Shown: positions 1 to 64,000 of the stretch, one piece after another
Layout: each line of letters begins with the position of its first letter
Numbering within the stretch: position 1 is the first letter of the stretch
NCBI GenBank assembly: GCA_016169945.1
Contig: JADLSH010000395.1
Location: forward strand, 134,501 to 198,500
DNA length: 64,000 nucleotides
Source of the DNA: Trachythela sp. YZ-2020
Lineage: Eukaryota > Cnidaria > Anthozoa > Malacalcyonacea > Clavulariidae
Direction of reading: 5' to 3'
The notes under the pieces: generated by a model
What the model saw: only the letters and a program-made list of their open reading frames with translations
The model's database searches: none
What the model was told of the DNA's origin: nothing
Program-made: the position numbers and the translations under genes

Positions 1-458
1 TCAAGTTGTTAAATTAGAAATTATTTTGGCTGGGAATGAGTTTTTCAAATTCAATAACCAAACGTAATGATCCATCTGCATAACAGTAACGACCAAAATA
101 CCATGTTGTACATGTTAGCCCCTTTGTCACATGAAGCATCACATGTCAGGTGTTGCTAAGCATCTGGATCTCGAGGTTGTAGCCACTGATCTAATAATAG
201 ACTGGATATAGCTTCTATACCTATGAAAAATGAAGCCAAAATCAATCGGCGCACATTTACTTCCGGTTACCACTTTGCAGCGAAAACAATATGGAGTTGT
301 ATAGGGAAATGAGTCGGCGAGGCTGGTTTTTCACAATTTTGAGGCATTTCGAAGCGCTAGACTAAACCGTTCGTCTTGTAATGAAAAGAACAGGATATTT
401 TCTTTCTTTTGGAGAGATACTGTTGTAGATTTCGGTAAAAAATCACCGCTAAAGACGT

Positions 459-466
459 TTGACAAG
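459..466. repeat. Left target-site duplication of hAT element
   Basis: The octamer TTGACAAG lies directly before the hAT terminus and recurs at 1,802-1,809 directly after the other terminus. The foldback arm sequence becomes continuous when the element and one copy are removed. Confidence 0.85.
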
Positions 467-1801
467 CAGTAGCGAAGCCAGTCCGATGTGAGTGGTCATG
501 CAACGAGCGCCGAAGGCGCGAGACCTGCTAGGGGGGTCCGGGGACATGCACCCCCGGGAAAATTTTGAAATATTGACTCCCAGAATTGCCATATGCAGCA
601 ATCTGGGCATCAACTTCTATGAATAGCTTGACCTAATAAAGGAAAAAATGTTGAGAATTTTGCATATTTCAGAGAACAATAATGAAGGTAAACACAAAAA
701 TAGGAAAAACCCATTCAGAATAATATCTAAATTTTGAATGTTTCGCTCACTCGACAATACCGGCTTCGCAACAAAGAATGCATTTTCACGAGAATTGCCA
801 TAAAAGGGCTAGATTATGTCGTATTGTAATAAAAAGGGATTCATTTCAAAGATATCACAAAGACCCGTTGAATGGGGGTTTGTACCATGTAAACGAAAGG
901 TAGGAAAGCGAAATGAATATTTAATTAGTTTATATTATTGCTAATTTGTAAACAAAACAAAATTCAGAGTGTTTAAAAGCGGCTAAATTGGCCGCATAGC
1001 GTTGTAAACAAACACAATTTACTTCTCTAAAGAGATCGTAAAACGCTGAATCGAACGGTGGTATTGCCATCTACATAGCATGCACCGAACCGAAGATCTG
1101 CCGGTCAAATAGTATTTTCTTGACGAAAGATCTGGCGTTGGTCGCTGCTTAACAATAATATTCTGTTCAGCAGTACTGCAGTAGCCCAAGCAGAAAAGGA
1201 TTTCCTCACCAACTCCGAAACAATATCGTTAACTTCGAGTGAAGAAGAATTCGAAAGGCCTGAATGACTTGAAGCCATGTTCATTCAGGCGGAAAGCTTC
1301 GAGCAAAGAGGCTGTGATCAGGTTGGGCTGCCCGTTAGTCATGCAAATCGAAAATTGCATGACCATTGCTTCAAAAACAACCGCATTGCGCGTGCGCAAA
1401 CATCGTAAGCCAATCAGAAAACAAGAAACCTAATATAAAATAATATTAGCTAGTCATGCAATTCTGAAAATGCATGACCAAAACACGCAGCGGGTAACCA
1501 CGCAGCAATTCCACGCACTCGTTTTCCACTCGTATTACGCAATGTGAAAATATGCATGCCCTACTCAGTTGCCAAGGCAACAAAGCCGAAATCAAAAACA
1601 TACGAGAATATTCAGCGAAAATATCGCGTAAAGACCATTGATTTATGTTTAAAAATATAGCATAAAGCAGCTGAACGTATAAAGGCAAAGATAAAGCGTA
1701 ATTCTATTTTAGACAATTTTATTGAACTGATTTTTAAACATTTTTGGGGAAAGTTTTAGTCATGCACTGCATGACCTGCATGACCGCTGGCTTCGCCACT
1801 G
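467..1801. mobile_element. Non-autonomous hAT element (1,335 bp)
   Basis: The ends are CAGTAGCGAAGCCAG and CTGGCTTCGCCACTG, imperfect inverted repeats beginning CAG as in hAT transposons. They are flanked by a perfect 8-bp direct duplication TTGACAAG (459-466 and 1,802-1,809), the hAT hallmark. Short motifs around TCATGCA recur in both orientations near the ends (about 500, 1,335-1,365, 1,450-1,480, 1,760-1,785), as expected for subterminal transposase-binding sites. No transposase is encoded; the open frames inside have no recognisable domain, so mobility would need a transposase in trans. Confidence 0.85.
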
Positions 1802-3313
1802 TTGACAAGTTGTATACGCGAAGTCCATTTTCGGCCAAAACTCTCTGCCAAGTGGTCTTTCATGCTGGCATTTTCGCTAAACAAATACTCTGGCTGGATA
1901 GAAACTCAAGTCGTACGGTTTAAGCGAAAGGTAAGCAATGTATAATAAGCGTTTGTCTTTCTCAATCAAGCGAAAAAGTATAGAATATCGGTGTTGCTCT
2001 CCGGTTATGTTGTGCTATGCCTATATGAACATTTATAGGAACAATAGCTTTATATCGATATTGGCTAATTGCATTTTGTATCTCAGATTGGAGTTATGGT
2101 TTTTGTTCTTGACCGAAAAATACATTTAATTAAATAATATATAAATGGATTCGTTTCCAAAACAAGCTCTGTATCATTCATATTATAAACTGCTTCAAGT
2201 GTTTTTATGCAGATATGATACTAAAATTGTAAAAAGGACATGGGACAAAGTTGTATGAGCTCAATCAAAATTTAACTTGCAAACTTTTAAATAGTTTTTT
2301 TCTTCTTTCACATCGAGGAGACACAGTGAGCTTTCTACAGCAATCCAATACACTACTTCATTCCATTCCTATGTATTAAAGTGGATAGTTTCATCACTGC
2401 GATTCACTGGTGATTAAACAAGACTCTCTATTTACTATAACACTCTGATATAATCTTTATCAACTAGAATATGTGGTTATCATCAACTTGAATATGATGG
2501 TTATCATCAGCTAAAACAATGGAAAAAGTGCCCTTTTCTAATAGAAGAGGTGTCCTTAAGACAAAGTGCCCCCCAAGTTGAAGTTGCTTCCTATGCCTAT
2601 GATACTCTGTCTAACACCAGATAATTCTAGTTGTCAAGGGAAGCATTATGCACCTTTAATGGGTTAATTAGTAGAACTCTGTGCATTTTTTATGAAACAT
2701 GAAGTAGCATGTCAACCATCTTGGTGGTTTTGAAATGACCTCAAAGAAGCCAAATTGCCAAGCACCAATATTTAATGACCAGTATTTGTTACCAACAAGG
2801 AAATGCATGAGAACAACCAACAGAACACACAATACAACCAGTTGCAGTCTATGGTACTCTTATGTATATGGGAAAGTTATATATTTCCACACTTAATTTG
2901 CATACATGTAATGTATACTTTATGGAGAAGGTCAACGTTTTGCCAACCCCACCCATGGCCAGAGTATTTGTTTAGCGAAAATGTCAGCATGAAAGACCAC
3001 TTGGCAGAGAGTTTTGGCCGAAAATTGACTCAGCGGTGATTTTTTACCGAAATCTACAGAAAATATCCTGTTCTTTTCATTACAAGACGAACGGTTTAGT
3101 CCAGCGCTTGGAAATGCCTCAAAATTGTGAAAAACCAGCCTCGCCGACTCATTTCCCCGTACAACTCCATATTGTTTTCGCTGCAAAGTGGTAACCGGAA
3201 GTAAATTTGCGTCGATTGATTTTGGCTTCATTTTTCATAGGTATAGAAGCTATATCCAGTCTATTATTATCCTAATTTTGCAGCAATTTTTGCAGGTTCA
3301 TATCGTTGGTTCA

Positions 3314-3655
3314 GTGCATGCTATGTAGATGAAAATGCCACCGTTCGATTCAGCGTTTTACGGTTTCTTTAGAGTAAACTGTGTTTGTTTACAACGCTAT
3401 ACGGCCGATTTAGCCCCTTTCAAACACCTCTGAAGTTTGTTTGTTCATTTATTTGTTTACAAATTAACAATAATACAAACTAATTAAATATTCATTTCGC
3501 TTTCCTACCTTTGGTTTACATACTACAAACTCGTAAGTACCACCATTCGACGGAGATTTCCAATCCCTTTATAGCCATAGGACATAATCTAGCCATTTTA
3601 CGGCAATTCTCGTGAAAATGCTATATTTGTTGCGAAGAATTGCGAAGCCGGCATT
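3314..3655. repeat. Inverted copy of the interior of the 467-1,801 hAT element
   Basis: This stretch is the reverse complement of roughly 758-1,085, which lies inside the non-autonomous hAT element. Shared landmarks are the GCATGCTATGTAG and GCGAAGCCGG ends and a common AATATTCATTTCGCTTTCC block. It is either a fragment of a second copy of the hAT family or an independent repeat that the hAT element carries. No coding sequence is seen, nor in 3,660-4,800. Confidence 0.7.
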
Positions 3656-4810
3656 GCCGACGCAAGCTCGGACAACTTCGCAAAGCTAAATCTATCACCC
3701 TATCGCCTTGAAAGTGCCGGAAATCGATTCCTCGTGATGTCATTGCCCAGATTGCGGATTTTCATTGGTTTATAGCAAGCAGCACCCACCTTATATGGCA
3801 TTTCGTAATTTATTTCGCGTGCGGGAATTAAATTTCAACGATTTCGGCATTTTGTATGCGACTTTAAAAAAATAAAAATAAATAGTTCTACTTCTTCAAA
3901 TACAATTTTTATGGTAACACTTGCTCGAAAAGAATAAATCCTGCTCTGGCAATTCGATTTATTTCAACAATAATTGTAAACTTTTTAGATAATTTATGAG
4001 CATGTATGCAAATTAATTTGGATATATAATATGAACCGGGACAAACTAAATATCATTTTAAAGAGGAGATCATAAGCTATCGAATGTAGCGTGTCCTGTT
4101 GCCAGAGAATAAACACGTCTGGAGATATTTACATTTGAAACAACTGATCGCAAATACCGTGCGTTGGGGATGATAACCTTGACATGTAAACAATTATATT
4201 TTTTTACATGTATTTTTTACTTATAAACCAGTCCAAACAGAAAATATAGTTTGGTTGATGTTTGTAGAGCAATTATATAGGATTGCAACAAGGTATAAAT
4301 ACAAAAATATTCATACAACAAATAACTATTAATTGCGATTGAATATAAAATCCATTATTACCAGTAAAACATTAACTACCTTACCTTGAGAATGAGAACA
4401 ATACTGGAAATTTCTTTAAAATCTGATCTTTACAGAATCATATATAAACTCTTTGAAAGCTTGCAGGCCACTAATTCTACCCCGGGATTCTACGCAAGAC
4501 GGCTAAAAATTGACACCAAATTGTTTCAAAGAAGACATGAACAACAAAGAAGTCACTATGGTGTCAAAATCAACGTTTTCGTGCGACAAAAGTTCGAAAT
4601 TTCACTATAATTGCGACTTTTGTTCACTTCTGTGTTTATGATTTCATTGCGACAGCCAGCCGAATAATGAGCTCCGGCGAATTGATAATATGTATCAAGA
4701 TGAAAAAACCGCAATGCATCATGGTATATTGAAGATACCTCCTCTGGCTATGACTGTGCCTAAATTGCAGCGAGAATTAGTTGGAGTTTTAGTCTGAATT
4801 TTTGCAGGAA

Positions 4811-5045
4811 AGAAATGAGTTTGCCACTGCAATTGGAGCAACACCTAGTTAGAAGTTTCGCATGCGAGCTTTCAGGTTGGCACTACAACTGCAGCGCAAA
4901 CTAGTTAGAAAAGCTTTGAGGTTAGCACTGTAATTGCAGTGACAAATAGTTAGAAATTTTGCATGCAACCTTTCAGGTTTTCACTGCAATTGCAGACACA
5001 CATAGCTAGAAATTTTGCAAAAAAGCATTGAGGTTGGGACGGCAA
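4811..5045. repeat. Degenerate tandem repeat, about 59-bp unit, four copies
   Basis: Four successive blocks share the order GCACTGCAATTGCAG, then TAGTTAGAAATTTTGC, then a CATGC...TTTCAGGTT or TTGAGGTT segment. Units are 55-62 bp and diverged. No open reading frame spans them. It is a minisatellite-like array of unknown origin. Confidence 0.7.
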
Positions 5046-5844
5046 TTCTAATGAAAATAAAAAAAGCATTTTTTATCTAAAATAGCAACCGACATAGAAA
5101 TTTTTCCTTTTGTCAAAAAATCCAACTAGATTTAATGTGCGCATTTGTTGACAAAATTATAAATATTGGCAAAATTTCGCCTGTTTTGTCTAAATATAAT
5201 ATTTCACTAAGCTTTAAAACGTGTTACCTTCAGCTAAAATATGATTTGTGATGATAAGGTGAGAGAGAACAGTGTGCTTTTAAATTTAAAATACAAAACA
5301 TAAAATTCTTGTCTATTTCAACTCTTAAGTGATAATTGCATTTATGCAGCACATAGCAAATAGAATATCTGAGGAAATAAAATATCGTGTTCTTATTATA
5401 CAGTGTTCAGTAATTCACTACAACGTTCATGAATAGGCTGAATAGCACGATTTTCACCTAGATAATTGATATACTGCAGACAGTACATAATTATATATTA
5501 TTTTCAAAATGCTGATGAATACGGCTTATTTGCATCTCTATTTGCATGCAAATGACATGTATAAAAATATTGCTTAAATAGAATAGGCTGTACGTTAATA
5601 ACATACCTTTATCACAGAATAGGAAAAAACCAGAAAGGCCACTCAGCAGTGCAACGTGACACCCTATTTTTATGCAGTTATCCGGCCAGAATAATGGCGG
5701 ACCAGCCAGTTCAGCGTGTTTATTGGTCAGAAAATGCAATTGACTGGCTAGAATAATGGTAATGAACATGCGTAATGCGACATGCGCAGCGTCAAAAACT
5801 TCAAAGGTTCGGCCTCAAGTGACCTTTCTAATCATTTCCTATTC

Positions 5845-6010
5845 TATGCCTTTATTACCTCCACCAGGAGGTTATGTTTTCACCAGGGTGTGTGTGTGCG
5901 TTCATATCGCAATAACTCAAAAAATATCAAAACATTTGATACAAAATTTTGTAGAGCTAATGTCCATAGACCAATGACGAATTGATTAAATTTTGGTTGG
6001 GTTTGGATGA
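5845..6010. repeat. Dispersed-repeat-like segment with CCACCAGGAGGTTATG motif and short GT run
   Basis: The block starts with CTCCACCAGGAGGTTATG (partly self-complementary), then a short GT run and an AT-rich segment. I associate this arrangement with dispersed repeats of many invertebrate genomes, from memory only; no second copy lies in the window. Two overlapping short open frames across it look spurious. Confidence 0.3.
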
Positions 6011-6274
6011 AAATTAGACAAGAAATTAATTAAAGTTTGTCTCGCTTGCCCCGGCTGAAAAGAGCTAAATGCGTAATTAGTTCATGTATAATTCGTGTCT
6101 GAATAGACCGTGCCATGTTTACATTTTACTGTGAGGCAAATTCCGACTATACAAAAAGATAATTGTTCTCTATTGTGATTCAACAATTCATATCACAATA
6201 ATGCAAAGCTCTTTTGGGTGCTTTAAAAAGCCTTTGCCTGCTGGAGAAAGGATACTGTTTCAACTCTGTGATGC

Positions 6275-8255
6275 AGTTTTTGTTTATGGAAACAAGAAGG
6301 AATTTCGTTTTAGACCAATCAGCGCATTTGTTCACATTTTTACCCTAAGCTAATCAGAATGCGGAAATCTAACAACTTCAAAAGTACTTCCGGTAAAAAT
6401 ATAAATTATAACAGGAAAAATAGGGTCTTAAATAAAGCCTTGGCTGGGTCGGGATTTTGCACTTTCTGGATTGAATTCAACGGAATGAGGTAAAATATGA
6501 AGTTATCAAAAAATTGGAGCTGCGATTTGCATTTTATGCTTTAATTTTAGAATTTTATTTATTTTTATTTTATTTTACAAGTTTTTGCCATTGAGAAATA
6601 AAGATATACATATAGTACTTTAAAAAAATGCACTTAAACAGGATGGCTGGAATTACCACACAGAGAAGAAGTTCTCCAATAACGGGGTTCCAAAACAGTT
6701 GAAATAATTGTACAATAAACATTGAGAAGTGAGACAAACATTAGGAAAAACTAGTCAACAAACTGACAAACAAACAGACGACAAATGAAGCAATGGAAAT
6801 TAGCGGGGAGTTAACAAACAAGTAAACAAACAGACAAAGAATAACACTGGACAAAAAACGTTAACGAACGAGACAACCCGCAAATTGATCATGCACTATC
6901 GTATAGTTAGCAACATGGTTTCGTTGACAAGCTAGTTAACGAACGAGTTGTGTGACATTTCACACATACAGACTTAAATGTCCTCGGATCTTCAGGATTG
7001 TAGATCACATTAGTATATTAAATGTAGAGTTTCATTAGAGACTCTTTTTGTAAATATGACTTATATTGCATGGCTTCCAGCCATTCGATAAAGGTAAAAT
7101 TTCGTACAAGAACAGAACGAACAACCTTTAATACTTGGGAAATATTTAATGTGGTAAATTGTACGACGTTCTCGAATTATAATCACACAGTAACAAGGTT
7201 TTTTTCTGTAAACAAAATAATATCAATGCCAATATTTAATAGGCTACTCAACTTTTGTTGGCTTCTATATAAGTATATATATTGGTAGAAGTTCATTCCA
7301 TATCTGGTGATTAATATTATATAATCAAGAATTGTATGATTTTCAATATATTGGAAGCTCTCAGCTCAATATGTTGAAGAAAAAATACAAGGCAGAGACC
7401 AATTATTGGATACAAGATAATTTATTGGTGTTTTTTTGCATTGTGAAATCAGGCATAGGACCCCTAAGTCAGCCCAACGTAAACTATTATTATTAGATAA
7501 TAATGCATTAGCCAACCCAATTTTTTGGAACTGTATTTAAATTTAGATTTACATAAATCAATGGCTTCCCATGAGCTGTGTAATTCTGGGATCTTGGGCG
7601 GCTGACCTAGGGGTGCTAGGCATGCTTTCAAAATGCAAAAACTACCAATAAGTTATCCTGCATCCAATAATTGGACTCTGCCTTAAAATTTTCTTCAATA
7701 TATTGAGCAGAGAGCTTTCAATATATTGAATATCATGCAATTCTTGACTATATAATTTTTTTCTAATCACCAGCTATGAAATGAACTACTACCAAGTTAT
7801 ATAAAAATGAACCAAAGTTGAGCAGCCTATTAAATATTGGCATTCATATTATTAGCCAATATTTCCCAAGTATTGAAGGTTGTTCGTTCTAGTCTTACTT
7901 TATCATGCAATATATGTCATATTTAGAAACATACGGCGGGACTTACGTGTTTCGGGCACGATTGTTTAAATGCAAGTAATCATGAAACTAAGGCATAAAA
8001 CGCAAATCCCAGAGGTTAATTTTTAGAAAACTTTACATTTTACCTTATTCCGTTGAATTCAATTCAAAAAGTTTAAAATCCTGACCCGCCCAAGGCTTTA
8101 TTTAAGACCTTATTCTTCCTGTTAAAATTTATGTTTTTATCGGAAGTAGTTCTGAAGTTGTTAGATTTACGCATTCTGATTGGCTTAGAGTAAAAATGTA
8201 AACAAATGCGCTGATTTGGTCTAAAACGAAATTTCTCCTTATTGTCTGTGGACAT
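6275..8255. mobile_element. Large foldback element, about 2 kb
   Basis: Right arm 7,592-8,255 is the reverse complement of the left arm 6,275-7,478. The two match from the outer TTCGTTTTAGACC block in to the GACCCCTAAGTCAGCCC / GGCGGCTGACCTAGGGGTG block at the centre. The left arm carries about 0.5 kb of extra sequence (about 6,550-7,045) absent from the right arm. The central loop is only about 110 bp. No protein domain is recognisable. It is probably a non-autonomous DNA element with very long inverted repeats. Confidence 0.75.
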
Positions 8256-8573
8256 GTTTGTGCGACATTCAACACTTGCCTTCACTGATATTACGCTTTA
8301 TTAAAAGACAACTTCGTCATTGGCCTTGGAGTCCTGACTTGAGGAAGATGGATGGCTTAGGTATAGTTTGACTTTGCTCAATGTTGCTGTTGGCATCAAT
8401 ATCAACAAATCATGATTACTTTATACTTCATCTGATTCACTAGTCACAGGTCTTAATTGATCCTGAAGCAACATTTGGAACATTTAAAATGTTAATCTTG
8501 TATAGTACTAGTGCAAAAATGAATATTGTACATCAGTACTACGCCCCCACATCACCATTTACTGTAAATCCTC
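8240..8573. repeat. Dispersed repeat, copy 1 (inverted partner at 15,023-15,335)
   Basis: The block is found again in reverse complement at 15,023-15,335. Shared landmarks in order are the AGTGAAGGCAAGTGT end, the CCAAGGCCAATGA block, GCCATCCATCTTCCTCAAGTC and the TTACTGTAAATCCT end. It directly abuts the 6.3-8.3 kb foldback, so it could be part of the same family. No coding sequence is seen. Confidence 0.75.
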
Positions 8574-8649
8574 TATTAAGCCTCCTCCTCCAACATATAC
8601 CCCCAGCCCCTCTCAAATACCCGCTTCCCTCTAAAGGTTGTTCATATGA

Positions 8650-11491
8650 GCCAGCCTAGCCTCCTCCGCAGGCATCGCCTTAAAATTGGCGGGCAGAAAT
8701 TATTTGCTGGAAAAATTAGTGTCGATGCCTGCCAAAACCCGAAGACTTTGGACCGGTCATGTTACCCTTATGGACCGGTCATGTTACCCCCACCCCTACG
8801 GGATATTTTGTTCATATATTAAAACTAAAGAGAAATGTCAAAGGCTGTGTACCCTCACTCTCACGGGATAATTATTTGTTCATAAAAACAACTGCAAAAT
8901 TATACTGATAAACGTTCGCCTGAATACTGTAACATTTTATGTTACAAATATTAAAAAAGTATTTAGTATCTTGCGCTTTAAAAGCTACAGAATAGTTGCG
9001 GACATATTTAAATATAAAGCATGTGGCTCGAAGTCATGAAAATAGAAGTCGAATGGCTTTAATCGAGTTTCGACAGACAAACAAACTTCTGACTTGGCTT
9101 CTACACTACGTCGTTTGATGCTGCTAAAGCTAATGGTCTTAGTTCGATGGAGTAAACATGTTCAAACCACTTAGAAACTGTATAAAGTATGAAGAGTTGT
9201 GAGCGCCGAGCAAAAATGGAAAATATAACTTAATATATGAGTATAGCTAACACACAAATAGCGTTGAACTGGAACAGTATAAATTGTTTTGGGAAACAAT
9301 ATACTCTAGAAGGTTAGATGGTACAAGCATAGTAAAATGTCGAAGTTTCAAGTGCAAGATATAATTGATGCTGGTGGAATATAATACTCATTTTACTTGA
9401 TGAGACAAAAGATCATTTGTAACTGGTTTGGTTTGTTTGCAATTTTTTTTGAGATATTTCAGCAAAGAACACACTTAAAATTTACTATGCTATGTTTTTA
9501 TGCTGTACTTGAGTACTTGTGCATGACTGTGTACTGCTTGAGCGCTCAGTGCTCCATGCCGGCAGATATGTAGCCAATCTCCAAATGGAGCTAGGCTTAT
9601 GCCGGCACAGCTGTGGGGCTGAGGATGAGAATGGGTGCGGCTCAGAGGGCAGATTCCTCTTCAACCTGGCTCAAATTCTAGTTGTTGGCAAGTGAATCAA
9701 TTTTTTTTGCAAATTGGCTTGTTACTCCAGAATTCTTAATAATTCACCTAAGTTTTGAAGTGCACATTTTCAATTTGGAGTTAGCCTTATAGACTATGGA
9801 GTATGGAGGTTGACGACCCCATGGCTCCCTAACTTCTGCTACCATGTGGTGTTGTGATACAAAATTTACCTAATATCGGGAAGTGTTCAATGATTATAAA
9901 TGGAGCCACTATAATATATTAGCATTTTACAATCAAAATTATTCTATGGCATGTATAATCAAATGCATGTTTGGACTGGATGTGCCTACTTTCAGAAAAT
10001 AGCAAATAGTCTTCTATGTTATAGATAAAACATGAGCAGTCGATCTTTATCTGATATAGAAACTCGAGTCGAAGGCGAGCTCTGTTTTATTGAACTCTGA
10101 ACATGCGAATGTTTTATTTAACTCTGAACATGTGGTGCAATTAAGTGTTTATGATCAAACTACCTGCAAAATGCAACAAGAAATTCAACATTGCAAGGGA
10201 AGGCTGTTTGCATGGAAGTTAGTGACTATTAATTAACTTCTAGATGAATTTCTCTAACTTCCAGATAAATGGCTCAAAATTGGTAGTTTAATCCTAAAGA
10301 CTCAATTAAAGCTTACTATTAATTTAGTACTGACTGTTGTAAGGTAGCCAGGTACAGTAGGTCACACAACTTTTATACCCAGCTGGCTGTTTATAATAGC
10401 TAGATCAATGTTTTCAATTTCAATGTGTTAAAATATGGTGCAGGCTATATGCTGAACAGAAAATTGAAACTGTTCAGGTAGCAACAAGTTTTCCATACAC
10501 ATAATGACTGCTAAAATATTCCATAAACTATAAAGGATACATGATTAGTTCATTATGGCCATGTTGGCTAGGATCTTGCTTCACTACTTACCAGATTTAG
10601 CTATTTTGGCCAAAAATACCAGACAAGGTTTTTCCCTCCTGGTATTATGGCTCTTGCCTTATTTGTTGTCAAAAATATATTTTTTATTTGAATCAATTTC
10701 TTGTTATTAAAATTGATATGCTACAGTAGATAGTACAATTTTGTCCTCGTTTCTTACATTTGGAAACTGTCCTCTAATGCTAAATCAGGCATACATTATA
10801 TTGAGTTGTACAGTTGTACTATGATACTTTCATTTTAATAATGAATTAACCCACTTTTAATCTTCTTAGAAACCAAAAACTGTATATAGCAAATTATACT
10901 ATATTAAGAAATTGTGCCTGCCATGCAAATAGAAAGAAAATTCCCCTGGTGGTTTGAATTGGTTTCGATGTATATGAAGCAATCAGAGTAGACAGACTGA
11001 CGGAGTACAGTTTTTAATAGATATGGCACAAACTATATAATTATGTGATTCATAAAAAAATTGTAATTTAAATTGTAATGGTTTTCATTGTAGTGATTGT
11101 ACAGAAATACCAAATCTACCTCTTATATGCTTGTTAAAAGATTTACAGCATCAAATATATATAGCATGCATATACCATACACGAAAAATTACCGACAAAC
11201 ATTCTAAAACCTTTAAAACCTCAACCAAGTCTTTTATACATGTTTAAATTGTCCAAAAAAGCTGCACTTAAAGATAAAATAAATTCTCCACTCCATGCAA
11301 TCCGCCATTTTGGATTTCAAAATCCTCCCCACGTACCTACCCTGAAGACAAAAATCGCTGCGTAAGCAAGATGCGCAAAACGGCTCAACCATGTCGGGTT
11401 TTGGCAGGCATCTCCCCGAATTTCTACCTGACGCAACCTACCCCGGGGATCCAAGAGATGCCTGTGGAGGAGGCTAGAGCCAGCCCAGCAT
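8650..11491. mobile_element. Possible DNA transposon remnant with about 95-bp inverted ends
   Basis: The left end (about 8,650-8,748) and right end (about 11,395-11,491) are imperfect reverse complements. Both carry AGCCTCCTCC(A/G)CAGGCATC outside and GATGCCTGCCAAAACCCG inside. The 2.6 kb between them shows no transposase domain in any frame. Termini and target duplication cannot be fixed. The two ends could also be independent copies of one short repeat. Confidence 0.4.
9000..11390. other. AT-rich stretch without recognisable gene
   Basis: Only short open frames without known domains occur. A GC-richer patch at about 9,540-9,660 has no recognised function. Nothing else is supported. Confidence 0.6.
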
Positions 11492-12652
11492 GGGAATGGT
11501 AATATATGTCGTTTTCGAGCACCTTTTTGGGGGGAAGACGGAGTAGAGGGGAATAAAGGATGAGCATTTGGGTTGGCTCATGAACATTAGCATATGACGG
11601 GGGCCGCGTGATCTTTAGCATATGATGGGTGCTGCATGATCATTGACATAAACATTCATTAATTATGTAACTCGATCCTACTCCTTTGAGACCTCTCATC
11701 CCTGATTGGTATGAAGTCCAGAACAAAACCAGGCAAGTTTGGGCGAACAAAGAATAAATTTCCTGAGTGCCGCGTATTTTGTGTGTAAAAATATCGCATG
11801 TTCTTATTAGTAATAAATTCGTATCTTGTGACCTCTTTCTTTCGTAGACGACCAATATAGCGACGCTTAACGTAGTAAACTATTATTGCCTCATGCGAAG
11901 TAATAACAACAGAAATGTAGCTATCTAAAACGAGAAGATCTTAAAGTTTATCGGCATAGTACACGCAAGCGTTGCTAAGGTCTTATAGAGCAATGCAAAT
12001 ATATGTTTGCAAAGCCAATGTATAAACATTGTTCTTATAGTTGGTTTAAACATTAGTACAAAGTTTGACGCGTTATTTTTTTATAGCAAAATATGAAAGC
12101 AGCAATTTTTGAGCGAGATTTCAACAAGTTTTACAGGCATATACAAACATTGTATATAAGCATTAACGGTTGCTGTTTGTTTTTATGTAACTCGTAATTA
12201 AGATTTTCTAGCTTAAAAATTTGAATAAATGTAAAATATATAAATTTCGGACGGAAAAATATTGTACAATGTACATTGTTAGTTAGCACAGACAGAATTC
12301 ATTTTTAAACACATTTATTGCTTACAATTTATTTTACAACGCGCTAGTAACGTCTGCTCCCAAGAGCGTATAGTTTAGGTGTCTTTTGTATCTTTAAATA
12401 ATTGCTATATTCTTGTCTGTCTTCAAGTGATAATCTTGCAATATCGCAGCTTTCATAAGAATATATTTTGGTGTCTACCCAATTAATTAAATCTATTTTT
12501 AACAAAGTAAACAAGATCCACTCTGGGTCCGCTTCTAAGAGCATGTTATTCTTAAATTCCATCACTCGCTTGGGAGTATTTATTGTCCGAGTCAACCTCG
12601 TAGCTGCTTTTTTACCTTTTGACCATATCTTTCAATTTCTTATTATTTCAAC

Positions 12653-13160
<508 letters not shown>

Positions 13161-13265
13161 AATCTTTGACTCTGACTATCAACCAAGTTCCAAAATTGAA
13201 TCCTAAGGTTGAATATCGTTGAATCGTAAGAGTGAGCCTTTAAATCAGAGCAGAGCCTAGTATAT

Positions 13266-13640
13266 AACTCCGAGCTGAGAATAGTAAAGATAAAGGCAAG
13301 GAAGCTAAAGATAAGGAAGGTAAAGATAAGGAAGATAAAGAAGATATGGAAGACATAGATAAGGAAGATAAAGATATGGAAGATAAAAATTAGGAAGTTA
13401 AAGATAAAGAAGGCAAAGATAAGGAAGCTTAGTATATATCTCCGAGCGGAGCTTAGTAGATAACTCCGAGCTTAGTGTAACGGAGATAAAGACACAGAAG
13501 CTAAAGATAAGGAAGATGAAGATAAGGAAGATAAAAAAATAAAATAAAAAGATAAAGAAGATAAGGAGAATAAATATAAGGAAGATAATGATAAGAAAGA
13601 TAAATATAAGGAAGATTTTTTGGTCCTTTACGCAAATGAT
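13266..13640. repeat. Purine-rich low-complexity DNA (GATAAGGAA-like)
   Basis: The plus strand is nearly all purine with irregular repeats of AAGGAAGATAAAGATAAGG type, interrupted by two short AGCTTAGTA...AACTCCGAGC segments at 13,428-13,475. The minus-strand open frame here encodes only an Ile/Leu/Phe string, a consequence of the composition. Confidence 0.85.
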
Positions 13641-13953
13641 GTATGCATGCAAATGTTTGCTAATAAGATTGTATATCACAGACTACAGCAAGTGAAACAA
13701 TATTGAAAGTATATGTTCACTATAGACCACCAAGGAAACAGTTAGACAACGAACGACTGCGAAACTCGCATAAGCTAGGATTTTTGGACGTTTGTGTGTG
13801 TGTGTTTGATGGAAATTTGTTTCGAGCATTAAAACCTGCAAAATATAAAGTTATGTTTGTTTCTACGCTTGTTGTTGTGCGCACTCGACGATTTTACTTC
13901 ATAATTGTTAAACATTTTACTTCATAATTGTTGAGCAATTTGAACTAATTTAT

Positions 13954-14083
13954 GCGCCGGGCTAACTTGAATAGAAGCCGCGGGCTATCTTCAATAGTGG
14001 CCGGGCTAATTTCAATAGAAGCCAGAAAAATTTCAATAGAAGCCGGGTTAATGTCAATAGAAGCCGGACTAATTTCAATAAAA
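13954..14083. repeat. Minisatellite, about 22-bp unit, five to six copies
   Basis: Repeats of GCCGGGCTAATTTCAATAGAA occur with single-base changes, each unit 20-23 bp. No coding potential is seen. Confidence 0.85.
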
Positions 14084-14454
14084 CCAACAAAAAATAAACG
14101 TTGCTATAAAACTTGAAGTTATATATTTATCAAAGTTGATGTCTGAAAATTTTGAGCCCACCGCCAAACGACGTTAGCCTACATGACAATCAAGGACAAT
14201 ATTAATCAAAATTTTAGGACAATACATTCAACTAACTTCATTAGGCTTTCGCTCCCTTCTCCCCCATCTAATGTTGCAACTATTTTCCCCACACTTCAAA
14301 CGCGAAATGAGAACATTGTCTGGGGGGAAAAGGATCGAGGTACTGTAGGTAAGATACAATAATTCGGTAGTAAAGTTAATCTCTAACCGAGACACCTTAA
14401 AATTGTATTAACAAGTTATGTCCACGATTGTAGACTTAGCGCAAGTATAAAATT

Positions 14455-14483
14455 TAGAGTTAGAGTTAGAGTTAGAGTTAGGG
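14455..14483. repeat. Short telomere-variant array (TTAGAG)n
   Basis: Four to five TTAGAG hexamers end in TTAGGG, the common metazoan telomere hexamer. It is too short to mean a chromosome end; it is an interstitial microsatellite. Confidence 0.6.
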
Positions 14484-14517
14484 AGAGGTTTAAAGTTAGA
14501 GTTAGAGAAAGGGTTAT

Positions 14518-14640
14518 GGTCCAATGATTTGATCAATCTTAGGGTTCAGTGATTCATTCTTAGGATTCAATAATTCAATCTTAGGATTCAATGATTCACC
14601 TTAGAATGCAAAGATTCAATTTTAGCATTGAAAAATGATT
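14518..14640. repeat. Minisatellite, about 24-bp unit (CAATGATTCAATCTTAGGATT)
   Basis: About five imperfect copies of a 22-25 bp unit follow directly after the TTAGAG array. The shared core is GATTCAAT with CTTAGGATT. No coding role is seen. Confidence 0.75.
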
Positions 14641-15022
14641 TTTAATAATTAGGCCATTGAAAAACATACGGATAAATAGAGTCTTCAAAACAAGATAAAT
14701 GAAAATTTTCAAGAAGACTTTTAATAGTTAAAGTCAACAGAAAAAGAAAAGCCGAATTTCTGGGCCACAATTTTGAAGTTTTGAAGTGTTTTAAACGGGC
14801 ATGTCTATTTTGCTTATTTTAGTTCGTGGATTAACCTCACTCTGTGAGGTTATTACAATAGCGACTAAACTTAGGTATTTTAACAAGTTTAGATTTGAAT
14901 TTGAAGAAACAACGTAATGTCAAAAACTTCATTTTAGAGGTACATTTTAAAATATATATACTGTTCAAAAAACAGTTGAAGGTTTCTTAAATATTTTGAA
15001 GTTTTTATGAAATGTCAATAAA

Positions 15023-15335
15023 GGATTTACAGTAACCCAACATTGGACAATACTAATTTGTGCACTGGTAATATACAAGATTAACATTTTAAATGTTCCA
15101 AAAGTTGCTTAAGGATCAATTAAAACCTGTGACTAGTGAATCAGATGAAGTATAGAGTAATAGTGATTAGTTCATATTGATGTCAACAGCGACATTGCAC
15201 AAAGTCAATCTATACCTAAGCCATCCATCTTCCTCAAGTCACGACTCCAAGGCCAATGATGATGTTGTCTTTTAAAGGGTAATAACAGTGAAGGCAAGTG
15301 TCGAATGGCACACAAACAAAGGTATATTAATGTGC
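15023..15335. repeat. Dispersed repeat, copy 2 (inverted partner at 8,240-8,573)
   Basis: This is the reverse complement of 8,240-8,573 with scattered substitutions. Sequence either side is unrelated to that around the partner, so this is an independent insertion or fragment. Confidence 0.75.
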
Positions 15336-15883
15336 ACAGACAAAAACAGCATACTCAGCTCGAGTTAACTGGACGACAAGACAAGACAAAAAGCTGTTGT
15401 CGAGCTAATCACCGATGTGAATAATTGGCGTAGGCTTGAAGTTGACGGTCGTAAAGTTTGACGAATTTTTAACCAACTGTTACCTATAAAATATGCCCAA
15501 AATTCGATGTATTTTTATCCGCAAAAATCCACCATGCTTTATAGCTCAGCAACAAATTAACATGTCAATATTGTCAAGTAATCTCCCCGCCCCGAAAGCG
15601 TCCGGTTTGCTCGTGAACAGAATGTTAATAATTAATGTTAACAGGTGAGGATAGGAAGTTTTTTAGAAAATAAAAAAAATCGACTTAAACTCGATTTGAA
15701 AGACTTTTAACGCGCGTACTAATCTGTTCTGGATCAGGAAATTTGAGGAGCCGTATTCCGAGCTTAATTGCGTATAGGCAAATTTTGAAGACTAATATCT
15801 TCGTAAAGACGCAGTAATTATGGGCTAGGTTCGATTAGGATATTTAGAACGGGACAATCTTGAATGTATGAATCAATGAGTGT

Positions 15884-17810
15884 GTACACACATAGATATA
15901 ATAAACCTAGATTGCTGACTCATACGTAGCCGATGCGTGACCTGCATGATAAATCCAAGATGGCCGCCATTCAGGGCAAAAAGACTATAAACTCTACGGG
16001 GAAAACCATATTTTTTGCATTTTGCGTCGTCCCAGTGTTTCGAATTCACTTCGATCAAACTTTTTTGGCAATAACTACTTATCGTGAAGGTTTTCGACGC
16101 AAACTGGACAGCTGGGGATGAATTCCTGTAAAAATATCGCTCGCCGAAATTTGTACGAAATCGTCACTTGGTCAGTTTGAGTGAATTACTCTGGTTTAGA
16201 GTATTTTATAAAGGACATTTGTGGTTTTCAAGGCCAAAGACGTATACCTTGAAGGTTTTGGATGCAGAATGGACCGTTTGGGATGAATTATATTAAAATG
16301 TCGCTCGCCGAAGATTGACATGAAAATGTCACTTGCTCAGCTCGAGTCATTTACTGCAGACAAGTACTTTAAATGTACTTGGTTTAATACATTTAGTCAT
16401 TAGATAATTTGAGGAATATTCGGAACATTACTTAGAGGATAAACGCAGTATTTAAAAGTTAAGTCCACTGTTAACTGATGCCAAATATCACCGAGGTAAA
16501 ATTTGACACACACATGGTATGTGTGCAATGCAGCCTATTTGAACTCACTGTATGAAATGGCAGACAGCAATGCATTACTCATGAAAGGAATAATTCTGAA
16601 CATTATATTGATTAGGCTTTTCCCCGGGAGATCATGAGACCAGACTGGGTAATATATGGCAGATTTCGACAAGCAAACATTTATGCAGCAGGGAAAAATT
16701 CAAGTGTGTAATGTGCAAAATTGTGGCAAGTGCACTGCAAATTTGAGTGTTGTTTCTGATTCAGTTCATTAAACTTAACAGTTTCATGTATGCTTGGATG
16801 AAATCCGTACATTGTTATATTTCTATTAATTATCAAGCCTATAGTAAAAATATATTAATCCTTCAAGTAATTAATGGCAAATTTTCCCACTTTGTTGAAC
16901 CTCAATAAAATGCATGTCCAAAATTAAATTTCTTGACATGTCGTCTGGTGAGAATGACTGTCCAGATTAGCAATATGTTAGTGTTTTCTATTTATGGTTC
17001 TTTTTAACACGACATTTAGTAAGCTATATTTTCCAAGGCTGCCCAGGAGGAATTGCTCGATGAGCCCCAGATTTAAGTGAGCCCCAAAAATACTATAAAA
17101 GGAAACAAAAACTGGGGAAAGAAGTCAGAGGGTTGTAAGAGGTGGGGGAGGGACCATAATCTCATTTTCCATTCCCAATTTTAATTGCTATTTTTATTGC
17201 TTTTTGTAATCCCAGTCGTCTCAGCAAGTAAAGCCTGTTACAGACATTACTTTTATCCTCTAAGTAATGTTCCGAATATTCCTCAAAATATCTAATGACT
17301 AAATGTATTAAACCAAGTACATTTAAAGTACTTGTCTGCAGTAAATGACTCGAGCTGAGCAAGTGACATTTTCATGTCAAGCTTCGGCGAGCGATATTTT
17401 AATATAATTCATCCCAAACGGTCCATTCTGCATCCAAAACCTTCAAGGTATACGTCTTTGGCCTTGAAAACCACAAAAGTCCTTTATAAAATACTCTAAA
17501 CCAGAGTAATTCACTCAAACTGACTAAGTGACGATTTCGTACAAATTTCGGCGAGCGATATTTTTACAGGAATTCATCCCCAGCTGTCCAGTTTGCGTCA
17601 AAAACCTTCACGATAAGTAGTTATTGCCAAAAAAGTTTGATCGAAGTGAATTCGAAACACTGGGACGACGCAAAATGCAAAAAATATGGTTTTCCCCGTA
17701 GAGTTTATAGTCTTTTTGCCCTGAATGGCGGCCATCTTGGATTTATCATGCAGGTCACGCATCGGCTACGTATGAGTCAGCAATCTAGGTTTATTATATC
17801 TATGTGTACA
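15884..17810. mobile_element. Foldback element with 0.56-kb arms
   Basis: Left arm 15,884-16,443 and right arm 17,252-17,810 are near-identical reverse complements (arms about 560 bp, spacer about 810 bp). An identical 57-residue open stretch appears in both arms reading away from or toward the centre, simply because the arms are copies. Spacer and arms encode no recognisable domain. Outer ends fall at a TGTGTACA palindrome and the target duplication is not resolvable. The high arm identity suggests recent origin or arm homogenisation. Confidence 0.8.
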
Positions 17811-18228
17811 CAGCACATCGGGATTATACATTGTTAAAGAATAATTAGTTCATCTCAGGCTAAACTAAGTGCTATGAAGTTTAAAACTAATAAAACCAAA
17901 ACGATAAAGGCTAGAAAAATTGCTAGGGTGTAGCCGTTTGCCCAAGCATATAATATAGAGTGAAAAACAAGCATTCTATGGCAACTGTCATCTTAAATAT
18001 CTAATTACTAGTGTATAGGCTATGTATATCTGAGCGACGACGGCATGATCTGCTTCCATGCTAGCAACATCATGGTTTTCGGCCATCTTTGACAGCGAGC
18101 TAGGAGAGCTAGATGACAGGACTCGCTAGATAAGCGAAAAGTGAGCCAAATGCAATGTTGCTGGATTCGACTTATACTCGCTCTGGGAGGTACTGATGCT
18201 AGTAGAAACTACATGAATAGGTTGAAAT

Positions 18229-18602
18229 CAGTGAGCTCCATATATATCTGGAGTAAGAACTTCTAATGTTCGGCCAATAGGCCAAGTGAAGCCAAGATGG
18301 CGGCAATTGACGTCCAAACTCATGAAGGTCATAAACAGTTTTCATACCATTTTTTCCTGCTAATTCCAGTTGTTTCTAACAGATCGCATCGCTAATCAAG
18401 TTATTAGTTCATAAAATCATGATGTTATTGTTTAAATCGGAGTAAAAACACGAAATTTCGGCACACTCCTTGCCGGCTTGTGCAAACCGCGCGGTCGAAA
18501 ACAATAGAAAGGGATTGGCACTGGACGTCAATTTCCGCCATCTTTGGCTTCACTTTTTGGACATAAGTTCTCACTCCAGATATATATATATAGAGCTCAC
18601 TG
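18229..18602. mobile_element. hAT-type MITE, 374 bp
   Basis: The ends are CAGTGAGCTC and GAGCTCACTG, and the inverted similarity runs about 100 bp inward to the GCCAAGATGGCGG / CCGCCATCTTTGGC block. Flanks are GTTGAAAT (18,221-18,228) and GTTGACAT (18,603-18,610), an 8-bp duplication with one mismatch. Ends starting CAG and an 8-bp duplication fit hAT. No transposase is present; the centre holds no gene. Confidence 0.8.
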
Positions 18603-18612
18603 GTTGACATAG

Positions 18613-18660
18613 ACACATCCTCGTCCCCAGGCCCACGCTACGTTGCTCTTTGCAGTGGTC
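18613..18660. repeat. Short dispersed repeat, inverted partner near 21,905-21,945
   Basis: TCCTCGTCCCCAGGCC followed by TACGTTGCT and TTGCAGT recurs in reverse complement at about 21,903-21,945. Similar CTCGTCCCCAGG blocks are familiar to me as repeat termini in cnidarian genomes, from memory only. Nothing else between the copies matches, so they are probably separate fragments. Confidence 0.45.
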
Positions 18661-19588
18661 CTGGTTCCCGCGGTTTAGTTGGTTGATCGTCATTGGTTCT
18701 TTTGCCCTAAGAGAATGCTGGCGAAGGAGTGACATACTTTTTCATTGATGCAAAATGGAGGTTTTTGTATTTCGAAAGATTGAAAGAATGTATATTACCT
18801 GACCCCAACATTTTCGGGTATCGTACGAGGAATAATTTTGCTTTTAATCAGCGAAAGCGAGCCATGGAGTATAATTGTTTTCTTGCAAATGTTTTTAATA
18901 CAACAACAAACTGAACAGTGAACAAAGCGAAAGACAACAAAGTAAATAAGTGAAGGAATACAATATATGTTGTTCTTGTACATATGATATAAATAGTGAT
19001 ATACATTAATATACAAATGTTTTTTATATCTATTTATTGACCAACTGTGCGATGGAGACAACTATATTGAACTATTTAGACTATTTCTGCATCAATGACA
19101 ATTATGCAAGTTGATTATTTAGCATTTGCTATAAGCTACTATTATACTAGCCATACTATTTATATACGTATGTTATGCAAGATCTAGAATTTTTTTATAG
19201 CACAACCGAGATATCGGGCGCGCAATTTTGATTTCTCTTTTTATTTACTTTAAATTTTCGAAATCGGTTGCGCGATTTCCAAACTTTCCAGTCCAGCATA
19301 CAATTTTCTCACCATTATTGTTGAATATCTTATATGTAAATATGTAGAGGCTTTACAGTAATTGGCATGCATTTTGTTGTGGAAAACTCCAATGCAAATA
19401 GGGGATCAATATTATAGTTGAAATTGAGTAATAAATATTTACCTGTTAAAATGTGAACATGTATATTATGAATGATTTAAGGTAGCACATTGTTTAGTTA
19501 ATACATGGTATTTTTAAGCACTCCCTGCTACAGGTATGTACCATTATATAAATTAACCTTTTGTATTAAGGCAGGTGAAGGACTCCAA

Positions 19589-19777
19589 TAGACCACTTTC
19601 ATAATTCAGATGGGTTGAAATATTCTTTTATGTGCATCTTAATAAGCCTCATGATCATTGACCTCGTTCAGGTAAATAAATTCTATTCAATTTCAGTCAC
19701 AGAAACGAGGCTGATAAGTCTCATTAAGATGCACATAAGAGAATATTTAACTCATCTGAATTATGAAAGTGGTCCAT
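19589..19777. mobile_element. Palindromic MITE, about 190 bp
   Basis: An inverted repeat with arms of about 80 bp: GACCACTTTCATAATTCAG at the left is matched by its complement at the right, and both arms contain TGTGCATCTTAAT/ATTAAGATGCACA. The central gap is only about 35 bp. The target duplication is unclear, perhaps TA. RNA from it would form a long hairpin. Confidence 0.75.
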
Positions 19778-20803
19778 AACTATGCTTCAGCAGCCATCGT
19801 CAAGGTCTATTAAGCCCCTTGTAATTAAGGATTATACAAAGGTATATATTTATTTATATTTTTAAATTTCTATAGTTTTTGAATAAAAATAAAAATTGAC
19901 AAAATATCTGAGTTGGAAGAAAGAAAAAAATATAATGATGGTAACATTGGAGTTTTTGGGCTGGCTGCTAAAATACATGGAAGTCTCAAACACAAAAACC
20001 AAAAGGACAGAGCAAAGTGTCATTAGTTATTAAAGGAGTGTCCATAAGGAGAGGTGTAGATATTATCTTAAGGTTGGCAAGAGGAGTGGCAATGTGGAAT
20101 GACCAACCATGAATACGTAAACAAGAGGAGTAGAAATATGGAATGACCAACCATGAATACGTAAAGAAATTATAATATAGAATGTAATCACAGCAAAGCT
20201 CTGTACAAACATTATTGCAATCAGGGGCCTCCTAAAGACATATTAGCTACTATAAAACAATGCTTTACTCAGTTGTGTACATAAAATGTTTATCTATATT
20301 ATGTAAGAGTTGACTCCTGAAAGCCATTAAAGTATAGTTGATTCCATTTTGATCCTTGCCATATTAATACCTTTTCCACTTTAGACTGTTAAATGTGCTC
20401 TTATAGTTTGATCTTTTGATTAAATCTTGCTACTTTCTAGTACAACAACATTGACCATGTGTTAGCTGCTTGTATTTCAGACCATCTAGGTACTGCAAGG
20501 GAAGAATCTATGGCAGAAAATGTAATCATTGTAGCTCTTAATAATATAGAGTATATTAAATACTATTATTAATCCCTGTCCAGCAAAAATATCCCTACCG
20601 GCTATGTGTGAAACTTATTATATTATACGGATTCGATCGTCCAAAATATCTAATACAAAATTCAAGAATATAACCCGTTTCTGATTTGGACAAAAATATA
20701 CATTTATACAAACCTTTCTGCACAGTGAACAACGGTTAAATATACATGACATGGTGCACAGATCGGATCGATGGATATATATATATATATATCCATGGAA
20801 GCG

Positions 20804-20959
20804 ATAATGCAAAAGCTCACTTCCCTTGTGGTCGTTTGAGCACTCTGGCCCCAAGACACTTCACGCATGTCTGGATGCGCATGTGTCTGAGTATTGTACC
20901 ACATGCGCTTGGTGAGGGCAAGAGTATGGTGTATAAATACGAAGTCACTCGCATCTAGA
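20804..20959 (+). repeat. 156-bp direct repeat, copy 1, of the ribozyme cluster
   Basis: Nearly identical to 21,435-21,589, with few changes near the TATGGTGTATAAATACG segment. In this copy the repeat is followed directly by (AT)n, whereas copy 2 is followed by a hammerhead ribozyme and then (TA)n, so copy 1 appears to have lost its ribozyme. Both copies contain TATAAATA, a possible TATA box. Confidence 0.85.
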
Positions 20960-21086
20960 CACCTATATTCATATATATATATATATATATATATATCAAA
21001 TAGAGATCTTGTGTTTGTGTATCGAGAGTGCTCGATACCATCGGTAGAGCAAATGTATAAAATAACTGGACACGGTTACACTTTTG

Positions 21087-21156
21087 ACATTAGTTTATTG
21101 CATACAGTTCTGTTTCGTACAGGCGAACCTGCACTCATCAGTGCCAGACTAAATGT
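21087..21156 (-). ncRNA. Hammerhead ribozyme motif, type A, minus strand
   Basis: Exact reverse complement of the motif at 21,267-21,336. Read on the minus strand it has the CUGAUGA core (complement of 21,135-21,141), a 7-bp stem II capped by UUCG, GAAA (complement of 21,113-21,116), a 4-bp stem III with a 2-nt loop, and a cleavage trinucleotide GUA. Stem I is closed by pairs next to the core and by an outer ACAU-UAGU helix separated by an internal loop. All invariant core positions are present. Together with the plus copy it makes a long inverted repeat (21,053-21,366). Confidence 0.85.
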
Positions 21157-21266
21157 GAACCAATTAGCCTAAGTATATAATTTGATAATATTATAAGATA
21201 GGCCAAACTGAAACTAATCGGAAATGTAATATGACGCTTGTGGTGCTGTAGATATTTTTATAAGTC

Positions 21267-21336
21267 ACATTTAGTCTGGCACTGATGAGTGCAGGTTCGC
21301 CTGTACGAAACAGAACTGTATGCAATAAACTAATGT
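21267..21336 (+). ncRNA. Hammerhead ribozyme motif, type A, plus strand
   Basis: Core CUGAUGA at 21,282-21,288. Stem II is GTGCAGG (21,289-21,295), loop TTCG, CCTGTAC (21,300-21,306). GAAA lies at 21,307-21,310. Stem III is ACAG/CTGT with loop AA. The predicted cleavage is after GUA, between 21,320 and 21,321. Stem I pairs GCA (21,279-21,281) with TGC (21,321-21,323), then an internal loop, then 21,267-21,275 with 21,329-21,336. Order of stems is type I (open at stem I). The very short stem III is typical of metazoan retrozymes and Penelope-like elements, where cleavage may work as a dimer. A at the cleavage position is permitted but less common than C. Confidence 0.88.
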
Positions 21337-21434
21337 CAAAAGTGTAACCGTGTCCAGTTATTTTATATATATATATATGCTCCTTCACTTGTGTTGTTGA
21401 GCACTCTGTGAGGTTAATTGGTGGCTAATAAGCT

Positions 21435-21589
21435 ATAATGCAAAAGCTCACTTCCCTTGTGGTCGTTTGAGCACTCTGGCCCCAAGACACTTCACGCATG
21501 TCTGGATGCGCATGTGTCTGAGTATTGTACCACATGCGCTTGGGAGAGCAAGCGTATGGTGTATAAATACGAAGTCACTCGCATCTAGA
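21435..21589 (+). repeat. 155-bp direct repeat, copy 2, of the ribozyme cluster
   Basis: Matches 20,804-20,959. It runs directly into the type B hammerhead (21,595-21,652) and then (TA)n, so repeat plus ribozyme plus TA tail looks like one unit of about 240 bp. The TATAAATA at 21,561-21,570 sits about 35 bp before the ribozyme. Confidence 0.85.
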
Positions 21590-21594
21590 TTGCG

Positions 21595-21652
21595 TTACAA
21601 GCTGCACTGACGAGCCGTTGAACGGCGAAACATGCATGTCTGCAGATTTGAC
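21595..21652 (+). ncRNA. Hammerhead ribozyme motif, type B
   Basis: Core CUGACGA at 21,607-21,613. Stem II is GCCGT/ACGGC (21,614-21,618 with 21,622-21,626) and loop TGA. GAAA lies at 21,627-21,630. Stem III is ACAT/ATGT with loop GC. The cleavage triplet is GUC, with predicted cut between 21,640 and 21,641. Stem I is CTGCA (21,602-21,606) with TGCAG (21,641-21,645), extended by CAA/TTG across an internal loop. Every conserved core base and the preferred GUC are present. Stem sequences differ wholly from type A, so this is a separate ribozyme lineage. Confidence 0.88.
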
Positions 21653-21678
21653 TATATATATATATATATATATATATA
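21653..21678. repeat. (TA)n microsatellite after the type B hammerhead
   Basis: A run of about 13 TA units follows the ribozyme directly. Similar TA runs lie at 20,773-20,791, 20,971-20,996 and 21,362-21,378, each at an edge of a module in this cluster. Confidence 0.9.
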
Positions 21679-21989
21679 AGCATTCAATTATTCAAACCAC
21701 ATTGTAGGCCTACATTTCAATATATCAAGATGTTCATTTTGAATCTCTTCAGTAGAGTAGAAAATTACAGATTTTCTTAAAATATATGTAGCCTATATAT
21801 TATTATTTTTAATTTATATGTAAAAATTAGTTTTATATATATATAAATAATTAATTTAATTTCCCATGCATCCCTGGAAGTCACCATGTTTTTACTTATA
21901 CTGCGAAAAGCAACGTAACGTAGGCCTGGGGACGAGGATAGCATAGGCATAGAAAGCAACTTCAAGTTGGCGGGGCACTTTATTTTAAG

Positions 21990-23750
21990 GGTGCATCATC
22001 TATTAGAGGGCACTCTTCCTAATGTTTTCGCTGAGGAAAAGGACACATTGAAGAAACCTGTGGGAGGGAGGAGGAGAAGAGCAGTGTCAATAATGCATGG
22101 CTTCATTCTGTTCACAGAAATAATATTGCAAATGCTAAACTAGAAATACAAATTAAACTCAATTTAACACATCATAAAATAGTATGAAACTAAAACCAAT
22201 ATAGTTAAATATTCCATTGTTTTGAGGGAAGAGACTAATGTGTTAAATAGTCTACATTATTAGTATTTTCTACAACCAGACCGATACTATAAATACTTCT
22301 CGCTAAAATATTACACTAAACTATACAAGGAGCTTCTTATTAAAAAAGTATATTCTATAATTTTATTTCAAAAATGTTTCATTAAATATATTATTTAATA
22401 TAGTATGTGAACTTTGAAATATTTATAAGCTGTGGCTGTTTAGAATCAAAGTACCTGAAAAATTTAACAAGAGCTTCGATCGAAGTCAGACTGGAAGTCA
22501 GTGAAAATATTTAGTTGTGAAATAACTTTGACTGTTAGCTCTTGTTTTAAATATCGTGTTTGCCCAAATTTCGCCAGGTTTTTGTGTTTGTTTGCTGCCT
22601 TTAATGGACGAGAATAACGTGTACATTTTTGAATAAATGGTGAAAGGTTGAAAAAAATGTCGAGAATTTACCGCAAAAAGCTAAAATGTTTTTGCATAAA
22701 CTAGGGGGTGGGGTAAAAGTTGTAACAAAATTGACCCTTGTCAGTGGTAATTAGCATGGACATTTGGCACAAGTCGTCATGGAAATGGCCTCAATGGACA
22801 AAATTCGCGGGCCTTGAGAATGATATTCTCACGCCTTCTGACGCCTTCACAGTTTCTAGCGAGGTCCGTGTCATTTTCCGCCTAAATAATTGGAAATTTA
22901 AGGTCTCGGAAATGCTATTTCCCGCTTTTTGAAGCTGTATTGCTGAACTAATATCAAAATATAGTAATAATTCTAATAAAAAGTGCATTCTTGCTAGAAA
23001 GATAGCAAGTGAACGAAATTGACATCTGAGGCGCTTGCAGATTCGCTAGATTGAAGTAAAATATAGAATTTCTTTATTTCCTTATTTTACCAATGAAGTG
23101 ATATGTACTTCCTATTCATTAAATTGGTGACTTTACTTTTGTGTCATTTTATTCAAAATTGCTATGATCTCGTCTATGGCAGTTCAAAAATGTTATTCAA
23201 AAGTTTTTAATATCCGAAATATTTCATCCAATATATCGGATTGAAAAATTTATATTAGTATTAAGTTGTCCTAATTTCGTATACGCTTGTAACCTAATTT
23301 TATCATTTTTGAAATGCACAAGTTTCCATGCACATGTACAGAATTGCATATAAACGAAAATCTATCTGTGCATGTGGTTTGTCATATAACCAAAATCCTA
23401 TTGAGTAGTTCTCCAGTAATTCTCACCAGTATTATGCTCCTTTCTCGCATTTCCCTCGTTTCTTCTGTGCTTCATTAAATGCATTCACGTTGTAGCCTAA
23501 AATGCGCGACCCGCATATATGCAAAACAAACTGTATTTCTTGCTGGTTAATTGACGTGCATATCAATAAATATAGCTGTATTCGACTATGGAAAATGTCG
23601 TGTTTATCTATTTCGAAAATATGTTGTATATCTGTTGTTAAATGTCAAATGATTAATCGTGGCCTTTTTATATAATTAGCAAGAATTAATATATTTCGTT
23701 TTGAAATTTTATGTTATTTACCTTCCTCTAAATACTTTTATCTTATTTTT
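21990..23750. other. AT-rich stretch without recognisable gene
   Basis: No transposon, RNA gene or conserved protein is seen. Two overlapping short open frames at 22,738-22,988 have no known domain. The far end is the putative intron sequence before the candidate mini-exon at 23,760. Confidence 0.5.
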
Positions 23751-23759
23751 CTCAACAAG

Positions 23760-23813
23760 TGACGCAAGGAATTCCCAAGATGCTCCTGGTTTCGACGATA
23801 GCAGCGACACTAG
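23760..23813 (+). CDS. Candidate 54-nt mini-exon, Ser/Asp-rich
   Basis: A pyrimidine-rich tract ending TTTTTCTCAACAAG is followed by 54 nt and then AG|GTAAGT, an ideal donor. The one frame that fits starts and ends in phase 2 and reads DARNSQDAPGFDDSSDT. Exon phase, multiple-of-3 length, acceptor sequence and acidic-serine content match the candidate exons at 42,506-42,562 and 52,289-52,345, which suggests repeated exons of one host gene. No flanking exons are identified and the protein family is unknown. Without transcript support this stays a hypothesis. Confidence 0.35.
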
Positions 23814-23848
23814 GTAAGTTCGATCGGTTGTTGGAAGACATTATTCAA

Positions 23849-24795
23849 TAGACCTTTACCTTTTAGGTCCACAGGCCGCAATGCATCTCGGTAGTTGGGT
23901 ATTTTTTTCATTCTTGTGAAACTGGCGGCGAAGAGGTACTGATTCTGCAGAGAAGCAGAATTCGCCGATTTTTACTTCTTCGCGTCTTGCAAATAACGTC
24001 TAAAACAACATAAATTTGACGAGGGAGTTCTTAACGATATTTGTGAAAAAAATTAGCGAAATCGCTGTGTTGATTGCCGAGAAAATATACTTCATGTCGA
24101 TCGAATGGGGGAGCACATTTCGAGCAAAACATTCTCTTCGCAATGTCTCTCGTCCTGTTATGAGGTGAGTGTGCCTATTCAAGGTCGTTCAGAAAATCAT
24201 TTTACTTTCTGGCTATTTTAGTTGTACTCTAAAACGTCAGATCGTGTAGTTTTGAGATGTTGAATTTGATACTGTTTGATCTGTTGTGGTCGAGATCAAT
24301 ATGGCCTTTTGGCCTATTTAAATTTGGCCGGTTTTGGCGCGCAAATATCCCGCTCGTAGATTGAATTCTGCTTTCTTTTAAAAGTTACACACACAAAAGT
24401 TATATTTGCTGGATATCTTCTGTTGCTTTTGGTTTTGCATATCCTTTGTAGTTGTTTTGGTTTTTGTCTTCCTAAAACTAGTATCTCCTAAACTTTGTTA
24501 GCTAATTTAAGTTGTAAATAATTAAAATATAGTCGATAAAACTAACCTTTTCTTCGAGGTTTACATTGTGCTAGCACTAAATTTCATATTTTAATACTAT
24601 TAAGTTGACGTATATAGTACAAGAATTATTTAAATTTACATTGAATAATAGATAGGGCTATTATATAGCTATATATATATCTATTATATAGCTATATATT
24701 TAGATTTATCAAATTGATTTTAGAGTTTTTAATAATAATTTAAATAGATTAATATTGTATATAAAATACTGTAAATATTTTTACTAATTTAAATA
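23849..24795. repeat. Left inverted repeat of the ISL2EU-like element
   Basis: Reverse complement of 31,548-32,462 with scattered changes and small indels, from the GACCTTTA(A)CCTTTTAGGTCC terminus to the AT-rich inner end, where the transposase stop codon lies. An open stretch found in both arms (about 24,000-24,182 minus and 32,188 onward plus) is arm sequence, not a gene. Confidence 0.9.
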
Positions 24796-25155
24796 GTAGG
24801 CAGGTAGTAAGCAACGATCAATGACACCAGAGCAGGAACTAATGTTCAGAGTAACATTAGGTGGCATGTCTTCCTCAATGTCAAAAACACGGTCAGCCAT
24901 TACTTGATCTCCTGCTTCTACAAGATTTAGGATTCCACAATCCTTTGTTATTTTTTTGTCACTTGTTCTACCCGCATACAAACTCGAAACAAAACTAGGG
25001 TAGCCATTTGGGGATATACCAAGCAAACCTTTGGCAGTATTATGATTTTTATAGGATGAAAATGTTGCTGATTGGCTTCTGCACGAAGATGGCATTTCAA
25101 TCATAATTTCGGTGCAATCTGTAACAACTCTAGGCATGTTTTTCATATTTAGGAT
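24784..25155 (-). pseudogene. DDE transposase fragment (DDE_Tnp_4-like), C-terminal part
   Basis: About 120 residues on the minus strand resemble DDE_Tnp_4/ISL2EU transposases. DCTEIMIEMPSS contains the first catalytic Asp and the surrounding hydrophobic strand. A SYKNHNTAKGLLGISPNG stretch and a GRTSDKKITKDCGIL stretch follow. DQVMADRVFDI holds the second catalytic Asp, with Val where family members usually have Gly. The frame then ends after about 35 unrelated residues at the inverted-repeat boundary, so the region bearing the third acidic residue is missing. The upstream part of the frame resumes beyond the gypsy insertion at about 29,627. It is a dead transposase. Confidence 0.8.
25151..25155. 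repeat. 5-bp target duplication AGGAT, left side of gypsy insertion
   Basis: AGGAT precedes the 5' LTR and recurs at 29,622-29,626 directly after the 3' LTR. Five base pairs is usual for Ty3/gypsy integrases. Confidence 0.9.
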
Positions 25156-25234
25156 TGTATGTTAATTAGCATATGTAAATAAAAGGGAGAAGGCTGCTCG
25201 CCTTCTGGTCGTTGTTCAGAAACAATTCATTACA
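25156..25234 (+). repeat. 5' LTR of gypsy element, shortened (79 bp)
   Basis: Corresponds to the last 79 bp of the 3' LTR with one G/C difference in AGGGAGAAGG(C)TGC. It begins TGTATG and ends ATTACA. The missing 45 bp would have started TGTAATAATATG; both the LTR start and the internal join read TGTA, so a deletion between TGTA repeats fits. AATAAA and a GAGAAGGC/GCCTTCT hairpin lie inside. Confidence 0.9.
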
Positions 25235-25250
25235 TGGTGGCAGCGAATCC
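25235..25250 (+). promoter_or_regulatory. Primer-binding site region of gypsy element
   Basis: TGGTGGCAGCGAATCC starts at the base after the 5' LTR. TGG at this place pairs with the CCA end of a tRNA, as in retroelement primer-binding sites. I cannot name the primer tRNA. Confidence 0.7.
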
Positions 25251-25369
25251 TAAAAAATCCAAGCCATCCTAGTCTAAAAAAACGTCTGTTATATAAAATA
25301 TAAGCGTTTAGGCTCTTGGGAAGTCATCCCAATAGTTATTTGTGAAAAACCCGATGTGCTGAAGCAAAG

Positions 25370-25975
25370 ATGAGCCAAATAAAATCACCCGACCCGCTTG
25401 ATTTCACAAAGGCTGATACTCGCTGGCCAGATTGGAAGAGACGTTTTGAGAGATATCGAATAGCAACAAAACAGTTTAAAGAAGACGAGGACATTCAAGT
25501 CAGCACACTTCTATACACTATGGGAAATGAAAGCGAGTACGTGTTTACCCAGTTTGCGTTGGACGAAAAAGAAGCGAAAGATTACGGATTCGTAGTCGAT
25601 AAATTCGACGGACATTTCAGACCAGAAAGAAATATTATTCACGAACGAGCTATGTTTCATCAAAGATCTCAACACAGTGGCGAACCGGCTGAAACTTACA
25701 TACGAAGTCTATACGAGATGGCCGAATATTGTGATTTTTGCACAGCGAAAGACGATTGTATTCGCGACAGACTCGTAATCGGTGTTCGTGACAAAGGCTT
25801 ATCTAAGCGTCTGCAGTTGAAAGAAAAGCTGACGCTTGCCGAAAGTGTGAAGATGGTGAGGCAATCCGAAATTATACAAGATCAACTTACAATACAAAAC
25901 GAAACGGCGAAGTCTATAGAAGAAGTTAATAAACAGAGATATCAAAAAGCGACCCCGAGAGAATTATACCCGTAA
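25370..25975 (+). CDS. gag: gag-like protein of gypsy element
   Basis: Codes for 201 residues. The N-terminal capsid-like part carries the WPDWKRRFERY motif near residue 22, then an AETYIRSLYEMAEYC stretch and a basic C-terminus. It lacks zinc knuckles, which lie in the next frame (+1) at about 26,022-26,115. The next frame is open from 25,920, so the two overlap by 56 nt. A +1 frameshift (as Ty3 uses) or a lesion would join them. The ATG at 25,370 follows an A-rich leader and is the first good start after the primer-binding site. Confidence 0.85.
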   Translation: MSQIKSPDPLDFTKADTRWPDWKRRFERYRIATKQFKEDEDIQVSTLLYTMGNESEYVFTQFALDEKEAKDYGFVVDKFDGHFRPERNIIHERAMFHQRSQHSGEPAETYIRSLYEMAEYCDFCTAKDDCIRDRLVIGVRDKGLSKRLQLKEKLTLAESVKMVRQSEIIQDQLTIQNETAKSIEEVNKQRYQKATPRELYP

Positions 25976-27467
25976 GAAAACCTTCAGTAATCGACGCCAA
26001 GCAGAAACGAAACAGAGCGAGTGTTCTCGATGTGGTTTAAGTCATGGATATTCGTGCCCTGCTAAGAACGCCAAATGCAATAAATGTAACAAGCCGGGTC
26101 ACTACGCGAGATGTTGCAAAACGAAGCAGTTAACCGAAGTTAGTTGCAGATATACGCAGAAGCCCGAAAGTTCGGAGGAAGATTTTTTCATCGGAACGAT
26201 AACTAACAACAAAGACGACCCGAGAAGATGGCTCGTTGATCTGCCAGTTAAGGGTCATAGCGTGAAGTTCAAGATAGACTCTGGTGCTGACGTATCGGTG
26301 ATGGCGCTGAGTGCCTACGAGAATATGCCTGACGCTCCAGCTTTGCGACCAACAAGCCACAGACTCAAAGGGGTCAACGGAGTATTAAAGTGCAAAGGAA
26401 CATTTTCATCTAACACAAAGTACCAAGGGAAACTATACACGTTTGACATTTATGTTACTGATTCGGAAAACAATTTACTTAGTAGAACGATGGCAGAGAA
26501 GATGAACTTGATTAAATTGAACATTCATGAAGTTCAAGTACGAAACCAAATAAGATTGACGAAGGGCGAACCCGTTAAAATACAACTGAGAGAAGGAGCT
26601 GTCCCATTCCATTGTAATACCGTCCGAAGAGTCCCAATACCACTCATGCCAAAAGTAAAGCAAGAATTAAAGCGCATGGAAGAAGCTGGTGTCATCGAGA
26701 AAGTCACTGAGCCCACTGATTGGTGTTCTCCGATGGTGGTGGTTCCAAAACAAACCGGTGATGCAAGGATCTGTGTGGATCTTCGGCGGCTGAACAGAGA
26801 AGTTCGACGTGAAAGATACGTTTTGCCAACGTTAGAGGACATGGTCACAAAGTTAAATGGTGCCATAGTCTTCACCCACCTTGACCTTACTTCAGGTTAC
26901 TACCACATCAAGTTGCATTCAGACAGCACCAAGCTAACGACGTTCATTACACCGTATGGGAGGTATTGCTTTGAGCGTCTTCCGTTTGGAATTTCCTCAG
27001 CAAGTGAGATCTTTCAGCGCCGAATGACAGAAACGTTGGAAGGTGTTGAGGGGGTTGAAGCATCTCAAGATGACATTCTTGTTGCTGGTCGCACCATGGA
27101 GGAGCACGACGAGAAGTTGAGGAAAGTCCTTGACGTTATTCAAGAGGCTGGTCTGAAGCTGAATCTGAAGAAGTGCGTGTGGCGGAAAACCGAACTTACC
27201 TTTTTAGGACACACGTTCAGCAAAGATGGTGTGCGTCCAGATCCCGCCAAGGTGAAAGCTATTGTTGACATGCGTGCACCTACCAGCGTCCATGAGCTAC
27301 AGCAGATTCGAGGAATGATCAATTACATTGGGATGTTCGTTCCAAATTTGGCAACAATAATGAAGCCAATGAACGACCTTTTGAAGAAAGATGTCCAGTG
27401 GTTGTGGGGACCAGCGCAAGAGAAGTCGTTGAAGGCGAAGTCAAGGAAGCCCTCGTTAATGCGATGA
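25920..27467 (+). pseudogene. pol: pol 5' part: zinc knuckles, protease, reverse transcriptase
   Basis: Open from 25,920, in the +1 frame relative to gag. Two knuckles occur at 26,022-26,115, the second a CX2CX4HX4C (CNKCNKPGHYARCC). Protease is marked by DSGADVSVM (26,278 onward). RT follows: an LDLTSGYYHIKL stretch with the first catalytic Asp, PFGISSASEIFQ, and ASQDDILVAG, where the catalytic pair DD is kept but the usual aromatic residue of YXDD is Ser. FLGHTFSKDGVRPDP marks the thumb/connection. The frame breaks near 27,430 by a one-base change and continues in the frame of 27,398-28,231. Confidence 0.9.
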
Positions 27468-28231
27468 CATTAATATTTTATGAACCTCGCAAACCCGTCA
27501 CTGTATCTGTCCATTGCAGTAGTTTTGGAATTGGAGCAGTTATCTTACAAGAAGAGAACAATCGATTGAAACCAATTGCTTTCGCGTCTCGTAGACTCCT
27601 GCCTGCTGAGAGCCGATATGCTCAGATTGTAAAAGAGTGTTTGGCTTCCGTTTGGGCGTGTGAGAAGTTCGACAGATATCTTCGAGGTCTACAAGAGTTC
27701 AAGCTGCTCACGGAACATAAGCCGCTGGTACCGTTGATCAATGGATCCGACCTAAACGCCGTCCCGATAAGATGTCAACGGTTGCTAATGCGACTGATGC
27801 GGCATAATCCGAAAGCGCAGCACGTACCCGGGAAAGAGCTGGTCGTCGCCGATACCCTTTCAAGGCATCCTTTGCCTACGTGTGACGAAGAAGATAAAAG
27901 AACAGTAGAAGAAGTGGGAATGTATGTCAACGAAGTCACGCGATCTTGGCCAGTATCGGATGTTCGTCTTGAGGAGATCAGAGAGGCGGCTGACAAAGAT
28001 TTGGTGATACAAGAAGCCATGAAGTTCACTGTTGATGGTTGGCCAACAAAGTCTTGCGACATCCCACGCGATCTCCATGATCTGTATTCCGTTCGATCGA
28101 ATCTTTCGGTGGCGGAAGGACTGTTGGTGTATAATGGGAGAATTGTCATTCCGAACGCCCTGCAGTCGACGATTTTGGAAGTAATCCATCATGGTCATCA
28201 GGGAATCACCAAGTGCAGCGAAAGAGCCTAA
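27398..28231 (+). pseudogene. pol: pol middle part: RNase H and integrase zinc-binding region
   Basis: RNase H: the usual DAS at the first active-site Asp reads HCS (His codon 27,512-27,514). The Glu of VKECLA is kept. The usual TDHKPL reads TEHKPL (27,713-27,715). The ADTLSRH Asp is kept. Two of four acidic positions are thus changed. Integrase begins with HxxxH in IHHGHQGITKC, but the frame ends at adjacent TAA TGA stops (28,229-28,234). The same frame then continues with the CEEC pair of the zinc finger at about 28,286-28,297. Confidence 0.88.
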
Positions 28232-28234
28232 TGA

Positions 28235-28510
28235 GCCGTTTGGTGGTTCGGTATCGGAAAAGATATCAAGAGTGTAGTCGGTCGATGTGAAGAGTGCCAG
28301 GTGAAAAAAGCAGCTCAGAGACGAGAACCGTTAACCTCGTCACCACTAACGAAAAGACCGTGGAACCGTATAGGTGTTGATCTCCTGGATTTCAAAGGAA
28401 AAACATTTCTTGTGGCAATGGACTATTATTCCCGATACCTAGAGATCATGGATTTGTCCAAAGCAACCTCATCTCTCGTGATAGCCAAGCTTAAAAGTAT
28501 TTTCCGCTAG
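28235..28510 (+). pseudogene. pol: pol: integrase core, first part
   Basis: Continues the 27,398 frame after the double stop. GRCEECQVKK completes the H2C2 zinc finger. The WNRIGVDLLDF stretch carries the first catalytic Asp and AMDYYSRY follows. The frame stops at 28,508-28,510, and the homologous reading continues one frame over. Confidence 0.85.
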
Positions 28511-29265
28511 AAGTCGTCAGTGACAACGGACCCCAGTTTTCGTCCGAGAGTTTCTCCAGTTTCGCGAAGAGCTATGGATTCAAGCATACTACGTCGAGTC
28601 CCTATTACCCACCGTCCAATGGGTTGGCCGAGAGTGCGGTGAAAACGGCGAAGAACATATTACGACAACAAGACCCGTGTCTTGCTCTGATGGTGTACAG
28701 ATCTACAACTGTAGGATCTACTGGTCATAGCACTTCAGAAGTCATGTTGAATCGTCGAATCAGAACCACTCTACCAGCGTTATCACAGAATGTCGAGCCT
28801 CGCATGTACGACGAAGACAAAGTGAAACAGAAACACGAAGCTAGCCAGAAGAGTAACGAGTTTTACTATAACAGACGGCATTCGTCCAGGTCGTTGCCAG
28901 TTTTGAAGAAGGGGGATCAAGTTCGAATCAAGACTGGAAAAGACTACGCATGGGGAAAACCAGCCGTCGTAGTTGGAACAGCCAACACACCTAGATCTTA
29001 TGATGTGCAAACAGATAATGGTGTTTTACGAAGGAACAGACGACACATTCTACGCATTCCAAGAGATGAGAGAGAAAAGCGTAGGGAAGAAGACGATGAA
29101 ATACTTCAAAGTACACACGAAGCAATAGCAGAGAACAACCATAACCCAGACCACGAAAGCCCTGTTCAAGCGATGTCAACACAGAGTCGGATTCCTGATA
29201 ACCCCAAAGGAACTCGGACAAGATCTGGAAGGCTAAGTATACCTCCAGACAGACTAAATCTTTGA
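28511..29265 (+). pseudogene. pol: pol: integrase core, second part, and C-terminal tail
   Basis: VVSDNGPQF (about 28,513) holds the second catalytic Asp and NGLAESAVKTAK (about 28,618) the catalytic Glu, so all three integrase acidic residues exist though in two frames. A KKGDQVRIKTG stretch and DNGVLRRNRRHI resemble the small C-terminal barrel. The tail is charged and ends with a TRSGR motif common in gypsy polyproteins. No second gene follows before the polypurine tract. Confidence 0.88.
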
Positions 29266-29485
29266 AACATTTAAACTTTGAGACATTTAAATATTAGAAC
29301 ATTTGAAAGAAAACTTTGAAAACGTTAGACATTTATATAGATGATAATAGATATTAGAACATTTAAGAAGAAAACTGAAAATCAAGATGAGAAAAACAAA
29401 ACACTAAATAAGCAGTTATAATTGATTAAGATTTACGTTTAATTAGTTGAAGTCGACTTTTGATATTTAAAGTCGTTTTATCTAC

Positions 29486-29497
29486 AAAAAGGGGAGA
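29486..29497 (+). promoter_or_regulatory. Polypurine tract of gypsy element
   Basis: AAAAAGGGGAGA lies directly before the 3' LTR, where plus-strand DNA synthesis is primed in LTR retrotransposons. Confidence 0.85.
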
Positions 29498-29621
29498 TGT
29501 AATAATATGTAAGTTGTGAGAAAATCTTGGGTTACCTGTACATGTATGTTAATTAGCATATGTAAATAAAAGGGAGAAGCCTGCTCGCCTTCTGGTCGTT
29601 GTTCAGAAACAATTCATTACA
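29498..29621 (+). repeat. 3' LTR of gypsy element (124 bp)
   Basis: Runs from TGTAATAATATG to CATTACA and is followed by target duplication AGGAT. At 124 bp it is very short for Ty3/gypsy. It contains AATAAAAGGG, which could serve as TATA-like or polyadenylation signal, and a short hairpin GAGAAGCC/GCCTTCT. Confidence 0.92.
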
Positions 29622-29626
29622 AGGAT

Positions 29627-29725
29627 TATCCACCAAGTTGTGCCTATAACGATTGTAAAAGATCTCGACAAAATGTGGACTGTTTGTTCCTACCTAACTC
29701 TATTCTTGCCTCCTATGAGCGTGGA
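29627..29725 (-). pseudogene. Upstream part of the split ISL2EU-like transposase
   Basis: Read on the minus strand, about 27 residues are open here. They continue in frame into the fragment at 24,784-25,155 once the gypsy insertion and one AGGAT copy are set aside. The residues resemble the helical segment before the catalytic domain, but similarity is weak. Further upstream the frame is closed, so the N-terminal part of the transposase is gone. Confidence 0.5.
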
Positions 29726-29926
29726 AAAATAACCACAGAATGAATAAACTTGGAAATTAGTTTTTAATGTGCACATACATGCATCTACTATAAATGTGGA
29801 ACAAATTTCAATAAGTGTGGGTTGGAAACAAGAAAAATACCAATTATGTATAATTAAGTTTGTTTTAATTGTTAAAGTGTTATTAAATAGTTGTGAAACA
29901 CTGAAACTCTAATTTTAACAGAACAA

Positions 29927-31512
29927 CTATGCAGACTTTAAGACAGGCAATACATAGTCAAAATAAAATGTAGTTAACTCTGGGACCGTTTTTCCCTCCC
30001 ACAGAGAATTGTCAAAATTTATACTTTCAACAAATATATCTTTGTTTGTATACACAACGAAATCGCACCACTGTAACTGCAGTGTAGCCATGGATCCCTC
30101 GATTTGAAAATAATATGCATGATTTCTGTTTAGAACAATTTTATCTTCTGCATGAACTAGACAAAGGGTTGGATCATTACAACCCTCTGCAGTCGTGGTA
30201 TCTCTCTTTGAATAAGGGCATTTAACCTCTCCAAAACCAAGAGTTGATGCCTGTTCATTTGGCATGGTTCATTAACTAAAAAATCAGGGCTTGCACCCAA
30301 CCAAGGAAAATTTGGATTAACAATAAAACCACATGCTGCACAAACATCCACAAAGTTTCCTTGTTTCTGTTTACTCTCCATATATTTTGTAACTGCCACC
30401 ACTTTATTATCTTCGCCCCATTTGCATGGTTCTGGACAACCTTTATGCGAACTAGCTTGTAATGTTTTGAGCAAGGATTTTGAGTAAATTCTCTTTTTTC
30501 TTTTGAAGACGTTATTCTTTACCTTCTCTCCTCATACCACCTATCACAAGCCGACTGGCCACTAGTATTCCTTTCTATATCCCTCATCTTCTCATCTGTT
30601 ACACTCAAACTTCCAACAAACTCCACATTCGACCCGTCAACAAATGACCAGTTTACACCTGGATGTACCATATTATCTAAAACTTGCTCTCAATGTCTCA
30701 TTGACATTAATTTCAGAGTCCTTTAGTTCCATGCATTGTTTCTTTGATGGAAAACTTTGGTACATCTCATTAAATGGGTAAGGTAGAGAATCATTTGATT
30801 CGATCACAAGTCTTAGATAGTCAGCGTTTCCTTGTTGTTTCAAATATTGAGCAAATGTTTTAATCTCATTTTGAGTAATATTTCTGGGAAATTGTGGTGT
30901 GGGGTTAAAGTTATCTGCTTTACTCTTTCCATCACTGCGTTTCCTACCCTTAACATCTTTCTCATAAGACGGTTTTTCAAAATTGATATCTTCATATAAA
31001 ATAGGCTCGTCAACCTCACTATTTTTAGGCACATGCCACTGCTGTAAGACTTGTGTGCATGTCAAGTCATCTGGCACCTCTATTAGTTCTAATTGAATGT
31101 GGTCTATTATTTGAAAAAGAACAGCAGCAACATGCTTACCGCAGCCTCCCTTGTCAGCTTTGCACGAGCAACTACCATGTGTAACCTCACCACTTTCTTG
31201 GTTTAAATGGACACATACAATATAGATCTGTTTCTTCATAGATGCATTTGCACAAGCTTTTACTAAGTAATGAGCTTCTCTACCTTTCCATACATTATGT
31301 TTAACTTGAATATTGTTTACAAATCTGTCCTTAAACAAGCGGTATCCCAGTTTCTTGTGTTTACTAGCATCATCATATTCAACACCTAGGTGCTTTTGTT
31401 GCAAGGCAAGGCTAAATTTTGGAAGTGATTGTAGATTCTTGGTCCACCTTTTTATTTATATTTGTTCTGTGCATTGGTCTAAATTCTTTGACGTGCAAGG
31501 TTTGTCTTCCAT
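29927..31512 (-). pseudogene. SAP-SWIM-YqaJ protein gene of ISL2EU-like element, broken
   Basis: Minus-strand remnants, in order. First an N-terminal start (ATG complement at 31,510-31,512) reading MEDKPCTSKNLDQC, like the SAP-domain start of this family, which stops after 18 codons. Then about 240 residues ending near 30,673 with a SWIM zinc finger CSCKADKGGCGKHVAAVLF. Then a short piece around 30,535-30,620 ending in a stop after WYEERR. Last a YqaJ-like nuclease part (30,474-29,927) in two frames, with GFIVNPNFPWLGASPDF, GFGEVKCPYS (the acidic-Lys active-site region) and AYYFQIEG. Several stops and frame changes make it non-functional. In ISL2EU elements this protein accompanies the transposase; its exact role is unknown. 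Confidence 0.85.
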
Positions 31513-31547
31513 TTTTAATCAATATTTAATATATTTTAAGAAGCACC

Positions 31548-32462
31548 ACTACCTACTCTTTAAATTATTAAAAATATTTACAGTATTTTATATACAATAT
31601 TAATCTATTTAAATTATTATGAAAAACTCTAAATCAATTTGATAAATCTAAATATTATATAGCTATATAATAGATACAGCCCAATCTAGTATTCAATGTA
31701 AATTTAAATGATTATTCTACTATATACAATTTAACAGTATTAAAATATGAAATTTAATGCTAGCACAATGTAAACCTCGAATAAAAGGTTAGTTTTATCG
31801 ACTATATTTTTATTATTTACAACTTAAATTAGCTAACAAAGTTTAGGAGATACTAGTTTTAGGAATATAAAAACCAAAACAGCTACAAAAGATATGCAAA
31901 ACCAAAAGCAACAGAAGATATCCAGCAAATCAGTGTAACTTTTGTGTGTGTAACTTTTAAAAGAAACCAGAATTCATGCCACGAGCGGGATATTTGCGCA
32001 CCAGAACCGGCCAAATTTAAAGGCCAAGAGGTCATATTGATTTCGACAACAACAGATCAAAGAGTATCAAATTCAACATCTCAAAACTACAGGATCTGAC
32101 GTTTTAGAGTACAACTATAAATGCGCAATCGGGGAAGAAAAAAACTCGTTAAAATAGCCACCAAGTAAAATAATTTGCTGAACGACCTTGAATAGGAACA
32201 CTCACCTCATAACAGGACGAGAGACATTGCGAAGAGAATGTTTTGCTCGAAATCTGCTCACCCCTTCGATCGATACGAAGTATATTTTCTCGGCAATCAA
32301 CACAGCGATTTCGTCAAATTTATGTGACGAAGAAGTAAAAATCGGCGAATTCTGCTTCTCTGCAGAATCATTACCTCTTGGCCGCCCTTTTCACAAGAAT
32401 GAAAAAAATACCCAACTACCGAGATGCATTGAGGCCTGTGGACCTAAAAGGTTAAAGGTCTA
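31548..32462. repeat. Right inverted repeat of the ISL2EU-like element
   Basis: Reverse complement of the left arm (23,849-24,795). It ends with GGACCTAAAAGGTTAAAGGTC next to TA. It lies just upstream of the SWIM-YqaJ gene start (31,512) and may contain its promoter. Confidence 0.9.
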
Positions 32463-32464
32463 TT

Positions 32465-33630
32465 CCATAATTGGATTCTGTGCTGTTCAATCTTCTATTC
32501 TTTGTTGACCTCTTCAGATTTTATCTGTTGCTTCCGTGTTTGAGGATAACCGGGCATCTCTTTAATAATGTGATTGGTAAAATATGGTCTATGTCTGTCT
32601 TATATCTCGTATCACCGGATACGACATAAAACATCCGCCGCCGAAGGCTTCATATTACCATTCCGACTTTGAGGAGGAGACCGGGAACGAGTGCTAAAAG
32701 GAGCAAAATAAAGAGAAATTCCCAACATCTGAAATGATTGAGCACTTATAAATGCTTAAAAATTAGCAACTATAAATGCTTGATACCTGTAGGATAGCGT
32801 AAATACGGTATGAATATTGAGTTACTGCAAATTTCAAAAAAATGTGCACAATCGTAATGAAACAGAAATGCAAACCAATGCGCATAAACAAACATGGCCA
32901 GGTATAAGTGCGTGTCGAAAATTTAGAACAATTTTTGGATAAAAAATTTAGGATTGCCATATACTGTTTAGGCGAAAATTGTGAACGATATTCTATATTA
33001 ACGTATCGCTAAGGTCAATTAATCTGAGATGTTGACCACTTCAAAATACACAAAGCAGAGATCTCCAATATCTGTACAATGTCGAAAATGTTGTGTGTGA
33101 TTTTCTGCGATTTTACACATGGGAAGTTATATAAACACGTAGTTCTGACGTGATTCCTGGCGTTAATTTTTAGAAACTGCTCTAATCTGTAATTTTTGGG
33201 CAAAGGCTACTAAAAAGGTAGCTTGAGGTGCAGACGCACATTCCCGGAATGTTTCTCTCCCGGTGGGAAATTGGCAGTTAAAGAAACTCTGGCACATCCG
33301 TTCAATCGAATGCGATAGAAATTGTTATAAAATAATGGTATATATTCTTGAAGACTTAATGCCCTTCCTTGTGCATGTAGTCTTTTCTTGTAGCTTTATA
33401 TGCATTTTTATCTGCATAGACCGCACTTATTAATTCTCTAAATTTAATATTTTGTATTTCTATGTATTTTGATATATTTCAAGAGATATTTTATGATATA
33501 TTATACAAATTTGCCTGAATATGCGGAGTGCCGGATTCACGCAGTGCTGAAAAGGCGGACTGTTCTCATATTCGCAAAAAATTGTTTTTCACTAATATTG
33601 CCCAATGTCTCTTTAGATAAAGTGCCAATC
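32465..33630. other. Stretch without recognisable gene
   Basis: Only short open frames without known domains and no repeats are seen. It precedes the GC-rich candidate promoter. Confidence 0.5.
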
Positions 33631-34020
33631 AGGGCGCTTATATATAGTGCGGTGCAACGCTAGCGAGTTCGTTGATCGACGAGCGATGCGGCAGTGGCCT
33701 GGGACGAGCATGTTTTCGCGCGAAAAACAATGCGACTGATCCAAGCAAAACAGATTTTCATTTTGTGACGGTTTTTGGCGATTTTCTCTCACTATTTTAC
33801 TTGTGAAAAGGAAAGTATTCAGGTCTACAAGTAATATATTGCTTTCCGTATGGATACAGTATATTTTTAGTCTGGAAACCGTTGTGAAAGAGATTTAATG
33901 TGGAATGTACGCTCTCCTTGCTCGATGCAGACTTTAATGGCGGCAGAGATATAGTTACTTTTACAACGAGGGTATCGCTTGTTAAATATGTGCTAATAAA
34001 TTATAACAGCTCCTTAAGAT
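33625..34020 (+). promoter_or_regulatory. Candidate promoter and first exon
   Basis: TTATATATAG (33,639-33,648) lies in AGGGCGC...GTGCGGTGC, at the head of a GC- and CpG-rich patch to about 33,770 that stands out from the AT-rich surroundings. GATGTGAGTATG at 34,018-34,029 offers a splice donor. This could be a TATA promoter with a non-coding first exon, but no downstream exon is identified. It is equally possible that it is chance. Confidence 0.25.
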
Positions 34021-35200
34021 GTGAGTATGTTGAACTTTATTTGCTTAATATCTCATGCTTATGTTTATAAAGTTTATTTCAAATCGAAGTCTATTCTTAG
34101 GGCATATATGGGCCGAAAACGACTCACTGTTTTAATGCAAAATATTTTCCCGTAGTCGACAGTCTGAGAACAAAACATGCAGCAGTAGGTAATTTAGGTA
34201 GTCATATTTGCCCGGAATTCAGGTGGAATATAAATACTGGACTTAAAATACAAAATCAAAATCAAAGAAAACAAAAAATAATATACAAAATATAAAAGTG
34301 AGCGCAAAAATATTTTCTTTTAACTACATTTTACATATCTTAGTACAAAAATATTTTCTTTTAAATACGTTTTGCATATCTTATTGTTTTGGGGGCAAAC
34401 GCGTTATAGGAAGGTTTGCATTAAACACCTGGAATTTGGGGCATGAAAATGTAATTCGAATGCTATTACAAATGCTGTATATTCAACTTGTTAACGGGCA
34501 AGGGTGCAGCAAGGTTGATCACCTTAGTTGGTGAATAAAATGCAATGTATATTTAAAACTTTTTTATTAACGCATTAAGCCACAATGTGCCCTAGTGTGC
34601 AATACCGTGTTAGTATTTTAGTCTGTTTATCGCCAGACAAACATTACACTTATAATGGGCTAAATTGTTGGAAATGACCACTGAGTTAACAAGAGACATG
34701 GGCAGATATTCCGATTTTAAACATCATCTGGTGTAAAATTATAGCAAAGTAAGGCGTGTTAGGACACATTGCGGCTTAATGGCTTTAACGCAGTTTTCAA
34801 TTTGGCAAAAAAATAAAACCAAGTGCTGGTTGTTTGAAAGGTGATCAGCTTAAACCTAGGTAATTTATAGAAAAGTTCGCCCAGCGACTAGTAACTGGCA
34901 GATGTTACAAACGCAGAAACACAAACAAAAAATGATTGAATTTTTATCCAGGATAAGTGCTAATCTATCTTTACACAACCAGCAACAGTTGGAATAAACG
35001 AAATGGCTAACTGTCCAGGTTAAGGTATATACAGTATCAGTATATCACATTTACATTACAATTACAAATTGCAATTAATGGTCACTCACTCAGTACTGGA
35101 TTTTCTGGACATAAATAGTTTTAATTCAAGGAATATCATATAACCAAATTCAGCTTTGGTAGGAAATGGTGCAAGGAGACTGTCTTCCATATATGATGAT

Positions 35201-35355
35201 CAGGGACGTAGCTAGACCGATAATTGGGGGGGTGTATATTCATATATTCGTGTTCTGCCCGACGGATTTCTTTTGAAAGCGATTGTTTTTACGGTATGTA
35301 AACATGAATATATGAATATACACCCCCCCAATTATCGTGTCTAGCTACGTCCCTG
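35201..35355. mobile_element. hAT MITE, 155 bp (duplication copy 1)
   Basis: The ends are CAGGGACGTAGCTAGAC and its complement, with about 50-bp inverted arms that include GTGTATATTCATATATTC. Flanked by a perfect 8-bp duplication ATGATGAT (35,193-35,200 and 35,356-35,363). The CAGGG start and 8-bp duplication are typical of hAT. No coding sequence. Confidence 0.93.
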
Positions 35356-35827
35356 ATGATGATGGAGCTGTCGGTACTAATGACATGTTGACAGTACGTA
35401 CAAATTCATCCCATGCCAATGATGACATAGTGATCTAAAAAAAGAAAAAAGTCCAATGAAGTGCATATATTTAATTTAATAGAAACTTGAAAGTGTTTTG
35501 AACATGTACATAAAATATAGATCATAATGACTATGTAACAAAACAAATGAGTTCGGATGTGGCGGTTTTGCAATTTTTATACAGCTGCAATTTCATGATG
35601 ACGTCCTAACATAGGATAGCCTTAATATAGCCCTCTTTTACTCATGGCTTCAGGAAAGAGTTTTGCACATCAAAGGGTTATCCACACTACAATTTGCCTT
35701 GTCACTTATTTTCAATCCATTAGCTGAATTGCACCTTCTTGGTTTCAACTAACTGTGGAAGCTGATGCTTTGCAAAATTCCAAAAGGTCCCTTTTATGTC
35801 AGCCTTGATATCAGGCTTTATGCCAAA

Positions 35828-37720
35828 ACGACCTTGGACATACCACTCCAATTTGAATTAAATTATTTTTTTGCAAACATACATACCCAGACTCTATCAT
35901 TAAATATAAATTAGTTTGATTAGAAACAGTTTTGGGCCGATTTTAGGTCTTTGAAATTTAGATTGCGCAGTACAGCAATAATCTGCATTTTGACAAATTT
36001 GTATAAAATATAAAACCTCTACATTTTTATTGAAAACATTCCGAAACAAGTTATTGATACTATTATGGCTAAAAATTGTGTTTACATAGTTCGAAGTATA
36101 GTATATAAATATACTTCAAAGGGACATAATATATAAATGTTGGTTTTTTCAGTAAACAGTACATTGTAAATATTGGCAGAAATTGTGGTCAATTTTTAAA
36201 AATGATAAAAAACGACCTTGGACCTACCACTCCAATTTGAATTACATTACTTTTTGCAAATCTACATACCCAGACTCTATCCTTAAAGATAAATTATGTT
36301 GATCAGAAACAGTTCTGGGGTGATTTTAGGTCGTTGAAATTTAGATTGGGCTGTACAGCAATAATCTGCATTTTGGCAAATATGTGTAAAAATATAAAAC
36401 CTCTAAATTTTTATTGTGAACATTCCCAAACAAGCTATTGACTTGCTTGATATGGAAAGCAATGGCTACAAATCGTGTTTACGTAGTTCGAAGTGTAGTA
36501 TATAAATATATTTGAAAGGGACATAATATATAAATGTTGGTTTTGTCAGTAAACAGTACATTGTAAACATTGACAGAAATACGGGTAGTTTTTAAAAATG
36601 TTAAAAAACGACGTTGGACCTACCACTCCAATTTGAATTAAATTATATTTTTTGCAAACCTATATACTCAGACTCTATCCTCAAATATAAATTAGTTTGA
36701 TCAGAAACTGTCCTTGGCTGATTTTCAACTGTTATACTTTAGGTTAAGGAGCAGATCACTAAAATGCATTCTAATCATATAGTACTTAAATGAAAACATA
36801 TGGATTTCTGGAATAAAGAATGTTCAAACAGCTTTTAATCAGTGCTGATACTGAAAAATTGAGTAAGAGATATGTTTATATGACTTGAAGCACAACATCT
36901 CACTTTACTTTCCAAAAACAGGTACAAATATTGGGCTGTTCAATAAATACACACTATGAATATTGTAATTCTGATTGAATTTTAAAATGTTAAAAATAGA
37001 CTTTGGACCGACCACGCCAATTTTCAGTAAATAATTGTTTTTGCCAACTGTCAGACCCAGAGTCTATTGTAAAGGGCATTTCAGTTTGATCAGAAGCAGT
37101 TTTAGGATAATTTACAACTGCTGAAATCTGGTTCTTGCAATGGACTAATGTTGTCCAAATAATGCCAAATTTGGCAAGAACTATATTATATTTGAAACCC
37201 AATTTTGTGTTTGGATTTTGAATCTGTTGTATTTTTGGCAAAAAGTATATCTTATGAAACAGTATATGCAATGCAGTACAATCTGGTTTTAATCTCTTTT
37301 TTTTGGAAATAGTAAATATTGAAATCGTTTGCAAGAATGTGCAAAATTGATCTTGGACCAACGACCCAAATTTTCCTCAAAATATGATTTGCTGAAAGTA
37401 AAATATCCCAGCATTGCTATATATTATGATTTAGTCTGATCCGAAGCAGGTAACTAGATAAGAAATCAGCAAAATTACAACCATACCTTCCATGGTTCTG
37501 TGACACTGCAATCAAAACAAACGCCAGTATGACTTTACATCGCTTGTAATTCTTTGATTATTGTCAATTTTATCTTGTATAAAAACTCTTTCTTTCTTGA
37601 AGATCAAATAGATTATTTTTATACCAAAATTTTATTATCATCGAGTGGTTATTTGCGCTAAAAACCGCAGTGATAAAATTTACGATATGGAATGAGGCCG
37701 CCATATTGTCATTCCGACTT
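35828..37720. repeat. Satellite-like tandem repeat, about 390-bp unit (copy 1)
   Basis: Five diverged units start at about 35,828, 36,212, 36,608, 36,992 and 37,348, each opening with (A)AACGACCTTGGACCTACCAC or a relative. Within units the order is constant: TTGCAAAC...CCCAGACTCTATC...GATCAGAAACAGTT...TTTACAATAATCTGC-like blocks. Similarity falls from the first three units to the last two, which lean toward a GACTTTGGACCGACCAC variant. No gene is seen; minus-strand open frames are by-products. Confidence 0.8.
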
Positions 37721-38232
37721 CTGCATTCCGACAATCTGATGTTAAATAGTTATTGGGATTAATTTGAGCCAGAGATCTTGAGAAATGATAAGACAATTGA
37801 TTACATTTTGTTATAGCCCCAAAAGTTTCGTCGTAGATATTTACCTTGATTGAATGGCTCATGCACAGCTATCAGAAGTTAGCCCGTCGTTGTTGTTGTT
37901 GTTATTACGCAGCTTGTCACGCAATGTGCGCGATATGTACCTAATTTCACCTAGGTCACTTTTGTTGGATTTTAAATTCTGTAACGCTTTTGTCACTCTT
38001 TCACTGTGTACTCTTTATATTCAGTTACTATGTTTTTGTCAGGTACAGTTTCAGTATGCCCAAAGTTATCGGCAAAGGAGTATATATCTACTCACTTGGA
38101 TTATCCACCAAACCCAGTATTCTAGTTCAACCAAGTGAAGTGCAAAAAAATATTTGAAGTTTACCTTATCACAACACACACACCCGATAACCTAGTATAT
38201 ATACAGAACTTACGGTTACAGCTCAGCAACTG

Positions 38233-38304
38233 GCCTCTGTAGCTCAGTTGGTTAGAGCGCTGCACCGGAATCGCAGGGCCGTGGGTTCAATTCCTGCCAG
38301 AGGA
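38233..38304 (+). tRNA. tRNA-like sequence, unit 1 (probably not a functional tRNA)
   Basis: A cloverleaf can be drawn: acceptor CCTCTG/CAGAGG (first pair G-A mismatched), D arm GCTC/GAGC, T arm GTGGG/CCTGC around TTCAATT. Internal promoter boxes look good (TAGCTCAGTTGG and GGTTCAATTCC). The anticodon loop CCGGAAT has C where U33 is required, and the anticodon stem has an A-C mismatch. The nominal anticodon GGA (Ser) would need a long variable arm that is absent. It is best read as a tRNA-derived, SINE-like head. Confidence 0.6.
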
Positions 38305-38450
38305 CCTAGTGTTGCATTTTTCGCAACTGTTCCTGGTTAGGTCTTAAAATTGTGTATATATCTACTCACTTGGATTATCCACCAAACTCAGTATTCTGGT
38401 TCAACCAAGTGAAGTGCAAAAAATATTTGAAGCTTACCTTAGCACAACCC

Positions 38451-39424
38451 AACCTTAATCGCGTTCAAGAAGAAAAAGATCTTGGGGTAATTATGACTGG
38501 AAATCTCTCGTGGGATTCACATGTTCACAGCATAACATCAAAAGCCAACAAACTGTTGGGATTACTTCGAAGAACATGCCCCCTCTTAACCGATGTCAGA
38601 GTTCGTCGCACCCTGTACCTGTCCCTGGTTAAATCCCAGCTATGCTATGCCAGCGAGGTTTGGTCTCCACACATCCATGCCCAAAAGATCAAGCTGGAGC
38701 AGGTACAGAGGCGTGCGACCAGATGGATGTTGAGACAACGTAAAGGTGATTCCAGCTACAGTGAACGATTGACGAAATCGAAATTATTGCCGTTGTGTTA
38801 CGATCGAGAGATGAAAGACCTGATTTTTTTCTACAAAGCCCTTTATGGTATAACCGACTTCGATGTCCACAACTGTGTTTCTTTTGTTCCCCACAACCGA
38901 ACTCGTCACAGCAACAATCCAAACCTAATACTCAAGACTCCCCGCTGCAATACATCCACCTACCAGGCATCATACTTCAATCGAATTGTGAAACTGTGGA
39001 ACTGTGTTTGCAGATCAGCTACACCAGATACATTCTCTTGTTTAAGAACATTCAAAAACTTTCTTCATAAACATTATTCTATGTTAGTATGTTCTGTGTT
39101 TGATGTTAATTTGTTATGTACCTGGTCAATGTCACGTGAATGTCCTTGTCATCGAAGTTGACTGTCTTATGTTTTAATTGTAATTTATTGTGTTGTATTG
39201 CGCTAAAATTGTGTAATTACTTGTAATTATTATTGACACTATGTTTTATCGTATATTCGGAGAGGTGCCTCGCATGGGTAGTTTCTAATAAACATCTCGT
39301 TCGCACCTGCTCCATTTGGGATGAATTTGTTTGTAAGCTAACGTTATTATTATTGTTATAATTGATGTTGTTATATTTGTACTTGTATTCATACCCAATA
39401 AAGAATGTTATAATAATATAATAA
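38451..39424 (+). mobile_element. 5'-truncated LINE inserted in the tRNA-like array
   Basis: Insertion into a 271-bp unit with duplicated AACCC (38,446-38,450 and 39,425-39,429). The open frame to 39,161 encodes the C-terminal part of a non-LTR reverse transcriptase polyprotein (EKDLGVIMTGNLSWDSHV near the start, NKLLGLLRRTCPLL, LVKSQLCYASEVWSPH), typical of CR1/Jockey-type elements after the RT core. No RT catalytic motif is included. The 3' end carries AATAAAG and an AT-rich tail. The frame is undamaged, so the insertion is young. Confidence 0.88.
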
Positions 39425-39481
39425 AACCCGCACACCCGATAACTTATATATACATAACTCACGGTTACAGCTCCGCAACTG

Positions 39482-39553
39482 GCCTCTGTAGCTCAGTTGG
39501 TCAGAGCGCTGAACCGGAATCGCAGGGCCGTGGGTTCAATTCCTGCCAGAGGA
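39482..39553 (+). tRNA. tRNA-like sequence, unit 2
   Basis: As in unit 1 but with GGTCAGAGC in the D arm and CTGAACC in the anticodon stem, which weakens that stem further. Confidence 0.55.
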
Positions 39554-39752
39554 CCTAGTGTTGTATTTTTCGCAACTGTTCCTGTTTAGGTCTTAAAATT
39601 GTGTATATATCTACTCACTTGGATTATCCACCAAACCCAGTATTCTAGTTCAACCAAGTGAAGTGCAAAACAATATTTGAAGTTTACCTTATCACAACCC
39701 GCACACCCGATAACCTATATATACAGAACTTACGGTTACAACTCAGCAACTG

Positions 39753-39824
39753 GCCTCTGTAGCTCAGTTGGTTAGAGCGCTGCACCGGAATCGCAGGGCC
39801 GTGGGTTCAATTCCTGCCAGAGGA
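39753..39824 (+). tRNA. tRNA-like sequence, unit 3
   Basis: Identical to unit 1 over the 72 nt. Confidence 0.6.
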
Positions 39825-40023
39825 CCTAGTGTTGCATTTTTCGCAACTGTTCCTGGTTAGGTCTTAAAATTGTGTATATATGTACTCACTTGGATTATCC
39901 ACCAAACCCAGTATTCTAGTTCAACCAAGTGAAGTGCAAAAAAATATTTGAAGTTTACCTTATCACAACCAGCACACCCGATAACCTATATATACAGAAC
40001 TTACTGTTACAGCTCAGCAACTG

Positions 40024-40095
40024 GCCTCTGTAGCTCAGTTGGTTAGAGCGCTGCACCGGAATCGCAGGGCCGTGGGTTCAATTCCTGCCAGAGGA
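40024..40095 (+). tRNA. tRNA-like sequence, unit 4
   Basis: Identical to unit 1 over the 72 nt, exactly 271 bp after unit 3. Confidence 0.6.
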
Positions 40096-40284
40096 CCTAG
40101 TGTTGCATTTTTCGCAACTGTTCCTGGTTAGGTCTTAAAATTGTGTATATATCTACTTACTTGGATTGTCCACCAAACCCAGTATTCTAGTTCAACCAAG
40201 TGAAGTGCAAAAAAATATTGAAATAATATAACGTCGTTCAGGAGCTTAATTTTTAGTTTAGGTCCTGCTATGTGATTGGATGAT

Positions 40285-40630
40285 TTAACTGGAACGCACA
40301 TTTAAAATAATATTCGAATAACTATTCGGAGTATCTGCTGTGTTATATGTCATTTGTTCCTCAAGATCAGCAAACAGTTCGTCGTTAAGGCAATGTATCA
40401 TAATATAATTATAATAATAATAAGAAGAAAAATTTTCAATGTGCTGCATAATTTTAGCACGCGTGGAAAAATGCTCGCTATGCGTGCGTCCGTACACAGA
40501 CCATAGAAATAGAATAGACTCCGACATCGTTACTTATCATCAATTTTATGATATTTGAGTATTATAACAAGATTTGAATATTTTTTCTGTCTGGTACGGA
40601 CGCGGTTTGTGAATAGGTATACGTATACGT
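40285..40630. other. Spacer between array and LINE, no gene supported
   Basis: An 80-residue minus-strand frame (40,285-40,527) survives with two changes in the duplicated copy (50,058-50,300), but part of it is encoded by an (ATA)n run and no family is recognised. The duplication is too recent for survival to mean selection. Confidence 0.3.
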
Positions 40631-40633
40631 ATA

Positions 40634-41424
40634 AAAACCCTAGGTGTAATTGTTGACGAAAAATTATCGTGGAAAAACCAGATCGAAAACATAGTTAATA
40701 AGGCTTCAAAAGGTATTGGAATGTTACGTCGAACGAAGAAATATGTTCCGACACCAATTTTAGAAAACGTTTATAAAGCTATAGTATTGCCTTATTTTGA
40801 CTATTGCAGTTTAGTTTGGGACAACTGTAGTGTTTACCTGCAAGAAAAATTACAGAAAATGCAAAATAGAGCAGCAAGAGTAATTACGGGAAACCGTTCG
40901 ATACAAGAGATATGCTAACCGAACTTGGCTCGCAACAATTAGCTGAAAGAAGGAGATCTCATAAAATAACATTTATGCATAAAGTTAAAAAAAAGCAACT
41001 CCCAGACAGCATATCTATAGCATGTTTAATATTAATAGAAACGACAATTACAGCCTACGTAATAATTATGTTGATTTTACCCTTCCAAAGCCTAAAACAA
41101 ATTTCACTAAAAAAAGCATAAGTTATTCAGCGGTAAGTCTGTGGAATAGCCTCCCGAAAGCCGCCAAAGCGAACAGCGTTTCTATTCGGCAAATAAAACA
41201 ATTCTGTCGAGCCGATTATAATGATGGGACGAAATGTGTGAACAGTGACTAGAACATATTTTTTATTTGTTTGTAAATAATTTGTCTATTGAGTTAGAAT
41301 AGTTATAATGGCTCTGTATATAGTTTTTTTATTGTATTTCGGTAACGGCCCCTTGGAAATCAGATGATATTAGATCTGAAGGGTTACCGTTTCAAATAAG
41401 ATAATAATAATAATAATAATAATA
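40634..41424 (+). mobile_element. 5'-truncated LINE 3' end with (TAA)n tail, copy 1
   Basis: Starts in LGVIVDEKLSWKNQ, the same post-RT motif as at 38,460 but a different family. It continues with KAIVLPYFDYCSLVWDNC, a frame change near 40,910, and ends in FSAVSLWNSLPKAAK-like sequence near 41,160. The 3' untranslated region ends with a stem (GGTAACGGCCCCTT...AAGGGTTACC) and then TAA repeats, the arrangement used for 3' recognition in L2/CR1-type elements. Dead copy. Confidence 0.85.
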
Positions 41425-41867
41425 GCGTGCTTGCTCCACTCACGTTTAGCATTTCATTCAAAATGTATTCACCAATTACATATTTCTAACAATATAGTGT
41501 CCGGCAAGACTCACTAATGCTGTCGGATTTCCAATCTTTGACAACACTAGCTAACTTGCCCAAACCTGTATAAATAAGCCAAACGGCTCTCTAGCAGAAA
41601 ATTTAGTGATAGTGTGTTCTTGAGCAGATCCCACAGAACTATAACGCAATAAATCCAAGAAAAAGCTTCATGTACTTTTTGGTTTGCACTCTAAAAGTTA
41701 TTCCCAGACGGAATACGCGGTTTGCATAAAAATGCAATGTACTTTGGAGTGTATGACAGACACCGTATTTTAAAATTAATTAAAACTTTTAGTACGCTAT
41801 TGGTACTTAATCTAAAAGGTAACTGAGTAATATTATTGAAAAACATTTTTTTGAGAAAATTAGAACA

Positions 41868-41995
41868 CTCCGCTTTTTAAACAGTGCGCTTTCCTAACAC
41901 TTCGCATTTTCAACACTCCGCATTTTCAACGCTTCGCATTTTCAAAGCTTCGCATTTTTAACCTTCCGCATTTTCAACACTCTGCACTCCGGAAT
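41868..41995. repeat. 16-bp minisatellite (ACTCCGCATTTTCAAC), copy 1
   Basis: About seven imperfect units of 16 bp with alternation of ACTCCGC, ACTTCGC and GCTTCGC starts. Same array at 51,647-51,780. Confidence 0.85.
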
Positions 41996-42505
41996 CCCGG
42001 CACTCCGAATGTTCATTCAAACCTATGATACAAAAGTAATAAATTTAAATCATGTAGATATGTCATGATCTACACTCAAATAAGTGACAGTAATAACAGT
42101 TGTTTGATCGAAATGCAATCTTATTACGAGATCAATTATCCATATTTGTCTAGATGTTAAATTTTACCATACGATGCAATAGAAAACTGAACATTCATTT
42201 GATAGGTACATTAGTAATATAACGCAATGGAATGCACTGTATTTGTTTCACCTGGACGAACTTTTGGAACAATGGAAAATTAACAAAAATATATACATTA
42301 TGAGTCCGCATCTGTGGCTCGCCCTTTCCTCGCCAGTCTTTACATTGAAAGATCCATAATTTGTTCGGAGACTGCATTCGGTTACAAAAACTAAAGTAAT
42401 GAGAACAACAATGCTAAGTGGTATAGCTTCAGTCTTGTCGGTAACTCACATGTTACCAATCTTGCTCTAAATTAATATATATTGTTCTTATTTTTCCCCA
42501 ATAAG

Positions 42506-42562
42506 TGAGACAAGCAGTAATGAAGAATCTTCCGATTCCGACGAGGATAGCGATGGATACGG
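42506..42562 (+). CDS. Candidate 57-nt mini-exon, Ser/Asp/Glu-rich, copy 1
   Basis: Acceptor tract TTCTTATTTTTCCCCAATAAG, then 57 nt, then GG|GTAAGT. In the frame with phase 2 at both ends it reads ETSSNEESSDSDEDSDGY. The acceptor strongly resembles that of 23,760-23,813, and phase and composition agree. It is therefore a candidate repeated exon of a host gene spanning the window, with the transposons in its introns. No partner domain is recognised. Confidence 0.4.
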
Positions 42563-43539
42563 GTAAGTCTCGTGGGTTACTGAAACACATCATGCTACTT
42601 GTACGTTTTCTGCCTTTATCTTCACCACAACAAACGTGTTCTGACGAAACGATACAACATGATACAATACAATATAATACGATAAGATACGATGCGATGC
42701 AATGCGATGGGATGGTATTAAGGTTTAATAACAAAGTTTACTTTGGACTGAGGGTCTTATGTAGTTGAATGAGGGAGTTGAATATTCGTTATGTTGAAAA
42801 AGAATGAACCTTGTGAAGTGACGTGATTTTGAAGCTTTCCTTCGTGATCTTTCCTGATAGTGCTGAATGAAAAGTATAGAGCTAAACTGCAGTATGTTTT
42901 GATATTTAAAGGTATTGACAGACGGAAACAAATTTATTTGGTGGAACAAACATATATGAAATATCTCCGCTAATTTTTTATATCGTATCACGAATTGAGG
43001 AACAAAAAGTATAGGACATCCATTTTTGTTTTGAATGATCCTGAGTATTGTTAGCATACCATTTGTAGTGGCATATACGGTATATAGTATTGCTGCAAAA
43101 ATGCGTTGTATATACGGTATGTAGTATTGCTGCAAACGATGACATTAAACACTAATAGTTGCTGCCGCACACATTCAGGGGTGAAACTTAAGGGGGGCTT
43201 GGGGGGTGACACCCTCCAAAATGCAAGGAAAATTGTTGCAGGGCAACAAATCATGATGCAGTTGCGCAAAGTAGAAAAAAAGACGATAAGGACAAGATTA
43301 GTTGAACCAAAAAATTCATGTCTTATGTGATTTTTTAGTTTTACGTAAGTACATTTTGATTCTGAATTGCTTTTGTAGAGATCAATACAAAATACGAGGA
43401 ATACTGTTCCAAAACATCTAAATTATATATAATAATTAGTACGAATTGTCAATAAGTACCTGATCACAGCGGTACAGTGCTGTCTAGAAGTAACTTAACA
43501 CAAAAACGCGGTTAACCGCGTGCTGCATCGCATGCACGC

Positions 43540-43620
43540 CATCAACCGGAGGTCGGCCGCAGGTCACCTGGAGGTCGCCTGGGGTCTGCTCGGAGGTCGC
43601 CCGCGATCTGCCAGGGTGTG
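43540..43620. repeat. GC-rich degenerate repeats of GGAGGTCGCC type, copy 1
   Basis: Several GAGGTCGGCC / GAGGTCGCC blocks spaced 10-17 bp. Counterpart at 53,280-53,350. Similar GGTTCGACCTAGG repeats occur at 57,850-57,985. Confidence 0.6.
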
Positions 43621-43649
43621 ATCCTGTTTGGGCTATAAGGTATGGCTAT

Positions 43650-43684
43650 AAAATATTCGTGATCGAGTCGATCACGAATATTTT
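43650..43684. repeat. Near-perfect palindrome, 17-bp arms, 1-nt centre
   Basis: Arms 43,650-43,666 and 43,668-43,684 are exact complements (right arm TCGATCACGAATATTTT). In the other duplication copy (about 53,380-53,402) only the right arm exists, so the left arm arose in, or was lost from, one copy. Confidence 0.85.
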
Positions 43685-44102
43685 CTTTGATCTTGACCCC
43701 AATCCCGACCCAATCCCTAACCCTATTGTGCGCGTAACATGAACTTAGAACCGAAGTTTGACCTCAATTCACGGCCGAACCCGAAAAGAATACGACTTGC
43801 AAAGTCGGAATTTGCCGTGGATAAAATAGGATTCAGAAATCAGAATAAAATAACAAAATTCTGAGAGGCAGAGGCGAGACATTTCAGTGTTGGTATTTCC
43901 AACTTTTTCTATCAAATATGGAAAAACTGTCCTTGAAAATGCGTTGTTGACACGGTATATAGTATTGCAAACGATGACATAGTTCAGTAAACACTGCTAA
44001 TAGTTGCTGCCGAGCACATTAAACATTACCAGCAATCTGAGTCTTTTTACTCCAGCGATACTTATTATATGCTGTACCGTTTAGTGAAAACTTGGTTTTG
44101 AA

Positions 44103-45731
44103 ATGAATGATATTGAATATGATGTTGATAAAGTTAGAATGAAGTTCGGTGGCCATGTTGTTTCGAAGGTCTCGTTGGTCGTAGCTATTCTGCTCGTATT
44201 TGTTCTTGCTGTGGAAAGGTGCTGGCAAGGTGGGAAGAGAATTTCTTTGGGCGAACGACAGCGATGTCGTATTTACGTATTTGCGAGTACGGGCGATTAT
44301 TCTCGCTTCGATGGTTTTGCCGTGTCGAAAAAAGAAACGCTATTTTGGGTCTAGAATTCGCTATTACAACAATTCGCATGCATCTTTTCAGTTATTACGT
44401 CTAGCAATCTCTGGTGATACAAATCCAAATCCTGGCCCAGAGTTAGCTGGTAAGAAATATTCATGCACCATTTGTGATAAAACCTTAGCTCGAAATCAAA
44501 GAACGGCTGAATGCACAAGTTGTTGTTTAAAGTTCCATGTGAAATGTGGAAAAATATCATTGAAATATTACACAAGACTCAATAATGGTGAAAAATGAGT
44601 ATGTGCGTCTTGGTTATTTAAAGAACTACCAGGTAATGCTTGTTTTATGAGTAATGATTGTTTGGAAGTGGGAATTGATGATGACGAAACATGTGCAAAC
44701 GAATTTGCAAAAACCGATGCTGCTAGTATTCAAGAGATCGCTAAAAAGCACATTAAAAATTGTAAAATTGGCCATATAAATGCGAACAGCATTGCTGGTT
44801 TTAAACTTTATGAGATTAAACAGGGGCTGACACAAGGTTTATTTGATATACTTGTAATTACTGAAACGAAGGTTGATAAAACTTTCCCAAACAGTCATTT
44901 TCATGTTGACGGTTTTCGCGTTTGTAGACGTGACAGAAACTTCTATGGTGGGGGTATTATGATGTACATTAGGTGTGATATAATATATGAAAATATTACA
45001 CAAAGGACAGGTCAGCCAGCTGGAGTTGAGTATCTTGCATGTAAAGTTAAAATTGGTAAGGAATGGATTGTGATAATTGGGGTTTATAAACCACCGTCAT
45101 TAAAGCAAGCCCAATGGAAATTGGAGCTTGAAAATCTTTTTGAAATGGCTACAACCATAACAAACTATGCTATGATACTCGGGGATTTCAATTGCGATTT
45201 ACTGAAACCGGATAAGTCATCAAAATATGGACGTACCCTCCTTGATTAACTGGATATTTTCCATTTAGTAAACTTAATAAAAACCCCAACACGCATCACT
45301 AGTACTTCTGAGACTTTAATTGATTTAATTCTGACTAACAATAAGAAAATAGTTTTTATATCAGGCGTGTTTAACGCACAAATTAGCGACCATGTACTCG
45401 TTTACGCCGTATTGAGGTGGACAACTCCAAGGTTAAATTCACGGAAAATATGTACTAGAAGCTATAAAAACTTTGACAAGGATGCTTTGTTGAAACTTAC
45501 TGAAGACTGGCGCCAATCTCTAGATAACAAATAAATTGTCGCAGTTATATCGTTGGATTTATCTAAGGCATTTGATTGTATACCTCATAATTTACTCTTG
45601 GCAAAACTCAGGGCATATGGTGTTAGTGAACGTTCTGTAAGTTTATTAAGAAGCTATCTCGTTGGCCGGATGCAACGTGTGAAAATTGGCGATACATTTT
45701 CAAGTTGGGAATTAGTAAATTGGGGAGTTAC
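44103..45731 (+). pseudogene. LINE with PHD-like finger and endonuclease, copy 1, cut by duplication junction
   Basis: Counterpart of 53,821-55,447. It starts with the same N-terminus, then an extra base in the A-run near 44,330 shifts the frame. A stop lies at 44,596-44,598, another near 45,247 and another near 45,534. Recognisable parts are the cysteine finger (44,460-44,560), the endonuclease with GDFNCDLLKPDK and ISDHVLVYA, and the RT segment LDLSKAFDCIPHNLL. It ends at 45,731, where copy 2 of the duplication begins, before the catalytic YADD motif. Same internal loss of the RT fingers as copy 2. Confidence 0.88.
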
Positions 45732-45984
45732 CCAGGATAAGTGCTAATCTATCTTTACACAACCAGCAACAGTTGGAATAAACGAAATGGCTAACTCTCC
45801 AGGCTAAGGTATATACAGTATCAGTATATCACATTTACATTACAATTACAAATTGCAATTAATGGTCACTCACTCAGTACTGGATTTTCTGGACATAAAT
45901 AGTTTTAATTCAAGGAATATCATATAACCAAATTCAGCTTTGGTAGGAAATGGTGCAAGGAGACTGTCTTCCATATATGATGAT

Positions 45985-46139
45985 CAGGGACGTAGCTAGA
46001 CCGATAATTGGGGGGGTGTATATTCATATATTCGTGTTCTGCCCGACGGATTTCTTTTGAAAGCGATTGTTTTTACGGTATGTAAACATGAATATATGAA
46101 TATACACCCCCCCAATTATCGTGTCTAGCTACGTCCCTG
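45985..46139. mobile_element. hAT MITE, 155 bp (duplication copy 2)
   Basis: Same element and same ATGATGAT flanks as at 35,201-35,355, carried along by the segmental duplication, not a second insertion. Confidence 0.93.
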
Positions 46140-46689
46140 ATGATGATGGAGCTGTCGGTACTAATGACATGTTGACAGTACGTACAAATTCATCCCATGC
46201 CAATAATGACATAGTGATCTAAAAAAAGAAAAAAGTCCAATGAAGTGCATATATTTTAATAGAAACTTGAAAGTGTTTTGAACATGTACATAAAATATAG
46301 ATTATAATGACTATGTAACAAAACAAATGAGTTCGGATGTGGAGGTTGTGCAATTTTTATACAGCTGCAATTTCATGATGACGTCCTAACATAGGATAGC
46401 CTTAATATAGCCCTCTTTTACTCATGACTTCAGGAAGGTGTTTTCCACATCAAAGGGTTATCCACACTACAATTTGCCTTGTCACTTATTTTCAACCATT
46501 AGCTGAATTGCACCTTCTTGGTTTCAACTAACTGTGGAAACTGATGCTTTGCAAAATTCAAAAAAGGTCCCTTTTATGTCAGTCTTTATATCAGGCTTTA
46601 TGCCAACCTTTGGGCTATGATATTACGGTACTTAAGTTTAGAGTGAGATGCATAACCCCTCTTAAGGACTTTATTTATATTACTGTGAT

Positions 46690-48140
46690 TGTGGTCTATT
46701 TTTAAAATGTTAAAAAACGACCTTGGACACCACTCCAATTTGAATTAAATTATATTTTTTGCAAACATACATACCCAGACTCTATCATTAAATACAAATT
46801 AGTTTGATTAGAAACAGTTTTGGGCTGATTTTAGGTCTTTGGAATTTAGATTGCGCTGTACAGCAATAATCTGCATTTTGACAAATTTGTATAAAATATA
46901 AAACATCTACATTTTTATTGAAAACATTCCGAAACAAGTTATTGATACGCTTGATATAGAAAACAATGTCTATTATGGCTACAAATTGTGTTTACATAGT
47001 TCGAAGTATAGTATATAAATATACTTCAAAGGGACATAATATATAAATGTTGGTTTTGTCAGTATACAGTACATTGTAAATATTGGCAGAAATTGTGGTC
47101 GATTTTTAAAAATGATAAAAAACGACCTTGGACCTACCACTCCAATTTGAATTACATTACTTTTTGCAAATCTACATACCAAGGCTCTATCCTTAAAGAT
47201 AAATTAGGTTGATCAGAAACAGTTCTGGGGTGATTTTAGGTCGTTGAAATTTAGATTGGGCTGTACAGCAATAATCTGCATTTTGACAAATATGTATAAA
47301 AATATAAAACCTCTAAATTTTTATTGTGAACATTCCCAAACAAGCTATTGATATGCTTGATATGGAAAGCAATGGCTACAAATTGTGTTTACGTAGTTCG
47401 AAGTGTAGTATATAAATATATTTGAAAGGGACATAATATATAAATGTTGGTTTTGTCAGTAAACAGTACATTGTAAACATTGACAGAAATACGGGTAGTT
47501 TTTAAAAATGTTAAAAAACGACGTTGGACCTACCACTCCAATTTGAATTAAATTATATTTTTTGCAAACCTATATACTCAGACTCTATCCTTAAATATAA
47601 ATTAATTTGATCAGGGCTGTTCAATAAATACACACTATGAATATTGTAATTCTGATTGATTTTTAAAATGTTAAAAATAGACTTTGGACCGACCACTCCA
47701 ATTTTCAGTAAATAACTGTTTTTGCCAACTGTCAGACCCAGAGTCTATTGTAAAGGGCATTTCAGTTTGATCAGAAGCAGTTTTAGGATAATTTACAACT
47801 GCTGAAATCTGGTTCTTGCAATGGACTAATGTTGTCCAAATAATGCCAAATTTGGCAAGAACTATAATATATTTGAAACCCAATTTGGTGTTTGGATTTT
47901 GAACCTGTTGTATTTTTGGCAAAAAGTATATCTTATGAAACAGTATATACAATGCAGTACAATATTTCCAGTTAGTTTGAAAGATACAGCCAAAATTGCT
48001 GGTTTTAATCTCTTTTTTATGGAAATAGTAAATATTGAAATCGTTTGTAAGAATGTGCAAAATTGATCTTGGACCAACGACTCAAATTTTCCTCAAAATA
48101 TGATTTGCTGAAAGTAAAATAAATCCCAGCATTGTTATAT
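46690..48140. repeat. Satellite-like tandem repeat, about 390-bp unit (copy 2)
   Basis: Same array in the second duplication copy, units at about 46,716, 47,122, 47,518, 47,684 and 48,062. The short gap after 47,518 reflects a deletion of about 230 bp joining GATCAG to GGCTGTTCAATAAATAC. Confidence 0.8.
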
Positions 48141-48466
48141 ATTATCATTTAGTCTGATCAGAAGCAGGTAACCAGATAAGAAATCAGCAAAATTACAACC
48201 ATACCTTCCATGGTTCTGTGACACTGCAATCAAAACAAACGCCAGTATGACATTACATCGCTTGTAATTCTTTGATTATTGTCAATTTTATCTTGTATAA
48301 AAACTCTTTCCTTCTTGAAGATCAAATAGGTTATTTTTGTACCAAAATTGCATTATCATCGAGTTGTTTTTTACGCTAAAAACCGCAGTGATAAAATTTA
48401 CGATATGGAATGAGGCCGCCATGTTGTCATTCGGACTTCTGCATTCGGGCAATCTGCTGTTTTTGT

Positions 48467-49255
48467 TAAGTGTATGTTTTTGTACAAAATATGTGTAACT
48501 TATACAATTTAGGGCCAAATAGAATTGTAGAATATTATTCCTTGATGACAACAGTGGGATCACCATGAGCAGATACATGTACGCTTAGCGTTCCTATTTT
48601 TTATAGGCCTGCTCTGGGACGGGAACTCGCCTTAACTCGCCGCGAGATAATGCGAGTTAAGGCGAGTTAAGGCGATTTAAGGCGATTTAAGGAAAAATTG
48701 CGACTTTAAGCAATGCGAGTTAAGGCGATTTAAGGCGATTTAAGGCGATTTAAGGCGATTTAAGGCGACTTAAGGCGATATTGCGAGTTAAGGCGAGTTA
48801 AGGCGATTTAAGGCGATTTAAGGAAAATTGGGACTTTTAACCGATGCGATTTAAGGCGATTTAAGGCGATTTAAGGCGATTGAAGGCGAGTTAAGGCGAG
48901 TTTAGGTCCCAGAGCAGGCCTTTTTATGTTGTCTTCGATGAAGTGATTAGATGTAAATACTTTTAAAGGTATAAGTTTTAGTGTTTTAGAACGGGAATTT
49001 GAAGGGTCATTAGTGTATCCTTTCCTATGTATTAGCCTAGTACATGCTTTTTTCCATTCGGTTGGGACACTTCAGATGACCAAATATGATGTATTAGTTC
49101 AGAAATATATTATATATGGAAAGTATGTCGAGGGGACAAGGATAACTAGACGATTTCATTTCTCGTATGACATTAGTAGCTAATTTGTTTATAAGTCGAG
49201 GGGTTAAGGCTAAACTGAACATTAGGATCAGATAATTTTGGAATCTAGCTGGGAA
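48467..49255. other. Segment present only in duplication copy 2
   Basis: Copy 1 joins AATCTG directly to ATGTTAAATAG at about 37,738, whereas copy 2 has about 790 bp here, including the decamer MITE. A three-base CTG at both edges fits a deletion from copy 1. No gene is seen in it. Confidence 0.8.
48605..48921. mobile_element. MITE made of 10-bp units (GCGATTTAAG), 317 bp
   Basis: Termini AGGCCTGCTCTGGGAC and GTCCCAGAGCAGGCCT continue as an inverted repeat through CTCGCCTTAACTCGCC, arms about 38 bp. Between them are about 20 decamers of GCGA(G/T)TTAAG broken by two GGAAAAATTG(C/G)GACTTT segments. Flanked by TTTTAT on both sides (48,599-48,604 and 48,922-48,927), fitting a 6-bp target duplication. 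It lies in a segment absent from duplication copy 1. No coding potential; superfamily unknown. Confidence 0.8.
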
Positions 49256-49550
49256 TGTTAAATAGTTATTGGGATTAATTTGAGCCAGAGATTTTGAGAA
49301 ATGATAAGACAATTGATTACATTTTACTATAACCCCAAAAGTTTCGTCTTAGATATTTGCCTTGATTGAATGGCTCACAGCTATCAGAAGTTAGCCCGTC
49401 GTTGTTGTTGTTGTTGTTATTACGCAGCTTGTCACGCAATGTGCGCGACATGTATCTAATTTCACCTAGGTCACCTTTGTTGGATTTTAAATTCTGTAAC
49501 GCTTTTGTCACTCTTTTACTATGTTTTTGTCAGGTACAGTTTCAGTATGC

Positions 49551-49592
49551 CCGGGAATCGCAGGACAGTGGGATCAATTCCTGCCAGAGGAC
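49551..49592 (+). tRNA. 5'-truncated tRNA-like sequence, duplication copy 2
   Basis: Only the part from the anticodon region on is present, joined to the sequence that precedes the array in copy 1. The array has thus been shortened by an internal deletion. The T loop reads ATCAATT, which damages the internal promoter box. Confidence 0.6.
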
Positions 49593-49790
49593 CTAGTGTT
49601 GCATTTTTCGCAACTGTTCCTGGTTAGGTCTTAAAATTGTGTATATATCTACTCACTTGGATTATCCACCAAACCCAGTATTCTAGTTCAACCAAGTGAA
49701 GTGCAAAAAAATATTTGAAGCTTACCTTATCACAACCCGCATACCCGATAACCTATATATACAGAACTTACGGTTACAGCTCAGCAACTG

Positions 49791-49862
49791 GCCTCTGTAG
49801 CTCAGTTGGTTAGAGCGCTGCACCGGAATCGCAGGGCCGTGGGATCAATTCCTGCCAGAGGA
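49791..49862 (+). tRNA. tRNA-like sequence, duplication copy 2
   Basis: Matches unit 1 (38,233-38,304) but with GGATCAATTCC in place of GGTTCAATTCC. The same T-to-A change is in its truncated neighbour at 49,551, so the two share descent by tandem copying or conversion within copy 2. Confidence 0.55.
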
Positions 49863-50406
49863 CCTAGTGTTGCATTTTTCGCAACTGTTCCTGGTTAGGT
49901 CTTAAAATTGTGTATATATCTAGTGACTTACTTGGATTATCCACCAAACCCGGTATTCTAGTTCAACCAGTGAAGTGCAAAAAATAAATTTTTAAATAAT
50001 ATAACGTCGTTCAGGAGCTTAATTTTTAGTTTAGGTCCTGCTATGTGATTGGGTGATTTAACTGGAACGCACATTTAAAATAATATTCGAATAACTATTC
50101 GGAGTATCTGCTGTGTTATATGTCATTTGTTCCTCAAGATCAGCAAACAGTTCGTCGTTAAGGCAATGTATCATAATATAATTATAATAATAAGAAGAAG
50201 AAAAATTTTCAATGTGCTGCATAATTTTAGCACGCGTGGAAAAATGCTCGCTATGCGTGCGTCCGTGCACAGACCATAGAAATAGAATAGACTCCGACAT
50301 CGATACTTATCATCAATTTTATGATATTTGAGTATTTATAACAAGATTTGAATATTTTTTCTGTCTAGTACGGACGCGGTTTGTGAATAGATATACGTAT
50401 ACGTAT

Positions 50407-51167
50407 AAAAACCCTAGGTGTAATTGTTGACGAACAATTATCGTGGAAAAACCAGATCGAAAACATAGTTAATAAGGCTTCAAAAGGTATTGGAATGTTA
50501 CGTCGAATGAAGAAATATGTTCCGACAGCAATTTTAGAAAACGTTTATAAACTATAGTATTGCCTTATTTTGACTATTGCAGTTTAGTTTGGGACAACTG
50601 TAGTGTTTACCTGCAAGAAAAATTACAGAAAATGCAAGAGTAATTACGGGGAAACCGTTCGATACAAGAATAAGCGATATGCTAACCGAACTTGGCTCGC
50701 AACAATTAGCTGAAAGAAGGAGATCTCATAAAATAACATTTATGCATAAAGTTAAAAACAAGCAACTCCCAGACAGCATATCTAGCATGTTTAATATTAA
50801 TAGAAACGACAATTACAGCCTACGTAATAATTATGTTGATTTTACCCTTCCAAAGCCTAAAACAAATTTCACTAAAAAAAGCATAAGTTTTTCAGCGGTA
50901 AGTCTGTGGAATAGCCTCCCGAAAGCCGCCAAAGCGAACGGCGTTTCTATTCGGCATTATAAAGCAATTCTGTCGAGTCGATTATAATGATGGGACGAAA
51001 TGTGTGAACAGTGACTAGAATATATTTTTTATTTGTTTGTAAATAATTTGTCTATTGAGTTAGAATAGTTATAATGCCTTTGTATATAGTTTTTTTATTG
51101 TATTTCGGTAACGGCCCCTTGGAAATCAGATGATATTAGATCTGAAAGGTTACCGTTCTCAAATAAG

Positions 51168-51206
<39 letters not shown>
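50407..51206 (+). mobile_element. 5'-truncated LINE 3' end with (TAA)n tail, copy 2
   Basis: Counterpart of 40,634-41,424 in the second duplication copy. It has extra small deletions (near 50,555 and 50,635) but keeps an open frame from 50,679 to 50,987. The TAA tail is longer (about 13 units against about 8). Confidence 0.85.
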
Positions 51207-51646
51207 GCGTGATTGCTCCACTCACGTTTAGCATTTCATTCAAAATTTATTCACCAATTACGTATTTCTTACAATATAGTGTCCGGCAAGATTCACTAAT
51301 GCTGTCGGATTTCCAATCTTTGACAACACTAGCTAACTTGCCCAAACCTGTATAAATAAGCCAAACGGCTCTCTAGCAGAAAATTTAGTGATAGTGTGTT
51401 CTTGAGCAGATGCCACAGAACTATAACGCAATAAATCTAAGAAAAAGCTTCATGTACCTTTTTGGTTTGCACTCTAAAAGTTATTCCCAGACGGAATACG
51501 CGGTTTGCCTAAAAATGCACTGTACTTTGGAGTGTATAACAGACACCGTATTTTAAAATTAATTAAAACTTTTAGTACGCTATTGGTACTTAATCTAAAA
51601 GGTAACTGAGTAATATTATTGAAAAACATTTTTTTGAGAAAATTAG

Positions 51647-51780
51647 AACACTCCGCTTTTTCAACAGTGCGCTTTCCTAACACTTCGCATTTTAAACACT
51701 CCGCATTTTCAACACTCCGCATTTTCAACGCTTCGCATTTTTAACCTTCCGCATTCTCAACACTCTGCACTCCGGAATCC
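51647..51780. repeat. 16-bp minisatellite, copy 2
   Basis: Counterpart of 41,868-41,995 with the same number of units but different unit variants in the middle, showing point change or conversion since the duplication. Confidence 0.85.
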
Positions 51781-52288
51781 CGGCACTCCGAATGTTCATT
51801 CAAACCTATGATACAGCAGTAGTCAATTTAAATCATGTAGATATGTCATGATCTACACTCAAATAAGTGACAGTAATAACAGTTGTTTGATCGAAATGCA
51901 ATCTTATTACGAGATCAATTATCCATATTTGTTTAGATGTTAAATTTTACCATACGATGCAATAGAAAACAGAACATTCATTTGATAGGTACATTAGTAA
52001 TATAACGCAATGGAATGCAATGTATTTGTTTCACCTGGACGAACTTTTGGAACAGGGGATAATTAAAAAAAATAAATACATTTGGAGTCCGCATCTGTGG
52101 CTCGCCCTTTCCTCGCCAGTCTTTACATTGAAAGGTGCATAATTTGTTCGGAGACTGCATTCGGTTACAAAAACTAAAGTAATGAGAACAACAATGCTAA
52201 GTGGTATAGCTTCATTCTTGTCGGTAACTCACATGTTACCAATCTTGCTCTAAATTAATATCTATTGTTCTTATTTTTCCCCAATAAG

Positions 52289-52345
52289 TGAGACAAGCAG
52301 TAATGAAGAATCTTCCGATTCCGACGAGGATAGCGATGGATACGG
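52289..52345 (+). CDS. Candidate 57-nt mini-exon, copy 2
   Basis: Identical in the 57 nt and splice sites to 42,506-42,562, carried by the segmental duplication. Its length is divisible by 3 with equal phases, so inclusion of both copies in an mRNA would keep the frame. Confidence 0.4.
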
Positions 52346-53820
52346 GTAAGTCTCGTGGGTTACTGAAACACATCATGCTACTTGTTCGTTTTCTGCCTTT
52401 ATCTTCACCACAACAAACGTGTTCTGACGAGACGATACAACATGATACAATACAATATAATACGATAAGATACGATGCGATGCAATGCGATGGGATGGTA
52501 TTAAGGTTTCATAACAAAGTTTACTTTGGACTGAGGGTCTTATGTAGTTGAATGAGGGAGTTGAATATTGGTTATGTTGAAAAGAATGAACCTCGTGAAG
52601 TGACGTGATTTTGAAGCTTTCCTTCGTGATCTTTCCTGATAGTGCTGAATGAAAAGTATAGAGCTACACTGCAGTATGTTTTGATATTTAAAGGTATTGA
52701 CAGACGGAAACAAATTTATTTGGTGGAACAAACATATATGAAATATCTCCGCTAATTTTTTATATCGTATCACGAATTGAGGAACAAAAAGTATAGGACA
52801 TCCATTTTTGTTTTGAATGATCCTGAGTATTGTTAGCATACCATTTGTAGTGGCATATACGGTATATAGTATTGCTGCAAAAATGCGTTGTATATACGGT
52901 ATGTAGTATTGCTGCAAACGATGACATTAAACACTAATAGTTGCTGCCGCACACATTCAGGGGTGAAACTTAAGGGGGACTTGGGGGGTGACACCCTCCA
53001 AAATACAAAGAAAATTGAGTAGCAGGGCATTCAAAGATGATTGCAGGGCAATAAATCATGATGCAGTTGCGCAAAGTAGAAAAAAAGACGATAAGGACAA
53101 GATTAGTTGAACCAAAAAATTCATGTCTTATGTGATTTTTTAGTTTTACGTAAGTACATTTTGATTCTGAATTGCTTTTGTAGAGATCAATACAAAATAC
53201 GAGGAATACTGTTCCAAAACATCTAAATTATATATAATAATTAGTACGAATTGTCAATAAGTACCTGATCATGCACCAGTGGAGGTCGGCCGCAGGTCAC
53301 CTGGAGGTCGCCTGGGTTCTGCTCGGAGGTCGCCCACGATCTGCCAGGGTGTGGCCCTGTTTGGGCTATAAGGCCATGTTACGAGTCGATCACGAATATT
53401 TCTCTTTGATCTTGACCCCAATCCCGACCCAATCCCTAACCCTATTGTGTGCGTAACATGAACGTAGAACCGAAGTTTGACCTCAATTCAAGGCCGAACC
53501 CGAAAAGAATACGACTTGCAAGTCGGAATTTGCCGTGGATAAAATAGGATTCAGAAATCAGAATGAAATAACAAAATTCTTAGAGGCAGAGGCAAGACAT
53601 TTCAGTGTTGGTATTTCCAACTTTTTCTATCAAATATGGAAAAACTGTCGTTGAAAATGCGTTGTTGACACGGTATATAGTATTGCAAACGATGACATAG
53701 TTCAGTAAACACTGCTAATAGTTGCTGCCGAGCACATTAAACATTACCAGCAATCTGAGTCTTTTTACTCCAGCGATACTTATTATATGCTGTACCGTTT
53801 AGTGAAAACTTGGTTTTGAA

Positions 53821-55131
53821 ATGAATGATATTGAATATGATGTTGATAAAGTTAGAATGAAGTTCGGTGGCCATGTTGTTTCGAAGGTCTCGTTGGTCGT
53901 AGCTATTCTGCTCGTATTTGTTCTTGTTGTGGAAAGGTGCTGGCATGGTGGGAAGATAATTTATTTGGGCGAACGACAGCGATGTCGTATTTACGTATTT
54001 GCGAGTACGGGCGATTATTCTCGCTTTGATGGTTTTGCCCTGTCGAGAAAGAAACGCTATTTTGGGTCTAGAATTCGCTATTACAACAATTCGCATGCAT
54101 CTTTTCAGTTATTACGTCTAGCAATCTCTGGTGATAGAAATCCAAATCCTGGCCCAGAGTTAGCTGGTAAGAAATATTCATGCACCATTTGTGATAAAAC
54201 CTTAACTCGAAATCAAAGAACGGTTGAATGCACAAGTTGTTGTTTAAAGTTCCATGTGAAATGTGGAAAAATATCATTGAAATATTACACAAGACTCAAT
54301 GATGGTGAAAAATGGGTATGTGCGTCTTGTTTATTTAAAGAACTACCAGGTAATGCTTGTTTTATGAGTAATGATTGTTTGGAAGCGGGAATTGACGATG
54401 ATGAAACATGTGCAAACGAATTTGCAAAAACCGATGCTGCTAGTATTCAAGAGATCGCTAAAAAGCACATTAAAAATTGTAAAATTGGCCATATAAATGC
54501 GAACAGCATTGCTGGTTTTAAACTTTATGAGATTAAACAGTGGCTGACACAAGGTTTATTTGATATACTTGTAATTACTGAAACGAAGGTTGATAAAACT
54601 TTCCCAAACAGTCATTTTCATGTTGACGGTTTTCGCGTTTGTAGACGTGACAGAAACTTCTATGGTGGGGGTATTATGATGTACATTAGGTGTGATATAA
54701 TATATGAAAATATTACACAAAGGACAGGTCAGCCAGCTGGAGTTGAGTATCTTGCATGTAAAGTTAAAATTGGTAAGGAATGGATTGTGATAATTGGGGT
54801 TTATAAACCACCGTCATTAAAGCAAGCCCAATGGAAATTGGAGTTTGAAAATCTGTTTGAAATGGCTACAACCATAACAAACTATGCTATGATACTCGGG
54901 GATTTCAATTGCGATTTATTTAAACCGGATAAGTCATCAAAAGATGGACGTACACTCCATGATTTACTGGATATTTTCCATTTAGTAAACTTAATAAAAA
55001 CCCCAACACGCATCACTAGTACTTCTGAGACTTTAATTGATTTAATTCTGACTAACAATAAGAAAAGAGTTTTTATATCAGGCGTGTTTAACGCACAAAT
55101 TTGCGACCATGTACTCGTTTACGCATATTGA
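53821..55131 (+). CDS. LINE polyprotein N-terminal part: PHD-like finger and AP endonuclease
   Basis: 436 open codons. A hydrophobic segment VSLVVAILLVFVLVVERC lies near residues 22-39. A GDRNPNPGP motif near residue 106 is common at this place in CR1-like proteins. The cysteine-rich finger CTICDKTLTRNQRTVEC...CCLKFHVKC...CASC lies at about 120-170. The endonuclease has INANSIAG, LVITETKVDK (catalytic Glu), GGGIMMYIR, GVYKPPS, LGDFNCDLF, TLIDLILTN and a final DH (ICDHVLVYA, Cys where copy 1 has Ser). It stops by frame change at 55,129. CR1-like clade by inference. Confidence 0.88.
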   Translation: MNDIEYDVDKVRMKFGGHVVSKVSLVVAILLVFVLVVERCWHGGKIIYLGERQRCRIYVFASTGDYSRFDGFALSRKKRYFGSRIRYYNNSHASFQLLRLAISGDRNPNPGPELAGKKYSCTICDKTLTRNQRTVECTSCCLKFHVKCGKISLKYYTRLNDGEKWVCASCLFKELPGNACFMSNDCLEAGIDDDETCANEFAKTDAASIQEIAKKHIKNCKIGHINANSIAGFKLYEIKQWLTQGLFDILVITETKVDKTFPNSHFHVDGFRVCRRDRNFYGGGIMMYIRCDIIYENITQRTGQPAGVEYLACKVKIGKEWIVIIGVYKPPSLKQAQWKLEFENLFEMATTITNYAMILGDFNCDLFKPDKSSKDGRTLHDLLDIFHLVNLIKTPTRITSTSETLIDLILTNNKKRVFISGVFNAQICDHVLVYAY

Positions 55132-55736
55132 GGTTGACAACTCCAAGGTTAAATTCACGGAAAATATGTACTAGAAGCTATAAAAACTTTGACAAGGATG
55201 CTTTGTTGAAACTTACTGAAGACTGGCGCCAATCTCTAAATAACAAATATATTGTCGCAGTTATATCGTTGGATTTATCTAAGGCATTTGATTGTATACC
55301 TCATAATTTACTCTTGGCAAAATTCAGGGCATATGGTGTTAGTGAACGTTCTGTAAGTTTATTAAGAAGCTATCTCGTTGGCCGGATGCAACGTGTGAAA
55401 ATTGGCGATACAATTTCAAGTTGGGAATTAGTAAATAGGAGAGTTCCACAAGGTAGCGTCTTGGGGCCAATATTGTTTAATGTTCACATCAATGACTTGT
55501 TTTACAATATAAAGTTGGGAACACTTAATGCATATGCAGACGATGAACAGTCGTACAACTCTGATCGTGATCCTGTAGTTCTGGAGAGTAAGCTTGAACA
55601 TGAACTGATCATTTTAAATACATGGTACAGCAATAATGACATGATTGTGAATTCTGGAAAACATCAAGCAATGGTCCCTGGTAATCGGTTTGGCATTCTT
55701 GTGGTAAAAGGAATGCTGAAAAATTGGAATCCCTAA
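55101..55736 (+). pseudogene. LINE reverse transcriptase, internally deleted
   Basis: After RSYKNFDKDALLK the sequence jumps to LTEDWRQSLNNKYIVAV. The RT finger motifs normally between these are gone, in both duplication copies, so the loss predates the duplication. Present motifs: ISLDLSKAFDCIPHNLL (first catalytic Asp), VPQGSVLGPILFNVHINDL, AYADDEQSY (catalytic Asp pair). The frame ends at 55,736 after a short deletion or frame change. Confidence 0.88.
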
Positions 55737-56228
55737 ATAGACTCATATTAAGATATATTTTTCAGGATAGAGAGTCTAGTTATTATGAGTTGATATCTCA
55801 CACCAACACTAGTGCATTGTATAATGCCAGAATGCATAGTATGCTGTCTGTGGTGTTCAAAAGCCTTTTGTGTCCAAGTATCCCAATTATTTAAAAAAGC
55901 TGTTTAATGCTAGAATCTCCAAGTATATGCTTAGAGGACAAAATATATTGCCTTTAACTAAACATAGGACGACCAAGGATGGATTGGAGTCTGTTAAATA
56001 TGTAGCGGCAAAGAGTTGCAACTCACTAGATGATGATTTCAGGATGATAATGGATATTAATACATTTAAAACAGCAATTAGAATGCTTGAATTTTCTTAA
56101 ATTAAATTGCATAGATATATAGATAGATATATATTTATTCATATAGTGTTGCATGCTCGAAGATATTAGCTCATTTTTGAGCTACTCTGTAAATTCGAGA
56201 GTAAATAAAGTGTATGTTATGTTATGTT
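55700..56228 (+). mobile_element. LINE C-terminal region and 3' end with (TTATG)n tail
   Basis: Remnants in two frames: about 55,708-55,860 (LESLNRLILRYIFQDRES) and 55,870-56,100 (LFNARISKYMLRGQNILPL, ending NTFKTAIRMLEFS). The 3' untranslated region ends with AATAAAG and three TTATG/TATGT repeats at 56,210-56,228, a typical non-LTR terminus. It completes the element starting near 53,800. Confidence 0.88.
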
Positions 56229-56229
56229 A

Positions 56230-59160
56230 AATAATAAAACAACATTTTAACAATTATATTTATATTTTAAATTTCAAAATACGTTTTATGAATACTTCAA
56301 TTACGTTGAAGTAGTATGCAAAATATTACCTTGTTTATCCAACATATCCACACCAAAAAAACAGTGAAATCAGGTAAGAGATTTCAATCAAAAGATCGCA
56401 AAGGCGGTTAATGACATTCGCTTCTTATGCAACTATCATGTCTTCCTACTTGTTCAAGGACAGACATAGCTAATTCGTAAAGCTGTAAAAGTTTTGAAAA
56501 GCTTCGGTATGAGACTGCAGTACTATATTAGAGCGGTAATCCATTATAAATAAACATGGCTGACAAAACGAAGAGAAAATGTACAAGAACCGAAGTTTCA
56601 GGTCGTTTTTCGCGTCCAAAAAGACATATTTAAGATCAGATTAAATTATAAAGTGCCCTATTTTCAACGATGTGTGAGAATTTCGATGAAGGAATTTCGA
56701 TGAAGGAATTTCGATGAAATTATATAGGAAATACGAACCAAGAACCATGTTATTTTGACTGCTTTTTACGGCCCGTCGAATAGACTGAAGGGCGAAAAAA
56801 CTTTTGAGAGGTCAGCACTTAAAATCAAATATATTTAAAAAGTCGAAAAATAGTATTTTGTTTTAGATTCAATACATTTCCTAATAGTTTTGGGAAGCCA
56901 TTTTGAGACTTCAATTTCGTTGGCATGCGGTTTTCGTGATGCATTATGATTCAGTTTTCTGGTAATGAAATACGGAAAGTTGTTATTCTACTGAGTGTAG
57001 CGTAATAATATAATTGTGGGTATGGTCAATCACTATATGATATGAGAGTAACAAATCAGAGTGATCAACGACAATATATATGGCAAATATTCACACCTCT
57101 GGTTTTTCTTTTAACTATTCAAGCCAAAATATAATATATTGTAACATACTACAGTTAACCACAAATTATCCGCATTAACCATATTAATTATAAGGCCATA
57201 GCCCATGCACACTGAGAAAAACTCGTTGACAATTTCATATTGAAGCAACTGACAAAATAGAAAAATTCGACAAATAGAAACAGCCATCATATCTCCCAAT
57301 AATACCAATAGCTCTGTTTTTATTCTGAACGTAACATGTAATCAACCTGCGTTGCCAAGGACGCGGTAATGACTATTTTTGAATTTCCGCCGCGTGGGCG
57401 CAATACTCCAAAGAGTCAAATGCCAGCAAACAGTATGTAGATTGCAGAACGAAATAATGGTTGCATTATTCAAGGATGATAGATTTTATTCTACGACTAC
57501 TGTATTTTTCCACGAGGTTTTAAATGCTAGCAAAATTAAAACAAACATTGAGCGGAAAAGCTAAGCGGAGTGAGAGGAGTGAGATTAAGATCGCGAGTTT
57601 TATAGTGTACGAAACGCTTGTTGTGAATCATTATGGTGAGTGCCATTTATACTGTGTTCATTTCTCTTCTATATTTTGTGTTTTATAATAGGCAGCTAGC
57701 GTTATGGCAACGTGTTTCTGTTTTTTGAAAATAATAAAGCGCAATTTGGAAGAGCAATAATGTGTGAGAACTACAAAAGATAAACGTTTTCATTTATGCG
57801 CGCAAAGTCGGGAACGGTCGCTAATCTCCGAGTACGAGCCAAATAAATTGCGACGAGATGCGGTCGAGGTCGCTAACGGTCGACTGAGGTTCGACCTAGG
57901 TTTAACCTAGATTCGACCTGGGTTTGACCTTGGTTCGACTAGGTTTTACCTGCATTGACCTAGGTTGGACCTAAGATAACCGCAGTTCTGGATGCTACTC
58001 TAAGTCACTCTTAACACAACCAGTAATCATAAAAATGAATATAATATTGGTATACTACGTCTACGAAGTCTAAATATAATGTTACTCCTTCAAGTAGACC
58101 ATATAAGATGTTTTCAGTATCTTCTTTTCCCGTGTGCATTATCCCGCTTGTGCATGCGGCATAGAAAATATGGATATACGGTGGCATAAAACTCGTAAAA
58201 TAACTACTGTGATATCAACCCTTTCCAATATAGAATCATGTAAATACAGTTTTTAATACAACTACCCACCAACTTTTAGTACATTATTTGTATATTCAAA
58301 TTCGCGGAGCACTAGAATTCGCACAAAAAAACAGATATGCGAAATTTAATCTTGACCGCAGTGTGTGTAACTTTTTCCCTCAGTAATGCCAAGTGCGATT
58401 TTCTCGCTTTGTGCTGATTTAAGCTACGTGACTGAAATGAAAATTGCGCAAACATGTTGCATTTAGAATTGGCGAATATAAGGTGATAATCAAAAGTTAG
58501 TACCACGCGAATTTATATACAATTAAGATTAAAAGTAAAGGAATGAAGTAACCAGTATACTTAATGTCAATCTTGGACAAATCCGTGACACTCGCACTTG
58601 TTACGTCATTATACTGTCTGTACCAGAATTTATTTTCCTGTTTAATTCCCCACTGACGCCCTACGAATCAATGCAGACCTCAAATTAGCCGCGGGCTAAA
58701 TAGAACTGTCTCTGTTAAGGTTGTTTGATCAAATGCATAATCCGAGCGCGAAGGCAAGATGGGTATACTTGATCTTAATAATTATTATAGTTCAGTTATT
58801 ATATATTAAATATTCGTTAAGGATTGAAATCATATATACTAGCAAAAAGATCTAAGCGTAATTGTAATAATGTACATGGTGGCAATAACCACCACATTCC
58901 TGAACCTTGCACACCGCACTAGAGGCAAAGCTATCTGCTCAGCTCATTGTAATTCGTGGATGATTCCAAAAGTAGCAAACAATTTAAGCGAACTGAGGAC
59001 AGTCTTTTGTTATTCGTGGCCTGTAAGATGTCGCAATGTCGCACTGACGGTCGTTGAGGTCAGACGTATAGCCTCCGCTTATAATTATTATCTTATCTCA
59101 AGCTGAATTGGAAATAAGTATGGCTCTGAATAAACAGGATAGGTAGAGCTACTGTATTTC
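56230..59160. other. Stretch without recognisable gene
   Basis: No domain is found in the short open frames, including the 78-codon one at 58,870-59,106. It contains degenerate GGTTCGACCTAGG repeats at 57,850-57,985 and, at 57,632-57,640, ATG followed directly by GTGAGT, which could be a start codon at the end of a first exon. Confidence 0.45.
57850..57985. repeat. Degenerate repeats of GGTTCGACCTAGG, 12-15 bp
   Basis: About eight variants of (A/G)GGTTCGACCT(A/G)GG in succession with partial self-complementarity. No function is evident. Confidence 0.65.
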
Positions 59161-59167
59161 ACAATTG

Positions 59168-61965
59168 AACATTATAAGCTCAAGTGGAGGGGCAATCTTG
59201 AAAGTCTCAAGCTTTTTATTGCGAACGATCTGAATCTAACTGGAAAATGGAGTGTCAAGGCTGAAAGATTTAACGATACAGGGAGCTAGAGCACAAGAAT
59301 TTCAAGACAAAACATACAACGAAATTCAGTAAATTTCAAGCGCCGGGGATGAAGAATCGAGGAGCGATGGAGATTAACTTTCCTTAGATCAAACCGCCAA
59401 AATCTCCAAATTTGCATAGTGAGCCGATCGCTAAATCGTTTAATGAGTTCCAAGTCCAAATTCAAGACTAAAAGAAACAAAATCTCTATATCTAACCTTG
59501 AGTCTCTATTTCAAAGTACACCTCGAATAATAAATTATGACTGCGTTGAACTAGACAACTACGCAAAAAAATGAAGATTTCCGCCTCTAGAGTGAAACTC
59601 TTAAAGGGGAAAATGGCGAAAACAGTGAACGCATGAACAATCTCGCTTACATTATATCTGACCTAAACACCAAAATCAAAATACTTGAAGACGAGAAGGC
59701 AAGTTTAATTTTTTAGCTCTTGAATTACGGATGAGGTCGTATACGACCCCAAAGCAGCCTCTCACATTTTTGCCGTTTTTTAGCGGGTTTGCGGGTAGAC
59801 GAGATTTTGAAACTGGGAGAGTAATGGCGATTCATATAAATACAAATATGCTTGTCTGGATCGAGGTTTTGTGAGGTTACTCTCCTTTTTTCCTTGAAAA
59901 TTTCGTGTTCATGAAATATAATATGGTGGGAATGTTGAGAACCAGTTTCAGGGTTGTTTGCGTGGATTTTAGAGAAGAAATATGTTATAAATGACGAGGA
60001 TTTAGTTGCTCATGTCGACAGTGAACTGAAATCCGTAAAATATTTAAACTGTCTGATATTAGGACAAGTATTTCTGCACAGTTGTACTTGGGAATATGTA
60101 GTAAGTGTCACAATTAGATTGTATTGAATATCATACAATAGGGCAGGTAGATGAATGAATTTTTTGGATCCTGTCATACAAAGGTAATTATATGACCCAT
60201 GTACGTCTTGTATGATTATATATACCATATATGTTGTAAACACAAAGTGCCAGTTGTAAAAATTACTGCATTTCAGAAATCCAAGATGGTTGCCATGGAT
60301 TTTTGTACAAATTTTCTATTTTTGTAAATGTGAAATTTCTGCAAAGTCAATAAGTGGATCGAATCGAAAGTCCCAAATGTTTTAACACGTTTCTCTAGTA
60401 CGACTTTGTACTACTTGTGAAATAAACAAGTTTTTTCTTGACTTACTGCAATAATCCTAAATTGTGCAATTACAAAATTTATCATAATTCATGAAAAGTC
60501 TTCATTCATCCCCCTCCCCCTGGATACAACGAACCACCAACAATATTTCAAAACTATTATTTTCATAAACCTTATTCTATAAGCTTTCCAAAAATGTATG
60601 GTTTGCCCTAGTTATTGCCATTCACTTCTTTTTTCTCCTTTGTGGAAAGTAAAGGTTGCTAAATTCAACAAAAAGGCCGAAAATATTCAGTAATTAAAGA
60701 GACGATGACAATCGTCAAATAATATCAGAGACAATAATCCGACAGTTACTTCAACAACTACTAAAGAAAACAACTGATCTCGAGCTATAGACGGTATTTG
60801 ATGAACTGTTCATGTCGAAAAAAAAGACTGTCGTTGTATTATCGTGAAAAAATCCCAACAGATATGAAGTTCTGGCAGATGAAGTACGCGCTATTGACTC
60901 CTAAGTATTTGAAAAAGTTAAACACCTCGAGGTCGCAAAAGTCGACCTACCGCGCAACAAAAGCAATAAGAGCAACAGTACCAATCAAATATGTAACGAA
61001 ACAATGCAAATAGTTGGAAAATCGAAGATTAAAAAATTGAATCCTGCCAAATTACGACGATTGACGGGCAAAACGATCAATATTAAAACTTTTCTTGGAG
61101 CAACTTGCGATCATATATGCTCCATTATATGAGGTAAACGCTTGAAGAACGACCCAAAGCTATTATAATCCATGTTGACAGAAACGATATTTCAACTAAA
61201 GATCCTGAAGAAATTGTATCTAAGTAGAATCCACGGGGGAAGGTATTGTTGAAATAGCTTGAACAAAGTTGTTATTTTTGAAACTATCCTTAGACAAAAT
61301 GAAAACCTAAATTCAAAAATTACCAAAACCAATAGTTTGTCAGAAAAAATGTATGGTAAATTTGGTGGCCAATCATAGAGCATACAAACATTAATACTTC
61401 TTACTTGAACACTTCTGGTCTGCATTTAAATACTAGAGGATTTGAAATTGCTTGTCTAAACATAACTAGTCTACCTAAACATATTGACCAATTAAGAATT
61501 TCCATGTACAACAATTAAAGTTCTAGATATAATATATAGCCAATAATGAAAGCCGAACGACTCCGATATACTCGTGGAATTAACTTCGTGGAGTTAAATA
61601 TAGGCGATATTGAAATTCTTACGATTGAAATTAAAACGATTAAGAACAAGCCTTTCTTAATAACCACTTGGAATAGACCTCCTTGCGCGCCAATAGAAAC
61701 TTTACATTAGTTTGAAAATACACTGCAGTTTATTCATGCAAAAGATAAAGAATGCATAATTTTGGGGGATATCAATTGTGATTTGTAAGCCATTAACAAC
61801 ACAGATTCACTCAAAACAAAACGCAACTTTATAAACATGTTGTATCAGTACGATCAGCTAATTAAGGAACCAACTAAAGTTACTGATGCTACTGAAACAT
61901 TAATTGACCATTTTTATAGTTCACACCAAAACAAAGTTATTCTTACGATTTTCGAGCGAAGCTCA
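59168..61965 (+). pseudogene. Degenerate LINE: ORF1 with SGNH-hydrolase-like part, then endonuclease
   Basis: Plus-strand remnants in several frames: KLKWRGNLESLKLFI at 59,177; a coiled-coil-like piece at 59,630-59,700; then from about 61,010 VGKSKIKKLNPAKLRRLTGK and LIIHVDRNDIS, which resemble the SGNH/GDSL esterase module of CR1-type ORF1, with the usual Asp before the nucleophile Ser replaced. From 61,440 an endonuclease start ACLNITSLPKHIDQLRIS follows, then ILGDINCDL (61,760), then ATETLIDHFYSS (61,890). Many stops. The 0.9 kb at 59,710-60,650 is not recognisable and may be an insertion. The similarity ends at about 61,965, before any RT. Confidence 0.7.
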
Positions 61966-62148
61966 TATGGCGGCCTAGCACATAAATAAATCTCGGTTGG
62001 TAAACTAAAAGCGAGCGGGCGTCTGTTTTATCACACTCAAATCACAGCACTAAAAGGTTTTAAGTTCTTTATCTAGTATATTTGGTTGCTTATAGTAATA
62101 TATTTGCCATATACTTTACAAATATCTAAAACTAGAGCTTCAACCATC

Positions 62149-62361
62149 ATGAAGACGGAAATTCAAATTTTGCTGCAGTGTGAAGAATTTCAAACAATAC
62201 TTCAATCAACAATAAAGCAAGCAGTGGCTGTAGCACTAGAAAATGTTGTACAACCAATGAAGAAAAAGATTGATTCGCTGGAGGAAAAAGTGTTAAATCT
62301 CGAACCTGAACTGAATCGTGTCGTTGTTAAAGCGAAAACGAACTTCAACGTATTCGATTGA
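62149..62361 (+). pseudogene. LINE ORF1-like coiled-coil fragment
   Basis: 70 codons from ATG at 62,149: MKTEIQILLQCEEFQTIL, then KKKIDSLEEKVLNLEPELNR, a heptad-type coiled coil. Start and coiled coil resemble the beginning of ORF1 of several non-LTR families. It stops abruptly, and nothing like an RNA-binding domain follows in the next 200 bp. Could also be a chance coiled coil. Confidence 0.45.
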
Positions 62362-62574
62362 TGGAAACATTTAAACGTGCTTATTATAAAAACCAACATC
62401 ATCTAACCTCTCTAAAAACGCAGAACACTCCTTCTCAAAAACGTACACCTGGGGAGCTCAAAGGAATATTTATAAGTTTTACATGGTTAAAATATTCTTT
62501 TTATTGTCTTACTAATTCTCTATATGTAGCCTTTTTTATTTAACGTTGTTTTCGAGATTTGACTCATAACCAAC

Positions 62575-63615
62575 AGTGGGATCAACCACATACAGGGAAT
62601 CACCTGAATATGACAATAGTATTAGATCTGGACAATACCTACGTTTCGCCAGTTACGATTGACGATCTTTTGTATTCAGGTAGATCAGGGAAGAGATTGT
62701 AATTGTTAACAGATTGTAAGGCCTGCAGTGCAAGAATGTTAAGAATTCAGATGTGTTCCCATGTGAAACGATCAAAATAGGACTGACATCCAGCGACTAC
62801 GTGAAGCAGTGTTTTTAGGCTGAGACAAAGGGTGCATTCCGAACACTGAAGGTATTCCCCATCTGTTAAAGTTTTTGCGTCTCGGAAGAGAATTGTTAAC
62901 ATAACGTATTATAAATTATAATTTTGTTCGGGAGTTTAGACTGAGCAGTAGACCACACCTTGTTAAGCTGCGGTAGGGACAAATTTGTTACCTGTTAGAA
63001 AGATATTACTTAGTGTTGATATTGGTTCTTCAAGCCATTTGTGAATGTATTAGTTGACAGCAGAATCATTATATTAATACCCACGTTGTAGAGAGTGTTG
63101 CAACAGTGAAGTGCCAGGATAGTTTGGATAAAACATAGTGATTGTAGTGGCTTGGAATCAATATCGGTTATTAACGAAAGTGGTTAATTTAGTTTTATGA
63201 TTGTCATTCGACATATTGAAATCAAAATAAGGTTCTATATATGGAAATGATTCACCAATGTTTATTGTTGGTATTAGCTAATTGTTGATAAGGAGTTTAG
63301 GCAAGTATTGGACTGATGATGTTATTGCTTTCTTGATACGAAAGCTAATACACTGTCTTATCCACTCGAAAAATCATGTTGGACCATTTGCACCAGATGG
63401 AAAACGATTTAGAAGATGTTGAATTTCGGAATCTTGACTAGTGCTTACAGCCGCGTCGTCAGCAAATTGAAACCAGTGGATAGGATTTAATAATTTGGAG
63501 AAAAAACCCAAATTCGTGGTACTCTTCAGCTTTGATATCAGTTGAATAAATGTATTGAAGCACATATTGAGAAAAAGATGACTGTGGCAATCTTCTTGTA
63601 ACTAAAAAAAGTCGT
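62575..63615 (-). pseudogene. LINE reverse-transcriptase C-terminal half, minus strand, degenerate
   Basis: Read on the minus strand from about 63,615: a piece around NMCFNTFIQLI, WFQFADDAAVS (FADD catalytic motif, about 63,445-63,475), LNRF, LPKLLINN, YFDFNMSN, LSWHFTVATLSTTW (about 63,090-63,130), and near 62,800 a cysteine-rich CSECTLC...LLHVVAGC piece like the zinc-binding tail of a non-LTR family. At least six stops or frame changes. It is a different family and opposite strand from the neighbouring plus-strand remnants. Confidence 0.75.
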
Positions 63616-64000
63616 TTTTATGCGTTATAATGAACAAAAATTCTCACAACCAGGCAAGTGAACAAAGGAAGTGCTACACTATCGGGTAAACCATATTAAG
63701 CGTGTGAGAAGGAAAAGAATGGCGAATTTTACAACTTGAGTGGTTCAATTGTGACACGCGTCTGTGAATGTTTGGGTGTTGTTGAAGCTATACTGTAGTA
63801 TTTTGTGTTAATTGAAATTTAACGAGAAAGGTAAATGGTCATACACTCTGGAAAAGGTTTCAGGAACCATCTGTTGTTCTAGGATATATTCTTTTAAAGG
63901 AAGACACGAGAAGAGATGTATGAAATGTTATATTAACTCGAGACACCGAGAAAGGTTGAACGATTTTGAGCACCTTGACCTTTATATCTGGAGCTAAATT
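63616..64000. other. Window end, no gene supported
   Basis: A 61-codon open frame (63,812-63,997) reaches the window end, but no domain or splice context supports it. Confidence 0.4.

Follow-up and report, generated by a model that had tools for sequence, protein, structure and literature searches.

The window, i.e., the whole stretch of 64,000 nucleotides analysed here (Trachythela sp. YZ-2020, contig JADLSH010000395.1), contains at 21267-21336 of the plus strand a sequence with the architecture of a hammerhead ribozyme. This raises two questions: to which element does this hammerhead, HHR-1, belong, and could cleavage by it play a part in the way that element inserts? The best explanation of the locus as a whole, in which we have high confidence, is that HHR-1 is the pLTR hammerhead of a Penelope-like element (PLE), here called PLE1, which is present as a gene-less head-to-head pair inside a dimer of another element, E2.

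A type I hammerhead and its mirror copy

HHR-1 carries the core sequences CUGAUGA (21282-21288) and GAAA (21307-21310) and the NUH site GUA (21318-21320), with a predicted cut at 21320|21321. The first-pass annotation had claimed a hammerhead with all core bases at this place, and the sequence, a structural descriptor, and a covariance model agree with it. The stem II that it described is also there: 7 bp, one of them G-U, capped by a UUCG loop. The bases that we take to make the known loop-loop contact are not obviously present in a UUCG tetraloop on such a stem. Its stem III of 4 bp with a 2-nt loop can be drawn on paper, but 3 bp (A-U, C-G, A-U) with a 4-nt loop is the likelier reading because the energy model rejects a 2-nt hairpin loop. 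Stem I has 3 bp (GCA/UGC), an asymmetric internal loop (CUG/AAUAA) that had been noted before, and then 8 bp with a bulge. Since stem I is the open helix, this is a type I hammerhead; the annotation headed it "Type A", and we know of no hammerhead class of that name. All parts of the definition are found in HHR-1: a CUGANGA and GAAA core, an NUH site, three helices, and an open helix I.

The descriptor required CUGANGA, GAAA, an NUH site, and at least 3 bp in each of stems I, II, and III. Random sequence matched to the dinucleotide make-up of the window (229 Mb, both strands counted) yielded 15 occurrences, i.e., 0.008 are expected per 64-kb window. The window contains three sites, two of which are mirror copies of one sequence. 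The mirror copy of HHR-1 lies on the minus strand at 21087-21156 (core from 21141 downwards, predicted cut at 21103|21102), as given by the descriptor, the covariance model, and an inverted repeat whose 106-nt arms (21053-21158 and 21265-21370) are 99% complementary. The remaining site is HHR-2, in E2. The first-pass annotation had neither the minus-strand copy, which makes the inverted repeat, nor HHR-2. We regard it as confirmed that HHR-1 looks, in its sequence, like a genuine hammerhead motif, predicted to cut its own RNA.

Covariance models and related hammerheads

The genome (578 Mb, 396 contigs) was searched with positions 21061-21364 of the window as query. This first search gave at least 94 HSPs (40 of the 83 candidates scored). 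We fetched 34 loci from it, named L followed by a number, which together with the window make 35 sources.

The first-pass annotation had proposed a covariance search with Rfam models. Over the window, the hammerhead families of Rfam 15 were all below their gathering scores, with 17.7 bits for Hammerhead_3 (cut-off 48.5). This silence says little because Rfam also reported zero hammerheads in 7 fetched loci (48.8 kb), though each of them holds copies that pass the descriptor or are near-identical. Hence, we set Rfam aside as the arbiter of HHR-1. Its score for MIR8562 (72.8 bits, cut-off 211) was read as the long hairpin, i.e., the inverted repeat. A leave-family-out model, for which we used five hammerhead families of the same genome but not that of HHR-1, did match both HHR-1 arms (30.8 bits, E 2.9e-6). 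HHR-2 matches the same model by construction, since its family was used in building it.

By our own grouping, which omits one singleton (L015, with a 1-bp stem III), the 34 fetched loci contain six hammerhead families. Four of these, HHR-3 to HHR-6, come in addition to HHR-1 and HHR-2 and occur in L010, L014, L018, L029, L031-L034, and other loci; HHR-3 is located in the repeat of another PLE, not of PLE1. Across families 2-6, bases change while pairing is kept, and three of five measures stand out. We found 92.4% of cells paired against 62.3% in shuffles, a percentage that is partly built in, given that these families were found by a pair-requiring descriptor. In addition, 42 cells changed on both sides against 13.2 in shuffles, and the covariation score was 0.852 against 0.248. 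The two other measures are not outstanding: 70 of 500 shuffles are as high for pairs with change on both sides, and 165 of 500 for further pair types. Exact-pattern scans of viral and prokaryote collections gave 0 matches.

Link of HHR-1 to an ORF-bearing Penelope-like retrotransposon

We defined the PLE1 "unit" as positions 21157-21370 of the window. There are 51 unit copies in the 35 sources, with an intact hammerhead core in 48 and identity over 71 nt in 36; the three copies without an intact core comprise one that is truncated and two with deletions (by eye). A P0143-like protein is encoded on the same strand directly before 27 of the 51 copies (or 27 of the 42 whose head is intact), with 0-60 nt between its C-terminus and the unit. 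One locus, L010, has the repeat on both sides of the ORF: a pLTR with HHR-1 (675-858) is followed by the ORF, split over two overlapping frames (940-2028 and 2018-2977) with RT and a GIY-YIG-like block, and by a pLTR with HHR-1 from 3008 on. About 2.4 kb separates the two predicted HHR-1 cuts, and the start codon follows the first of them after about 150 nt. Direct pLTRs around the ORF were found in L010, and the other ORF-linked copies show the 3' repeat only or inverted pairs. The fetched loci contain no full-length intact PLE1 ORF, that of L010 being in two frames and that of L022 being without its N-terminal part.

The L022 ORF (575 aa) was aligned with ten relatives, and the alignment contains FDxxxFYPSI, YRDDG, a Cys cluster, and the GIY-YIG-like block. 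We take RT motifs, Cys cluster, and GIY-YIG-like block to be the marks of Penelope-like elements. The AF2 model of the homologue P0143 (pLDDT 88.5) has telomerase TERT (3du5) as its best Foldseek match in the PDB, with an E of 6.7e-09; in the VIA list, telomerases are mixed with other reverse transcriptases rather than ranked ahead of them. The C-terminal part of the model gave no fold match, the residues spanned by at least a fifth of the rows being 10-475. The GIY-YIG-like block is conserved in the alignment and has its strand/helix order in the AF2 model, without a Pfam or fold match. Pfam gave zero matches for ten ORF pieces at E 0.001, and only sub-threshold unrelated names for five proteins at E 10. 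The named organisms among the 120 PLE relatives listed are the bryozoan Watersipora subatra and the coral Oculina patagonica. The position of the copies relative to PLE ORFs strongly supports the assignment of HHR-1 to the pLTR of an ORF-bearing Penelope-like retrotransposon, PLE1, which may be, or may have been, autonomous. The descent from such an element, as proposed in the first-pass annotation, is upheld by the copies directly behind PLE ORFs and by the locus with copies on both sides of one ORF.

The same ORF link contradicts another explanation, by which the window locus would be a published animal-type non-LTR retrozyme and HHR-1 would mark the monomers of a small tandem element with circular RNA. 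A type I hammerhead with a stem III would fit it, as would the 330-bp ORF-less tandem with HHR-1 at L040 and L062 (see below) and the neighbouring E2, which fits the published animal type and for which this explanation stands. However, the HHR-1 copies at the window locus are inverted, not in direct tandem, and the 27 units of 51 that directly follow a PLE ORF make a retrozyme origin of this locus very unlikely.

Head-to-head pairs and their tails

The window copy of PLE1, delimited by comparison with the genome copies, is a gene-less head-to-head pair of pLTRs with a tail on one arm only. The right copy (21157-21370, plus strand) is the unit itself, has no tail, and runs into (TA)n. The left copy (20994-21158, minus strand) is head-truncated, from unit position 109 on, and has a tail of about 57 nt (about 20997-21052) followed by (TA)n at 20971-20996. 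As (TA)n is present on both sides, any target-site duplication would be hidden. The 3' ends of PLE1 are mostly of two types, the unit end ...TTATTTTATA and the tail end ...CTATTTGATA about 57 nt further, with TA repeats after both. The distance from the HHR-1 cut to these usual ends is 50 nt and about 109 nt, respectively. A tail is present in 24 of the 51 unit copies, and (TA)n follows 38.

We identified 18 head-to-head pairs, 13 of them adjacent among the 51 copies and 5 more in a set of 12 loci, and zero tail-to-tail pairs of adjacent units among the 51 copies. Exactly one arm is tailed in 16 of 16 scorable pairs (L009, L013-L018, L023, L037, L042, L054, L055, L058-L060, and the window). 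The script had marked 12 of the 13 adjacent pairs as one-tailed; there were 11 after hand check, which with the 5 from the set of 12 loci makes 16. Two pairs were left out as unscorable, L032 (plus arm ending at unit position 195) and L033 (minus arm ending at unit position 190). In L059, the untailed arm lacks TA repeats and stops 4 nt before the end of the unit. Over about 6 kb, L016 and L017 agree to 99% and represent one duplicated insertion. Therefore, the 16 pairs correspond to at most 15 events.

A near-perfect inverted repeat with a short spacer could also belong to a MITE-like DNA transposon, with the hammerhead in its 106-bp terminal inverted repeats by coincidence. The copies make this extremely improbable: adjacent head-to-head pairs are only 13 among the 51 units, and constant-length copies with target duplications were not seen in the fetched loci. 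We rejected this explanation because the gap between the arms varies (about 0 to 1545 bp), the arm starts are ragged, and every scorable pair has its tail on one arm.

We propose that the window pair represents two cDNAs of PLE1 RNA, each of which would have been primed on one strand of a (TA)n tract that had been cut. One cDNA would have started at an inner site of the RNA (...TATTTTATA, without tail) and the other at an outer site (...TATTTGATA, tailed), and the two would have been joined at their heads. Every head-to-head insertion of PLE1 may have this origin, i.e., two cDNAs, one per target strand, from two start sites.

Predicted cleavage by HHR-1 and the ends of insertions

The ribozyme fold of the isolated HHR-1 (71 nt) lies 3.85 kcal/mol above the ensemble, and that of the isolated HHR-2 RNA 3.45 kcal/mol above it, in nearest-neighbour energies, which ignore core and tertiary stabilisation. 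Compared with shuffles, the isolated hammerhead RNAs have only a slight advantage in folding (z -1.06 to -1.67). A transcript of both arms is predicted to fold into a 106-bp hairpin of -207 kcal/mol, and in the model the ribozyme fold can be imposed on it only at a cost of about 82 kcal/mol. In read-through RNA, which would be locked as a hairpin, cleavage should be hindered by the inverted repeat. Either HHR-1 arm alone should be able to cleave. The earlier suggestion that HHR-1 cleaves perhaps only as a dimer is not borne out: the locus has no HHR-1 copies in direct tandem, and HHR-1 does possess a short stem III.

Random mutation of the core among copies had been named in the first-pass annotation as an argument against the ribozyme. 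Nearly all cores are intact, as given above, but core substitutions are not significantly rarer than those in the rest of the unit (3/797 against 35/6000, p 0.62, 69 aligned segments). The copies are young and show no sign of selection on the HHR-1 core after insertion.

Relative to the cut, the 5' ends of ORF-less copies are scattered between about -136 and +8, and no exact position stands out as a peak. Exact ends near the cut were found at -7, about -4 to 0, +1, +4, and about +8, and others at -31 to -136, in a search where 40 of 95 candidates were scored and short copies are under-represented. A few ends are thus near the cut, but they are scattered, and we do not claim that hammerhead cleavage set the 5' ends of insertions. 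Where a unit copy spans the HHR-1 cut, its source RNA was uncut, or rejoined, at this place. The lack of a peak at the cut agrees with the Anolis Poseidon element, in which hammerhead mutants insert normally in vitro and RNA ends at the hammerhead cut were not found in vivo (PMC11167929).

HHR-1 may be intact merely through recency, without cleavage in vivo. The absence of a selection signal between copies and of an insertion end clearly at the cut is consistent with this, and so are the Poseidon results (PMC11167929). We nevertheless consider it rather unlikely, as six families keep the fold despite sequence change, albeit found with a fold-requiring descriptor. The fold kept across the six families suggests that the hammerhead had a function in the source elements over a longer time.

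E2, a retrozyme-like element around the PLE1 pair

The E2 dimer consists of a 5'-truncated monomer without HHR-2 (20799-20959, plus strand, monomer positions 52-211), which is 97.5% identical to 21430-21589, and a complete monomer (21379-21653, plus strand), which ends at (TA)13 (21653-21678). Both have a TATA-like GTATAAATAC, at 20931 and 21561. HHR-2 (21602-21645, plus strand), identified with the descriptor, is a type I hammerhead with a CUGACGA core, a 5-bp stem II, a GUC site, and a predicted cut at 21640|21641. It differs in sequence from HHR-1 and has all core bases. The PLE1 pair lies inside the dimer: monomer 1 stops at position 211 (20959), monomer 2 starts at 21379, and the pair replaces the last 64 nt of monomer 1, i.e., its HHR-2.

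With 21379-21653 as query, 50 matching stretches of E2 were found in 21 of the 35 sources. Direct arrays with a period of about 282 bp occur in six loci (L015, L022, L026, L031, L037, and L039), with a first monomer that is mostly truncated; the L022 array begins at the edge of the fetched stretch. Of the 50 stretches, 38 extend to a shared 3' end located 13 nt downstream of the HHR-2 cut and 12 stop short; (AT)3 or more follows in 35 of the 38. The HHR-2 core is intact in 37 of 44 copies in the 35 sources. E2 has head-to-head neighbours in L037 and L041, and one tail-to-tail neighbour, with a 50-nt fragment, in L011. The window copy has zero ORFs of 100 aa or more. E2 has the layout of a retrozyme: a short direct tandem (150-450 bp), a type I hammerhead, and no ORF. 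In L023 and L039, E2 sits in (TA)n behind a neighbouring PLE. We rejected the idea that E2 is the pLTR of this PLE, since a different repeat, carrying a third hammerhead, belongs to it.

E2 and PLE1 are alike in their target type, their head-to-head pairs, and a motif, GCTC-N-GAGCACTC, common to PLE families. The motif is found at 21378-21406 (plus strand), with further E2 copies at 20814-20845 and 21445-21476, and inside the PLE1 tail at 21026-21051 (minus strand, GAGCACTC from 21033 downwards). NGCTC-N-GAGCACTC occurs 99 times across the 35 sources: each complete E2 monomer has two, and others are in the tail and 5' leader of PLE1 and in the repeat that belongs to a different PLE; since the loci were selected, this count shows sharing, not enrichment. 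PLE proteins may mobilise E2. The window places side by side two element types that are suspected of being linked.

Other repeats are present in the window. A long hexanucleotide array (12651-13179) can be read as a repetitive ORF on both strands. Gypsy-type retrotransposon ORFs with RVT_1 and RNase H (Pfam) lie at 25370-29265, and the closest protein among the matches listed is 91% identical. A 271-bp tandem array (39425-40219) has a tRNA-Ser-like (GGA) sequence per unit, with single copies at 38233 and 49791. Tandem repeats of about 383/405 bp are alike at 35825-36725 and 46701-47614, as are LINE-type ORFs at 44200-45249 and 53821-55131. With about 10 kb between the members of each similar pair, these repeats and ORFs point to a local duplication.

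A possible step from a Penelope-like element to a retrozyme

An ORF-less 330-bp direct dimer, with one HHR-1 per monomer, is present at L040:3006-3559 and L062:150-860. Its monomer comprises PLE1 unit positions 60-214, the tail, the 5' leader, and codons 1-23, and has an internal deletion. The two loci are on two contigs and share their flanks, and we counted them as one insertion event. With the size and layout of a retrozyme, this array is a possible step from PLE to retrozyme. We found no report of such a step in the titles and abstract openings of a mostly open-access collection. The enzyme that mobilises animal retrozymes has been left open, PLEs being a strong candidate from shared features and co-existence (PMC7229834, PMC7761336).

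These observations can be joined into one tentative scheme, to which we give somewhat less than an even chance, in which retrozymes and PLEs form a single mobilisation system. PLE proteins would use a shared cis-signal, GCTC-loop-GAGCACTC, located in PLE1 near a TATTTKATA start site, on both PLE1 and E2 RNA, and would insert copies of PLE and E2 RNA into (TA)n. Each target strand would receive its own cDNA, started at a different RNA site from the other, and the two would make up a head-to-head insertion. Loss of the ORF from a PLE would give rise to a new retrozyme, of which the 330-bp array of L040 and L062 would be an example. One genome holds an ORF-bearing PLE, its ORF-less tandem derivative, and the independent retrozyme-like E2, and the proposed link between PLEs and retrozymes becomes testable within one species.

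Comparison with known systems

Animal non-LTR retrozymes resemble E2, an ORF-less direct tandem of about 282 bp in which every complete monomer has a single type I hammerhead (PMC7229834). E2 differs from those described there in having the GCTC...GAGCACTC motif of the local PLEs and a (TA)n site, and in occurring also in head-to-head pairs (L037, L041). Its GC content of 0.48 is above the <45% given in the legend of Figure 1C of PMC7229834 and under the <50% given in its text. The SMalpha and W-element of Schistosoma, compared by description, are likewise small mobile repeats that carry a type I hammerhead; they differ in that a link to PLE ORFs is not mentioned in the available parts of PMC8490949.

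PLE hammerheads are usually minimal, without helix III and tertiary contacts, and HHR-1 is unusual among them in that it possesses helix III and its stem I is extended (PMC6155905, PMC7761336). In other respects, PLE1 is close to Poseidon and to the Penelopes of Adineta vaga, which share with it a telomerase-related RT with a C-terminal block, in PLE1 a putative GIY-YIG-like one, a pLTR hammerhead, 5' truncation, an AT-rich target, and head-to-head inverted pLTRs with an optional tail on one (PMC11167929, PMC3846280). The A. vaga Penelopes are also described with a TATA box (PMC3846280). The tail of about 57 nt in PLE1 compares with 31 bp in A. vaga Pen2a (PMC3846280) and with 30-40 bp according to PMC11167929. 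The ORF of Anolis Poseidon starts inside the hammerhead (PMC11167929), whereas in PLE1 (L010) the cut is about 150 nt upstream of the start codon. In vitro, Anolis Poseidon uses two internal start sites and AT-rich targets, and both target strands are extended; a start-site difference between the strands was not seen there (PMC11167929), whereas the arms of PLE1 differ in all 16 scorable pairs. This rule of one tail per inverted pair constrains models of PLE integration.
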